Positions 1 through 48,227 are shown, counted from the stretch's first letter. The stretch: 48,227 bases of DNA from an uncultured archaeon (GCA_903866625.1 CAIPOI010000001.1:1-48227), one strand, 5' to 3'. Notes: generated by a model not told the origin, from the sequence alone. Numbers and translations are program-made.

Positions 1-71
1 AAAACTCCTGCTTCTGGAAAAGCTAAATCTTTTGGTACTAATTTTATTCCGCTAAATTGTGCTTTTATCAT
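1..71 (-). CDS. N-terminal fragment of a leftward protein, runs off the window
   Basis: An ATG at 69-71 on the minus strand opens a frame that stays open to the window edge, giving MIKAQFSGIKLVPKDLAFPE and a few more residues. A good archaeal TATA box lies about 26 nt upstream of the ATG, which supports a real, probably leaderless start. Too little of the protein is present to assign a family. Confidence 0.5.
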   Translation of the reverse strand, partial: MIKAQFSGIKLVPKDLAFPEAGV

Positions 72-90
72 AATTAACCTAGAAAAACCC

Positions 91-102
91 TATTTATAAA
101 GC
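91..102 (-). promoter_or_regulatory. TATA box for the leftward gene at the window edge
   Basis: On the minus strand this reads GCTTTATAAATA, centred about 26 nt upstream of the ATG at 71. That is the spacing expected for a leaderless archaeal transcript. It lies back to back with a rightward TATA box at 152-163. Confidence 0.55.
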
Positions 103-151
103 TTTCTATTGTGTTGTAATCTACTAGGAGTAACAAATAGCCTAATCAACC

Positions 152-163
152 CTTTATAAATAC
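152..163 (+). promoter_or_regulatory. TATA box facing right into a gene-poor stretch
   Basis: CTTTATAAATAC, the same consensus as the strong promoters in this window. Transcription would begin near 178-188. The only reading frame there is a 14-codon one (177-221), so the product could be a micropeptide or an RNA. Confidence 0.4.
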
Positions 164-527
164 ACAGGTGAAAAAAATGTTAACCTTTTTTGTATCATTT
201 TATTCACTAGGACATTTATAATGATAAAATAACAAATTAAAACATATACAGGATTGATACAAGAAGTATAAAAAGAAAAAGAGTATTATGGCTATAACTA
301 AACTTGGAAAAAAATCAAAAATAATCAATTAAAACACGTCCTCCTCGTCGAAAGATTGTAACTACTTGCCTTCATTTTTTGTAAAAATAGGTATATCTCA
401 TCAGATTTTGCATGAATTTACAAAATTTTCTAAGAGCTTGTTTAATTAGTCTTTTGACTAGATTATACTAGGGTTTAAACAACCGATAGAAAAAAGCGGT
501 GTGAAGAAGAGATGATAACACCGCAAA
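164..527. other. Stretch without a recognisable gene
   Basis: No frame longer than about 15 codons looks real here. A second weak TATA-like site (AGTATAAAAAG near 266) precedes another 14-codon frame at 288. Two hairpins are visible: TAGTC-TTTT-GACTA at 447-460 and the longer-looped one at 496-524. I do not recognise any RNA family. Confidence 0.4.
496..524. repeat. Inverted repeat GCGGTGT/ACACCGC just before a small ORF
   Basis: Two perfect 7-bp arms separated by 15 nt end 3 nt before the ATG at 528. The arms are GC-rich in a very AT-rich stretch. It could be an operator or an RNA hairpin in a leader; the sequence does not decide between them. Confidence 0.4.
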
Positions 528-683
528 ATGGAAGAAAACAAAAACGAAATAAGAACAATAAATCAAGAGGTTAAACTAGAGAATGCTCTCCCAAAATTTA
601 TAGAGCCCGAATGGATGAAGATACTTCGAGGAATCTTGGAGCAAAAAACATTAACGAAAACTATAAAAACCCCCAATGCCTAA
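528..683 (+). CDS. Small hypothetical protein (51 aa)
   Basis: A 51-codon frame starting ATG GAA GAA AAC, with an acidic N-terminus, a central segment PKFIEPEWMKILRGILEQK that would form a helix, and a basic tail. There is no clear ribosome binding site; a TTTAAAC element lies about 50 nt upstream. It matches no family I know. Its isolation in a gene-poor stretch could mean it is the remnant of a longer gene. Confidence 0.3.
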   Translation: MEENKNEIRTINQEVKLENALPKFIEPEWMKILRGILEQKTLTKTIKTPNA

Positions 684-699
684 AATAGCCATGATAACT

Positions 700-930
700 T
701 CACAAATGAATTTGACAAAAACACCGTCTATAACTGAGCGTTATTTTTGTTACACTAAAACTAGGATTTGTCGGCATTAATAGAGAAATAAAAATCAAAC
801 CTAGTTTAAACTTTTTTTTAATAAATAATATATTCGCTCGCCTCTCAGCTCGCTCACAAGTTTCTTGCTCGATAGACTGCATAAATTCATCTACCTCGCT
901 GATTAATATTAATAATTTGGATTTAGGCAA
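700..930 (-). CDS. Doubtful hypothetical protein (76 aa)
   Basis: The first half looks coding, with acidic and basic residues alternating (ISEVDEFMQSIEQETCERAE). The second half becomes hydrophobic and irregular. No promoter or ribosome binding site is evident and no family is recognised. It may be a decayed gene or a chance frame between 684 and the tRNA at 1025. Confidence 0.2.
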   Translation of the reverse strand: MPKSKLLILISEVDEFMQSIEQETCERAERRANILFIKKKFKLGLIFISLLMPTNPSFSVTKITLSYRRCFCQIHL

Positions 931-1024
931 TCGTAATACGAGATTTTTTAAGTTTTGTTTGGATTTTGAGTTTGTTTCAACTAAGAAACCTTTTAAAACA
1001 CTTTCTTCTTTAAATAAATGTAAT

Positions 1025-1096
1025 GGCGATTGTAGTTTAACGGTAGAATACGAGACTGTGGCTCTTGGGACGAGGGTTCGACTCCCTCCTTTCGCT
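1025..1096 (+). tRNA. tRNA-His (GUG), acceptor stem imperfect
   Basis: The anticodon arm is CGAGA-CTGTGGC-TCTTG with anticodon GTG at 1058-1060. The T arm is GAGGG-TTCGACT-CCCTC and the D arm is GTTT/GAAT with GG in its loop. A G at 1025 can serve as the G-1 typical of tRNA-His. The acceptor pairs GCGATTG with CTTTCGC, leaving two adjacent U-U mismatches (5-68 and 6-67), and position 73 is T rather than the usual archaeal C. CCA is not encoded. It lies upstream of the operon that ends in hisS. It may be functional, edited or decaying. Confidence 0.7.
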
Positions 1097-1134
1097 TTTG
1101 AGTTTTTAGGAGTTTAACATGGTAGCGAAAAGCT

Positions 1135-1824
1135 GTGATTATATTCATAAGGTCTAAATTTTTAGTTATTTCAAGTTTTGCTAAAGATATTCTTATAAGA
1201 GAAAATAATTTAGAAATTAGAGAAGGTGGTCCTGCAAAATTTATAAAACAAGTATTAAATAACCTAAAAATATCCTATAAACTCGCTTTTTCTAAAAAAG
1301 CTATAGTTGAGATAGATATGAGGAAGGGTTTAGAAATTGGCAGAATAAAAAAAGTATATGCTATAAAATCCGCAAAATTTAATGGACCTGTTTTGGTATC
1401 TACTCTCCTTGACGAGTTTAAGTTAAAAACTCTAGGTACATTTAATTGCTTAGATGTGCAGGGCTATGTTAGAGATGGCAAAATTTTTGGAAAAAAGAAA
1501 AAATTTTATTCTAATGAATTAAACAAATTTGATATTATTAAGGCTACAAAAGAAGAGAATAATTACCTTGAATTAAAAAATTTTAAAGGATTACTGATAA
1601 TAACTGATGGCAAATATGGTTTTTCAATAAAATCTGGTAAAAATAAATATAAATTCCGAGTAAAACCTGTGAGATGTAAAGAAACTATAGGTGCTGGAGA
1701 CACTTTTTTTGCTTATTTTTGTGTTAGTTACTATATTAACCGAGATATAATAAAAAGTGCCAAATTTGCTCGATTACTCACTTATAGATTCCTTAAAACT
1801 AAATATCTGTCTAATTTAAAATGA
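1135..1824 (+). CDS. PfkB/ribokinase-family sugar kinase, short form
   Basis: The C-terminal signature IGAGDTFFAYF contains the GAGD anion hole and catalytic Asp of the PfkB family. The N-terminus (KFLVISSFAKDIL, then EGGPAKFI) and the middle stretch FNCLDVQGYVR also match archaeal PfkB-type kinases. At 229 aa it is shorter than the usual 280-320. Expected role: ATP-dependent phosphorylation of a sugar or nucleoside; the substrate cannot be read. The start is uncertain: GTG 1135 is the only reasonable in-frame start, while a better-placed ATG at 1119 behind TTAGGAG is in another frame and stops after 12 codons, so a frameshift near 1150 is possible. It overlaps the next gene by 4 nt. Confidence 0.65.
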   Translation: MIIFIRSKFLVISSFAKDILIRENNLEIREGGPAKFIKQVLNNLKISYKLAFSKKAIVEIDMRKGLEIGRIKKVYAIKSAKFNGPVLVSTLLDEFKLKTLGTFNCLDVQGYVRDGKIFGKKKKFYSNELNKFDIIKATKEENNYLELKNFKGLLIITDGKYGFSIKSGKNKYKFRVKPVRCKETIGAGDTFFAYFCVSYYINRDIIKSAKFARLLTYRFLKTKYLSNLK

Positions 1825-2357
1825 GAAAATTACAAATAGGAGTAATGGGAAGTGCAGCAGATTTAAAATATAGCTGGGAAGCCAAAAAGGCTGCTGAAGA
1901 ATTAGGAAAATTAATTGCAGAGTCAGGTAATATAACTGTATTTGGAGCCGAGAAAGATTGTGATAGCTTATCTACTTGTGCTTCTCGTGGTGCTAAAAGT
2001 GTTAGTGGCTTGACTGTGGGAGTAACCTATGGCAAGGGCAAAGAGATTTATGATAAAGATACTACGGATGTTATTGTTGTAAGCGGTCTTGAAAGGGGTG
2101 GCGGAAGAGAGTTTGTACTTGTTAATAGTTGTGATGCTATTATTTCAGTTAGTGGGGGTTCTGGAACACTTAATGAACTAGCTGTAGCTTATCAATTGAA
2201 TATTCCCATTGTCGCACTTACTGGTTTTGGTGGTTGGAGTGATAAACTTGCAGGTAGTTTTATTGATGCGAGAAATCGAAGAAAAGTTCTATCTGCTCAA
2301 ACCCCTAAAGAAGCAGTGGAGTTAGCAATTAAACTTGCAGAAGAAACCTTAAAATGA
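1821..2357 (+). CDS. LOG-like / TIGR00725-type Rossmann protein
   Basis: This is a 178-aa single-domain protein. The N-terminus (LQIGVMGSAAD) is a nucleotide-binding strand-loop. The segment ISVSGGSGTLNELAVAY corresponds to the PGGxGTxxE motif of the LOG/lysine-decarboxylase-like family, here with Ser in place of Pro and with the Glu kept. LOG enzymes release bases from nucleoside 5'-monophosphates; archaeal TIGR00725 members are mostly uncharacterised. The gene sits between a sugar kinase and a hydrolase with 4-nt overlaps on both sides, so the three are very likely translated from one message. Confidence 0.7.
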   Translation: MRKLQIGVMGSAADLKYSWEAKKAAEELGKLIAESGNITVFGAEKDCDSLSTCASRGAKSVSGLTVGVTYGKGKEIYDKDTTDVIVVSGLERGGGREFVLVNSCDAIISVSGGSGTLNELAVAYQLNIPIVALTGFGGWSDKLAGSFIDARNRRKVLSAQTPKEAVELAIKLAEETLK

Positions 2358-3226
2358 CAAATATAAAACTGATAGAAAAGAATGGTAAAAAACCCGGTAA
2401 AACTGTAGTTTTACTTGCAGGAATACATGGCAATGAGGTTTGTGGTGTTAAGGCGTTTGATGAACTTATTCCCAAAATAGAAATTGAGAGTGGGAAAGTA
2501 ATATTTATCTATGCTAATCTTGAAGCAATTGAGAAAAATAAAAGGCAAATTGAATATAATTTAAATCGTTGTTTTTTAAAAGAACAGACCAAAATTATGG
2601 CTGAAAGTTTAGAAGGAAAAACAGCTAAAGAAATAATACCCTATCTAGAAAGAGCTGATTTAATGTTGGATCTACACGCGAGTTTCACAAAAGATTCTAT
2701 ACCTTTTGTAATATGCGACGAAAAACAGCTAGGTAATGCAAACATATTTGATAGCAAAATAGTTAGTTATAACTGGGATCCGTTTGAACCTGGCTCTACA
2801 GATTATTATATGAATCTGCAAAATAAACCTGGATTTTGTTTTGAATGTGGTTATTTTGGTGATAAAAAAAGTTTTGAAAGAGCAAAAAATGCTGTTTTAG
2901 ATTTTCTAATTTTTTCAGGCAATATTAGTGGAGCTCTATTTAAAAAAAACAATCAAAGAATAATAAGAATAAAAGGTATTTATAAGAATACTATAGGTTC
3001 ATTTAAAAAAATAGAGTATAAACCAGATTTCTGGATAGCTGAAAAGAACTCTAAAATAGGAACTGATGGTGAGAAGGATGTTTTCATTAATGCCGGAGAA
3101 ATTATTCTTTTCTTAGTGGATAATGAAAAATTAAATGAAGAATGCTTTTTGGTTGCAGAAGAAACCTTAATAAATAAACAAAACCTAACTAAAAATAAGA
3201 AAGAGGAAAAGCAAAATGGCATTTGA
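2354..3226 (+). CDS. Aspartoacylase/succinylglutamate desuccinylase-family zinc hydrolase
   Basis: The first zinc-ligand motif GIHGNE gives His25 and Glu28. The NLNR segment (YNLNRCF) and LDLHAS with the third ligand His follow in the order seen in M14-like AspA/AstE enzymes. The C-terminal third (VFINAGEIILFL) resembles the small beta domain that follows the catalytic domain in this family. Expected reaction: hydrolysis of an N-acyl or peptide-like amide; the substrate is unknown. It overlaps the upstream gene by 4 nt and hisS by 11 nt. Confidence 0.75.
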   Translation: MTNIKLIEKNGKKPGKTVVLLAGIHGNEVCGVKAFDELIPKIEIESGKVIFIYANLEAIEKNKRQIEYNLNRCFLKEQTKIMAESLEGKTAKEIIPYLERADLMLDLHASFTKDSIPFVICDEKQLGNANIFDSKIVSYNWDPFEPGSTDYYMNLQNKPGFCFECGYFGDKKSFERAKNAVLDFLIFSGNISGALFKKNNQRIIRIKGIYKNTIGSFKKIEYKPDFWIAEKNSKIGTDGEKDVFINAGEIILFLVDNEKLNEECFLVAEETLINKQNLTKNKKEEKQNGI

Positions 3227-4370
3227 AGCAGTAAAAGGATTTAGAGATATTGAAGGCGAGAAAGCTCAGAGAAAGATAGAAATAAGAAATATAATTGAGC
3301 AAATATTTAGGAGTTATGGCTTTCAAGCAGTTGAAACTCCTCTAATAGAACAAGAAGATTTTGTTAAGGGCAACAATCAGAATGATGAAGCGGTTAGTGA
3401 TATTTTTAAGCTTAAAGATAGGGGTGAAAGAAAACTTGCTTTGCGTTATGAATTTACTTTTCAACTGAAGAGACTTGCTCAAAATAAAAAACTTCCTTAT
3501 AAAAGATATCAGGTTGGCGAGGTTTTTAGAGATGAGCCTGTTGCTGAGAATAGATGGAGACAGTTTACTCAGTGCGATGTTGATATTATAGGGAGCTCGA
3601 TAAAAGATGAAGCAGAAATTCTTAGTATTGCTTCAAAAGTTCTTGAAGAACTTGGAATAGACTTTGCGATTAATATTAACAATAGAAAACTTCTTAATGA
3701 AATTATGGAAAAAGCAGGGATTTCTAAGGATAAAGAAGCTGTAATTAGAGAAATAGATAAACTTGACAAACTATCTGAAAAAGAAGTTCGTGATAATTTA
3801 AAAAAGTATAAGGCAGAAAAATTATTAGAGATATTTAATAAAAAAGAAAAGGATTTTGAAAAATATGAAAACTATAAAGAAATAAAAGCATTAAAAGAAG
3901 CATGTAAGAATTATGGAGTTGAAGTAAGTTTTCAACCAACTCTTGCAAGAGGTTTAAGTTATTATAACGGGAGCGTTTTTGAGATAAAAACTAAAGAAGT
4001 AAAGCAAACTATAACTGCCGGAGGCAGTTATCTTGTTAATGGCATTCAATCAACAGGAATAAGTTTTGGTTTGGATAGACTTGAAGTTCTTGCAAAATTA
4101 AAATCTCAAAATAAAAAGGTGGTAATAATATCTTTTGAGCAAGACAAGAAATCTATTGAACTAGCTGAGAAGCTAAGAAAAAATAATGTGATTTGTTCTG
4201 TTATGTATGGTAAGCCTACAAAAGCTCTTGAATATGCTAATGCTTACTCTATAGAAAATGCTGTTTTCATCGGCGAAGATGAGATAAAAAAGAAAAAATT
4301 CAAGTTTAAGAATCTTAAAACTGGCAAAGAAGAATTTTTGAGTGAGAAAGATATTTTAGAAATGTTTTGA
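3216..4370 (+). CDS. hisS: Histidyl-tRNA synthetase
   Basis: This class II synthetase charges tRNA-His. Motif 1 lies in residues 1-40 (VKGFRDIEGE, then a helix ending ETPLIE). Motif 2 is near residues 95-125 (VGEVFRDEPVAENRWRQFTQ). The histidine-binding signature is LARGLSYYNGSVFEI near 242, and motif 3 is ISFGLDRLE near 282. The C-terminal ~75 residues form a short anticodon-binding domain. At 384 aa it is on the short side. It is the last gene of a four-gene overlapping operon, and a tRNA-His gene lies upstream of that operon. Confidence 0.93.
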   Translation: MAFEAVKGFRDIEGEKAQRKIEIRNIIEQIFRSYGFQAVETPLIEQEDFVKGNNQNDEAVSDIFKLKDRGERKLALRYEFTFQLKRLAQNKKLPYKRYQVGEVFRDEPVAENRWRQFTQCDVDIIGSSIKDEAEILSIASKVLEELGIDFAININNRKLLNEIMEKAGISKDKEAVIREIDKLDKLSEKEVRDNLKKYKAEKLLEIFNKKEKDFEKYENYKEIKALKEACKNYGVEVSFQPTLARGLSYYNGSVFEIKTKEVKQTITAGGSYLVNGIQSTGISFGLDRLEVLAKLKSQNKKVVIISFEQDKKSIELAEKLRKNNVICSVMYGKPTKALEYANAYSIENAVFIGEDEIKKKKFKFKNLKTGKEEFLSEKDILEMF

Positions 4371-4401
4371 TAAAATCATAAATTATACTAGCCAAAGAAA
4401 A

Positions 4402-4905
4402 TTATTTTCTTCCAGTTAAAGCTAAATATGCTTTAGTTTCTTCTACTAAACCCTGTATATCATCTACAAGTTTATCTTCATAGGAACTTTTTGTTTCTTT
4501 TATGAGATATTTATCATATAGTGCTCTTAAGAACTTCCATATGGGTTTGCTAGTCCATTTTTCCTCGTAGTCTTTAGTTATGGTTGCTTTGTAAGCTATT
4601 TCAAACTGACCCTTATTCATCTTTTTTTTAGCACCATCAATTTCTACTTCTACAGAAGTCATGCCTACAATTTGCCAGTTAGCTTTTATTTTATATTTGA
4701 AATAATCAGTAACTTTTTTTGAAGCTTCCCATTCAATTTCAATTTCTTTAGCCCCACCGGCACCTATATTTTCTTTATAGCTGTTCTCACTTAAACCATA
4801 ACCATTATCGGAAAACCAACTAGAAAGAACTGCGTAAATTCCCTTAAAATCCCAAACTCCACTGTGCTTAACTTTTGTGCTAAATACTTTATCTTCTTCT
4901 GCCAT
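4402..4905 (-). CDS. Hypothetical protein (167 aa)
   Basis: No family recognised. It is a soluble alpha/beta protein rich in Lys, Glu and Trp (WDFKGIYAVLSSWF near the N-terminus, a beta-rich middle, then a helical C-terminal third). No signal or membrane segment is seen. A TGTTTAAATAG promoter element lies about 35 nt upstream. It is convergent with hisS, 31 nt away, with no clear terminator between them. Confidence 0.75.
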   Translation of the reverse strand: MAEEDKVFSTKVKHSGVWDFKGIYAVLSSWFSDNGYGLSENSYKENIGAGGAKEIEIEWEASKKVTDYFKYKIKANWQIVGMTSVEVEIDGAKKKMNKGQFEIAYKATITKDYEEKWTSKPIWKFLRALYDKYLIKETKSSYEDKLVDDIQGLVEETKAYLALTGRK

Positions 4906-5012
4906 CTTTTATTATGTATTATTTAGTAAAAATAGCTATTTAAACATTTTTATTGGTTATACTTTGTTATAATAATCTTTAAAAGTCAGTATATTGTTGA
5001 TATTTTGTAAAC

Positions 5013-5417
5013 ATGGGGAATAAAAAATCCACAAAAATTCCAAGAGTGCCTACAAGTCGATTAGTTAGAACTTTTCCCCCAGATTATGGATTGGGCGGGT
5101 GTCATATGACTGCTCTTCCTAATTATGCTACTTTTATTCGTAAACTATATTCAAATACAAAAACTCCCCAACAAATAATATCTTTTCTTGAAGAATCTGC
5201 CCAAGCGTCAAATGATTTTATAGTAAAATATCAGGCAATCTTAGAATTTGGAAGAGAGTGGGAAACTAGAAATGGAAATACAAAACTCGCAAGAAAATGC
5301 TATAATGAGATGGTGGCTATATGCGATAGACATCAACAACCCGGAATGGTTGCTTTATTGGATGATTTATCGGGTAAATTTCCTTATTTACCAAGATATG
5401 AAATAAAAAGTAAGTAA
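5013..5417 (+). CDS. Small helical orphan upstream of the thermosome
   Basis: The protein is 134 aa with a basic, Pro-rich N-terminus and then helices resembling a TPR-like repeat (IVKYQAILEFGREWETRNG followed by KLARKCYNEMVAICDRHQ). A TATA element ATCTTTAAAAGT at 4975-4987 supports the ATG at 5013; ATG 5106 is an alternative. It is the first of four co-directional genes ending in the thermosome. Function unknown. Confidence 0.7.
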   Translation: MGNKKSTKIPRVPTSRLVRTFPPDYGLGGCHMTALPNYATFIRKLYSNTKTPQQIISFLEESAQASNDFIVKYQAILEFGREWETRNGNTKLARKCYNEMVAICDRHQQPGMVALLDDLSGKFPYLPRYEIKSK

Positions 5418-5426
5418 GAAATTAAT

Positions 5427-5735
5427 ATGACAAAAAGAGAACTTCAAGTAGGTAGAATAACTTTTAATCCTCAAATTAGAGATAGAGTGTATGGGCCTCA
5501 AGGCAAGGTTATAATGCTTGAAGATATGCCAGGAGTTCAGGCTCTTACAGATAAGGCAGTGCAGGATACTTGCTCTTTCTTTGCTTATTATGATGTTGTT
5601 AGAGGTTTAGTTAAAAATGCTAGAAAAGGTGATAGAAAAAGAGCTTATGAAGAAATGCAAGCCTTACAGAAAAAATATCCGCGAAATAATGTTTTAAAAA
5701 ATAAACTTGATGATGCTAAAGAATATTTAATATGA
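5427..5735 (+). CDS. Small helical orphan (102 aa) in the thermosome operon
   Basis: No family recognised. The second half (VRGLVKNARKGDRKRAYEE, then MQALQKKYPRN) looks like a TPR-type helical pair, as does the upstream neighbour. It begins 10 nt after the previous gene and overlaps the next by 4 nt, so it should be co-expressed with both. Confidence 0.7.
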   Translation: MTKRELQVGRITFNPQIRDRVYGPQGKVIMLEDMPGVQALTDKAVQDTCSFFAYYDVVRGLVKNARKGDRKRAYEEMQALQKKYPRNNVLKNKLDDAKEYLI

Positions 5736-6166
5736 CAAGACAAAAAAAGACTACAAACCCTATAAATCCTGAAGCAGCAAGAAAAAGAGAGTTAGCACTT
5801 ATTGATGCTGGTCGAGCTTTTCAATCAGGTTTAGAGATTACTGAAAGGGTTAATACCCAACCTGTTGTTTTACTTAGGGATAGTGAGCTTGATGCCCTTA
5901 GATGCGCGATTTGGGTTGGAAAAAAATATAGAGAACTTATAGATTTTACACTACCTAATAACCGCGTTGTATCCCCATTTATGGGGGCTATATACAAGAA
6001 TATGATAACAACTCTGGATTTTTATTCAAGTAGAAAAACTTTTGAAAGAGCAGTAGAGCATTTTAGGGGTCTTAAATTAAGTCCAAGAATATTTGATCAG
6101 GATTCACCCTATAGAGAACAGTTAAAACAGGCAAGAATTAAAAGAAAGAAACAAGATTACAGATAA
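5732..6166 (+). CDS. Orphan protein (144 aa) directly before the thermosome
   Basis: Mostly helical and basic, with a Lys/Arg-rich C-terminus (ARIKRKKQDYR). No motif is recognised. It starts with a 4-nt overlap on the upstream gene and stops 3 nt before the thermosome ATG, an arrangement that suggests translational coupling with the chaperonin. Confidence 0.7.
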   Translation: MTRQKKTTNPINPEAARKRELALIDAGRAFQSGLEITERVNTQPVVLLRDSELDALRCAIWVGKKYRELIDFTLPNNRVVSPFMGAIYKNMITTLDFYSSRKTFERAVEHFRGLKLSPRIFDQDSPYREQLKQARIKRKKQDYR

Positions 6167-6168
6167 AT

Positions 6169-7791
6169 ATGACAAACGAAAAACAGCCAATATATGTAAT
6201 GCCTGAAAATACTCAGAGAACTCTTGGCAGAGATGCTCAAAGAAATAATATTCTTGCTGCAAAAGTTGTAGCAGATTGTGTTAAAACAACTCTTGGACCT
6301 AAAGGCATGGATAAAATGCTTGTAGATGCTATGGGTAATATTGTAATCACTAATGATGGAGTTACTATACTCAGAGAAATGGAAATAGAACATCCTGCTG
6401 CAAAAATGATGGTAGATATTGCTAAGACTCAAGAATCAGAAGTCGGAGATGGAACCACTACTGCTGTTCTTCTTGCTGGAAGACTTTTGGAATATGCAGA
6501 AACATTATTAGATATGAAGATACACCCAACAGTTATAATAAAAGGATATAAGTTAGCAGCAAAAGAGGCTGAAAAAATACTTAATGAATTAGGAATTGCA
6601 GTAAATTATGACCGCGATGATATTTTAAGATATGTTGCTATGACTGCCATGACTGGCAAAGGTGCAGAAAATGATAAAGAAAAACTTGCAGATTTAGTTG
6701 TTAGAGCAGTAAAAAAAACTTATGATAAAAATAATAAAACAATAAATTTTGAAGATATAAAAATAGAAAAATCTAAAGGTCAAGCCATAGAGAATTCTGA
6801 ACTTATTGAGGGTTTAGTAATAGATAAGTCTAGAGTTTCTATTGAGATGCCTCAAAAAGTGGAGAATGCAAGAATCGCTTTAGTTGATTTTGCTTTAGAA
6901 GTTAAAAATCCTGAAGGTGAAACAAGAATTTCTATTTCTAGCCCCGAACAATTACAAAGTTTTGTAGATAGGGAAGAAAAATTGCTTAGAGAGATGACTC
7001 AAAAAATTATTTCTTCTGGAGCTAATGTTGTTTTCTGTCAGCGAGGCATAGATGAAGTTGCTCAGTATTATCTTGCTAAAAATAATATCTATGCTTGCAG
7101 AAGAGTTTCAAAGAGTGATATGGAAAAACTTTCTCGAGCAACGGGCGCACATATTATTAGTAGTTTGAGTGAGTTAACAAGTTCTTGTTTGGGAAAAGCA
7201 AGAATTGTAAGAGAAGTTATTAGTGCTGAAGATAAGCTTACTTATGTTGAAGGATGTGAAAATCCAAAAGCGGTAACAATTCTTATTCATGGTGGGACTG
7301 AGCATGTTATTGACGAAATTGAAAGAGCAATTCGAGATGGTTTAGGAGATATTTCAAGTGTGCTTAATCAGGGTAAAATTGTTGCGGGGGCTGGAGCAGT
7401 AGAAGTAGAGTTATCAAAAAAACTAAGAGAGTTTAGCAATAAACTTGGTGGAAGAGAGCAGTTAGCAATTGAGCAATTTGCTCGAGCTTTAGAAGCAATT
7501 CCAAGTACGCTTGCAGAAAATGCAGGATTAGACCCGATTGATATTGTTACTGAATTAAAAGCAAGACATGATAAGGGTGAGAAATATGCAGGAGTAAATC
7601 TTTTAACTAATAAAATAGAAAATGCTTTAGAAGCAGGAGTTATAGAGCCTCTTAAGACTAAGACTCAGGCAATATCCAGTGCTAGTGAGGTTGCTATGAT
7701 GATTCTTAGAATCGATGATGTTTTAGCTTCAAATCCTCAAAAAAGTAATAAGAATAGTTCTATGCTTCAGAGTATGAATGAAGAGTTTTAA
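6169..7791 (+). CDS. thsA: Thermosome subunit (group II chaperonin)
   Basis: ATP-driven cytosolic protein-folding chamber subunit. The nucleotide-site motifs are in the expected order: [12 protein letters not shown] (40-51), NDGVTIL (62-68) and GDGTT (93-97, with catalytic Asp94). The later equatorial part includes [10 protein letters not shown] and [13 protein letters not shown]. Length 540 aa is normal. The C-terminus ends SMNEEF and lacks the Gly-Met-rich tail common in thermosomes. The gene closes an operon with three small orphan proteins. The thsA symbol is generic, as this is the only subunit in the window. Confidence 0.95.
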
Positions 7792-7806
7792 ATTAAGGAT
7801 AGATAG

Positions 7807-7815
7807 TTTTATAAT
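7807..7815 (+). promoter_or_regulatory. TATA box setting the start of the next gene
   Basis: TTTTATAAT lies about 26 nt upstream of ATG 7837. This favours 7837 over the in-frame TTG at 7825 and implies a leaderless message. Confidence 0.45.
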
Positions 7816-7836
7816 CCCTTAAAGTTGAGATTTTTT

Positions 7837-8373
7837 ATGAATTATACCCAAGATTTAGTTAGTCGCTTAAAATTAACAGATGTAGTTTCGCCTCTAGGCA
7901 ATGCCTTTAATATTTTCTATAGTAACCAACCGAAACTAAAAATTCCAGTAGATGTATTAAGAAGAATAAAAGCATTTATTCATGATGGTAGACCTATATA
8001 CTATTCTTTATTAGAACAAACTAATTTGAATTCTACTGATTGTCTTACACTAGCAGTTATTGGAAATATTTTAGCTCAACAACAAAATGTAGAAACAAAG
8101 ATAGTTTCTCCAAGAGGGATAAGATTTTTACATTCTGCTTTAAGTTATTTAGATGAGAAAAGTCAGGAAAGGATATTCAAGCTTTCTGGAAGCCAAAATA
8201 GAGTTTATACCCCCGCTGATTGCACTATCTTAACTTCAGAAAGGGTAGAAGCCAGAATAAATCTATTTAGACCTTTAGTAAATTTTGCTAATAGATTTAG
8301 AAAGAAAGGTAAATCAAAGCATTACTATTCCGTCTTTTGTCAAAGCAGTAAATCTGACCCCAACAGGAATTGA
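7837..8373 (+). CDS. Hypothetical protein (178 aa)
   Basis: No family recognised. The central segment NSTDCLTLAVIGNILAQQQ places a Cys at the start of a hydrophobic helix, and a strand with IVSPRGIRFLHSAL follows. That layout is loosely reminiscent of papain-like or transglutaminase-like folds, but the catalytic His and Asp cannot be assigned, so this is only a thought. The last 60 nt overlap the convergent gene at 8314-8664. Confidence 0.65.
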   Translation: MNYTQDLVSRLKLTDVVSPLGNAFNIFYSNQPKLKIPVDVLRRIKAFIHDGRPIYYSLLEQTNLNSTDCLTLAVIGNILAQQQNVETKIVSPRGIRFLHSALSYLDEKSQERIFKLSGSQNRVYTPADCTILTSERVEARINLFRPLVNFANRFRKKGKSKHYYSVFCQSSKSDPNRN

Positions 8374-8664
8374 AAGCAAAGCAGAAATTAAAGCCATATG
8401 TTCTTTTCCATCTCCACTTGCAATAGAAAGAGCAGCTTCTGTGCCTTTTATTTTGTTATATAACTTTTCTCTAAGTTCTTCTTTCATATCCATTAATCTT
8501 GTTGAACTTATTTCTATAAATTCATGTGGCTTATCAATTTGAAAACGCTTAGCAAATTCATTTCCAATAAGAATTATATTTTCCCAATCGCCTTGTTTGA
8601 TTATTCCGGCTACTTGAGCCCAAGTTCCTTCACCTGTGGATAGTAATGCTACGAGCTCTGTCAT
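8314..8664 (-). CDS. Small Rossmann-like protein, possibly CARF-like
   Basis: The protein is 116 aa. The N-terminus ELVALLSTGEGTWAQVAGII, the strand ENIILIGNEFA and the later SIASGDGKEHMALISALL (strand, Gly-rich loop, helix) follow the layout of CARF-type Rossmann domains, where a T/S-G-G-K loop precedes a helix. A ligand-binding role is inference from the layout alone. It starts 2 nt after the stop of its upstream neighbour, so the two form an operon. Its 3' end overlaps the convergent gene by 60 nt, unusually far. Confidence 0.65.
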   Translation of the reverse strand: MTELVALLSTGEGTWAQVAGIIKQGDWENIILIGNEFAKRFQIDKPHEFIEISSTRLMDMKEELREKLYNKIKGTEAALSIASGDGKEHMALISALLSIPVGVRFTALTKDGIVML

Positions 8665-8666
8665 AT

Positions 8667-8957
8667 TTATGGAGTTTTTACTGCTGTTGAGAAATCAATG
8701 CCCACCATTATTTCCTTATCTTTAAGCAGCTCTTTATATTTAATTGCTAAAATTTCTCCTACTGGAGATATTTCATAGGGTCTATCAGATGGACCCAAAT
8801 CAATTCTTCCTTCTGCTGAAGCAGAAATATTAAACTCGTCTGCACTTCCTTCACCTGCAAATAATTCTAATTTACTTGAACCAATTTGTCCATCTAGAAT
8901 AGCTAAAACTCTTTGCCCTTGTGAAATCCGTAAATAATATCTTTCTTCATTAGCCAT
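8667..8957 (-). CDS. Hypothetical beta-rich protein (96 aa)
   Basis: The start at 8957 (MANEERYYLRIS) is preferred over an upstream in-frame Met because a strong TATA box lies 26 nt upstream. The composition alternates hydrophobic and polar residues (QRVLAILDGQIGSSKLELF), suggesting a small beta-barrel or sandwich. It is cotranscribed with the CARF-like gene downstream. Function unknown. Confidence 0.65.
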   Translation of the reverse strand: MANEERYYLRISQGQRVLAILDGQIGSSKLELFAGEGSADEFNISASAEGRIDLGPSDRPYEISPVGEILAIKYKELLKDKEIMVGIDFSTAVKTP

Positions 8958-8977
8958 ATTTTTCTCAAGAAAATTTG

Positions 8978-8988
8978 ATTTATAAGTA
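8978..8988 (-). promoter_or_regulatory. TATA box inside the 3' end of the upstream gene
   Basis: On the minus strand this reads TACTTATAAAT, centred 26 nt from ATG 8957. It overlaps the last codons of the gene at 8980-9429, so the 8957-8314 gene pair has its own promoter. Confidence 0.5.
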
Positions 8989-9429
8989 TTTATGTGATGG
9001 AAGAACAAGATTTTTTATTTCTTCTCCAACTATTGATGGGATTGCACGAGCCATAATATCTTGAGCAAGAATAGGAACTTGTTCATAAGGTATTTCATGT
9101 TTTCTTCCCATTAATCTTGTTAGATTAAAAGCTTTTAATAAAATATTTTCTCTTGTTAGTTGGGTAATAGTTCCATGAGCAGATTCATATTTGATTTTAT
9201 CTAAAAAATATTGATTAAATTCTCCTTTCTTTAGTTGATTTGCAGATTCATCCATAATTAAATCGGTTAATTCTCTTATTCTTGGCTCTCCCCAGACTTC
9301 AGTTATTCTTGCTTGTTTTTCTTCTTTAGTTTGGGCTAAGTCTAAAGGATGTCTTTCAGTTACAGGGTTATAAACTGATTCAAGAAATGTATAAATTTGT
9401 TCAGTAGTCATAACTACTGGCATAACCAT
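8980..9429 (-). CDS. Hypothetical helical protein, paralogue of 9492-9752
   Basis: All-helical, 149 aa. The segment ITEVWGEPRIRELTDLIMDE aligns by eye with IRDIWGEEFTELLIFNSQK in the next upstream gene, so the two are probably ancient duplicates. Three Met codons cluster at the start (MVMPVVMTTEQ); MTTEQ at 9411 is an equally plausible start. Function unknown. Confidence 0.65.
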   Translation of the reverse strand: MVMPVVMTTEQIYTFLESVYNPVTERHPLDLAQTKEEKQARITEVWGEPRIRELTDLIMDESANQLKKGEFNQYFLDKIKYESAHGTITQLTRENILLKAFNLTRLMGRKHEIPYEQVPILAQDIMARAIPSIVGEEIKNLVLPSHKYL

Positions 9430-9491
9430 ATTTTTAGCTCTGAGTTGATGATAGCTAACTCTTAACTGATCTTTTAACCAGTTGGTTAAGT

Positions 9492-9752
9492 CTAAAAAAG
9501 CATCAACTCTTTCAGCTCTTCTGAATCTATAAAGATTTTTCCTTGTTTTTTTAAGGTTTCTTCATCTTGGGTTATACCCTTAATTTTAAGATAAGCCAGT
9601 TCTACCTCTGCAATCTTTTGTGAATTAAATATTAGAAGTTCTGTAAATTCTTCACCCCAAATATCTCTTATGGCTTGTTCCTTTACAGCCATATCAACAC
9701 AGGCACGAGTTATCATTTCTCTGGGCGTTATATTGTTTGGATAGTTTTGCAT
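9492..9752 (-). CDS. Hypothetical helical protein starting just after tRNA-Gly
   Basis: The frame is open for 16 more codons upstream, but those codons lie inside the tRNA-Gly gene. The true start is therefore ATG 9752 (MQNYPNNITPREM), giving 86 aa. It begins 8 nt after the tRNA 3' end with no room for its own promoter, so it is probably transcribed with the tRNA and released by tRNA 3' processing. It shares the I-x-(D/E)-(I/V)-WGE motif and helix pattern with 8980-9429. Confidence 0.6.
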   Translation of the reverse strand: MQNYPNNITPREMITRACVDMAVKEQAIRDIWGEEFTELLIFNSQKIAEVELAYLKIKGITQDEETLKKQGKIFIDSEELKELMLF

Positions 9753-9759
9753 TGCAAAA

Positions 9760-9830
9760 TGCGCCCCCTGGGAATTGAACCCAGCTTCCATCGTTGGCAA
9801 CGATGTGTTCTACCGATAAACTAGGAGCGC
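9760..9830 (-). tRNA. tRNA-Gly (GCC)
   Basis: Full cloverleaf on the minus strand: acceptor GCGCTCC/GGGGCGC, anticodon arm CATCG-TTGCCAA-CGATG with anticodon GCC, T arm CTGGG-TTCAATT-CCCAG, discriminator A. CCA is not encoded. A TATA box lies about 27-38 nt upstream. Confidence 0.93.
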
Positions 9831-9856
9831 GTTATAATAATTATAGCTAATTAGAG

Positions 9857-9868
9857 AATTATAAAGCT
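9857..9868 (-). promoter_or_regulatory. TATA box of tRNA-Gly
   Basis: Minus strand GCTTTATAATTC, 27-38 nt upstream of the mature tRNA 5' end. It probably also drives the protein gene that starts 8 nt past the tRNA. Confidence 0.5.
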
Positions 9869-9912
9869 TTTGCTTGCGAAGAACTTTTAAAGTATCGTGC
9901 TATTAAATCGAT

Positions 9913-10797
9913 ATGACTAAGAGATATAAAAAGCAGGAGAGATTATCCCCCCAAACAAAAAAATTAATTGAAAGGGCTAATAAAATATATTTGTATGATC
10001 CAGAAAAAGCTATAGAGTATTTACTATCTGTCGAACCGCACAAATTGAGTTCTTATGATAGACGGAAAGTTGGGAAAGAAATTTTATTTAAATTAGGTCA
10101 AACAGACCAATGGTTTAAAGATGAAGAAGGATTTAAGGCGAAATATGGGGTTATTACCTCTTATGATTTAGATAGGGCTGCAAAAAAAGAAAATCAATCG
10201 AGAAAATTTGGATATAAACAAAGTTTATTACGATCATCAAATAAAGATATCTTAGAAGCTCAGCAAAGAGTTGCTAAAGGAAATTACGATAATGATCCTC
10301 CTGTTCCCCGCCAGATTTGGGCTGAGAATATGATTACTGGTGGTGGACGTCTTGTACCTGATGGGTATTATCCCAGTTCAGGCAATCCTCTTGAGATATT
10401 TATGTCTGCCGGAAGGAAATATGAAGAGATAGGACTGTTCGATAAGGCACAGATGAGTTATCAAGAAGCTTTAAAAATCTTTGAACTTACTCCAAAGAAA
10501 GTAAGAGCAGATTACAGTAAAGAAAAGATTGAGAAGGACTTGGTTCGCGTAAAAGAAGAGAAGGAAAAATTAGATATAAGAAAGCACAAGGTTGGGATGC
10601 ACACTTCAAATTTAATCTCTCGAATTTCTTCAATTATTGCAGTCAGCGGAATTCTAGGAAGTTTATTTTTTCTAGGTTCAGATCTTACAGGTAACGTAAT
10701 TGCAGATTTAACAACCCAAACAACCTCTTTTATTGGTGCAAGCTTGCTTATTATTGGTTTGATTGCGAGTTTCTTTTGGATAAAAAGTAAAAGATAA
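9913..10797 (+). CDS. TPR-like protein with C-terminal membrane hairpin
   Basis: The protein is 294 aa. Residues ~10-60 and ~165-195 (AGRKYEEIGLFDKAQMSYQEALKIFEL) form TPR-like helical pairs. Two membrane helices close the protein (about 235-256 and 268-289), linked by a loop containing LTGNVI, and a basic tail KSKR follows. This predicts a cytosolic helical domain anchored by a C-terminal hairpin. The protein at 33719-34234 has the same architecture and loop motif. A CTTTTAAAG element about 25 nt upstream supports the start. Confidence 0.7.
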   Translation: MTKRYKKQERLSPQTKKLIERANKIYLYDPEKAIEYLLSVEPHKLSSYDRRKVGKEILFKLGQTDQWFKDEEGFKAKYGVITSYDLDRAAKKENQSRKFGYKQSLLRSSNKDILEAQQRVAKGNYDNDPPVPRQIWAENMITGGGRLVPDGYYPSSGNPLEIFMSAGRKYEEIGLFDKAQMSYQEALKIFELTPKKVRADYSKEKIEKDLVRVKEEKEKLDIRKHKVGMHTSNLISRISSIIAVSGILGSLFFLGSDLTGNVIADLTTQTTSFIGASLLIIGLIASFFWIKSKR

Positions 10798-10867
10798 GAA
10801 ATTATTTTAAAGATGTTGGCAAATATCTTGTGAATTTAGATAAATTAAGTTAGTAATCCTTGGTTTC

Positions 10868-12181
10868 CTACATAATCTCAGATAAAATTCCTGCAGACTT
10901 AACTGTTCCTGCCTGAGGAAGAACATGTGTTTCATATCCAAGGGGATGTGGAAGTTTTGCAGTTGTATCAATTCCTGCTAACTGATAGATACTCCCTAAT
11001 AAATCTACAGGATAGACTGGACGAGTTTTAACTTCTTCGGCTTTTGAATCACTTTCTCCAACAATTCTTCCACCTTTAAAACCACCACCCGCTACTAAAA
11101 CTGAAAAAACATTTCCATAGTGATTTCTTCCACCATTCCACGGAGGTTGCCAATCAATTTTTGGACCCCTTCCAAATTCTCCTGTGCACCAAACGATTGT
11201 TGAATCTAACAATCCTTTTTGAGATAAATCTTCTAGCAAAGTTGCTAAGCCCCTATCTAGCTGTGGTGCCTGCCTTTTCATGGTGGTAAAATGATTCGAG
11301 TGAGTATCCCACCCGCCAGGATAGTTAATTACTACATAAGGAACTCCTGCTTCAACCAATCTTCTTGCGGCTAAACAATCTTGTCCAAAAGTGTGTCTGC
11401 CATATCTATCTCTTAGTTCATCTTTTTCTTTGGATAAGTTAAATACTTCTTTTCCAGAACCAAGAATTAATTCATAGGCTGCTCGTTTTGCTTCTTGAGC
11501 TTCTTTTATTGAAGGAGTTTCAGAAGTGACTCTGCTCAACAGGTCCATTTTTTCTAATAATTCTTTTCTTGATCTTTGTCTATCGTCGGTTATTCCTCTC
11601 GCTACTATTCCCTCAACTTCAAATCTTTGGGCATTTGGGTCACTACCTGTTGCAAACGGTTTATACAAGGGACCTAAAAATCCTTCTTCTGAAAATCTTC
11701 CTTGTGGTTGAGTTAAAACAATATATGGCGGAATTAAACCTTTGTAATCTTTTTTCTTAAAATAAGAAAATACTGCGCCAATTGAAGGGTAAGAAATTCT
11801 TTCTCCAGGTGTATGACCTGTTTGCATTAGGTATGCTGCGGTTTCATGACCATTATTTCTATGAGTCATACTTCTTATTAAAGAGAATTTATCTGCTTGT
11901 TTTGCTAATTCTGGAAATAGTTGTCCTAGTTGAATGCCTGGAACATTGGTTTGAATAACTTGAGAGAACTCTCCGTTGTATTCATAGCCTGCATTTGGTT
12001 TTGGGTCCCAAGTATCATTATGAGACATTCCACCCCAAAGAAAAACTTGAATAACTGATTTTGCTTTTGGTGCAGCAATTGGTTTTTGTGAGATTTCTGC
12101 TTGAGAATTGTTTGCAAGTACTAATCCTGCTGTACCTATTATTCCTCTTTTGATGGCTTCTCTTCTGGTGATGTCTGCCAT
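10868..12181 (-). CDS. DUF1501 family protein with Tat-type signal
   Basis: The N-terminus TRREAIKRGIIGTAGLVLA has a twin Arg (6-7) and a hydrophobic stretch like a Tat signal, predicting export of a folded protein. The body carries DUF1501 hallmarks: VFLWGGMSHNDTWDPKP, DTHSNHF, TGEFGRGPKIDW and GRNHYGNVFSVLVAGGGFKGG. DUF1501 proteins belong to the alkaline-phosphatase-like superfamily and are common in Planctomycetes and related bacteria; their substrates are largely unknown. Length 437 aa is normal. It is a single gene with its own TATA element (GATATAAACC) about 30 nt upstream. Acquisition from bacteria is likely but inferred. Confidence 0.85.
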   Translation of the reverse strand: MADITRREAIKRGIIGTAGLVLANNSQAEISQKPIAAPKAKSVIQVFLWGGMSHNDTWDPKPNAGYEYNGEFSQVIQTNVPGIQLGQLFPELAKQADKFSLIRSMTHRNNGHETAAYLMQTGHTPGERISYPSIGAVFSYFKKKDYKGLIPPYIVLTQPQGRFSEEGFLGPLYKPFATGSDPNAQRFEVEGIVARGITDDRQRSRKELLEKMDLLSRVTSETPSIKEAQEAKRAAYELILGSGKEVFNLSKEKDELRDRYGRHTFGQDCLAARRLVEAGVPYVVINYPGGWDTHSNHFTTMKRQAPQLDRGLATLLEDLSQKGLLDSTIVWCTGEFGRGPKIDWQPPWNGGRNHYGNVFSVLVAGGGFKGGRIVGESDSKAEEVKTRPVYPVDLLGSIYQLAGIDTTAKLPHPLGYETHVLPQAGTVKSAGILSEIM

Positions 12182-12255
12182 AAAAATAATAATATTTTGG
12201 GGTTTATATCTTTTGTGAATTAACTTTTGAGAAGCAAAAAATCAAAATTAGATAT

Positions 12256-12265
12256 CTTTATAAAA
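12256..12265 (+). promoter_or_regulatory. TATA box of tRNA-Val
   Basis: CTTTATAAAA, 25-34 nt upstream of the tRNA 5' end. Confidence 0.55.
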
Positions 12266-12289
12266 TCATAAAATTTAGCTTTTCTATAA

Positions 12290-12360
12290 GGGCGCATAAG
12301 CTAGCGGTAAACTGACTCGTTTACACCGAGTATTCGGAGGTTCAACTCCTCCTGTGCCCA
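12290..12360 (+). tRNA. tRNA-Val (UAC)
   Basis: Acceptor GGGCGCA/TGTGCCC, anticodon arm ACTCG-TTTACAC-CGAGT with anticodon TAC, T arm GGAGG-TTCAACT-CCTCC, discriminator A. CCA is not encoded. Confidence 0.93.
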
Positions 12361-12392
12361 TTTTATTCTTACTTTAATCTTATTTTGAAAAT

Positions 12393-12402
12393 CTTTATAA
12401 AC
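12393..12402 (+). promoter_or_regulatory. TATA box of the 62-aa gene
   Basis: CTTTATAAAC, 21-30 nt before ATG 12423. It supports expression of a short leaderless gene. Confidence 0.5.
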
Positions 12403-12422
12403 TTTAGAAACATAATTTTAAA

Positions 12423-12611
12423 ATGGGAGAAACTGGAAAACTTGGAGAAAGAAAACAAGTAAGTTTATGCGAACCAAGAACTAGAACTTGTATATTCAGA
12501 CAAGTTCCTTTTGAAGACCTTCAAAGATTATCTGCTAAAAATACTGCTTATGCTGGCGCTTGGCCTGTTGGAGAACTACCTATAAAACCAACACCAAGAT
12601 ATGCTCCTTAG
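12423..12611 (+). CDS. Small hypothetical protein (62 aa)
   Basis: No family recognised. It has two Cys (SLCEPRTRTCIFRQ) and a Pro/Tyr-rich C-terminus (LPIKPTPRYAP). A well-placed TATA box and normal codon use for this genome argue that it is real. It overlaps the convergent 50-aa gene by 4 nt at the stop codons. Confidence 0.6.
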   Translation: MGETGKLGERKQVSLCEPRTRTCIFRQVPFEDLQRLSAKNTAYAGAWPVGELPIKPTPRYAP

Positions 12612-12760
12612 GCTTCATCCTCTCGTTTATCTTCTAAATCTTCTATATAAGCTTCTATCAACTCTTCATCTGTTGGTTTCTTTGGCTTATTTTCCTGTTC
12701 ACCTCTTGCTAAATCTTCATCACTACCTAAGTTTTCTTCATCTTCCATGTGTTGTTCCAT
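12608..12760 (-). CDS. Small acidic protein (50 aa)
   Basis: ATG at 12758-12760 on the minus strand. The product is very acidic: MEQHMEDEENLGSDEDLARG, then KPKKPTDEELIEAYIEDLED, ending KREDEA. It is probably disordered at the N-terminus with a short helix at the C-terminus. A TATA-like AAATATATAG lies 25-35 nt upstream, in the AT block that also faces right. No function known. Confidence 0.55.
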   Translation of the reverse strand: MEQHMEDEENLGSDEDLARGEQENKPKKPTDEELIEAYIEDLEDKREDEA

Positions 12761-12783
12761 GATAAATAATTAAAGTAAAAGAA

Positions 12784-12793
12784 CTATATATTT
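12784..12793. promoter_or_regulatory. Shared TATA-like block between two divergent transcripts
   Basis: CTATATATTT reads as a TATA box on both strands. To the left it is 25-35 nt from the start of the 50-aa gene. To the right it is about 25 nt from 12809, where a GC-rich structured segment begins. Confidence 0.4.
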
Positions 12794-12808
12794 TTTGTGT
12801 TTTATTTA

Positions 12809-12893
12809 GCGTCGGTAGAAATCTTAGTTGCTCTTCCGAGCAGCGTTAAGTTTAGTCTGATTTATAAGTTTAAAAACCTTTCTTTTCCGACGG
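12809..12893 (+). ncRNA. Candidate structured RNA, family unknown
   Basis: The ends can pair (CGTCGG at 12810-12815 with CCGACG near 12887-12892). Inside is a strong hairpin, CTTA-GTTGCTC-TTCC-GAGCAGC-GT-TAAG (12823-12850): an 11-bp stem with a 2-nt bulge and a 4-nt loop. The segment starts about 25 nt after a TATA-like block. No tRNA, C/D or H/ACA signature fits. The weak point is a TATA-like ATTTATAAGTTTAAAAACC run inside it, which could instead be promoter DNA for the gene at 12930. Confidence 0.35.
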
Positions 12894-12929
12894 GAATAGC
12901 TTTAAAAACTAATTTTGGGTTTTTGTTTT

Positions 12930-13247
12930 ATGTTTTGTAAAAATTGTGGAAAGATTATGAAGATTGAAAGAGAAAACGAAAAGACTATGGGTAAATGTAG
13001 TTGTGGTTTTCAATCAGAGATAAGTGTTTTTAGTGAAGAAAACATCAAACAGCCAAAAGAAAAAGGCAGGGGGTATGTTAAAGATAAAAATGAATTAGCA
13101 ACTTTCCCACATAAATGTAAGAAATGCGGTTATGAGAAAGCACAGGTGATTGAGCTTGGTGTGTGGTTTGGTGATGAAGGTGGAGTTATAAGATATAGGT
13201 GTGGCAAGTGCAATCATACTGAACAAGATAAGGATAGTAATACTTAG
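12930..13247 (+). CDS. Transcription factor S-like zinc-ribbon protein
   Basis: The 105-aa protein has two zinc ribbons. The N-terminal one uses Cys3/Cys6 and Cys23/Cys25, so its second pair is C-x-C rather than the usual C-x2-C. The C-terminal one uses Cys63/Cys66 and Cys91/Cys94. In the C-terminal hairpin Asp82-Glu83 (FGDEGGVIRYRC) match the acidic pair of TFS/TFIIS that enters the RNA polymerase active site to stimulate transcript cleavage, but the flanking residues differ from the usual ADEPMT. It could be a TFS paralogue that inhibits polymerase instead. ATG 12930 is chosen over TTG 12915 because CTTTAAAAAC lies about 25 nt upstream. Confidence 0.75.
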   Translation: MFCKNCGKIMKIERENEKTMGKCSCGFQSEISVFSEENIKQPKEKGRGYVKDKNELATFPHKCKKCGYEKAQVIELGVWFGDEGGVIRYRCGKCNHTEQDKDSNT

Positions 13248-13297
13248 AGTTAGCTTTATATATGCTAAAAAATACATATAATCTGTAAAGAGATAAA

Positions 13298-15112
13298 ATG
13301 GAACCAAAAGAATCACCAAAAAATCTTTCTGATGAAATAAAAGATCCAAGTGTTAATTATGACCCTAATGCTCCAAAACTTCCTGGACAAGTAGATGATA
13401 AAGTTAAGAAAGAGATGGATAAAACTCGAGAGAAACTTGAAGATTTTAAAAAAACTGTACTTAAAAAATTTCCATTTACTTTAGCTATGGGTATTATACC
13501 CCCTCAAGCAGCAGATCGGTTTGATGACGAATTAGGATTAACTCCTGAAGAAAGAAAAGACAAGCCCATGCATCTTACTGTTATTATCCCTGAAGATAAT
13601 TTTAAAGAAATTGGAAAAATAAGAGCAGAAATTATTAAAGAAGCAAAGGACATGAAACCTAAGATATGGATTAATGTTATTACTCCTGTAGATTTAGCTA
13701 ACTATTGTATGGATTCTAAATATGATATTGTTGAAGCTATTGGAATGTCTTATCCATTACATGATAAAAATATTTTAGGAACTTATAGAATAAGTTCTAT
13801 ACATAAAAGCCTTGTACTTAGAAAATTTGAAAAATATATCTATAGTTATGTTATTGGTGGTTCTTTAGTTAGAGGAGAAGGTAAGTCTACCAGTGATATT
13901 GATGCGTATGTTATTATTGATGATACTGATGTTAAAAGAATGCCTCGCCTCGAACTAAAAGAAAAACTTAGAGGAATTATTTATCAATATGTTGCAGAAG
14001 CTGCAGAACTTTCTGGAGTTAAAACTGTTTTGCATGTTCAAGTTTACTTACTTACCGAATTCTGGGAAGATGTTAAGGATGCTTCTCCAGTTATATTTGG
14101 TTTTATTAGAGATGGAATACCGCTTTATGATAGAGGTGGATTCTTACCTTGGAAACTTCTTTTAAAGATGGGTAAAATTAAACCTTCTCCTGAAGCTATT
14201 GATAGATTTATGTCTATGGGTGATAAAACAAGAGATATTGTTAAACAAAGATTATTAGACATTGTTATTGGAGACATTTTTTGGAGTATAAGTGCGCCAA
14301 CTCAAGCAGTTTTAATGCTCTATGGTATTCCGCCACCAAATATTCCTGAAACTATTAAAGAAATGAAAAGAATTTTTGTTGACCAAGAAAAAATGCTGGA
14401 ACAAAAATATATAGATATACTGGAAAATATTTGCATTCATTATTATAAGGGTTTTGAGCATGGTAAGATAAAAGAAGTATCTGGAACAGAAGTTGATAAA
14501 TTGCTTAAGGATTGTGAAGATTATATGAAGAGATTAAAAGAACTTCATATTGAAATTGAAAAAAGAGCACAGGAAAAAACTTTAAAAGAAACTTATGACA
14601 ATGTTTTTGGATTACTGAAAAAATTATTTGGAAGCAAATCTGAGCAAGAATTAGTAAAACAATTTGAAAAAGAGTTAGTAAATAAGGGCAGAGCAGAAGT
14701 AAAACAACTGCATATATTGAATGAAATAATTGATATAAAAAAGAAATATGCAAGCAAGAAAAAACCTACTAAGTATGAAATCGAGGATGTTAGAAAAAAT
14801 GCAAGCTATCTGATAAACAATTTAATTGAATACGGTCAAAGATGTGACTTGCATGAAATAAAGAAAATGCAAATAAGAGTTAGCTATAAGAAAGAAGGCA
14901 AAGATAAGCATGCAGAATTATTCTTAACAAACCCTGCTTTTATGATTTCTGAAGGAAAAATCTTAAGATTTAAGAATGATAGATTTGAAGAGAGTAGTCA
15001 AGAAGAATTTGATGGAGTATTATTCACACAGAAAGGTAAGCCAAGTAACCTTTCTAAAGAAACTCTTTCAGGATTAAAGAAAGAGTTTGGTGAGTTTGAA
15101 ATTGGATTCTAA
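13298..15112 (+). CDS. Nucleotidyltransferase-helical (HEPN-like) fusion protein, long form
   Basis: This 604-aa protein has a central nucleotidyltransferase core near residues 183-208 (VIGGSLVRG, then SDIDAYVIIDD with Asp200 and Asp202). Helices after it (KIKPSPEAIDRFM, then HYYKGFEHGKIKEVSG) resemble a HEPN-type bundle. An extra N-terminal domain (~50-150) and a C-terminal domain (~430-604) flank them. The strand that should give the third carboxylate reads HVQVYLLT, with Gln at the likely position, so activity is uncertain. The protein at 23658-24491 shares the core and bundle. The C-terminus ends EFGEFEIGF, nearly the same as the tail motif of the PEP synthase at 18030-20603. Confidence 0.75.
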   Translation: MEPKESPKNLSDEIKDPSVNYDPNAPKLPGQVDDKVKKEMDKTREKLEDFKKTVLKKFPFTLAMGIIPPQAADRFDDELGLTPEERKDKPMHLTVIIPEDNFKEIGKIRAEIIKEAKDMKPKIWINVITPVDLANYCMDSKYDIVEAIGMSYPLHDKNILGTYRISSIHKSLVLRKFEKYIYSYVIGGSLVRGEGKSTSDIDAYVIIDDTDVKRMPRLELKEKLRGIIYQYVAEAAELSGVKTVLHVQVYLLTEFWEDVKDASPVIFGFIRDGIPLYDRGGFLPWKLLLKMGKIKPSPEAIDRFMSMGDKTRDIVKQRLLDIVIGDIFWSISAPTQAVLMLYGIPPPNIPETIKEMKRIFVDQEKMLEQKYIDILENICIHYYKGFEHGKIKEVSGTEVDKLLKDCEDYMKRLKELHIEIEKRAQEKTLKETYDNVFGLLKKLFGSKSEQELVKQFEKELVNKGRAEVKQLHILNEIIDIKKKYASKKKPTKYEIEDVRKNASYLINNLIEYGQRCDLHEIKKMQIRVSYKKEGKDKHAELFLTNPAFMISEGKILRFKNDRFEESSQEEFDGVLFTQKGKPSNLSKETLSGLKKEFGEFEIGF

Positions 15113-15213
15113 TTAGTATATCCTCAAGAATAATTAATTTTAAATATATCTTTTACTTAATTAAATAGACATCTATAACTTATTAAGCGGAATTAACAAA
15201 CTGCAATTAAAAT

Positions 15214-15555
15214 ATGGTAACTATAAACACACATAGGGCCGAAGGGATTGAAGTTGCTCCTGGAAAAATAGTTTTAGATTTTAGCTTAGAGATGGATATA
15301 AAAAGAAAGCGAGGAGATAGATGGGTTTTTAATGAGGCTGGAACAAATGTAGAGTTTGGAGATTCTAAACTCTTTAGAGATAATCCTCTTGCACAAACAA
15401 AATTTATTGAAGATAGATTAAAGCAGGCTTTTCAAGGAAGATATATTAATTTTAATTATGATTCTAAGAACTTATATTTGGAGCCGGTTCTTTCACATAG
15501 TCAGATGAAGCGTAGGCTTCATGTTCAAGGAAGAGTTTATTTGAAGCCAGAGTAA
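15214..15555 (+). CDS. Hypothetical protein (113 aa)
   Basis: No family recognised. It is a basic alpha/beta protein with strands such as KIVLDFSLEMDIKRKRG and a C-terminal strand LHVQGRVYLKPE. No membrane segment. It stands alone between the nucleotidyltransferase gene and a Cys-containing orphan. Confidence 0.65.
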   Translation: MVTINTHRAEGIEVAPGKIVLDFSLEMDIKRKRGDRWVFNEAGTNVEFGDSKLFRDNPLAQTKFIEDRLKQAFQGRYINFNYDSKNLYLEPVLSHSQMKRRLHVQGRVYLKPE

Positions 15556-15623
15556 AGCTTTTTAAACTGATTCTTCATTAAAAAATTACCTTTTGGGAAA
15601 GAGTTCTGGTGATATTGGAGAAA

Positions 15624-16133
15624 ATGAACGAAACAGAATTAGCAAAAATTGGATTAGAAGAAATTAAAACCTATAAATGTAAATTATGTAATAAACTTCT
15701 CCCTAGAGATTTAGATAGTGCTAGAGCACATGCGGCTTTGCCGATTAAGGGTTTAGATTTACCAGTAGGATTTACTTATAGAGGGATAAATCCTAAGGAT
15801 AATGTTTCCTGGATTAGTGTTATAGTAAGTAGAATTGTTAATAATGATCACGGAATAAATTATGAAGATGTTTCTTCATATGAGAAAAGTGGAGACAGAT
15901 TTGACGAGGTTTTTGGACTTAGTGGAAGTCTAATGATGCTAAATAGATTCGGACCTAATCCTTCTGAAGGAGTTTCTTATTCTAGACTTAAGGAGCAAGA
16001 ATTCTTGGAGTTTATGGATTCTCACCCCATATTTTTAGCACAATTAGAAGCACAATTAGGGATATCTAGGCTTTATAGGACCTGTCCAGATATTGAAACT
16101 TTATTGATGCCGATAGTTAAGGAAGCTAATTAA
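15624..16133 (+). CDS. Hypothetical protein with a C-x2-C near the N-terminus
   Basis: The start ATG 15624 is preceded by TTGGAG; an in-frame GTG at 15609 is the alternative. The protein is 169 aa. YKCKLCNKLLPRDLDSARAH contains two Cys and a His like half a zinc knuckle. The rest is alpha/beta (VGFTYRGINPKDNVSWISVI). No family is recognised. It precedes the ribosomal protein genes by about 70 nt, but those have their own TATA box. Confidence 0.65.
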   Translation: MNETELAKIGLEEIKTYKCKLCNKLLPRDLDSARAHAALPIKGLDLPVGFTYRGINPKDNVSWISVIVSRIVNNDHGINYEDVSSYEKSGDRFDEVFGLSGSLMMLNRFGPNPSEGVSYSRLKEQEFLEFMDSHPIFLAQLEAQLGISRLYRTCPDIETLLMPIVKEAN

Positions 16134-16204
16134 TTAAAGAATAATTAAAAATCTAAAAAACTCATTCTCAAAAGCTTTTTAAACCTCTTTTTGCAAGGAT
16201 ATTT

Positions 16205-16438
16205 ATGGCAAAAGGAAAAGTTATTAATTTTAGAAGAAGCATAAAGCATCTTCATCCAAGACACTTTATACTTGACTTGGGATGCAAGACTAAAGAAGAA
16301 GCTGCTAAGCTTGTTGGAAAAGCGGTTAGTTGGAAGAGCGAAGCTGGAAAAATCATATCTGGAAAAGTATCTGGTTCTCATGGAAACAATGGACTTGTAA
16401 GAGCGATTTTTGAAAAGGTCTTCCAGGACAAGCATTAA
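16205..16438 (+). CDS. rpl35ae: Ribosomal protein eL33 (L35Ae)
   Basis: Large-subunit protein found in archaea and eukaryotes. The signature second half WKSEAGKIISGKVSGSHGNN followed by GLVRAIFEKVF matches the family beta-barrel. At 77 aa it is slightly short. GCTTTTTAAACC lies 22-33 nt upstream of the ATG, so it is likely leaderless. L10e follows 29 nt downstream. Confidence 0.9.
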   Translation: MAKGKVINFRRSIKHLHPRHFILDLGCKTKEEAAKLVGKAVSWKSEAGKIISGKVSGSHGNNGLVRAIFEKVFQDKH

Positions 16439-16467
16439 ACACAGAGGTTGAAGTTAAATAATAAAAC

Positions 16468-17013
16468 ATGGTAGTAAGAAAAGCATTAGCATATTCTAAG
16501 AAACACAGAACAGCATTTACTAGAAAATCTAAGAAAGTTAAACACTTAAATTACATCAAAGTAGTTCCTTTGCAAAAGGTTACTAAATTCAATATGGGTG
16601 ACCCTGCAAAACATGAAAGAGGAGAATTCAAATATTTTATGAGTATTGTTACAACTATTCACGTTCAAATAAGAGATTTAGCTTTAGAAGCTGCAAGACA
16701 GTTCTTAAATAATCAAATTCAAAAGAAATTAATGCAAGATTATTATTTGGCATGCAAGCCTTATCCACATCAAGTTCTAAGAGATAATAAAACCTTCTCT
16801 GGCGGATCAAAGGGAGAACGTATTCAGTCAGGTATGAGCCATTCTTTTGGAACAAGCACAGGAAGAGCAGCTTATATAAAAATGGGAGAACCAATTTACA
16901 TAATTGCTTTCAATGACGCAAAGCAAATTGAATTTTTAAGAAATCTTTGCAAGAGTGCAAGTTCAAAACTTCCTTGCAAAACAAAAATAATTTTTGAAGA
17001 AGTTAAGAAGTAA
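16468..17013 (+). CDS. rpl10e: Ribosomal protein L10e (uL16 family)
   Basis: Large-subunit protein near the peptidyl-transferase centre and tRNA-binding sites. Family features are the basic N-terminus, the HVQIRDLALEAARQFLNNQI helix, the YPHQVLRDNK segment and the SGMSHSFGTSTGRAAYI loop, followed by the C-terminal strand ending KTKIIFEEVKK. Length 181 aa is normal. It is probably cotranscribed with eL33. Confidence 0.9.
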   Translation: MVVRKALAYSKKHRTAFTRKSKKVKHLNYIKVVPLQKVTKFNMGDPAKHERGEFKYFMSIVTTIHVQIRDLALEAARQFLNNQIQKKLMQDYYLACKPYPHQVLRDNKTFSGGSKGERIQSGMSHSFGTSTGRAAYIKMGEPIYIIAFNDAKQIEFLRNLCKSASSKLPCKTKIIFEEVKK

Positions 17014-17038
17014 AAATTTTAGGTGTGCAAGAAATAAA

Positions 17039-17296
17039 ATGCACCTTTTTAGAAAAAAATCAGAAAATCTTGAAATCCTTGCAGGAGATAATTCTAAAAA
17101 CCCTTCTAATCAAAGCAAATTTAAGAGACTTATAAAAAATCCAAAATTCTGGGCTTTGTTTGTTGCTTGGAATATTGTTTATTATACTGCTAAATGCTCG
17201 CTGATAGTTTATGGTGGAAAAAAGGTTTATGATTATTATAACTCTGATAATTCAACTAATCAACCGAGTATAAAAACAAATAATTATTTTCAATAA
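17039..17296 (+). CDS. Small single-span membrane protein
   Basis: ATG 17039 (MHLFRKKSENLEIL) is chosen because the longer frame starts inside L10e. The product is 85 aa with a basic N-terminal half, one membrane helix (FWALFVAWNIVYYTAKCSLI) and a polar Asn-rich C-terminus. It follows L10e by 25 nt and may ride on the same message. Function unknown. Confidence 0.55.
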   Translation: MHLFRKKSENLEILAGDNSKNPSNQSKFKRLIKNPKFWALFVAWNIVYYTAKCSLIVYGGKKVYDYYNSDNSTNQPSIKTNNYFQ

Positions 17297-17300
17297 AAAA

Positions 17301-17531
17301 CTAAGCTTTTGAAGCTCTTTCTATGGCTGCTCTCATAAATCTAACTATATCTGCTCTGCAACCGCCGCAACATTCTTGAAATGGATGTCTTCCAGGTTGA
17401 CCATAACCTAATTCAGCATCTAATTCTGCAGTTGTTTTTGGAAAATACTGGCCACTTGCTTCATTTACTTCTTGCTGGGCTAAAGCATATCTTAGTGTTC
17501 TTGCATCAGGTTTTTTGTTTGTTTTTGGCAT
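17301..17531 (-). CDS. Small Cys-containing hypothetical protein (76 aa)
   Basis: Helical, with a C-terminal FQECCGGCRADIVRFMRAAI segment whose three Cys and following helix could bind metal. No family recognised. It starts 2 nt after the stop of the 118-aa gene upstream, so the two form an operon. Confidence 0.6.
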   Translation of the reverse strand: MPKTNKKPDARTLRYALAQQEVNEASGQYFPKTTAELDAELGYGQPGRHPFQECCGGCRADIVRFMRAAIERASKA

Positions 17532-17533
17532 GA

Positions 17534-17890
17534 TTACTCATTTGTTTTTCCTTGAAGCCAGCCATCATAACCCTCATCATCGAGTTTAAACCCATTTGAA
17601 GGGCGGGTCCAAGAACTTCTTGGCTTTTGATTTAATTCTTGAACAGGTTCAACATAGATGCTGAAAACTCCGGGTTGACTTGGAACTTCTTGCATCCAAG
17701 TAACTCTACAGGGAGTAAGGGTTTCATAGTTGCTTTTTTCTATCCAACCCCTGATAATTGGAAATATGTCTCCTATTTGCAACTCGCTTTTTGATTCACG
17801 CGCCATATCCATAATATAACTTCCATCAGAGTTATGAAAGACATGGTAGTGGATTTTCTTTATTTCTTTAGTTGGTTGTTGATTTTGCAT
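17534..17890 (-). CDS. Hypothetical protein (118 aa)
   Basis: Beta-rich with many aromatic residues (KKIHYHVFHNSDGSYIMDMA, then VFSIYVEPVQ). No signal or membrane helix and no family recognised. Its leader contains an inverted repeat at 17913-17926. The 76-aa gene follows after 2 nt. Confidence 0.6.
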   Translation of the reverse strand: MQNQQPTKEIKKIHYHVFHNSDGSYIMDMARESKSELQIGDIFPIIRGWIEKSNYETLTPCRVTWMQEVPSQPGVFSIYVEPVQELNQKPRSSWTRPSNGFKLDDEGYDGWLQGKTNE

Positions 17891-17912
17891 TTTGATTATC
17901 CAGAATAAGTCT

Positions 17913-17926
17913 GGGTGCTAACACCC
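17913..17926. repeat. Inverted repeat GGGTG-CTAA-CACCC in a leader
   Basis: Perfect 5-bp GC-rich arms with a 4-nt loop, 23 nt upstream of the leftward start at 17890. It could be an operator for that gene or the foot of a leader hairpin. Confidence 0.35.
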
Positions 17927-18029
17927 TTTAAATTAATTATCTGCTCGGAGGTTTTAAACCTTGCTATTTTCTATTTTTGTTATTTAACCTAATCAAAGAG
18001 TTTAAAAAACAGAGTTTCCTATTAGGAAT

Positions 18030-20603
18030 ATGATTAAAAAAGAGGGCAAGAAGATAGAGATAGCCAGCGAGAGATATATAAAATGGCTTTCTGAACTTTC
18101 TAAAAATGATACCCCTATTGTTGGTGGAAAAGGAGCAAATCTTGCAGAAATGTATAATGCGGGTTTTCCTGTTCCCCCTGCTTTTTGCATAACTGCTCAA
18201 AGCTTTGATGCTTTTCTTCAGTTTGCTGGAATAAAAGATAAGATAAAACAAATAATTTCTAAGACAAATGTGTTTAATACTCAAGAACTAGAAAAAAATT
18301 CTAAGGAAATTAGAGAGATGATTGTTAATTCAGAAATTCCTGAAGAGATGACTGAAGAAATTCTTGAGAGTTATGAACTGTTAAGCAATGAAGCCAAAAA
18401 TGAAAAAGATATCATTGAAAAATCAGATAAAAAAATTAAAGATAAATCTCAAAAAGAGGATAGCTATGTCTTTGTGGCTGTAAGAAGTTCTGCTACTACA
18501 GAAGATTTGGCTGCCGCAAGTTTTGCAGGCCAGCAGGAAACTTTTACAAATGTTAGAGGTAAAAAAGCATTGATTGAAGCAGTAAAAAAATGCTTTGCCT
18601 CTTTGTATACTGCAAGAGCAGTTTACTATCGCCATAAGCAAGGTTTTGATAAAGCTAATGCTTTGCTTTCAGTAGTTGTTCAAAGAATGATTAATTCTGC
18701 TAAGTCAGGAGTTATGTTTACAAAAAATCCTTCAAATGCTGCAGATGAAATTATTATCGAGGCTGTTTTTGGACTTGGAGAAGGAATTGTTTCAGGAAAA
18801 ATACTTCCAGACCACTATGTTGTTAATCCAGATTTAGAAATTACTGAACAAAAGATAGCTAATAAGAAAATAAAATTAGTAAAAGAAGAAAATGGAAATG
18901 GTACAGAAGTCAAATTAGGTAAAGAAGAATCTAATTCTCAGGTTTTAACTGCTATGGAAATTTCTACCCTTGCAAACTATGGACAAAAAATAGAAAAGCA
19001 CTATAATAAACCGCAAGATATTGAATTTGCTATAGAAAATAATAAAATATTTATTGTTCAATCAAGACCAATAACTACTTTACAAAAAGCTAAAGAACAT
19101 CATGAAAAATCTAAAGAAAATAAGCTTTCTGGAAATGTTCTGCTTTCAGGATTAGCTGCTTCTCCCGGAGTAAGTTCTGGAACTGTTAAAATAATCTTGG
19201 ATATGAAAGATCTTTCTAAGGTAAAGAAAGGCGATGTTCTTGTAACTAAAATGACTAATCCTGATATGGTTATCAGTATGCAAAAAAGTGTCGCAGTAGT
19301 TACTGACGAAGGTGGAGCAACAAGTCATGCAGCAATAGTTTCAAGAGAGATGGGCATTCCTTGCGTTGTTGGAACAGAAAAAGCTACTGAAATATTAAAA
19401 GATGGACAGATTATTACTGTTGATGGCGTAAATGGTCGGGTTTATGATGGAAAGGCTTCGAATGTTCAAGAAAGTAAAAAAGAGATATTACCCATTGTTA
19501 AGACTAAAACAAAAATAAAAGTTATGGTGGATTTACCAGATTTTGCAGAAAGAGCTGCTAAAACTCAAGCAGAAGCGGTTGGACTTGTTAGGCTTGAAGG
19601 AATTATTGCTGAAGGCGGAAAACATCCTTTAATGTTCCAAAAGGAAAATAATACTAAAGAATATTCAAGGCTTATCGAACATGGCATAAAAAAAATTGCT
19701 GAACATTTTAAAGAAGTCTGGATAAGAACTTCAGATATAAGAAGCGATGAATATAGAAACTTACTTGGAGCTCCTAAAGAAATTGAAATAAATCCTATGT
19801 TGGGTTTTCATGGCATAAGGTTTAGTTTAAAAAATCTACAAATCTTTGAAGCAGAACTTGAAGCGATTTATAATGTTGCTAAGCATTTTCCAGACAAAAA
19901 ATTTGGAATAATGTTCCCACAGATAATTAATGAAGAAGAAATTGTTCAAGCCTATAAGCTGGTTCATGAAAAATATCCTCAAAAGAATATTGTGGTTGGT
20001 GCAATGATTGAGACTCCTGCAGCGGTTCAGATTATCAGGAGTATATGTAAATATGTTAAGTTCATAAGTTTTGGAACAAATGATTTAACTCAATATACTT
20101 TAGCAGTAGATAGGGGAAATTCTGAATGCCAGTATCTCTATAATGAAACTCATCCTGCTGTTCTTTCACAATTAAAGAGAGTTATCGATATCTGTAAAGA
20201 ATATCATGTAGAGTCAAGCATATGCGGACAAGCGGGCTCTAAAAAAGAGATGGTTGAGCAATTAGTTAGGTATGGCATAGATTCTATTAGTGTAAATGCA
20301 GATGTGGCTTCAGAGATTAGCGAATTTGTAGCTGAACTTGAAAAAACCTTAAATGAAAAAGGTTTTAAACACTCTAAACAAGAAGAGAATATGGCAAAAG
20401 AAAATCCGAATAAAAAATCAAAAATACTTCCTATAGATGAAGTTAGTGAAGTAAAAGAAAAAATAGAGCAAAAAGTTGAGCAAGTTCAAAAGAAAAAAGA
20501 AGAGCAAAAAAAACAGGAAGAAAAAAATCAGCCAACAAGTACTCCTGTTAGTGAAGAGTTTCCAGAGTTTGAAATTGGTTTTGATCCTTTTCAACAGCAA
20601 TAA
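18030..20603 (+). CDS. ppsA: Phosphoenolpyruvate synthase
   Basis: Converts pyruvate, ATP and water to PEP, AMP and phosphate, the entry step of gluconeogenesis. The ATP-grasp-like domain includes VGGKGANLAEMYNAGFPVPP, VAVRSSATTEDLAAASFAGQ and a C-terminal VQSRPITT. The swivelling domain has the phosphorylated His433 (GGATSHAAIVSREMG). The TIM barrel ends with FGTNDLTQYTLAVDRG and Cys732 (SICGQAGS). Odd points: a Lys/Gln-rich insertion near residues 115-145, and a ~65-residue Lys/Glu/Gln coiled-coil tail ending FPEFEIGFDPFQQQ. The tail shares EFEIGF with the nucleotidyltransferase at 13298-15112. GTTTAAAAAAC 20-30 nt upstream suggests a leaderless start. Confidence 0.95.
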   Translation: MIKKEGKKIEIASERYIKWLSELSKNDTPIVGGKGANLAEMYNAGFPVPPAFCITAQSFDAFLQFAGIKDKIKQIISKTNVFNTQELEKNSKEIREMIVNSEIPEEMTEEILESYELLSNEAKNEKDIIEKSDKKIKDKSQKEDSYVFVAVRSSATTEDLAAASFAGQQETFTNVRGKKALIEAVKKCFASLYTARAVYYRHKQGFDKANALLSVVVQRMINSAKSGVMFTKNPSNAADEIIIEAVFGLGEGIVSGKILPDHYVVNPDLEITEQKIANKKIKLVKEENGNGTEVKLGKEESNSQVLTAMEISTLANYGQKIEKHYNKPQDIEFAIENNKIFIVQSRPITTLQKAKEHHEKSKENKLSGNVLLSGLAASPGVSSGTVKIILDMKDLSKVKKGDVLVTKMTNPDMVISMQKSVAVVTDEGGATSHAAIVSREMGIPCVVGTEKATEILKDGQIITVDGVNGRVYDGKASNVQESKKEILPIVKTKTKIKVMVDLPDFAERAAKTQAEAVGLVRLEGIIAEGGKHPLMFQKENNTKEYSRLIEHGIKKIAEHFKEVWIRTSDIRSDEYRNLLGAPKEIEINPMLGFHGIRFSLKNLQIFEAELEAIYNVAKHFPDKKFGIMFPQIINEEEIVQAYKLVHEKYPQKNIVVGAMIETPAAVQIIRSICKYVKFISFGTNDLTQYTLAVDRGNSECQYLYNETHPAVLSQLKRVIDICKEYHVESSICGQAGSKKEMVEQLVRYGIDSISVNADVASEISEFVAELEKTLNEKGFKHSKQEENMAKENPNKKSKILPIDEVSEVKEKIEQKVEQVQKKKEEQKKQEEKNQPTSTPVSEEFPEFEIGFDPFQQQ

Positions 20604-20624
20604 TAATTGATTCTTTACAATAAT

Positions 20625-20634
20625 CTTTATAAAG
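20625..20634 (+). promoter_or_regulatory. TATA box of the 63-aa gene
   Basis: CTTTATAAAG, 21-30 nt before ATG 20655, so this short gene has its own promoter after ppsA. Confidence 0.5.
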
Positions 20635-20654
20635 TTTAGATTCTAAGTTGAGTT

Positions 20655-20846
20655 ATGAATAATTATAATCCTTCTGAAAGAAAAAAGCACCGGAGATTAA
20701 TTGGTTTTCAAGAAACTTTAGATATCTTGAGAAGAGACCACCCAAGTGGTTCTTCACATAATCGCTGTTCAACTTCTATGTTTAGTTTAGCAGATATAGA
20801 AGACGACCCAAAATTTCCTGAAAAATATCTAAGAGTTTCTACTTAA
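20655..20846 (+). CDS. Small hypothetical protein (63 aa)
   Basis: Basic N-terminus (NPSERKKHRRLIGFQETLDI), a Ser/His-rich middle and an acidic stretch (SLADIEDDPKFPEKYL). No family recognised. A good TATA box argues for expression. Confidence 0.55.
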   Translation: MNNYNPSERKKHRRLIGFQETLDILRRDHPSGSSHNRCSTSMFSLADIEDDPKFPEKYLRVST

Positions 20847-20859
20847 AAGATATGAGTTA

Positions 20860-22221
20860 TTATCTCATTCTTGGAAGCGCTGTGGTGATTCTATTTTCAA
20901 GTTTAGATAGTGCTTGTATTTCTTTATTTAGTGCTTTTAATTGCTCTAGGGCTTTCTCATCAGGGATTTTTCCAAAACATGAAGCTGAAAAGTTTCTTAA
21001 AGAGGCCCTAAGATCTTCTCTTCTAGCAATAAATTCTGCGGTCATTGAATTCCAACTACCACCCTGGACGTTTATATTTACTTTATATCCTAATTCTATT
21101 TTTCTCATCGACAGATAATTTTCTATGGGCTTGCCTAAAGTTTCTGTTTCTTGTTCTAAATTTGATATTGCTTGATTGAATAGATTTGAATCCCCCTTGA
21201 AGATAGTATCTAAATGATATCTGAATGCTAGTTCAGGATAATCCATTAAAATTTTTTGCAGTTCATACCTTCGATTTTCTTTTATATCTTTTTCATAATC
21301 CGCTGTAGCTACTCCTTCCCACAGATCCCAGGTTCTTACAAAATTATTTTTTCTGTCTATCACAAAATTAACTTTTTTCATTTTATCTTCCAAACCTTTT
21401 TTTGCAAGATAGCTTTGATAAGCTAGAGTTCCAATAGAACCTCCAACCAAACCCGCGGTTAAGATAACACTTCCCAGAGCGATTGCTATGGGTCTTGAGT
21501 GTCTTCCATAAAAATTACCTATTTGTTTGAACTTAGTTCTTAAACCTCTAAATGTTTTTTTAGAATTAAAGCGTTCTTTATCTCCTTCTACTATTGTTTC
21601 TAAAATAGTTTTTGCTAGACTAGAATAAGCCTGAGCTTGACTATCTAACCAATAACCTGCATCTATCTCTCTTCCAGATTCTATTTCTGAAGCGTTTAGT
21701 AAATATCCTGAAGGAGTTATGTTGCACCTAGAGATATCCGAGTTAAAAGTTCTCCCATGTCCTCTTTGATTTCTTGAGTTTAATGTTAAAGAGTTACCAC
21801 TTAAATCATGTACCCTCACAGAAATTTGATAGATTGTTCTTCCATCACGAGTTTTTGGGGCTGCCTTGGAATTCGCTTCAATTTTTCTTAAATTTTTATC
21901 TTCTTCGAGATTTACAGGGCTTTCAGCATATAAACTTTGAACTAGACGATTGCAGTTATCCGCTAAATTTTTCGTAGCAAGTGCAAAATCTCCACAATAT
22001 CTTTTTACCGAAGCATCATCTTTTCTCTTCATTGCTCTTTTTGCTTTTCTACCACTGTCCGCAATAACCCTTGCTTCATTATATACCTCAATTAAATAAT
22101 CTGTAGGATTTGTTCCAGATGCTAACTGAAAATCCTGATTAAATCTAGAGTCTAACTCCTTCGCTAAAACTTCTATTTCTGCTATTTCTCTTTCAAGCGA
22201 GTATTTTTTAGCATGTGACAT
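20860..22221 (-). CDS. Hypothetical protein with one central membrane segment (453 aa)
   Basis: The N-terminal half is helical and polar with a beta-rich section (YQISVRVHDLSGNSLTLNS). A membrane helix lies near residues 245-270 (RPIAIALGSVILTAGLVGGS). The C-terminal half is helical and soluble (TETLGKPIENYLSMRKIEL). Neither half matches a family I know. Both halves are well above average length for this window, which argues against a pseudogene. Confidence 0.65.
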   Translation of the reverse strand: MSHAKKYSLEREIAEIEVLAKELDSRFNQDFQLASGTNPTDYLIEVYNEARVIADSGRKAKRAMKRKDDASVKRYCGDFALATKNLADNCNRLVQSLYAESPVNLEEDKNLRKIEANSKAAPKTRDGRTIYQISVRVHDLSGNSLTLNSRNQRGHGRTFNSDISRCNITPSGYLLNASEIESGREIDAGYWLDSQAQAYSSLAKTILETIVEGDKERFNSKKTFRGLRTKFKQIGNFYGRHSRPIAIALGSVILTAGLVGGSIGTLAYQSYLAKKGLEDKMKKVNFVIDRKNNFVRTWDLWEGVATADYEKDIKENRRYELQKILMDYPELAFRYHLDTIFKGDSNLFNQAISNLEQETETLGKPIENYLSMRKIELGYKVNINVQGGSWNSMTAEFIARREDLRASLRNFSASCFGKIPDEKALEQLKALNKEIQALSKLENRITTALPRMR

Positions 22222-22263
22222 TTTATTGATATTTTATTCTATAGAATTTGTATTGTGGTGCAA

Positions 22264-22788
22264 TCATTTTGCCATTCCCGCTTCTTGTGAAGAAGTAATT
22301 TTATTACCTTGATGATTTCTTAAGCAATAATTTTGAGCACGCCATTCTGCACAAAAATAAGATGGTGAAAATGTGTCCTTTAATTTTCTAGTATCGCAGT
22401 TTAACTTACCGCTCTGCATTTCATATGCATGAAACATTTCATGTTCAACCACGAATGGTTTTTTATCTTCTTCTCTAAAAACTAAAACATAATGATTATT
22501 TGAGATCATACCACAAAAAGTGCGAGGATAATTATTATTCGTGGTTACAATATCAAATCTAGCATTATCTAATTTTAACTCTTTTTGGCATTTTTGTACG
22601 GCTTTTTCTAAATCTTCGCTTTTTTTAATTAGCGGTTCGTTCCTTAGATAATCTATTTGAAGATTTCTAAAACCCAATAATTGATGAGGTAAAATACTTA
22701 AACTTAAGGCAGCTAAAAATCCCATAAGAGTTCTACTTACAATTTTATAATGTTTTAACGATCTTTCAAAATTATCTACGCTGTTCAT
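22264..22788 (-). CDS. Small membrane-anchored HExxH metalloprotease-like protein
   Basis: The protein is 174 aa. A membrane helix lies at about 20-40 (LMGFLAALSLSILPHQLLGF). The zincin motif is VVEHEMFHAYE, with His116, Glu117 and His120. The rest may lie outside the membrane; Cys residues at 92, 131 and further on (YFCAEW, NYCLRN) could form disulfides. A peptidase role is inferred from the motif alone and the third zinc ligand is not certain. The gene at 20860-22221 follows on the same strand. Confidence 0.65.
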   Translation of the reverse strand: MNSVDNFERSLKHYKIVSRTLMGFLAALSLSILPHQLLGFRNLQIDYLRNEPLIKKSEDLEKAVQKCQKELKLDNARFDIVTTNNNYPRTFCGMISNNHYVLVFREEDKKPFVVEHEMFHAYEMQSGKLNCDTRKLKDTFSPSYFCAEWRAQNYCLRNHQGNKITSSQEAGMAK

Positions 22789-22914
22789 TTTAATTATTAT
22801 TAAGCTTACCTTTTAAATCTTTCTTTTTTGTTACTCCGCCTTAGTTACAACTAACATAAGGTTTATAAACCCTGAAAGGCTCTAAAGAGTAAGAAAAATA
22901 GATAAAATAAACAC

Positions 22915-23655
22915 ATGGCAAGCTTAGAAAACATTGTTAAGGGATTTGAATCATACTCAGCAATAGCTGGATTAAATCAAGGTGTAGATCAAGATTCTAC
23001 AAACCCCGATTTATTTCAAGAATATTTAGACTATCTTGTAAAAAATAAGGGATTAGCTAAACTAGATGCAGGGTTTATGGCTCAGGATAAAGCCTTTAGA
23101 ACAGATCCAATAAGATATCGTGGGGATTTAAGAAGTCATTTAGCTGAAGATCAGAAAAATCTTGTTGAAGAAGTTGGAAAAGTTTGGAATGAAGTAGTTG
23201 ATGGAATTTCTGATAAAACTCTTTTAGATTTGGCTTTAGGTCTTCCTGGAAAAGGCAAGGAATATTTGGAAGTTGCTGCTGCAGTTCAATCTGGAAATAT
23301 TGAAGCAGGAAAGAAGGCTTATGCAGATAGATACAAGAGCAAAGCTCTTCAAAATTATTTTATGAGTATGGACGAAGAGACAGCAAAAGCTTATCTTGGA
23401 GTTTATGTAAAAGGAGAACAAGACAAATTCAAGAAAAAGAATTTTGTAGATATTGTAAAAGAAATTAATCCAAAAACAAAGAAAGAAGAAGAAAAGGAAG
23501 TTGTAAACTATGGAAAAGTAAGAAAATATGTAGTTGAAAACATCGGGGCAATAAAAGACGAGAAACTAAAAGGACCTATATATATGGCTCTTGCAAAAAC
23601 TTATTACCAAGATCAGAAAAATAAGAAAGTTCCAGCAAAACGCGGTGCTAAATAA
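22915..23655 (+). CDS. Hypothetical helical protein (246 aa)
   Basis: All-helical soluble protein with a Lys/Glu-rich segment (INPKTKKEEEKEVVNYGK) and a basic C-terminus (KVPAKRGAK). GGTTTATAAACC at 22860-22871 supplies a TATA box with a ~20-nt leader. It is convergent with the nucleotidyltransferase gene, 2 nt away. No function known. Confidence 0.65.
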   Translation: MASLENIVKGFESYSAIAGLNQGVDQDSTNPDLFQEYLDYLVKNKGLAKLDAGFMAQDKAFRTDPIRYRGDLRSHLAEDQKNLVEEVGKVWNEVVDGISDKTLLDLALGLPGKGKEYLEVAAAVQSGNIEAGKKAYADRYKSKALQNYFMSMDEETAKAYLGVYVKGEQDKFKKKNFVDIVKEINPKTKKEEEKEVVNYGKVRKYVVENIGAIKDEKLKGPIYMALAKTYYQDQKNKKVPAKRGAK

Positions 23656-23657
23656 TT

Positions 23658-24491
23658 TTATTTACTTATAACTTTATTAATCAGTTCTGCCATAACACCG
23701 ATAAATCTTTGAGCTTTATCTTGCCAGTCATCTATATTTTGACCACCAACATCTTTTATCTCTCCATGTTCTATACCCTTATATAAGGCAAATATTTCTC
23801 GGTACCATCCGATATATTTAACATCGAGTAAACCCTTATCAGCGAAATTTTCTTTTAATAGTACTGGTATATGTTCTGGGCTCGGAGGAGAAATTTTAGC
23901 AGCTATCAAAAGAGCATGACTTGAATCTACCATAGCCCAATAGATTCCTTCAATACTTGCTAATTCTGCTTGTTTACTTTTAACCAAATGTTGGGGTGCT
24001 CTCTGCAAACAAGTGTAAATTGCTTCAGGGGTAGGCTTTATTCTTCCTTGTTGAAGTAAAACTCTTAATGGTCTAAAGAAGCCTCCAAAATCTAATATTT
24101 CTTCACCATATCTTATCATATTGATTATAACAGGGTCTCCTCTTAAGAGTTCATCCCACCATGTAGTAAGTTTTATAGTATTAATATGAAGCTCTTTTTT
24201 GTATGGATTTGCAGTTATTATCTTTGCTAATTCCTCCCTATACCAACCAATTAGTTCTGTATCGAACTGAACAGAAGCATCATCTACTAAGATTATTAAA
24301 TCAATATCAGAATTATTTGTTGTTGTTTTTCTAACTGTTGAACCAAAAAGAATAACTGATTTGATTAACTTGTCAAATTTTTGATAAACTTTCTTTGCAA
24401 AATCTGTTGCAATATCCACCTCATTTAAAATATTTAAGGTAGGGAAGTCTTCAGAACTTATTCGTTTAGTTTTAGAACTTTTAGCACACAT
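23658..24491 (-). CDS. Nucleotidyltransferase-helical (HEPN-like) protein, short form
   Basis: The protein is 277 aa. The core SVILFGSTVRK and SDIDLIILVDD (Gly50-Ser51, Asp62, Asp64) is that of a minimal nucleotidyltransferase. The following helices (GRIKPTPEAIYTCLQ, LYKGIEHGEIKDVGG) match the same region of the 604-aa protein at 13298-15112, so the two are paralogues. The strand expected to hold the third carboxylate reads LHINTIKLT, with Asn there. In other archaea such modules act as toxin-antitoxin pairs; here both parts are fused. The start follows AGAGGAG, an unusually good ribosome binding site for this window. Confidence 0.75.
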   Translation of the reverse strand: MCAKSSKTKRISSEDFPTLNILNEVDIATDFAKKVYQKFDKLIKSVILFGSTVRKTTTNNSDIDLIILVDDASVQFDTELIGWYREELAKIITANPYKKELHINTIKLTTWWDELLRGDPVIINMIRYGEEILDFGGFFRPLRVLLQQGRIKPTPEAIYTCLQRAPQHLVKSKQAELASIEGIYWAMVDSSHALLIAAKISPPSPEHIPVLLKENFADKGLLDVKYIGWYREIFALYKGIEHGEIKDVGGQNIDDWQDKAQRFIGVMAELINKVISK

Positions 24492-24575
24492 CTTTATTCT
24501 CCTCTTTTTATAATATTATATGTTTTTAGGGTTTTAAAACCTTGTTAATTTATTTGGTTACTTAGTTATTCTTAA

Positions 24576-26441
24576 CTAACTCATAGGTGTCCCTGAAAAT
24601 CTTGAATCTTTGCCAGTGATCTGTCCACCAAGTTCAGTTGGCAGGCTTGAAAATCCTGCACCATAAATACTAAAATTATTCTCAGGTAACATTGTTCCGA
24701 ATCCTCCGAAATAACCGCCAGGAATCCCATAAAGCTGATTCCAACCCACATTTCCTCCGCCATACATAGGAGTACCCATACCCTGTAATGTTGGAACTAC
24801 CGGAGGATTATTTTTTCCACCAGGAGAAAAATACTGCCACCAATTTCCTGCTTCTATAATTTGCTTAACATTTTGAAAGCCTTCTTGGCCCTTGTTTAGT
24901 TTTTCCATAATTTCTTTCATAGGAACATTACCCATACCCATGGGAAGCTCTGTGTGCTCAAATCCAAAATTATCTGAGAGATGAACTTTTTTTACATAAG
25001 GAGCTATTTTTTCACTTTCTTTAACAATATCTCCACTCTCAAATCCATATCTTCTTAGCATATTAATATGCCCCACATCCCAAGTAGCACCGATTAATTT
25101 TTTAGCTTCTCTTTTTGCGTCTGCTTCAGATAAACCTTCACTTACTGCTTTTTTCACAAAGTTATTCTGGGCTTTTTCTATAACACTTCTAAGTTCTTCT
25201 CCAGTAGTAAGCAAAGAAGCTTGGGCTGGATGATTTTCTAAAGCTATTATTGGTGCAGCTTTACCTTTTTGTTCAAATTCTTTATAACCTCTCCAAGCAA
25301 GATTTGCGGTTGTTTCTGCAGATTTTTCTATAGCAAATTCTTTTATAGGTACATAAAGTTTTGGCTTTACTTTTTCTAAAATTCCAAGACCTTCTTCGAC
25401 TTTATCAGAAAATTGCATAAGTTTTTTGTCATCCATTTCATCAATCTTTTCACCATCTGTTAATTTCTTTATTTCTTGGGCATAATTAGCAAGTTTTTCT
25501 TGATCTTTAGCATCGGCTTTTTCATAAACATCGTCGTATAATTGTCTCATATTTCTATAAGACTCTCTAAGAAATAATTTTCCGTGTGTTAAGCTGTTTT
25601 GTGCTTCTTTTTCAGCTTTTTGAAACATTTCAAAATTTGTAGGGTCAACTTTTTTTATCTCTTGAATTTCTTCTTCAGTTTTTCCTGCTAAAGGATTGTT
25701 TTTTAAAAATTTTGCAGCTTCATGAATTTCTGCTCTTCCACGATTAGCAGAAAAGTTAACATTTGTTAGTGTAGACATCCAAGCATCTTCATTTAGTTTA
25801 TCTAACTCTTTTTTTGGATTAAATTCCACCTCTTTATTTCCACCTTCACTATCAAAAAATCTTTTTTCTTCTTTTAGTTGGCTGATTTTTCCATCAGATT
25901 GATTTATAAAAATCATGGATTTTGGCTTTGATTCAGATACTAGAATAGATTTTCCTTTTTGAGAAGAATCTTTAAACATAACTTCTGCGGAAGGTAGCCC
26001 TACTGAAGTTGCGTGGAAAGTAACTACGGTTCCCTTTGGATTTAATTCTTGACTTTTTCTAATAGAATCCCAAAGTTGTTCTTCTGCTCCTTGTTGAAGT
26101 GTTTTATCCCAACCCCTTTCAGTTATTCCTGTTGGGTCAATCATTGGAGCATGAAAAGTCATTTCTGCGCCAGTTAGTTTTGCTAATCTGTTTAATTCTT
26201 TAAAATGGTCTTTTGGGATAGACTCAAAAACACTTGGGTCTACTGTTCCGATTTCTAAATTTCTTATACCTGTATTAAGATTTTCTGAAGCATCTTTTAT
26301 TTGAGCCGCAGTTCTCGCATCTACCGCACTGCTTAATTGGGAGAAAGGCGTTCTTAGATTATTGCCATAACCAGAAAAAACATTGCTATAAGTAGGGTCA
26401 TTAGTATAAGATTTACCACCATAAAAATATTCGCTTGCCAT
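24576..26441 (-). CDS. Xylose isomerase-like TIM-barrel protein with Gly-rich tail
   Basis: The 621-aa protein has the pattern of AP-endonuclease-2/sugar-isomerase-like barrels split by a helical insert. TFHAPMIDPTG and GTVVTFHATS are early strands. Later strands PIIALENHP, GATWDVGHINMLRRYG and KKVHLSDNFGFEHTELPMG carry likely metal ligands (Glu, Asp, His). Residues ~200-370 form a charged helical insertion. The last ~80 residues are Gly/Pro/Tyr-rich (MYGGGNVGWNQLYGIPGGYF). Either a sugar isomerase/epimerase or an endonuclease IV-like role is possible. The leader AAAAGAGGAAC before the ATG is repeated before the gene at 27274-28836. Confidence 0.75.
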   Translation of the reverse strand: MASEYFYGGKSYTNDPTYSNVFSGYGNNLRTPFSQLSSAVDARTAAQIKDASENLNTGIRNLEIGTVDPSVFESIPKDHFKELNRLAKLTGAEMTFHAPMIDPTGITERGWDKTLQQGAEEQLWDSIRKSQELNPKGTVVTFHATSVGLPSAEVMFKDSSQKGKSILVSESKPKSMIFINQSDGKISQLKEEKRFFDSEGGNKEVEFNPKKELDKLNEDAWMSTLTNVNFSANRGRAEIHEAAKFLKNNPLAGKTEEEIQEIKKVDPTNFEMFQKAEKEAQNSLTHGKLFLRESYRNMRQLYDDVYEKADAKDQEKLANYAQEIKKLTDGEKIDEMDDKKLMQFSDKVEEGLGILEKVKPKLYVPIKEFAIEKSAETTANLAWRGYKEFEQKGKAAPIIALENHPAQASLLTTGEELRSVIEKAQNNFVKKAVSEGLSEADAKREAKKLIGATWDVGHINMLRRYGFESGDIVKESEKIAPYVKKVHLSDNFGFEHTELPMGMGNVPMKEIMEKLNKGQEGFQNVKQIIEAGNWWQYFSPGGKNNPPVVPTLQGMGTPMYGGGNVGWNQLYGIPGGYFGGFGTMLPENNFSIYGAGFSSLPTELGGQITGKDSRFSGTPMS

Positions 26442-26479
26442 GTTCCTCTTTTATCTTCGATTAATAAGTATTCTGCGCT

Positions 26480-27214
26480 TTAAAAAATCTCTCTTTTCTT
26501 CTTTTTAGATTGAAATGGTAGATTATGTTCTTCTTTTTCTTGTTCTTTTCTTTCTTCTTGCATTTTTGCAAATCTATTAAACGATTCAGGATTCATGGGG
26601 TTTTCTTGGGTTCTATGACTCCAAGTGTCTCTTGTTCCGAGGTTATCTGCAAATGGATTGAAAACTCTATTTTCCCTTCTATCCTCATTAAGAAAAGTTG
26701 AAGAAGCTATATTCATAGTGTTATATCCATTATCCCCTGAAGTATAGTTAGAAGAAGCAGAGTAAGAAAGTGAGGAGCTCGAGTAAGGATTTTGATTGTT
26801 GGTAAGTGTGGGGTTTGTTGAATTAATTGTATTTGTCTGTGAATTTGCAGCAGTAAATTGGGCTGCAGTAGATTCAAGAGTATTTTCTTCGGATAGAATA
26901 TTAGAGGTTATATCATTATTAAAGTGGTTTGTTTGATTTTCATCTATAGGAATTAAAGGCGAAATGTTTCTAATATTTTTGTTTTTATTTTCGTCTTCTT
27001 CTCTAGATTCCAAAGTTTCGTGGAACTCTTGGTCTATATTTGTTTCTTTTTTAATATCCGAATCTTCTTCTGTTTTTTTATCCTGTTTTTGCTCTTTTTC
27101 AAGTTTTTTTATGGGTTTTTCTTCTAATTTGATGACTCTCTTAAGTTCTTCTAAGAGTTTTTGCTTTTTCTCTTCCTTAGTTTTTTTAGTTGTATTTTTT
27201 GTGATTTTTTTCAT
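26480..27214 (-). CDS. Low-complexity, probably disordered protein (244 aa)
   Basis: The N-terminal ~65 residues are Lys/Glu-rich and likely coiled coil (KEEKKQKLLEELKRVIKLEE). The middle is Asn/Ser/Thr-rich and unstructured. The C-terminus is charged and basic (KEEHNLPFQSKKKKREIF). No enzymatic motif. It lies between the TIM-barrel gene and the 520-aa gene on the same strand and may be an adaptor for them; that is inference from position. Confidence 0.6.
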   Translation of the reverse strand: MKKITKNTTKKTKEEKKQKLLEELKRVIKLEEKPIKKLEKEQKQDKKTEEDSDIKKETNIDQEFHETLESREEDENKNKNIRNISPLIPIDENQTNHFNNDITSNILSEENTLESTAAQFTAANSQTNTINSTNPTLTNNQNPYSSSSLSYSASSNYTSGDNGYNTMNIASSTFLNEDRRENRVFNPFADNLGTRDTWSHRTQENPMNPESFNRFAKMQEERKEQEKEEHNLPFQSKKKKREIF

Positions 27215-27273
27215 ATTGTTCTTAAGATAGACTCATTAATAAATTTTTAGAAACCTTAGAGCTTTTGAAATAA

Positions 27274-28836
27274 TTATACCTGCTCTTTAGTAGAAGGCAT
27301 ACCATGGGACTTCTTATAAACATCATACACTGCATAAGCAGATTTAGCAGCATTTTTCTTTGCAATTTCTCTAACCATGCTTTCTGCGTAGTTGTCTGGT
27401 TTTAAACCTTCTTTTATTTTTGCTTCTTTTTGGGATTCATCTTCTGCTTTTCTCTCTTCTTTGGTTTTTTTCTTTATTCCGAATAATGCAGCGAATGGAT
27501 TTATATCTCCTTCTTCTTTTTCTTCTTTTTTGGGTTTATCAGGAACACCTTTCAGATAGTGATCTATATCATTCTGTATCTCTTTTAAAGAATCTTGGGT
27601 AGCTCCTTGAACCAAATTAAGAGATTGATTTAAATCTGCTTGATCTAATTTTTCTTTTAACATTGCTATTTCTTGTTTGGTTAGCGCATAACCCATAAAA
27701 GAAGCATCAACTCTGCCACCAAAAGTATAGTGCTGGTCTGCTCTTTGAGGTATTCCTCTAAATTTTAAATCGACAAATGTGCAAGCATAATATTCTCTGA
27801 TTTTTCCTTTTTCAAGCCATCTTTTGAATTCTTCTGGGAGATTTTTATCAATAATTTCTTGGTCAACTTTAACACCATCAGTTTTCATAAGTGTTAGTTC
27901 AAGAATAATGGTATTAAATGCTTTTACTAATGCTGCACTAGAAGAATTCATCATTCTAAGTTCTTCAGCAGATTTTAGATAGGGTTTTGCCCATCTTGCA
28001 TAAAGTTTCAGTGAATCAACTTGACTCCTTAAATAAGCTCTTTCTATATTAAATCTTTTTCTTAGCTCATCTTCACTTAAATCTTTCCATTTTTGGAATT
28101 CTAAAAATCTTTGCTCGAGAATTCTTTTTACTCTTTCATTTAAATCTAGACCGCCGTCTTCAGGTTTTTTTGTTATCTGTTCTAAATTTGAAGCAACCAT
28201 AAAAGCATCTATAAGAGTAGCAAAACTCGCTTGAGAAAAAGCCATAGCTTTTATGCTTGTATTTCCTCTCTTGATATCTACGTTATCTAACCAAGTTTGC
28301 TTTAAGGCAAGTAAACCTGCTTCGGATTTGGACTTATCTTTATCACGAGCAGCATCATAATCGCCTAATCTTATCTCAAATTGTCTTAAATCATAAATTA
28401 TATTTATTATACTTTTTATTAAAACTCCTATAGTTTGCATAACTTTCATACCTTCTTCTTGCATTCTTGTTGCTTTACCCATTAACTCTGAAAAGTGCCC
28501 TGAACCTGGTGAAGATTGAAAATTATCTACAAGTTTTTCGGTTCTATCCGGACCCAAAAAATCAAGAATCCAAAAATAAACTGGTTCTAAGGTTTCATAA
28601 GGAGAATTATAGATTAAATTATATTTTTTTAGAGGTTTTGGTTTTACTTTATCTACTGCTGCCCAAAACTGATTTGATTTTAAAAGTTTTTTTACATCAC
28701 TTTTATTATCTGAATATAAATCAGGATTGATAGCCCCAATAATTTTACTTATTAAATAGATATTTTTATCACGAGCGCTTGCTTCATCCTTTTCAAATTT
28801 TGCTTTTTCTTCTGGAGATATTTCTTTTTCAGCCAT
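27274..28836 (-). CDS. Large helical orphan protein (520 aa)
   Basis: Mostly alpha-helical with repeated charged helices (RVKRILEQRFLEFQKWKDLS). A central part is richer in strands (YYACTFVDLKFRGIPQRADQ). A Lys/Glu-rich linker near 420-465 surrounds a DINPFAALFGI patch. No membrane helix is convincing. The ATG follows AAAAGAGGAAC, the same leader sequence as for the TIM-barrel gene. It is the first gene of a leftward run that reaches 23658. No family recognised. Confidence 0.7.
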   Translation of the reverse strand: MAEKEISPEEKAKFEKDEASARDKNIYLISKIIGAINPDLYSDNKSDVKKLLKSNQFWAAVDKVKPKPLKKYNLIYNSPYETLEPVYFWILDFLGPDRTEKLVDNFQSSPGSGHFSELMGKATRMQEEGMKVMQTIGVLIKSIINIIYDLRQFEIRLGDYDAARDKDKSKSEAGLLALKQTWLDNVDIKRGNTSIKAMAFSQASFATLIDAFMVASNLEQITKKPEDGGLDLNERVKRILEQRFLEFQKWKDLSEDELRKRFNIERAYLRSQVDSLKLYARWAKPYLKSAEELRMMNSSSAALVKAFNTIILELTLMKTDGVKVDQEIIDKNLPEEFKRWLEKGKIREYYACTFVDLKFRGIPQRADQHYTFGGRVDASFMGYALTKQEIAMLKEKLDQADLNQSLNLVQGATQDSLKEIQNDIDHYLKGVPDKPKKEEKEEGDINPFAALFGIKKKTKEERKAEDESQKEAKIKEGLKPDNYAESMVREIAKKNAAKSAYAVYDVYKKSHGMPSTKEQV

Positions 28837-28906
28837 GTTCCTCTTTTTCTTTTATATCTTTTTATAGAGGAATTAGAAGTTTTTAAAGGTTAAGATTTAA
28901 AAGTGA

Positions 28907-29143
28907 TTAAGCAAATTTACAACTTACAGAATCGCATTCATGAGTTTCACAACTACTTGAAGGAGGATTATACTCACAAGAACAATGGGGATCGCAATTA
29001 CATTCTGTGTCACACTTACAATGACTAGAACAAAAGGTTCTTTCATCTAAAGTGTCTTTAGAGTGGCCTATTCTTAAAGAACCTGCTATGTCTAAAGAAT
29101 CTGATGGTTTTACACTTTCTAATCTATAGTTTGGTTTTTCCAT
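28907..29143 (-). CDS. Putative RiPP precursor 1, Cys-rich peptide (78 aa, 10 Cys)
   Basis: The leader MEKPNYRLESVKPSDSLDIA and on to DERTF is followed by a core with Cys at 38, 42, 44, 48, 50, 54, 56, 65, 70 and 75. The run 42-56 has the spacing C-x-C-x3-C-x-C-x3-C-x-C. Start 29143 is chosen because MEKPNYRLES matches the start of the peptide at 29609-29806; the longer frame overlaps the upstream gene. It is the most distal of five precursor genes behind the radical SAM gene. The leader DNA is 104/107 identical to that of precursor 4. Alternative: a metallothionein-like metal-binding peptide. Confidence 0.75.
   Translation of the reverse strand: MEKPNYRLESVKPSDSLDIAGSLRIGHSKDTLDERTFCSSHCKCDTECNCDPHCSCEYNPPSSSCETHECDSVSCKFA
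29037..29143 (-). repeat. Leader duplication, copy A (partner at 29700-29806)
   Basis: This 107-bp block encodes the leader of precursor 1 and is repeated at 29700-29806 with three substitutions by my count. Similarity stops at the core. The break at the leader/core junction points to duplication followed by replacement or fast divergence of the core. Confidence 0.85.
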
Positions 29144-29144
29144 T

Positions 29145-29366
29145 TTAAGTTTGAAAACAAGAACAAGGATCATACTCGCAGCCGCAGTGGCTTCTGCAAT
29201 CTAAATCGCAATTGCAATTTGAAAAACGCTTATTAGGTGGATTAAATGTCCTTTCGGCTACTCCTTCCCAAGTGTTTCCTAGTTGAATTTTACTTTTAAT
29301 TTCTTTAGAGCCCACTAACAGAAGTAAACTTTCTAGTCTATAATCTGGTTTTGTTTGAGTATTCAT
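29145..29366 (-). CDS. Putative RiPP precursor 2, Cys-rich peptide (73 aa, 7 Cys)
   Basis: Starts MNTQTKPDYRLES, sharing KPxYRLES with precursors 1 and 4. The leader middle is unlike theirs (LLLLVGSKEIKSKIQLG). A shortened AERTF motif precedes the core, and Cys are at 51, 53, 57, 61, 63, 68 and 70. The upstream in-frame extension is rejected because it lies in precursor 3. The ATG is preceded by AAACTAAAAACAAT, nearly the same as before precursor 3, with no Shine-Dalgarno sequence. Confidence 0.75.
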   Translation of the reverse strand: MNTQTKPDYRLESLLLLVGSKEIKSKIQLGNTWEGVAERTFNPPNKRFSNCNCDLDCRSHCGCEYDPCSCFQT

Positions 29367-29373
29367 ATTGTTT

Positions 29374-29574
29374 TTAGTTTGAATAGCACATGGGCCGGTA
29401 ACCATGGCATTCACAAGCAGCATTGCAAGTACAAACCCCATCACAAGAGCAATGACTTCTTTCTTCAAGCTTTCTTGAAGTAGGTTTTACTTGAAATAAA
29501 CTTAATATCCCTGTTTGAATATCTGCGCTTCTCGTATCGGTTAATCTGTAGTTGGGTCTATTTGATTTGTTCAT
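29374..29574 (-). CDS. Putative RiPP precursor 3, Cys-rich peptide (66 aa, 7 Cys)
   Basis: Starts MNKSNRPNYRLTD with the RPxYRL form of the shared motif. The leader ends LEERS and the core is HCSCDGVCTCNAACECHGYR plus a final Cys63. Cys fall at 42, 44, 48, 50, 54, 56 and 63; the first six positions are identical to those of precursor 1 although the sequence between them differs. It ends 7 nt before the ATG of precursor 2. Confidence 0.75.
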   Translation of the reverse strand: MNKSNRPNYRLTDTRSADIQTGILSLFQVKPTSRKLEERSHCSCDGVCTCNAACECHGYRPMCYSN

Positions 29575-29608
29575 ATTATTTTTAGTTTATTTTTATTTAA
29601 GAGTTTTT

Positions 29609-29806
29609 CTATACTGAATAACATTTTTTGTGTTGTTCACAATCATCATTTTCGCAGTTACACTGAGGATTACAGCTACAATCTTTTGTAAAACAAAAAG
29701 TTCTTTCGTCTAAAGTGTCTTTAGAGTGGCCTATTCTTAAAGAACCTGCTATGTCTAAAGAATCTGATGCTTTTACACTCTCTAATCTATAGTTTGGTTT
29801 TTCCAT
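29609..29806 (-). CDS. Putative RiPP precursor 4, Cys-rich peptide (65 aa, 7 Cys)
   Basis: The leader is identical to precursor 1 except Ala for Pro at residue 12. The core after DERTF has Cys at 38, 43, 45, 49, 51, 56 and 62 (DCSCNPQCNCENDDC). The sharp contrast between near-identical leader and different core is typical of RiPP precursor families. The ATG comes 6 nt after the stop of precursor 5. Confidence 0.78.
   Translation of the reverse strand: MEKPNYRLESVKASDSLDIAGSLRIGHSKDTLDERTFCFTKDCSCNPQCNCENDDCEQHKKCYSV
29700..29806 (-). repeat. Leader duplication, copy B (partner at 29037-29143)
   Basis: Encodes the leader of precursor 4. Only three bases differ from copy A, one of them changing Pro12 to Ala. 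Confidence 0.85.
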
Positions 29807-29812
29807 GTTTTA

Positions 29813-30157
29813 TTAGTCCGATTTACAAATCCTCCCTGCGCTATCACAATAACAGCCAGATTCAAAAGGGCCGCAATCGTTGCAGCTATTATCGTCGCAG
29901 GAACAAGCGCTCTCACATCTACAATCATTATCACAGAAACAATGACTGCAAGATTCTTTCTTTTGAGTATTGCATGTGCAGCTTTTTTCAGAATCACAAG
30001 AGCATTCGGGACTACAACTATCTTTATGAAAAAAACAAAAAGTTCTTTCATCAGTTCTTTCTGAAAAAGTTCTTAGTTGTAGTGTGCTAGTTATAGCATT
30101 TCTTCCTTCTGTCGAAGTTTTAGGAAGTCTATAACTTGGTTTTGTTGAATATTTCAT
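29813..30157 (-). CDS. Putative RiPP precursor 5, long Cys-rich peptide (114 aa, 18 Cys)
   Basis: Starts MKYSTKPSYRLPKTS with the KPxYRL motif and reaches DERTF at about 36-40. The core is about twice the usual length, with 18 Cys including two blocks of C-x-C-x3/5-C-x-C spacing (ECSCDSEKSCTC and HCFCDNDCRCESACSC). It is the first gene after the maturase; the ATG lies 1 nt beyond the maturase stop codon, so translation is probably coupled. Confidence 0.78.
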   Translation of the reverse strand: MKYSTKPSYRLPKTSTEGRNAITSTLQLRTFSERTDERTFCFFHKDSCSPECSCDSEKSCTCNTQKKESCSHCFCDNDCRCESACSCDDNSCNDCGPFESGCYCDSAGRICKSD

Positions 30158-30158
30158 G

Positions 30159-31565
30159 TTAACAAGATTTTGTTTGAGTTGGAGGCTCATTTATTTGTTG
30201 AGCTAAGGGTTTATTAATATTAGCATCAAGTTCTCTTGAAAGTCTATCTAATAATAATCCTTGATTAATACCACATCTAAAGTTATTTGAGGGGTCTCTT
30301 AAGCTTCCAGATTGTTCGACTACCTTAGCTAAACAATCGCCCGAACAGTTATATTTTGCAAAACAATTTTCACAATGGGGCATAGAACTTACCTTTCTTT
30401 GTTTGAGATTTGTTATAGTCGATGTATTGAAATCAAATTTTTTATTTTCGCTATCAAATCCTCCAATGTAAAATAGACCTGCATGTTTATCTTCCTTTCT
30501 GCAAACTTCTAAACATGTGGTTACATCTCCATCAGGAGTTATAAAAAAGTTTCTTCCACAAGCCCCACAGAATTCTTCTCCTATTTTATCTAAAGTTGCT
30601 CCTGAATAATAAATCGAAACACCTAGCTCTTTTGCTTTTATTTCTGCCTCACGCATAAATCTTAGGTAATCTTCTGGTTTTGGGGCTCTTGCTTGGCTTG
30701 TTCTGCATCTTCCACATTCAAATAAAGGTTCTAAATGAAAACTTTTATTTTTTGATATTGAATTAAAAAATTCTACTATTTCTGACATTCGTGAAACACT
30801 TGCATCGGTAATTGTTGCCCTCATACCATAATTATAAGATTTACCCTGTCTATCTCTGGTTTGTTCTAAAAATTTTAGAGTGTTCATTACATCAGAATAA
30901 GAACCAACTAACTTACCTCCTTGATATTTTGGTCTTTGACTATCTTGAATGTCTTGAGGTCCATCTATAGATAAGCTTAAGTGATCGATATTTTGAACTA
31001 TCCAATCCAGCATCTTTTGATTATGAACTCCATTAGTAACTGCTCCAACACTACCTCTAAGACCAGCTAGACTTGCTTGATATCTAAAATAATTAACTGC
31101 GAAATCTAAAAAGGGCATATTCCCTTCTAATAGGGGTTCGCCGCCCCCATGAAAACCTAGATTTACGGAATTCACTTTTTTTTCTAATGCATTTTCAATG
31201 ATTAAATCAATAGCGCTTCTTGCAATTTCTTTATCCATGACTTTTCCAACCCTCTCACCACCTAATGAATAACAATAAACACATCTCAGATTACAAGCAT
31301 AGGTTGGTAAAAGTGTAACTGAAGTTGGAGCAAAAGGTTCATTAGTAATAGGGGGTAATTCTCTTTGTTTATCTACTAGAACTCTTTGATTTCTTAACTG
31401 AGTGAATAGGTCTCTATTAAGTTTTTCAGGATCTTCTCCTGATTGAACTTGCTGAAGATATTTTATAACACCGCCTCCAACTTGCATAGCTGAGCCTTCT
31501 AAAGGGGCGTATAAGATAAACTGGTCATTTTTTGGAATGACAAATAATTCTCTGGTGATTTCCAT
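30159..31565 (-). CDS. Radical SAM/SPASM peptide maturase
   Basis: The 468-aa protein has a 4Fe-4S/SAM motif CNLRCVYC (Cys91, 95, 98), a GGEP-type motif in FHGGGEPLLE (~138-147) and the strand SLSIDGP near 198. The SPASM region has Cys333, 336, 351 and 355, then Cys398-x2-401-x5-407-x3-411 and Cys431, enough for two auxiliary clusters. The N-terminal ~70 residues look like a small recognition domain for leader peptides (RRE/PqqD-like), placed by position only. Relatives install thioether or carbon-carbon links on Cys-rich peptides (SCIFF/ranthipeptide maturases). Five Cys-rich peptide genes follow on the same strand. The ATG is 20-30 nt from a TATA box. Confidence 0.88.
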   Translation of the reverse strand: MEITRELFVIPKNDQFILYAPLEGSAMQVGGGVIKYLQQVQSGEDPEKLNRDLFTQLRNQRVLVDKQRELPPITNEPFAPTSVTLLPTYACNLRCVYCYSLGGERVGKVMDKEIARSAIDLIIENALEKKVNSVNLGFHGGGEPLLEGNMPFLDFAVNYFRYQASLAGLRGSVGAVTNGVHNQKMLDWIVQNIDHLSLSIDGPQDIQDSQRPKYQGGKLVGSYSDVMNTLKFLEQTRDRQGKSYNYGMRATITDASVSRMSEIVEFFNSISKNKSFHLEPLFECGRCRTSQARAPKPEDYLRFMREAEIKAKELGVSIYYSGATLDKIGEEFCGACGRNFFITPDGDVTTCLEVCRKEDKHAGLFYIGGFDSENKKFDFNTSTITNLKQRKVSSMPHCENCFAKYNCSGDCLAKVVEQSGSLRDPSNNFRCGINQGLLLDRLSRELDANINKPLAQQINEPPTQTKSC

Positions 31566-31583
31566 ACTTTAGCAGGATTAGTT

Positions 31584-31595
31584 TATATTTAAATC
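31584..31595 (-). promoter_or_regulatory. TATA box of the radical SAM-peptide operon
   Basis: Minus strand GATTTAAATATA, 20-30 nt before the maturase ATG at 31565. No other TATA box is obvious between the maturase and precursor 1, so all six genes may share this promoter. Confidence 0.45.
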
Positions 31596-31670
31596 TTTCT
31601 TATGTTATCATTTTATAGTTACATATTATGTTTACAAATATCTTTAAAAACTTCTAAGCTATACCCTATT

Positions 31671-32093
31671 ATGGCTTTTGGCTTATTCAAAAATAAAAAG
31701 AGGTTGTTAGACCTTAGAAATCATGATGATGTTGAACTTAGCACAAGAAATAGTGCTAAAACTTCTTTTGACCCAAATACAGGTAACATTATTCCAAGCT
31801 CACCGATGATTAATCAAGATTCTTCTGCTCCAGTTCAGTCTTCAGGTAGTAATCAGTCTTTTAGTGGAGGTTTTGATTTTTTTGGAAATCCTATAAACTC
31901 AGGTAATACTCCAAGTAGCAGCTCCAGCAATTCTTTTGATTCTGGTTTTAGTTCAAGTCAGTCTTCTTCAAGTTCGTTTGAAACAAGAATAAATGATATT
32001 TCTGATAGATTTTCCAGACTTTTAGATAGGATAGACTTGCTCGAGAAAAAGCTTGATAGACTTGAAAGAAGAAATGGTGTTGGAGGGTATTAG
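31671..32093 (+). CDS. Ser-rich protein with C-terminal coiled coil (140 aa)
   Basis: ATG 31671 (MAFGLFKNKKRLLDLRN) is chosen because ATCTTTAAAAAC lies 20-30 nt upstream; the longer frame would begin before that promoter. A short basic N-terminus is followed by a Ser/Gly/Asn-rich linker and a C-terminal coiled coil (DISDRFSRLLDRIDLLEKKL). It could be a small scaffold or adaptor. Divergent from the radical SAM operon. No family recognised. Confidence 0.65.
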   Translation: MAFGLFKNKKRLLDLRNHDDVELSTRNSAKTSFDPNTGNIIPSSPMINQDSSAPVQSSGSNQSFSGGFDFFGNPINSGNTPSSSSSNSFDSGFSSSQSSSSSFETRINDISDRFSRLLDRIDLLEKKLDRLERRNGVGGY

Positions 32094-32094
32094 C

Positions 32095-32280
32095 ATGTCT
32101 ATTGAAAATACTTTTCATTGTGATAGTAGTTGTTCTAACTTAGATTTTTTAGGTTCAATATTTAAGAGCCCAAAAATAATAAGTCATGAAGAAGTGGAGT
32201 ATAATCTTACCCGAGCTCTGGGTGGAAAATTAGAAATTCTGTATAGTTCTGTTAGGGGTTATTTTAAAAAATTATGGTAA
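32095..32280 (+). CDS. Small hypothetical protein (61 aa)
   Basis: ATG 32095 sits after TTGGAGGGTATTAGC, one of the best ribosome binding sites in the window. The product MSIENTFHCDSSCSNLDFLG onward contains two Cys near the N-terminus and a basic, aromatic C-terminus (SSVRGYFKKLW). It overlaps the gltX start by 7 nt. No function known; translational coupling to gltX is likely. Confidence 0.55.
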   Translation: MSIENTFHCDSSCSNLDFLGSIFKSPKIISHEEVEYNLTRALGGKLEILYSSVRGYFKKLW

Positions 32281-33707
32281 CAATAAATCCTGATAAAATA
32301 AAAGCATATGCTCTTAAAAATGCTGTTGAGCATGAAGGAAAATGCCAAGCTTCAAGTGTATTATCTCCGCTTTTTAATGAGGGCTTGAAAAAAGAAAATG
32401 TTAAAGAGATTATGCCAAAGATAAATGAAATTGTTTCTAAAGTAAATAAATTAAGTTTAGAAGAACAAAAAAAAGAACTGGATAAACTTGAAAAATTCCT
32501 GAGTCATAGAGTGGTTAGAGATATAAATGAGATGCCGGAATTAGAAGATGTTCCTAAAACAGGAGTTATTATGAGAATTTCTCCTTCTGCAAGTGCCTCA
32601 AGATTTCATATAGGTCATATTTTTACCGGAATGCCTAGTTGTTTATATGTAAAAAAATATGGGGGCAAGTTTTATTTAAGAATAGAGGATACTAACCCTG
32701 AAAAAACCTCTCCAGAATGTTATGATTCTTTTCCGAAGGAAGCAGAGTGGATATTTGGAAATATAACCTCAGGGTATGCTCAATCAGATAGGATGCAAAA
32801 ATATTATGATTTCATCGAGGATCTTATCAAGAAAAATCTTGCATTTGTTTGTACATGTCAAAAAGAGGAGGAAGAAGGTGAAGAGAGTATACCTCAACCA
32901 AGAAAGATTTGTGATTGCAGAAAAAATTCTGTAAAGGATAATCAAGACAAATGGCAGAAGATGTTAGATAAAAAAGGATTTAAACCAGGAGAAGCAGTTT
33001 TAAGATTCAAGAGTAAAGATGTAAATAACAATAATCCTGCGCTTATAGATTTTCCATTAGCAAGAATAAATTTAACTTCTCATCCAAGACAAGGAAAAAA
33101 ATATAGAGTTTGGCCTTTAATGAACCTATGTGTAACTTATGATGATATCGAACAAAAATGTACACATATTATAAGAGGAAAAGAACACGCAGATAATGCA
33201 AAAAGACAAGAAATGATTTTTGAGGCATTGAAAATAAAACTACCCCATACTTATTTTTTAGGCAGATATAAATTTACAGACCTAGAAATTTCAAAAACAA
33301 AGATAGGTGAAAGAATAAAAAAAGGAGAGTTTAGTGGTTGGGATGACATAAGACTTCCATTAGCAAGAAATTTTAAGAGGAGAGGTTATCAACCCGAAGC
33401 TTTCGCTAAAATGGTAAAACAAAGAGGACTAAGTGAGGTTGACAAAGTTATGGCTAAAGAAGATTTATTCCAAGTTTTAGATAATTTTAATAGAGAGCTT
33501 ATAAAAGAACTTGCGATAAAAGTAAGTTTTGAGCAAAATAAAAAAGGCAAGATTGAAATTTTGATGCCTGATGCTCAAATTATTAAAGGAAATTCGGATT
33601 TAGATTCAAAAAAATTAAAGGAAGGACAAATCATTTATTTTTCAGGTTTGGGATACGCAGGCTATAATCCTCAAGAAAAGATTAAATTTTGGTTTTGTCA
33701 CAAATAG
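32274..33707 (+). CDS. gltX: Glutamyl-tRNA synthetase, archaeal type
   Basis: Class I synthetase charging tRNA-Glu (in many archaea also tRNA-Gln, later amidated). The N-terminal ~95 residues form the helical archaeal extension. The HIGH motif is FHIGH within SPSASASRFHIGHIF; the usual P-x-P-x-G-x-L context is divergent. The KMSKS-equivalent is LEISKTKIGERI. A Cys-rich insertion (CTCQKEE, KICDCRK) near 195-215 may bind zinc. At 477 aa it is short because the C-terminal anticodon-binding beta-barrels are trimmed. The start overlaps the small upstream gene. Confidence 0.9.
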   Translation: MVTINPDKIKAYALKNAVEHEGKCQASSVLSPLFNEGLKKENVKEIMPKINEIVSKVNKLSLEEQKKELDKLEKFLSHRVVRDINEMPELEDVPKTGVIMRISPSASASRFHIGHIFTGMPSCLYVKKYGGKFYLRIEDTNPEKTSPECYDSFPKEAEWIFGNITSGYAQSDRMQKYYDFIEDLIKKNLAFVCTCQKEEEEGEESIPQPRKICDCRKNSVKDNQDKWQKMLDKKGFKPGEAVLRFKSKDVNNNNPALIDFPLARINLTSHPRQGKKYRVWPLMNLCVTYDDIEQKCTHIIRGKEHADNAKRQEMIFEALKIKLPHTYFLGRYKFTDLEISKTKIGERIKKGEFSGWDDIRLPLARNFKRRGYQPEAFAKMVKQRGLSEVDKVMAKEDLFQVLDNFNRELIKELAIKVSFEQNKKGKIEILMPDAQIIKGNSDLDSKKLKEGQIIYFSGLGYAGYNPQEKIKFWFCHK

Positions 33708-33718
33708 TTTAAATAAAA

Positions 33719-34234
33719 ATGAAAAAATTTTATGAAGAATCCGCTCATCTTGCCGAACAAGAAGCAGCAAAGGCATTTGGTGAGAAAAAATACAAAGATG
33801 CGGGAGAAGCTTATGATTTAGCTGCTTCTTATTTTATAAAAGCCCATCTTCCTTTAAAGTCTTGGAGAGCTTCAAGAAAGGCTTGGGCGTCATATAATAA
33901 AGAGATCCGGCGGTTAAAGGATTCACCTAACGATCATATTATTCCTGTTTATGAAAAAGCAGCGCTAAAATCAAAAGCTTTTGCAGATGATTTAAGAGAT
34001 AAATCTAAGCTCGTAGATATTTTAGCAGGTATTAATTCTGCGGCTAGTTCTTTGGCTGCTCGAGCAGGAACATCTTTAATGCTATTTTTATCAGGCTCTG
34101 TTTTTTTAACACCAAGAATTACTGGCGATGCAATTTCTGAAAATCCGTTGAATGCTAAAGATGCTTTTGGAATAATTTTTTTAGTTTTTGCTTTTATTCT
34201 ATCTTATAGTTACTTCAAGAAAAAATATAGATAA
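33719..34234 (+). CDS. TPR-like protein with C-terminal membrane hairpin (171 aa)
   Basis: The N-terminal helices (HLAEQEAAKAFGEKKYKDAG, then EAYDLAASYFIKAHLPLKSW) are TPR-like. Two C-terminal membrane helices (~117-133 and ~148-165) are joined by a loop containing ITGDAI and followed by a basic tail KKKYR. The same layout and motif (LTGNVI) occur in the protein at 9913-10797. Its stop codon abuts that of the next, convergent gene. Follows gltX by 11 nt. Confidence 0.68.
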   Translation: MKKFYEESAHLAEQEAAKAFGEKKYKDAGEAYDLAASYFIKAHLPLKSWRASRKAWASYNKEIRRLKDSPNDHIIPVYEKAALKSKAFADDLRDKSKLVDILAGINSAASSLAARAGTSLMLFLSGSVFLTPRITGDAISENPLNAKDAFGIIFLVFAFILSYSYFKKKYR

Positions 34235-34585
34235 TTATTTTGTCGGATTCCAAAGAGAGGGGTCAAGATTTTCTGTTGATGCTATTATTTCATTAAGTTT
34301 TTTTCTTTGGGTTTCTGCAGTTTGAGAAAGTATTCTCTGTCTTCTTATCAAGTCAATTCTTTTTTCTAAATCCTTTTCTTTCCTTATCATTAGCCAATAA
34401 GCCTGAGAAGTTTTATCTAGAAAGTCTAAGATGTCATATCTTAAAGTGTAGCTATCTATGGCTAGTTCTCTTAGAGTACCTTCTTGACCAAGTAATCTGG
34501 CTTCTCTTTCAGCAGAATCCATAAAATCTAAGAGAGCAAAGGCTTTTTCAAAGTAAGTTTCAGAATGCTCCTCAGAGGGTTCCAT
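34235..34585 (-). CDS. Helical partner protein of the ribbon-helix-helix regulator (116 aa)
   Basis: Entirely helical and charged (SAEREARLLGQEGTLRELAI, later KEKDLEKRIDLIRRQ). No family recognised. It follows the RHH gene by 6 nt, the layout of a regulator with its effector or a toxin-antitoxin pair, but no toxin motif is visible. Confidence 0.6.
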   Translation of the reverse strand: MEPSEEHSETYFEKAFALLDFMDSAEREARLLGQEGTLRELAIDSYTLRYDILDFLDKTSQAYWLMIRKEKDLEKRIDLIRRQRILSQTAETQRKKLNEIIASTENLDPSLWNPTK

Positions 34586-34591
34586 CTTTTT

Positions 34592-34906
34592 TTAATTTAT
34601 TCCAGATTTAGTTCTTTGAATATTATTAATGTTTCTTGAAATTTGATTAGATTTGATTGGTGCTGGTTTTTTAACTAAAACTTTTTCAGGATTTTCTAAC
34701 AGTTCTTTTCTTTTTTTTGTTTTTTCTATGTCTCTTAAAATTCTTCCTGCCAAACTTGGGCTTCGCATACAAATGTTTAAAATATTAATCGCTTTGTTAA
34801 TCAGAGTATCTGCACTTTCTTCTTTATGCTCCTTTAGATGCTCCAGTCTATCCCTTGTTTTTTCAGTAACCTTAATAGTTGTAGTTTTTATTTCGTTTTC
34901 TTCCAT
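34592..34906 (-). CDS. Ribbon-helix-helix (CopG/MetJ-type) DNA-binding protein
   Basis: Residues ~7-48 fit the RHH fold: strand TTTIKVTEKTRDRLEHL, then helices KEESADTLINKAINIL. The remaining ~55 residues are basic and likely flexible, perhaps contacting the partner encoded downstream. A short palindrome AGTATACT lies 22-29 nt upstream of the start, near the expected transcription start, which would suit autoregulation. Confidence 0.75.
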   Translation of the reverse strand: MEENEIKTTTIKVTEKTRDRLEHLKEHKEESADTLINKAINILNICMRSPSLAGRILRDIEKTKKRKELLENPEKVLVKKPAPIKSNQISRNINNIQRTKSGIN

Positions 34907-34927
34907 TTTGTGCTAAGAGTTCTATTC

Positions 34928-34935
34928 AGTATACT
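34928..34935. promoter_or_regulatory. Candidate operator AGTATACT for the RHH gene
   Basis: A perfect 8-bp palindrome between the TATA-like GTTTATATAATAAA (34939-34952, minus strand) and the RHH start codon. RHH dimers bind short palindromes of this size. A functional link is inferred from position. Confidence 0.35.
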
Positions 34936-34997
34936 CTGGTTTATTATATAAACTTTACGTTTTTGTTGTATCTTTATAGTCAGTACAGAATACATAT

Positions 34998-35008
34998 CTT
35001 TATAAAGG
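34998..35008 (+). promoter_or_regulatory. TATA box of the surface protein gene
   Basis: CTTTATAAAGG. Transcription would start near 35025-35035, giving a leader of about 20 nt. Confidence 0.5.
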
Positions 35009-35050
35009 AATTTCAGCTTTTTACACTAAGTAAATTTACACCTCAAAAAG

Positions 35051-36016
35051 ATGAATACCAATAAATTTTTGATTTCGTTGGTAGCAATGTTTGTTGCAAT
35101 CTTTGCAATTGGACTTGCTATGGCAGGAACATTACCAGTTACTTTTAATGAAGTATCTGTTAATGATATAACCTTAACTGGTTCTAATGTTATAGCAGGT
35201 ATGCCTTCAGAAACTGTGCCTGTTGTTGTTAAGTTCACTGCTAGTGCAGATGTACAAGACATGAAACTTAAGGTATGGATAGATGGCTATAAAAATGAGA
35301 TAAGCGCTTCAACTGACAGATTTAATGTTGTTAATGGAAGCACTTATATCAAAAGGCTAGCATTAACATTACCTAATGTTGATGATATGAAGGATATCAC
35401 AGATGGTTTAACATTCTATGTTAGAGCTTCAGATTCTAATAATGAACAAGAAGCTTCTTACAAGATAGAAATGCAAAGAGAATCTTATGAGCATGATCTT
35501 CTTGCTGTAGATATGCCTTCAAAGGTAGCTGCAGGAGAAGTTGTTCCAGTTGATGTTGTTTTAAGAAACATCGGAACTTATGCTTTAGATAACTCTTTCG
35601 TTACAGTAACCATCCCTGAATTGGGCGTACAAAGACGCGCTTATTTTGGCGATCTTGCTGCTCAAGACAATTGTACAGATGATTGCGATAGTGAGGATGC
35701 AAGAGAAAGAGTTATATATGTTGTAATTCCCGCTGATGCAAAATCAGGAACTTACGATGTAGAAGTTAAGGCTTCTAATTATGACTCTGACAATTCTGTT
35801 AAGAAATCTATTACTATAGCTGGATTAACAGAAAAAGATGACAATGGAAAAGTAATTGATGCAAACAAGAAAGATAGTAAGATTCCAACTTCTATCATAA
35901 TCTTGACTGTTGTATTAGTTATTGTTTTTGTTGTTTTGCTTGTAGTTCTTATTATATTGCTAACAAAGAAACCATCTGAAAAAACAGAAGATTTCGGAGA
36001 AACTAGCTACTATTAA
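35051..36016 (+). CDS. Secreted, membrane-anchored beta-sandwich surface protein
   Basis: The 321-aa protein has a signal peptide in residues 1-25 (FLISLVAMFVAIFAIGLAMA). Two beta-sandwich modules follow; the second (VPVDVVLRNIGTYALDNSFV) resembles CARDB/Ig-like domains of archaeal cell-surface proteins. A Cys pair occurs in NCTDDCD. A long membrane helix (~278-304, Val/Ile/Leu-rich) and a 17-residue cytosolic tail ending GETSYY close it. Likely a cell-envelope protein. A T-rich terminator follows. Confidence 0.75.
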   Translation: MNTNKFLISLVAMFVAIFAIGLAMAGTLPVTFNEVSVNDITLTGSNVIAGMPSETVPVVVKFTASADVQDMKLKVWIDGYKNEISASTDRFNVVNGSTYIKRLALTLPNVDDMKDITDGLTFYVRASDSNNEQEASYKIEMQRESYEHDLLAVDMPSKVAAGEVVPVDVVLRNIGTYALDNSFVTVTIPELGVQRRAYFGDLAAQDNCTDDCDSEDARERVIYVVIPADAKSGTYDVEVKASNYDSDNSVKKSITIAGLTEKDDNGKVIDANKKDSKIPTSIIILTVVLVIVFVVLLVVLIILLTKKPSEKTEDFGETSYY

Positions 36017-36052
36017 TAATTTTTTATTTTTTTATTTTATTTTTTATTAGCT
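36017..36052 (+). terminator. T-rich intrinsic terminator
   Basis: Directly after the stop codon the plus strand runs through several oligo-T tracts broken by single A residues. Such tracts are sufficient for termination by archaeal RNA polymerase. Confidence 0.6.
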
Positions 36053-36104
36053 TTTCAATGAAGAAATTATTTTTTATGAAAAATTAGAGGAGATGATTAA
36101 ATAT

Positions 36105-36422
36105 ATGATAAATCAAATAAAAACAGCAATTGTAATGACAGGATTAGCAGCATTACTGGCTGGATGTTCAGTTCAAAGGCAAGAAGAACCAAAGGTAAAC
36201 CCTATTGTTGAAGCAAAAGTCGCAGAATTAGGTAAGGGGTTTCTTTATTGTGGTATGCCCAGTAAAGAAACATTTTCATTATCTGAGCGTTCAAATTATG
36301 CTGTAAATCATTACTATCCTACAAATGCTACTAATATTCATTTCTTTGGTTCAGAATTAGAAGTTTTAAGTGTAAATCCAGAATCAATAAAGGTAAGATT
36401 AATAAAACGAGAAAAAAATTAA
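36105..36422 (+). CDS. Lipoprotein (105 aa)
   Basis: Lipobox ALLAGC with Cys21 after a hydrophobic segment (AIVMTGLAALLAG). ATG 36105 is chosen over 36093 because GAGGAG ends directly at 36092, too close to the first ATG but workable for the second. The mature part is small and beta-rich (ELEVLSVNPESIKVRLIK). It heads a four-gene operon. Confidence 0.65.
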   Translation: MINQIKTAIVMTGLAALLAGCSVQRQEEPKVNPIVEAKVAELGKGFLYCGMPSKETFSLSERSNYAVNHYYPTNATNIHFFGSELEVLSVNPESIKVRLIKREKN

Positions 36423-36426
36423 AAAT

Positions 36427-37230
36427 ATGACAGAAACCACACAACGAGAACAAACTGAAAAGAAATCAGACACTTATATTCCGGTAGGACTTCCTTTTAG
36501 CAGAACCGTATCCAAATCTGTAATATTCCAAGATCCTACTACTGGTTTTGGAGTTATCTATACGTATAGAAGAACAGGGTCAGAAGCACCTTTAAAATGG
36601 ATGATGCAAATGGATGTTACAAATTGGTTAGGATATGGGCCTCTACCTCATTTTAGAAATCAAACTGGCAAAAGAGATAAAACAAGAAAAGATACTCAAG
36701 AAGACTTAATCTTTCATCTTGGAGAAATGGATAGAAGAGCTTTAGGGACTTATATGGAGATAGAAAGACATTGGGGTGATGTTTTATTGAAAGAAGCTAC
36801 TGAAATAGACAGATTAAATTATCGTGGCGAATTTATGGCTCTAAGATACGGACAAGTATTAACAGAAATAAGAGCAGCAGAAATTAATAATAAGCGTGTA
36901 GGATTAAGCGCCCGCGGGTTAAGAGACTATGAAATAATGCAAAAAATCTTTCCTGAAGAGATGGCTGCCTATTTAAAAGAAAATTTACAAAGGGGCTTGG
37001 AAGCAGAAACTGATTCACCAGAACAACCCTTACCCACTTCAAAACCAGAAGAACAAAAACCTCAAGAGTTTAGCTTAATGAGAAAAATATTTGGTGGAGT
37101 ATTTTTAGCAGGAATGCTTACAACAGGTCTTAGTTTTGTCTATAGTCCTTCAAGAACTACTGCGGAATTGGGTGGAATTACTGCTTTGGCGGGTTATGGT
37201 GCCTTTAGAAAAGAGAATCAAACAACATGA
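36427..37230 (+). CDS. Hypothetical protein with C-terminal membrane helices (267 aa)
   Basis: A beta-rich N-terminal part (TTGFGVIYTYRRTGSEAPLK) is followed by a helical part (LGEMDRRALGTYMEIERHWG), a Pro/Glu-rich linker near 197-215 and two hydrophobic segments (FGGVFLAGMLTTGLSFVY and ELGGITALAGYGAF). Probably anchored to the membrane at its C-terminus. It follows the lipoprotein by 4 nt. Family unknown. Confidence 0.65.
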   Translation: MTETTQREQTEKKSDTYIPVGLPFSRTVSKSVIFQDPTTGFGVIYTYRRTGSEAPLKWMMQMDVTNWLGYGPLPHFRNQTGKRDKTRKDTQEDLIFHLGEMDRRALGTYMEIERHWGDVLLKEATEIDRLNYRGEFMALRYGQVLTEIRAAEINNKRVGLSARGLRDYEIMQKIFPEEMAAYLKENLQRGLEAETDSPEQPLPTSKPEEQKPQEFSLMRKIFGGVFLAGMLTTGLSFVYSPSRTTAELGGITALAGYGAFRKENQTT

Positions 37231-37622
37231 CAACAAGAGCAACACCGCACAAACCTGCTTCAGAAGATAAATTTTTACAATTAAAAGGAGATGGAACCGA
37301 AGCAGTTAAAATAACCCAAGATTATGAAACACGAAATTCGCCTTGGAATGGTTGGTATGTTTTCTTAAGAGAAGAAGCCAAAAATGTATTCTTAAGACAA
37401 TCAACAACAAATCTCCCTAATATAGAAAAATTAACCTGTGATACTAAATATATAGATTTTGATGCACTTGAAGGACTTCATTTAAACTCACATTTTTTAA
37501 ATTATTCACAGGTGGGGCTTCAAGATAGAGACTATGATAGACTTAGGCTAATACTTGGACAAGCAGGTTATTGGAGAGCTATAAAACAGATAACTAGGTG
37601 GGAGTTTGTAGATAAATCTTAA
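37227..37622 (+). CDS. Hypothetical protein (131 aa)
   Basis: Soluble alpha/beta protein with aromatic patches (NSPWNGWYVFLREEAKNVFL). It overlaps the previous gene by 4 nt and ends 1 nt before the next start, so it is translated together with both. No family recognised. Confidence 0.65.
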   Translation: MTTRATPHKPASEDKFLQLKGDGTEAVKITQDYETRNSPWNGWYVFLREEAKNVFLRQSTTNLPNIEKLTCDTKYIDFDALEGLHLNSHFLNYSQVGLQDRDYDRLRLILGQAGYWRAIKQITRWEFVDKS

Positions 37623-37623
37623 G

Positions 37624-38031
37624 ATGATAGTTCCAGAACCAATAATTTATGTTCCAAAATTGATTAATGGTAGTTTTGGGAAGTTTATTCAGATTTGGAT
37701 AAATGCGGATGGGCAAAGAACTCCTATTTTTAGATTATCTGAAGGTTCAATTCTTGAATCCCACGGAAATATCCTAGAACAAACACTAAACGAGTTTCAC
37801 ATTGATTTTAAAAGATATCCTGATGATGGCTCATTAAAAAGTAATTTACCTGAAATAAATTCTTCAGAATATGAAATGGTCGGAGCAGGATATTCAGGAG
37901 TCATAAAAAAATTATTATTTGCTTTTGATGATAGTTCATCTTATAGGCTAGAACCCAACAGAGAGCATTTTCAAGCTTTGGCTCAAAGGGTTCCAGGGTT
38001 TAGATTTGAGTTGAGAAGGCCTCCAGTTTAG
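37624..38031 (+). CDS. Hypothetical protein (135 aa)
   Basis: Last gene of the lipoprotein operon. A Pro-rich N-terminus (VPEPIIYVPKLINGSFGKF) is followed by an alpha/beta body. Its stop codon is immediately adjacent to that of the convergent smc gene. No family recognised. Confidence 0.65.
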   Translation: MIVPEPIIYVPKLINGSFGKFIQIWINADGQRTPIFRLSEGSILESHGNILEQTLNEFHIDFKRYPDDGSLKSNLPEINSSEYEMVGAGYSGVIKKLLFAFDDSSSYRLEPNREHFQALAQRVPGFRFELRRPPV

Positions 38032-40893
38032 TTAAACTTCTAAACTAACAACCTTTGATATCTTATCCTGCATGCTGACTCCATAGATTATAGGAGATTC
38101 GGTTATAAGTGAGTCATTATGCGTAATAACAATATATTGACCATTATTCATGTATCTTCTCAGAAGATTAGCTAATCTTTCAGAGTTTCTTCTATCTAAA
38201 GCAGCATCAATTTCATCCAAGATATAGAAAGGATAAGGTTTGTATTCTTGTATAGCGAAGATTAAACTTAGAGATATAAGAGACTGTTCACCTCCGGAAA
38301 GAGAGTGAGTATCAAAATATTTACCTTTTCCAACTTTAATAAGCATCTCTATTCCCCCATCAAAAACATCATCTTTATTTACGGGTTCAAGAGTAGCTAT
38401 GCCTTTCGTGCTTAATTGAGAGAAATTTCTAGAGAATAAAACATTTATTTGCTCTAAAGTTTGCATGAACACTTTCTTCTTCTTTTTATCAATATCTTCT
38501 ATAACCTTTAATATCTCTACTTTTTCTTCATTAATTTTATTTACTTTTTCTTGTATTTTATCATACTCGCCTTTAACATTATCATAAACTTCTAAGGCCT
38601 TTAGATTAACAGTTCCAATCTTAGCTATAATTATTTGAGTTTCTTCTAATCTTTTTCTTAATTCTTCTACTGGCAACCTCATTATTTTTTGCTCGCCAAA
38701 ACCTTTAGAATCTGCTTGTATGGCTTCTTTTTGAGCCAGGAATTGAGCTCGTTCAATTTTGAGATTATTTGTCCTTTCTTCTGAGAGATGCTTATTATTC
38801 TGTTTTTGCATTATATCTCGGTCATAAAAATGTATCTTCTCTTGAATCTGGTTTTTTTCTTCAAGAGTTTTTTTAAATCTGATCTTGATGCTTGCATCTT
38901 GATCATTTTTTTCATCTAAACTAGATTGCTTTTGTTCAATCTCTTTATTTACCTCTCCAAGTAATGCAGAGTTTTCTTCAAGTTCCCTTGAAACTTGTTT
39001 TAATAACATTTTATCTCTTTCCAAATCTCTTTGCTTAAGAGTAACTTCCATCCCCAAGTTGGATTCTTCGTGCCTCATTAATTCTTGAACTTCCAGCCTT
39101 AAATTGTCATAATTAGCTTCACTAGTTTTTGCAGAACTCATTTCTTTGTCAATACTTTCTTTTCTTTTTATCAACTCTTCCATTTCTCTTTCTGCCACTT
39201 TAATTTCCTCAGAAAACTTTCTTAGAATCTCTTTTTTTTCATTTATACTTTCTAATCTAAGAGTGTCTTGGCTTCTTATTCTTATTTCATTTTCTGCTTT
39301 TCTTAATTGTTCAGAAAGTTTTTCATTAATATCATTGGTTTGTTTTATACTCAAGAAGAGTTCTTTTATCTTGCTTTGACTGGAATCCATAATATTTTTT
39401 GCGTCGCCAATAACATGACTTACGTGCTCAGGAGTTATTTTTGTTTTGCATAAAGGACAGATATCTAATTGAGAAACTTGACTCTGAATTTTCTTTTGAT
39501 TTTCCATCTCTTTTTCCAAAATTGCTATTTGTTTTTCATTTTCAATATTCTTCTTAGAATTATTATCTAACTCGCCCCTATTCTTTTCTACCACGCCCTT
39601 TAGCAAGACTATTTTTTCCTTGTGAGTTTCCAAAGAATCTTTTATAGAAATTTCAGATTCTCTTTGTTGAATGCTGGTGAAGGTCACTTCATATTCTGTT
39701 TTTAATTTATTTATCTGTCTCTGTTTATCTTCTATTCTTGAATTTATAGATGCCTGTTGAGACTTTAGTATGTAAAGTTTTCTTCTTTGCTCGTCGATTT
39801 CTTCAAGTTGTTTTTTCTTAACTTCTAAATCTTTTTTTACACTCTTACCTTTTGATTTGCTCATTTCTGCTATTTCTTTTTCTGCAGATTCTATCATTTT
39901 ACCAATTTCTTCTTTTCTCTTAGTCATATCTTGAACTTGAGTTTCATAATTTTGCTTTTTTATTTCCAAACCCGCGAGTTCTGCTCTTAAGTCTGAAATT
40001 TCTCTATTAAGTCTATCTTGCTCTACTCCAGAATTCTTTTGAACATTAGAAGTAATGTGATTTATTTTTTCAGTAAGAATAGCTATTTCTGTTTGAGTCT
40101 TCTCAATTATTTCGTTTATCTTGTTGATAGTATCTGTTTCTTTATCTATGGCTTTGTTTATCTCATCTATTTTATCCTGCTTTTCTGTTGCAATCTTATG
40201 ACTTATAGAAGCCTTGTAAACTAAAACATCATTTTGTAATTTTTGGAAGTGTAAAGCTTGTTTTCTTTCATCTTCTAAATTTCTAAGATAAGCAGTTCTT
40301 TCTCTTAGTATCGCGGTAGCTTCTTTTAATCTTTCTTCGGTTTTTTCAACTTCTCTTAAAGAATGTTGCTTTCTCATCTCATAAACTGCTATCCCCGCAA
40401 CCTCTTCTATAACTTCTCTTCTTTGGTCTGGAGACATTTTAACAAAAGAGTCTATCTCTCCCTGAAGAACTATGTTAAACCCATTTGGATCAATTCCTGC
40501 TTGAGCCATTAACTCTAAAATTTCTTGTCTAGTTTTTATTTCACCATTAATTTTGTAAACTCCTTGACCATTTCTTCTAAGTATTCTTTTAATGCTAATT
40601 TCGGATTCATTTAAAGAAAAACCTTTATCAGAATTATCAAAAACAAGTTCTACAGAAGCCTCTGTTGCCGGTTTGTATTGTTGAGTTCCTGCAAAAATAA
40701 GGTTTGAAAGATGCTTTGCACGCATACTTTTACTACCAAGTCTTCCAAGAACAAAGCAGATAGCATCAGTAACATTAGATTTACCCGAACCATTAGGACC
40801 TACAATACAGTTTAGAGTATTCTTAAAAGGAATGTGTGTTTCTCTTGCAAAACTCTTGAATCCATGTATCACTAACTCTTTTATGAATGGCAT
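38032..40893 (-). CDS. smc: SMC-type chromosome ATPase with a central zinc-hook motif
   Basis: The 953-aa protein has an N-terminal ABC head with IHGFKSF and Walker A GPNGSGKS (32-39). FNIVLQGEIDSFVKMSPDQR is the typical SMC segment. The C-terminal signature is LSGGEQSLISLSLIFA and Walker B is FYILDEIDAALDRRN. Two long coiled coils flank the midpoint. Where SMC proteins carry a ~150-residue hinge, this one has only ICPLCKTKITPEH with Cys479 and Cys482, at the exact centre (953/2 = 476). That is the C-x-x-C zinc hook of Rad50. Expected role: chromosome organisation. ATCTTTAAATATCC 20-30 nt upstream indicates a leaderless start. Confidence 0.9.
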   Translation of the reverse strand: MPFIKELVIHGFKSFARETHIPFKNTLNCIVGPNGSGKSNVTDAICFVLGRLGSKSMRAKHLSNLIFAGTQQYKPATEASVELVFDNSDKGFSLNESEISIKRILRRNGQGVYKINGEIKTRQEILELMAQAGIDPNGFNIVLQGEIDSFVKMSPDQRREVIEEVAGIAVYEMRKQHSLREVEKTEERLKEATAILRERTAYLRNLEDERKQALHFQKLQNDVLVYKASISHKIATEKQDKIDEINKAIDKETDTINKINEIIEKTQTEIAILTEKINHITSNVQKNSGVEQDRLNREISDLRAELAGLEIKKQNYETQVQDMTKRKEEIGKMIESAEKEIAEMSKSKGKSVKKDLEVKKKQLEEIDEQRRKLYILKSQQASINSRIEDKQRQINKLKTEYEVTFTSIQQRESEISIKDSLETHKEKIVLLKGVVEKNRGELDNNSKKNIENEKQIAILEKEMENQKKIQSQVSQLDICPLCKTKITPEHVSHVIGDAKNIMDSSQSKIKELFLSIKQTNDINEKLSEQLRKAENEIRIRSQDTLRLESINEKKEILRKFSEEIKVAEREMEELIKRKESIDKEMSSAKTSEANYDNLRLEVQELMRHEESNLGMEVTLKQRDLERDKMLLKQVSRELEENSALLGEVNKEIEQKQSSLDEKNDQDASIKIRFKKTLEEKNQIQEKIHFYDRDIMQKQNNKHLSEERTNNLKIERAQFLAQKEAIQADSKGFGEQKIMRLPVEELRKRLEETQIIIAKIGTVNLKALEVYDNVKGEYDKIQEKVNKINEEKVEILKVIEDIDKKKKKVFMQTLEQINVLFSRNFSQLSTKGIATLEPVNKDDVFDGGIEMLIKVGKGKYFDTHSLSGGEQSLISLSLIFAIQEYKPYPFYILDEIDAALDRRNSERLANLLRRYMNNGQYIVITHNDSLITESPIIYGVSMQDKISKVVSLEV

Positions 40894-40951
40894 AAATAGT
40901 AATTGGAAAGAGGATATTTAAAGATTATTGGCCGAAAGGCAGGATTGGGTG

Positions 40952-41392
40952 TTATTGGGGTCTCGCTAGTTTGAGTTCTTGAGTCCAAATTTTTCTTCTC
41001 CAATTTATCCAGAAGTTTCTTTCTTGATACTCTTCTTTATCAGGAATATAACCCATATCTTCAATTATGTGTTGCTTTGCAGATTCCTTAATTATATCCC
41101 TAAACTTTGAATCATATTTTAAACTGAGAATTGAGCAGCATTCAACTAAACCTTCATAATGATGCCTTTGTTCTCTATGTCTTAATGAACCCTCGTTAGG
41201 ATCTGTTGGATCAATTGTGTAATCATAAACTCTGCTTTGTTTATCTGCGCCTTTTTTTCCAGCAAAATCATCAAACCAATGATTTATTTCAGAAACTATC
41301 TTGACTATATCCCTTAAATTTTGGTAATAAAACCGTGGCTCTGCTTGTTTTAGTTGTTTAAACGCAGCCCTAAGGTGTTGATGGAATAACAT
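40952..41392 (-). CDS. Hypothetical helical protein (146 aa)
   Basis: All-helical with many His, Trp and Tyr residues (RHREQRHHYEGLVECCSILS). Its start lies inside the upstream gene (23-nt overlap), so the two are one operon. No family recognised. Confidence 0.65.
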   Translation of the reverse strand: MLFHQHLRAAFKQLKQAEPRFYYQNLRDIVKIVSEINHWFDDFAGKKGADKQSRVYDYTIDPTDPNEGSLRHREQRHHYEGLVECCSILSLKYDSKFRDIIKESAKQHIIEDMGYIPDKEEYQERNFWINWRRKIWTQELKLARPQ

Positions 41393-41768
41393 GGTTTCTT
41401 TTATCTTTTTCCTTAGACCTCAAGGTTATAAAATCTTTGTAAAAATCGTTCTCAGGATTTTTAGAATATTCTTCGAGTGCTCTTGAAATTTCCTGTTCGC
41501 TCGGAACAAGATATCCTAAGCTCTCTAAGGTTCCAAGCTTTTCAAATTGAGCTCTTGCTAAATCTAAGAGATGACTAAGATTTTGTTGTATAACATATTT
41601 AAGAAATCCCTTATTTTTAGGGTTGTAGGTGTTTACAGCTTCAAAATCTGCAATTCTACAGGCATATTCAAAGCAAGAATCAAGGATTTCTTGTTCATTA
41701 AAGTTTAATCCAAATTCTCTTAAGCTGGCGAATACGCCTTCAATTGTTGGCAAGGTTTTTGTTGACAT
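41370..41768 (-). CDS. Hypothetical helical protein (132 aa)
   Basis: Helical, acidic-basic mixed protein (FGLNFNEQEILDSCFEYACR, later EQEISRALEEYSKNPENDF). Overlaps the downstream gene by 23 nt. The AT-rich gap to the rightward gene at 41842 holds ACTTTTAAATAAATC, which could act as a promoter in either direction. Function unknown. Confidence 0.65.
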   Translation of the reverse strand: MSTKTLPTIEGVFASLREFGLNFNEQEILDSCFEYACRIADFEAVNTYNPKNKGFLKYVIQQNLSHLLDLARAQFEKLGTLESLGYLVPSEQEISRALEEYSKNPENDFYKDFITLRSKEKDKRNHVIPSTP

Positions 41769-41841
41769 GAGATTTTTGTTAATCTTGTAATAGATAGTGA
41801 AGCACAGATTTATTTAAAAGTATTGATTTTATGATTAATTT

Positions 41842-42141
41842 ATGGGAAAATCTGATAAACTTGAATCACCTTTAGTTGCTAAGTTAAAACAGCAAGGTTT
41901 TAGAGCGGTTGCAAGTATATCTGATAAAAACTTTGTTCCAGATTTGTTAGCTTTTGTAACTGATGTAACTAGAGAAAAATATAGAGGTATAAGAATGGTG
42001 CCTCCAGAAGCAGCTCTTCCTGAAGGATATAAGTGGGCTGAAGAAAGGTTTCATATTGTTTATGCTAAAACCAAGGGAATTCATGTAGTTTTACGAGATG
42101 TTAAGGCTCCAAATGGGGATATTTTGAATTATCAGTTTTAA
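41842..42141 (+). CDS. Hypothetical protein (99 aa)
   Basis: Small alpha/beta protein (SPLVAKLKQQGFRAVASISD then FHIVYAKTKGIHVVLRDVK). A TATA-like TTTATTTAAAAG lies 20-30 nt upstream of the ATG. It overlaps the convergent gene by 4 nt at the stop codons. Function unknown. Confidence 0.6.
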   Translation: MGKSDKLESPLVAKLKQQGFRAVASISDKNFVPDLLAFVTDVTREKYRGIRMVPPEAALPEGYKWAEERFHIVYAKTKGIHVVLRDVKAPNGDILNYQF

Positions 42142-42512
42142 TCTAGAAATATTATACTTGCAATTTTACTTTCTAAAACCATCTGAGATATAACTCTGCC
42201 AGAAAACTCAAATGAAACCATATCGGTTTTCCTTCTCGCATTTGCTATCACTCCTTCTGCCCTGCTTTCACTACGATAGGGTCCTTCCTGGTGAGTATCC
42301 CATTCACCAACAGTATATGCCCCCATAACCGGGGTATCATGTTGTAGTTCTGCTCTAGAAATTTCTGCAAAGTATATTGGGATGAATCTTTCTTTACTCG
42401 GTTGTGCAGATTCTTTGATATAATTGCTATTACCTACTTTTAAGATGTCTCTTCTCCTAATCTTTCTAAAGGTAGTAGCTCCTTCAGATTGATTTTGTTT
42501 ATCATGGGTCAT
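42138..42512 (-). CDS. Hypothetical protein (124 aa)
   Basis: Beta-rich protein with a basic N-terminus (FRKIRRRDILKVGNSNYIKE) and a DTPVMGAYTVGEWDT segment. It is divergent from the TrmB regulator, 64 nt away, so it could be controlled from the same intergenic region. No family recognised. Confidence 0.6.
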   Translation of the reverse strand: MTHDKQNQSEGATTFRKIRRRDILKVGNSNYIKESAQPSKERFIPIYFAEISRAELQHDTPVMGAYTVGEWDTHQEGPYRSESRAEGVIANARRKTDMVSFEFSGRVISQMVLESKIASIIFLD

Positions 42513-42532
42513 ATATTCTTTTAACCATAAAT

Positions 42533-42541
42533 CTTTAAATA
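42533..42541 (+). promoter_or_regulatory. TATA box of the TrmB-family gene
   Basis: CTTTAAATA; transcription would start inside the palindrome at 42554-42576. Confidence 0.45.
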
Positions 42542-42553
42542 GTATTCCACAGA

Positions 42554-42576
42554 TTTAACTCCATATTGGAGTTAAA
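42554..42576. promoter_or_regulatory. Perfect palindrome abutting a regulator start codon
   Basis: Arms TTTAACTCCA and TGGAGTTAAA are exact reverse complements separated by TAT, and the ATG follows with no gap. It covers the predicted transcription start of the TrmB-family gene. An autoregulatory operator is the simplest reading; a translation-blocking hairpin is possible, as the right arm holds GGAG. Confidence 0.65.
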
Positions 42577-43335
42577 ATGATAGAACAACTAAAGGAATTT
42601 GGAATGAGTGACTATGAAGCACGTGTTATTAATATTCTTTTAAGCGAAAGACTTAATGCTCGAGATTTGAGTAAAAAGACCAAGATACCATTTGGTAAAA
42701 TATACTCCATTATAAAAAGATTAAAGGAAATAAATATAGTTAAAGAAACTAACTCTCGGCCAAAGTTATTATATCTTGAGAATCCCTCTTTATTTGTTGA
42801 TAAGCTTATTAACATAAAACAAGAAAAAGATAAGATTTTATTTAGTTGTTTAAGAGAATCTGTTTCTAATATGGAAATTGAATCTAAAAAAATTTCTCGT
42901 TTTTTTGATATAGGAACTAATGTTGAAGATAACAAAAGAATTCAATTAAGAGTATTTTCTGAAGCGAAGGAAGAAGTATTGCAGATAATCAATATTCATC
43001 ATAAGCCAAATTCTAATAGAACAAGTAAAACTATTTGGGAGCAAGAAATTGAAAAAGCTGTCAAACGTGGTGTGAAATTTAAAGCCATATACCCCGAGAA
43101 AATAATTCTTCCAACTATATTGGAGAAATTAAATAAAAAGAAGCCAGAAAGTTTTACTGTTAAGAGATTAGATACAGATTTTTGTAGATGTGATATTGTG
43201 GATGGTAAGAAGGTTCTAATAAAATTAGTCTATAAAGACCCATTGCAATTTGGCGGAATTGTACTTATTGAAAATGAAGATTTTGCAGATAATCTTAAGA
43301 AGATATTTGAAGAGTTGTGGAGAGAAGCGGAATAG
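42577..43335 (+). CDS. TrmB-family transcriptional regulator
   Basis: The 252-aa protein has an N-terminal winged helix (FGMSDYEARVINILL, ARDLSKKTKIPFGKIYSIIK) of the archaeal TrmB type, then a helical linker and a C-terminal domain (VKRGVKFKAIYPEK; GGIVLIENEDFADNLKK) resembling the PLD-like/effector domain of this family. TrmB proteins sense sugars in some archaea; the ligand here cannot be told. A 23-bp palindrome touches its start codon. Confidence 0.85.
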   Translation: MIEQLKEFGMSDYEARVINILLSERLNARDLSKKTKIPFGKIYSIIKRLKEINIVKETNSRPKLLYLENPSLFVDKLINIKQEKDKILFSCLRESVSNMEIESKKISRFFDIGTNVEDNKRIQLRVFSEAKEEVLQIINIHHKPNSNRTSKTIWEQEIEKAVKRGVKFKAIYPEKIILPTILEKLNKKKPESFTVKRLDTDFCRCDIVDGKKVLIKLVYKDPLQFGGIVLIENEDFADNLKKIFEELWREAE

Positions 43336-43353
43336 ATATTAAAATAATAAACT

Positions 43354-44028
43354 CTAATCTTTCTTTTTTAGATAATCGATACAAGAATCAATAAGTTTAT
43401 CAAAATCTTTATTCTTTTTCCATTCTTGTTTTATAAATTCTCTTAACTTTTCGTGGTTGGGATAACCTCTGTCAGAGTTAATAAGCAAATCTTTGAATTC
43501 TAAGTTTAATAAAACAGTTAGAGCTTCCTTTAGATCTGCCGTCTTTTCTTTGCCTACTTGTTTTTCAACTTTCGCCCAGTAATTTTTGTGAAAATGAAAA
43601 TGCATTATTTCATGTGCAGAGGTTAGAATAATTTGAAAGGTATTTCCAAATATATTAAACATAAATGATTTTCCTTCTAGATCATAGGGGCATCTTGAAG
43701 CGGTTGTTGCATAGGCTCTTATTAGTTTAATATTAAGTTTTTTACCAGTAATATTCTCAAGTCTTCTAAAGTATTCTTTTTCAATTGAATTCCAAGAGAG
43801 CTGTGCTGCTTTGATTATTTGTGCTAAAGTTTTAGAATTATATACTAAGGCCATTCTTTTAGCTAACTCGCCCTTACAATCTTTAAACTTTTTACCTTTT
43901 AAGAAAGAAACCAATCTAGAGTCCATATTTTTAGTGAAGTCATAACCAAATCGCGGAGGTTTGTTACAAGTTTCCCAAATATTAAACAAATCTTTTTCTT
44001 TATTAAAGTAAAGTTTTACTTTTGTCAT
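43354..44028 (-). CDS. HExxH zincin-like protein (224 aa)
   Basis: The motif LTSAHEIMHFHFHK gives His139, Glu140 and His143; a downstream Glu in TADLKEALTVL is a candidate third ligand. The protein has no signal peptide or membrane helix, so it would act in the cytosol. The rest is helical and Lys-rich. A peptidase is the likely call but the family is not recognised. It follows rnhB by 6 nt in the same direction and is likely cotranscribed. Confidence 0.68.
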   Translation of the reverse strand: MTKVKLYFNKEKDLFNIWETCNKPPRFGYDFTKNMDSRLVSFLKGKKFKDCKGELAKRMALVYNSKTLAQIIKAAQLSWNSIEKEYFRRLENITGKKLNIKLIRAYATTASRCPYDLEGKSFMFNIFGNTFQIILTSAHEIMHFHFHKNYWAKVEKQVGKEKTADLKEALTVLLNLEFKDLLINSDRGYPNHEKLREFIKQEWKKNKDFDKLIDSCIDYLKKKD

Positions 44029-44034
44029 TTTAAT

Positions 44035-44745
44035 CTAGAAAAGTTTCTTTTGCTTGGTTTCATCTTTTATGCCAAGCTTCTTTTTCTTGGCTTCCTGAAA
44101 AGTTGCCCAGCTTTCTCTAAATATACCCTTAAATTTTGGATTATCAACGTTTTCTTCTAAAAACTTTTTAGTGGTAGGGTCACTTGGATAACCCGAGCCA
44201 AAATCAACATTAAACTGTTCTTTTATTTTTTCTATTTCTGAATCACGAGTTACTTTTGCAATAATGCTCGCAGCAGAAACAACAGGATGATTAAAATCTG
44301 CTTTATGCTCGCAGATTATATTTTTTGCTAAATTTTTGTCTTTAACAAAACCAAGAAGTTGTTTTTTCCAGCCCTCGGTGTTTATCGAAGGACAATCAAG
44401 TATAATCTTTAAGTTCTTTTTATCAACTTCTTTTATTTCTTCAGTTAGCTGATTAATAATAGTTGCCGCGCCCAAAGCTTCAACTTGGTTAAGATTTAAG
44501 CCTTCACCCATACCTGTATCTATTTCTATGGGATTTACTAAGAAGGTTTTATGACTTAGTGTGGCTTTTTTTAAAATTTGTTCAAGTTCTGTTCTTTGTT
44601 TTGGTGAAAGCAATTTAGAATCTTTTGCTCCAAGGTTTTTTAGTTCTTTTTCTTTATCTTGCTCAATTAAGACTCCTGCTAAAAGCATGGGGCCCATAAC
44701 TGGGCCTCTTCCTGCGTCGTCTATGCCTATGAGATAAGTTACCAT
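44035..44745 (-). CDS. rnhB: Ribonuclease HII
   Basis: Removes ribonucleotides from DNA-RNA hybrids. The DEDD active site reads Asp9, Asp10, Asp117 (IILDCPS) and Asp150 (EHKADFNHPVVSAASI). The second residue is normally Glu (GIDEAGRG) but here the motif is GIDDAGRG. The C-terminus ends QKKLF, matching the PCNA-binding tail of archaeal RNase HII. Length 236 aa is normal. A TTATAAATATAA box lies about 20-30 nt upstream. Confidence 0.92.
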   Translation of the reverse strand: MVTYLIGIDDAGRGPVMGPMLLAGVLIEQDKEKELKNLGAKDSKLLSPKQRTELEQILKKATLSHKTFLVNPIEIDTGMGEGLNLNQVEALGAATIINQLTEEIKEVDKKNLKIILDCPSINTEGWKKQLLGFVKDKNLAKNIICEHKADFNHPVVSAASIIAKVTRDSEIEKIKEQFNVDFGSGYPSDPTTKKFLEENVDNPKFKGIFRESWATFQEAKKKKLGIKDETKQKKLF

Positions 44746-44760
44746 AATTATGGATAGAGT

Positions 44761-44774
44761 TTATATTTATAAGG
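44761..44774 (-). promoter_or_regulatory. TATA box of rnhB
   Basis: Minus strand CCTTATAAATATAA, centred about 23 nt from the ATG at 44745. A second TATA box (GGTTTAAAATG, 44786-44796) faces right towards the gene at 44817. Confidence 0.5.
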
Positions 44775-44816
44775 TTAAGTAATAAGGTTTAAAATGATTA
44801 GTTAACTATACTAATA

Positions 44817-45524
44817 ATGAAAAATAGTGTGATTTTTGTATTACTAATAGGATTTATTCTTTGTATTAGTTTTATCTCTGCGTCAAGCTATATTGAATTT
44901 AATCAAGTTGGAAATAAACTTGTAGTAAAACAAAACCTCTCTGGAGTTTATTCAAGTTATATTGATACACAAACTCTTGAAAAAACAAGTTCTGGCTTTG
45001 TTTTTCTAAAGAAACTTCAATTTAACAAAAGTCTTGATAATCTTAGTGTAAGGCTTAATTTAGACAATGGTTTTGTAATAAATAATCAAAATGCTTATCC
45101 AAACTCTTACTTGCTTGAAACCGATGGACAGACAATAAGTTTGATTTGGAATGTTAATCAATTAACTTCGGAGAATAGTTTTCCAATGTTTGTTGAGATA
45201 AAGAATAATAATTCTAGTTCCATCTGGAAAATAATTTTAATAATTTTTTTAGTTGTTATTTTTGTTGTGGGTAGTTGGGTTTTGTATTTGAGAAATAATA
45301 GATCAAAATCATCTGGAAAGTTTGAACAGCATTTACTTGAATCTGAAAAAAAAGTTATTTCTGAGCTAAAGAAAGCAGACAGAAATGAGTTATGGCAGAA
45401 ACAACTTCAGTTAGCAACAGGTTTTAGCAAAGCTAAGATGTCTAGAGTAATAAGGAATCTTGAGTCCCGAGAACTTATAACAAAGATTCCTATGGGAAAT
45501 ACAAATAAGGTTGTGCTGAAGTAA
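44817..45524 (+). CDS. Membrane-bound winged-helix regulator with external sensor domain
   Basis: The 235-aa protein has a signal peptide or first helix in residues 1-22, an outside beta-rich domain (~24-130), a membrane helix at ~136-158 and a cytosolic winged helix-turn-helix at ~175-235 (LWQKQLQLATGFSKAKMSRV followed by IRNLESRELI). It belongs by layout to archaeal one-component membrane regulators that read the outside and bind DNA inside. No ligand can be inferred. It may regulate the secreted protein encoded next, but no shared operator was found. Confidence 0.78.
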   Translation: MKNSVIFVLLIGFILCISFISASSYIEFNQVGNKLVVKQNLSGVYSSYIDTQTLEKTSSGFVFLKKLQFNKSLDNLSVRLNLDNGFVINNQNAYPNSYLLETDGQTISLIWNVNQLTSENSFPMFVEIKNNNSSSIWKIILIIFLVVIFVVGSWVLYLRNNRSKSSGKFEQHLLESEKKVISELKKADRNELWQKQLQLATGFSKAKMSRVIRNLESRELITKIPMGNTNKVVLK

Positions 45525-45606
45525 ATACTAAGTTGTTTCATCTTGTTTCAAGGATATATTAAATACTAATTTTTACTAGGTTTTTTATCCAATCATGCTC
45601 AATGTT

Positions 45607-45618
45607 GGGCTCGCGCCC
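45607..45618. repeat. GC hairpin GGGC-TCGC-GCCC in a leader
   Basis: It lies between a TATA element (GATATATTAAATAC near 45554) and the coding start at 45649/45691, so it would be in the 5' leader. Its GC content stands out from its surroundings. It may be a stability or translation-control hairpin. Confidence 0.4.
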
Positions 45619-45648
45619 GCATTTTAGAGGTTTAAGGCGTTTGTCAAA

Positions 45649-46566
45649 ATGCAAGCGCTCGTGAAAGGAGGTAAAAAAGAAAAAACAAATATGCAAACAA
45701 AAAATACAAAACAAGTAATGCTTGTTGCTTTGCTGGGAATAGCTTTAATGCTAAGTACTTTATCTTTTGTTTTAGCTGAAGACTCAAATGATAGTTCTTC
45801 TGCTATTGCATTATATAATGATACTTCAAATCTGCCTGACGGAATAGTTATAGCTCCTGCTCCAGGAAATATTAGTGATGACTTTAATGAAACAAGTTCA
45901 TGGAAAATTGGCTGGCAGCAAATAAAAATAGCTATGACTTTTAATGAAGATAAAAAGGCTCAAATGGAATTAAAACTTGCTGAGATGAGATTAAATCAAG
46001 CAAGACATGCTGCTAAGAATAATAATAGTGAGGCTATGCAAAAAGCTTTAGAGGCACATGATAGAATCATCCAAAAAATACAAGAAAGAGTCCAAAAAAT
46101 GGAATCTCGTGGTGATGAAAATTCCACTAAGGAAAAAATAGGAAATCTTTATGCCCTTCAACAAGCTGTTCAAGTTCATGAGGAAAGGATTGCTAAGCTT
46201 GGTGCTCTTTTAGAAAATGAGAACTTAACTGAACAAGAAAAGCAAGTTATTCAGATGAGACTTGAAAAAGCTCAGAATAATACTGCTCATCTTCAGGAAG
46301 TTCAAACAGAAAAAGAAGACAAGCTTAAAACAAAGCTTATGGCTGTTGCAAATATAACTGAAGAACAAGCTCAATCTATTGTTGATGCTTTAAGGGAAAG
46401 CAAAGATAAGGAAGAGTTTAAGAAAAATATGGAAGATGCAAAACAGCAAGTAAAAGAACAGAGAGAACAACAAAGAGAGGAAAGAAAACAGCAGAGAGAA
46501 ACCAATCAACAAGAACAAGAATCTGAAGACGATAACGATAGTGTTTCAGAAACAGATTCTGATTAA
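45649..46566 (+). CDS. Secreted helical coiled-coil protein (DUF5667-like layout)
   Basis: The signal peptide is QVMLVALLGIALMLSTLSFV. ATG 45649 gives 305 aa; ATG 45691 gives a cleaner signal peptide (291 aa) but its nearest ribosome-binding sequence (AAAGGAGG) is 18 nt away, so the start is unsettled. The mature part begins with an acidic Asn/Ser stretch and continues as charged helices (QMELKLAEMRLNQARHAAKN; AQMELK-type repeats). It ends in a Gln/Glu/Arg-rich coil and an acidic tail. Likely an envelope or secreted protein of unknown function. A T-rich terminator follows at 46567-46605. Confidence 0.72.
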   Translation: MQALVKGGKKEKTNMQTKNTKQVMLVALLGIALMLSTLSFVLAEDSNDSSSAIALYNDTSNLPDGIVIAPAPGNISDDFNETSSWKIGWQQIKIAMTFNEDKKAQMELKLAEMRLNQARHAAKNNNSEAMQKALEAHDRIIQKIQERVQKMESRGDENSTKEKIGNLYALQQAVQVHEERIAKLGALLENENLTEQEKQVIQMRLEKAQNNTAHLQEVQTEKEDKLKTKLMAVANITEEQAQSIVDALRESKDKEEFKKNMEDAKQQVKEQREQQREERKQQRETNQQEQESEDDNDSVSETDSD

Positions 46567-46605
46567 ACTTTTATTTTTTTCTTTTTTATTTATTTTTTTA
46601 ATAAT
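46567..46605 (+). terminator. T-rich terminator
   Basis: Several oligo-T tracts on the plus strand immediately after the stop codon of the secreted coiled-coil protein gene. Confidence 0.55.
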
Positions 46606-46624
46606 CTAAGAAATCCATCTCCAA

Positions 46625-46699
46625 TAGCGGGGGGTGGATTTGAACCACCGGTCTTCGGGTTATGGGCCCGATGAGGACTCCGGGCTCCTCTACCCCGCT
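46625..46699 (-). tRNA. Initiator tRNA-Met (CAU)
   Basis: The acceptor AGCGGGG/CCCCGCT has the A1:U72 pair of archaeal and eukaryotic initiators. The anticodon stem TCGGG/CCCGA carries the three G:C pairs typical of initiators. The loop is CCCATAA with anticodon CAT, so position 33 is C instead of the near-universal U. D stem GAGG/CCTC, T arm GGTGG-TTCAAAT-CCACC, discriminator A. CCA is not encoded. Confidence 0.93.
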
Positions 46700-46808
46700 A
46701 TGATATAAATTAAGGTTTAAGTAAACTTTTAAAGGTTGCTATTTAGGTTAATTAAAATTATATCGTCCAAACAATAAATATTTTTAAAGATACAAATTAT
46801 AGATTATT

Positions 46809-47318
46809 ATGAAGAATTTAGCAAAGTATGGGCTTTTGGCTTTAACTATGGGTTTAACTTCTGGTTGTGCTACGATTAATAAAACTCCTTCTATGATTAA
46901 AGTTGTTGCAACCCCTATTGCAGTTGCCAGAGACTTAGTAGATGTTCCCCTCACAACTATTGCAACAAGTGTAGATAATTTTGCAGATAAATTTAAAGGA
47001 CCAAGCGAACTTCCTAAAAATAGAGGTTATCCTTGGGGGAGACCGAGTGCTTATTATCCTTATCAACCTTGGGGGTATTCTTCTTGGGGCAATGAAAATG
47101 TGGGTGATGCTGCTCCGTTATTTGAAGGAATTGTTAGATTGTGTGGTTTTTGCTTTGCAGCTCCAGATTATATTATTTCTCGTTCTGGAACTCCCGACCT
47201 ATATGGTTCAAATCCTTATAAAAGTCATGAAAAAGATTGGTCAGACCATTTTTTTATCAATACAAAAACTTTATGGATGAAAAAAGAAACAATCGAGATT
47301 CCAAAAACTAAAAAATAG
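46809..47318 (+). CDS. Lipoprotein, paralogue of the next gene (169 aa)
   Basis: Lipobox GLTSGC with Cys20. The mature N-terminus (ATINKTPSMIKVVATPIAVA, then RDLVDVP) matches the start of the next lipoprotein. The middle is Tyr/Trp/Pro-rich (YYPYQPWGYSSWG), suggesting a surface-exposed low-complexity region. TTTTTAAAGATA at 46781-46792 is the promoter element. Confidence 0.72.
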   Translation: MKNLAKYGLLALTMGLTSGCATINKTPSMIKVVATPIAVARDLVDVPLTTIATSVDNFADKFKGPSELPKNRGYPWGRPSAYYPYQPWGYSSWGNENVGDAAPLFEGIVRLCGFCFAAPDYIISRSGTPDLYGSNPYKSHEKDWSDHFFINTKTLWMKKETIEIPKTKK

Positions 47319-47332
47319 TTTTTATCACAATA

Positions 47333-47344
47333 ATATTTATAAAC
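47333..47344 (+). promoter_or_regulatory. TATA box of the second lipoprotein gene
   Basis: ATATTTATAAAC, 21-32 nt before ATG 47365. Confidence 0.5.
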
Positions 47345-47364
47345 GATAGAAAAATATTAAGGAT

Positions 47365-47793
47365 ATGAATAAATCATTTAAATCAGTGGGATTAGCATTA
47401 AATTTGGGTCTTGCTGGACTTCTTTCAGGTTGTGCCACCGTTAGAGAAACAAATCCTATTATAAAAACAGTTGCAACCCCTATTGCTGCAGTAAGAGATA
47501 CTGTTGGAATAATCCCTAGGGTCTTAGCTAATGGTATGGGTAGAATTGAAGAAGGGAGAAGTTATCCTACTACTTCTTATGGTGGCCCATATTGGGGTAC
47601 TGGGGGGAGTGGTGTTGGTTGTGGAACAACTATTGATGTGACACCTATTGCTGGAGAAATTTTAGGAGATGTAAGTAATATTTTATTCACTTCAGGAACA
47701 GATGCAACTTCTTGGAAAAGAGATACTCCGAGCATTGGTTGGGGCAGATGGCTCTTTCCTAATACTCTAGGAACTTGGGTAGATTATCCTTAA
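47365..47793 (+). CDS. Lipoprotein, paralogue of the previous gene (142 aa)
   Basis: Lipobox GLLSGC with Cys23. The following ATVRETNPIIKTVATPIAAV and RDTVGI align with the previous lipoprotein, while the rest differs: here a Gly/Tyr/Trp-rich stretch (SYGGPYWGTGGSG) and a C-terminal Trp-rich part. Tandem duplicates with a conserved membrane-proximal segment. Each has its own TATA box. Confidence 0.72.
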   Translation: MNKSFKSVGLALNLGLAGLLSGCATVRETNPIIKTVATPIAAVRDTVGIIPRVLANGMGRIEEGRSYPTTSYGGPYWGTGGSGVGCGTTIDVTPIAGEILGDVSNILFTSGTDATSWKRDTPSIGWGRWLFPNTLGTWVDYP

Positions 47794-47794
47794 T

Positions 47795-47873
47795 TTTTCT
47801 GTCACTTCACCTTAAGAGCTAAAGCTCAGGTAAGCATTAGGGTGTATAATAAAGTTTATAAGAGCCAAGAATT
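47795..47873 (+). repeat. Diverged direct repeat, copy 1
   Basis: Runs from TTTTCTGTCACTTCACCTTA to TTTATAAGA. Copy 2 (47914-47995) has the same order of blocks, with TAAAGCT and CAGGTAA conserved and one insertion in the middle. Each copy can fold AGAGCTAAAGCTC or a similar short hairpin. Confidence 0.55.
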
Positions 47874-47887
47874 CTTAATTATTATAA

Positions 47888-47901
47888 GCCACAATCGCAT
47901 A
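47888..47901 (+). repeat. GCCACAATCGCATA, copy 1 of 2
   Basis: An identical 14-mer occurs at 48009-48022. Its core ATCGCATAAC also appears reversed as GTTATGCGAT at 47961-47970. Confidence 0.6.
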
Positions 47902-47913
47902 CAGAAAATAATA

Positions 47914-47995
47914 TTTTCTGTCCCTTCGCTTTAGGAGATAAAGCTTCAGGTAACGGTATTGTTATGCGATAGATAAACTTATAAGACAATATTTC
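47914..47995 (+). repeat. Diverged direct repeat, copy 2
   Basis: Runs from TTTTCTGTCCCTTCGCTTTA to CTTATAAGA. It differs from copy 1 mainly in the middle, where TAACGGTATTGTTATGCGAT replaces a shorter sequence. Confidence 0.55.
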
Positions 47996-48008
47996 ATATT
48001 TATTTTAT

Positions 48009-48022
48009 GCCACAATCGCATA
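48009..48022 (+). repeat. GCCACAATCGCATA, copy 2 of 2
   Basis: Each copy lies shortly after one copy of the longer direct repeat, so the 14-mer and the longer repeat may form one unit of about 120 bp. Confidence 0.6.
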
Positions 48023-48060
48023 ACGGTATTGCACGGGATTGCTAAGAGATGCTTCAAAAG

Positions 48061-48076
48061 TGAAGCAGTGCGTATT
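48061..48076 (+). repeat. TGAAGCAGTGCGTATT, copy 1 of 2
   Basis: Preceded by GATGCTTCAAAAG, so TGCTTC can pair with GAAGCA as a 6-bp hairpin. The second copy is at 48152-48167. Confidence 0.6.
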
Positions 48077-48151
48077 TTTCTAAAGTTCGTTAATGAGGAA
48101 AAATTGGGTTTTTATGGGGTGCAGGGGACTAAGTAATAACTGTGTCAAAGT

Positions 48152-48167
48152 TGAAGCAGTGCGTATT
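48152..48167 (+). repeat. TGAAGCAGTGCGTATT, copy 2 of 2
   Basis: Exact copy of the 16-mer at 48061-48076, 91 bp away. The upstream TGTCAAAGT resembles the sequence before copy 1 but does not keep the hairpin. Confidence 0.6.
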
Positions 48168-48227
48168 CTTGGTTTAATGAAAAATATGTTTCAAACTATC
48201 GAAATCTCTATATAGACTTTAAGAGGT

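Follow-up and report, generated by a model that had tools for sequence, protein, structure and literature searches.

The stretch analysed here, referred to as the window, is one complete contig (48,227 b) from a 725.6 kb genome of 8 contigs. It carries a radical SAM gene followed by a run of small Cys-rich genes, which raises the question of whether enzyme and peptides together form a RiPP cassette and, if so, by what chemistry it would act and in which organisms it occurs. The comparative evidence, as read from sequence, strongly supports a RiPP cassette. We assign a probability of roughly 0.8 to a cassette in which leaders are held by an RRE and CxC cores are modified by SAM-radical chemistry, with Cys-Asp/Asn/Glu thioethers as the likely outcome.

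Gene organization and genomic context

All six genes are on the minus strand, arranged head to tail in the order maturase, P1, P2, P3, P4 and P5 and separated by gaps of 1, 6, 34, 7 and 1 nt, respectively.

31584..31593, minus strand: TATA-like box TTTAAATATA, 18 nt upstream of the maturase ATG (sequence reading only)
30159..31565, minus strand: radical SAM/SPASM peptide maturase, 468 aa (Pfam Radical_SAM; NCBIfam below cutoff; CteB-like model)
31371..31565, minus strand: N-terminal RRE-like domain of the maturase, residues 1-65 (AlphaFold2 model)
31272..31295, minus strand: radical SAM CxxxCxxC motif (C91, C95, C98), invariant in all aligned relatives
30273..30569, minus strand: SPASM domain, seven invariant Cys, C333-C431 (alignment of relatives)
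29813..30157, minus strand: precursor P1, 114 aa, 18 Cys; KPSYRL leader, DERTF box, CxC core
29609..29806, minus strand: precursor P2, 65 aa, 7 Cys; leader 110/114 nt identical to P5
29374..29574, minus strand: precursor P3, 66 aa, 7 Cys; RPNYRL leader, EERSH box
29145..29366, minus strand: precursor P4, 73 aa, 7 Cys, with a looser core; KPDYRL leader
28907..29143, minus strand: precursor P5, 78 aa, 10 Cys; leader near-identical to P2

An earlier note on this DNA had described five consecutive same-strand genes for Cys-rich peptides (7, 7, 7, 10 and 18 Cys), the first beginning 1 nt past the maturase stop, with no exporter or protease adjoining. The Cys counts are right for all five, the coordinates confirm the position of P1, and the absence of an adjoining exporter or protease holds within the window. 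Judged by its sequence, the TATA-like box is a putative leaderless-type promoter. Two candidate features were discarded: a longer P4 with a signal-like N-terminus starting at a TTG (29468), whose added segment overlaps P3 in a different frame, and a plus-strand ORF (29767-30090), taken as the antisense reflection of P1.

The maturase is single-copy in the 725.6 kb genome, with none outside the window locus; no further clear copy of the peptides was found elsewhere in that genome, and all significant homologous sites of P5 within it fall inside the cassette. The genome also encodes a TCP-1/cpn60-family chaperonin of archaeal look (Pfam Cpn60_TCP1), which together with the TATA-like box before the maturase is consistent with an archaeon, while the DPANN placement rests on gene content and the smallness of the genome. 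A DUF1501 protein with a Tat-like N-terminus lies at 10868-12181 (minus strand) of the window, in a genome that is otherwise archaeal-looking.

The flanks of the cassette (homologues of 27274-28836 and of 31602-32093, the latter followed by a gltX-like gene) were compared across related genomes. In the genus-mate G001 and in G012 the flanking genes are adjacent and the whole RiPP locus is missing, and in G195, from a different genus, a single unrelated gene separates the cassette from the 27274-28836 homologue. A close maturase occurs in only 4 of the 200 genomes searched in the order (G000, G195, G114 and a truncated copy in G241). Maturase and peptides are gained or lost as one cassette, and their distribution is patchy.

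The maturase resembles CteB in domain layout and predicted fold

Pfam detects Radical_SAM above cutoff in the maturase and SPASM weakly. The full SPASM-type Cys set previously attributed to this 468-aa protein (C333, C351, C398, C401, C407, C411 and C431) is complete and conserved in 16 relatives, across which these seven residues and the radical SAM triad are the only invariant Cys. The full auxiliary-cluster Cys set, a ranthipeptide-type criterion, is present. An AlphaFold2 model built from 16 sequences (pLDDT 88.5, pTM 0.87), superseding a poor model from three sequences (pLDDT 58), arranges residues 8-59 as three strands followed by three helices, and the block of residues 1-60 reaches a pLDDT of 90-95. 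We take this arrangement to be the PqqD-like RRE layout. The RRE fold for which the earlier note suggested examining residues 1-70 is represented in the model by an RRE-like N-terminus, from which leader binding is inferred. A Foldseek search with the model placed CteB at the top (TM 0.76-0.77 on the target, 465-472 columns), with an alignment spanning nearly the full length, followed by ChlB and anaerobic sulfatase maturases.

Neither the window enzyme nor any precursor reached cutoff in NCBIfam. Several RiPP-maturase models do match the enzyme, all below cutoff: nif11 at the top (119 bits against a cutoff of 519), the PapB model NF047865 (111.6 against 340), the SCIFF-maturase model TIGR03974 (104.1 against 425), CefB (91 against 600) and TIGR04463 (63.7 against 525), the CefB and TIGR04463 alignments being nearly full length, N-terminus included. 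The SCIFF, PapB, CefB, TIGR04463 and nif11 models match 13 of 13 maturases tested, and the top PapB-model E-value among these was 1.5e-48, at a score well under the 340-bit cutoff.

Precursor leaders are conserved and cores vary

A (K/R)P-x-YRL motif near the N-terminus, claimed for all five precursors, is indeed present within the first 11 residues of each. Two further shared elements apply to P1, P2, P3 and P5 but not to P4: the (D/E)ER(T/S) box just before the first Cys, which in P4 reads AERTF with the first Cys later, and the CxCx3CxC core, in place of which P4 carries CNCDLDCRSHCGC. The P3 core holds two overlapping CxCx3CxC instances. The leader DNA of P2 and P5 is identical at 110 of 114 positions, and their cores cannot be aligned except with many gaps; a peptide pair in G564 likewise has leader DNA identical at 126 of 129 positions and divergent cores. 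This combination of conserved leader and variable core, arising independently in two archaea, is in our reading of the sequences the clearest RiPP signature. Leader boxes of the RLE and DRTF types recur in G114, G564 and L057. The collected cores contain 36 instances of CxCx3CxC, whereas 1000 shuffles gave 0.83 on average and 4 at most, so the density of the motif is not due to chance.

No window peptide matched any Pfam family, metallothionein families included, and an NCBIfam search with these peptides up to E=1 returned nothing but a chance-level lachnocin match (E=0.97) and no SCIFF precursor. P5-like peptides were absent from 179 other genomes of the order in a single-sequence search, which is blind to diverged peptides of the G195 and G114 type.

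Maturase and CxC products are linked across phyla

Relatives were picked from the enzyme sequence alone, ignoring neighbouring genes. A single-sequence query against species-genome contigs found nothing, and relatives surfaced only with a three-sequence alignment. Within the same archaeal class they comprise G195 (50%), G114 (44%), G564, G558 and G489, in all of which the maturase adjoins one or two Cys-rich peptides. Searching about 85,000 species genomes yielded ten full-length relatives, all with a nearby CxC product, in Verrucomicrobiota, Nitrospirota, Nanoarchaeota, Actinomycetota, Acidobacteriota (three, one of them Bryobacterales), Bacteroidota, Armatimonadota and Chloroflexota; three more came from plasmids, those of Caballeronia sp. 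NK8, Candidatus Chlorohelix allophototropha and Methylocystis iwaonis. Viral contigs and phages, also searched, gave only distant SPASM or radical SAM enzymes.

A same-strand Cys-rich CxC product lies beside the maturase in 19 of 19 distinct clade members, and meets the strict CxCx3CxC pattern in 15 of them (L059 being counted by inspection; the automated tally is 14, presumably owing to the overlap filter). Among about 50 lower-scoring SPASM loci, many of which had short flanks, only two (L038 and L080) had such an ORF outside the clade clusters. As a hold-out, 199 genomes from the phylum of the Acidobacteriota locus provided five new maturases, four with a CxC product, in every case a tail on a Tat-signal protein; the fifth (G627), whose contig ends about 2 kb away, showed none. 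In a tree the maturase clade is not strictly monophyletic, at least two changes being forced, perhaps partly through a long-branch effect.

The linkage that the earlier note proposed to look for in related genomes is seen throughout the first collection and in four of the five hold-out loci, and its RiPP reading is upheld by this linkage, by conserved leaders with variable cores in two archaea, by the RRE-like fold and by cassette-like gain and loss. The family is not specifically archaeal, extending from DPANN to many bacterial phyla.

CxC cores occur on free peptides and on large Tat-signal proteins

The CxC products are small peptides in some loci and proteins of about 390-510 aa, mostly WD40, in others. 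The large carriers combine a Tat-type or lipoprotein-type signal with a C-terminal tail (e.g. PCGSPIPAGAICTCNCV...CSCNKVCTCVPVYY), and in bacteria the CxC core often sits on the tail of a Tat-signal WD40 protein; the L060 product ends in a run of CTCVGQ/CSCVGQ hexads. These mostly WD40 proteins with Tat or lipoprotein signals have the look of large substrates for the same family of maturases. In the Tat carriers a leader-like motif (e.g. PPRYELQSV, EPEIYSIHR) precedes the RR motif, from which we infer that signal cleavage could also strip the leader.

Large carriers were located at L061 2059-3450, L062 7198-8655, L063 9326-10672, L060 11955-13445, L154 5450-7973 and in L164-L167. They share a conserved C-terminal segment of the type PCG(S/A)(P/A)(I/L)P(A/P)GA(I/V)C, usually with a CxC tail, and some terminate in HYW(H/Y)PN.

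Residue bias after CxC and proposed mechanism

Directly after CxC, Asp, Glu or Asn is found in 15 of 17 cases in the window (background 22/92), 27 of 42 in archaea (65/298) and 29 of 68 in bacteria (43/430), and the same counts reveal no residue bias at the position before CxC. The D/E/N set was picked after inspecting the counts and repeats within a peptide are not independent, so that any significance is optimistic. In bacteria the commonest next residue is Val (24/68), and the middle residue of CxC is Thr or Ser in 45 of 68. Cys-Asp/Glu/Asn thioethers are known from SPASM-type enzymes, PapB tolerating Cys-Xn-Asp with n=0-6 (PMC9413430, PMC11002830), and CteB joins Cys to Thr (PMC11002830). 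Given that enzymes of this kind are known to couple Cys with Asp, Glu, Asn or Thr, and that PapB works with n=0-6, we favour Cys-to-Asp/Asn/Glu thioethers, at about even odds; this chemistry is inferred by analogy and none has been observed. The frequent Val after bacterial CxC means that the acceptor there may differ, or be neither acidic nor amide.

In the mechanism that we propose, the N-terminal RRE of the maturase would hold the leader of each precursor (YRL box, hydrophobic strand and ERTF box), while S-adenosylmethionine radical chemistry, aided by the SPASM auxiliary iron-sulfur clusters, would modify C-terminal cores made of C-x-C-[D/N/E]-x-x hexads. The likely product would be thioether rings that tie a Cys sulfur to a carbon in the side chain of a neighbouring Asp, Asn or Glu, in the manner of PapB-type ranthipeptides, and part of the Cys would stay free, possibly to bind metal. 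The occurrence of modification, the bond type, leader removal, the location of the product and its function are all inferences. A metal-binding or redox role is plausible by analogy with bufferins, with no direct support here.

Alternative explanations

The enzyme might modify these peptides otherwise, through alpha-carbon sactionines, Cys-Cys or Cys-Thr links, epimerisation or loss of a group. The reaction cannot be read from homology alone, the known CteB linkage is from Cys to Thr, the middle CxC residue in bacteria is often Thr or Ser, and Val frequently follows CxC there; we regard this as a real possibility, somewhat short of even. Weighing against it are the very strong Asp/Glu/Asn bias in the window and the fact that the nearest fold and several top-scoring profiles belong to thioether-forming enzymes.

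That the system belongs to an already named family (SCIFF, PapB/freyrasin, CefB, TIGR04463 or nif11) could be argued from the fact that all these models match every maturase tested, yet the window maturase attains at most 119 bits against cutoffs of 340 and more, no precursor is matched, and the hexads have no Asp at Cys+4, unlike the CX3D of PapB; we consider it improbable. Still harder to sustain is that the peptides are metallothionein-like metal carriers with the radical SAM enzyme merely an unrelated neighbour. CxC arrays with acidic residues do look like metal-binding proteins, no exporter is present, and modified Cys-rich RiPPs such as bufferins bind metals (PMC12452194). An unrelated neighbour would not account for linkage throughout the clade, in many phyla, and in most of the hold-out, nor for leaders that are conserved while cores vary freely, and the window peptides lack a Pfam match or any meaningful NCBIfam match. 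The modified product could still bind metal.

Comparison with known systems

Like CteB/SCIFF (thermocellin), the window combines radical SAM, SPASM and an N-terminal RRE in one chain with small Cys-rich precursors, and CteB is the top solved-structure match (5wgg, 5why). Identity in the structural alignment is only 18%, however, and the enzyme falls under the TIGR03974 cutoff; the precursors are built on CxC hexads and not on the pattern of six Cys per forty-five residues, and there are several per maturase. PapB/freyrasin shares a SPASM maturase, repeated Cys and acidic units and an expectation of multiple rings, but its Cys-X3-Asp arrangement differs from the acidic residue right after CxC (Cys+1, Cys+3) in the window. 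PapB-type Cys-X3-Asp/Glu repeats are absent by sequence reading: counting four residues on from a Cys within the hexad leads either to the next Cys or to position 5, where a small residue usually stands. CefB (Cys-every-fifth) and TIGR04463 have Cys-rich or Cys-repeat targets by name, but the scores are far under their cutoffs and the window precursors match no NCBIfam model. Bufferins and TIGR04222 (MNIO-modified) also place a modified Cys-rich segment on an exported protein, sometimes near the C-terminus, using a general export pathway (PMC12452194); theirs, however, is an MNIO iron oxidase acting on Sec or membrane proteins, whereas here a radical SAM enzyme is paired with Tat-signal WD40 proteins. 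Of the ranthipeptide/SCIFF-type assignment made earlier, the likely chemistry can be kept, while SCIFF or PapB membership fails by the curated models; as these scores are far under cutoff, we use "ranthipeptide" as a label for likely chemistry and not for proven membership.

Genome mining has reported radical SAM RiPP clusters, ranthipeptides included, in archaea and RiPP clusters in DPANN (PMC12144867), so finding a ranthipeptide-like cluster in an archaeon is by itself no novelty. The apparent novelty lies in the family, with its own lineage of maturases, its cores of CxC-[D/N/E] hexads, its YRL/ERTF leader, and its occurrence both as an archaeal set of five precursors and in a Tat-exported form; in the open-access literature we found no radical SAM/SPASM RiPP paired with WD40 or Woesearchaeota, and no CxC-hexad precursors. 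A broader proposal, which we advance only tentatively, is that a single lineage of maturases builds thioether ladders on C-x-C-[D/N/E] hexads throughout a widespread RiPP family, the carriers being free peptides (in DPANN archaea and several bacteria) or the C-terminal tails of Tat-signal WD40 beta-propeller proteins, with the leader of the latter in the Tat n-region. If true, a leader in an extended Tat n-region would make export and leader removal one event. The system offers a testable RiPP family that ultra-small archaea have in common with bacteria of many phyla; some members lie on plasmids from named isolates or enrichments (Methylocystis iwaonis SD4, Caballeronia sp. NK8 and Chlorohelix). 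Archaea with genomes of 0.7 Mb would, on this evidence, retain natural-product cassettes for several peptides, and radical SAM enzymes might modify the tails of large secreted proteins besides small peptides.

Gene content of related and neighbouring clusters

Enzymes on Edwardsiella and Salmonella plasmids (27-28%) were rejected as members of another family, associated with a non-CxC Gly-rich peptide, an ABC transporter and an S8 peptidase. Their loci (L156 4262-9662 and L157 4084-9482) contain an uncharacterised gene, a radical SAM enzyme and a 57-59 aa peptide with FEFLCCRGG and a Gly-rich tail. In the archaeal genome G124 (L038 5741-7457) a different SPASM enzyme (147 bits to the maturase family) follows a peptide with CSCQCACDCVCICDC, which looks like a second archaeal Cys-rich RiPP-like pair. 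G468 (L052 577-2503) has a remote maturase between two short acidic CxC peptides (CICDGDC and CYGDCCDNCDCYC). Divergent to the maturase of G195 is a gene for a weak C39-like peptidase (L050 8712-9188), a candidate leader peptidase without counterpart in the window.

The Verrucomicrobial (L055 7423-12481) and Nitrospirota (L056 633-5003) loci share the order maturase, CxC peptide, TPR protein and B12-binding radical SAM, the former additionally encoding a Tat-type protein with a PqqD domain. The Chlorohelix (L154 2770-5463) and Bryobacterales (L060 7551-11458) clusters each encode two more enzymes next to the CxC system, a second SPASM protein and another radical SAM protein, and the Chlorohelix cluster also a 98-aa possible RRE protein; given these extra enzymes, more than one modification is possible there.
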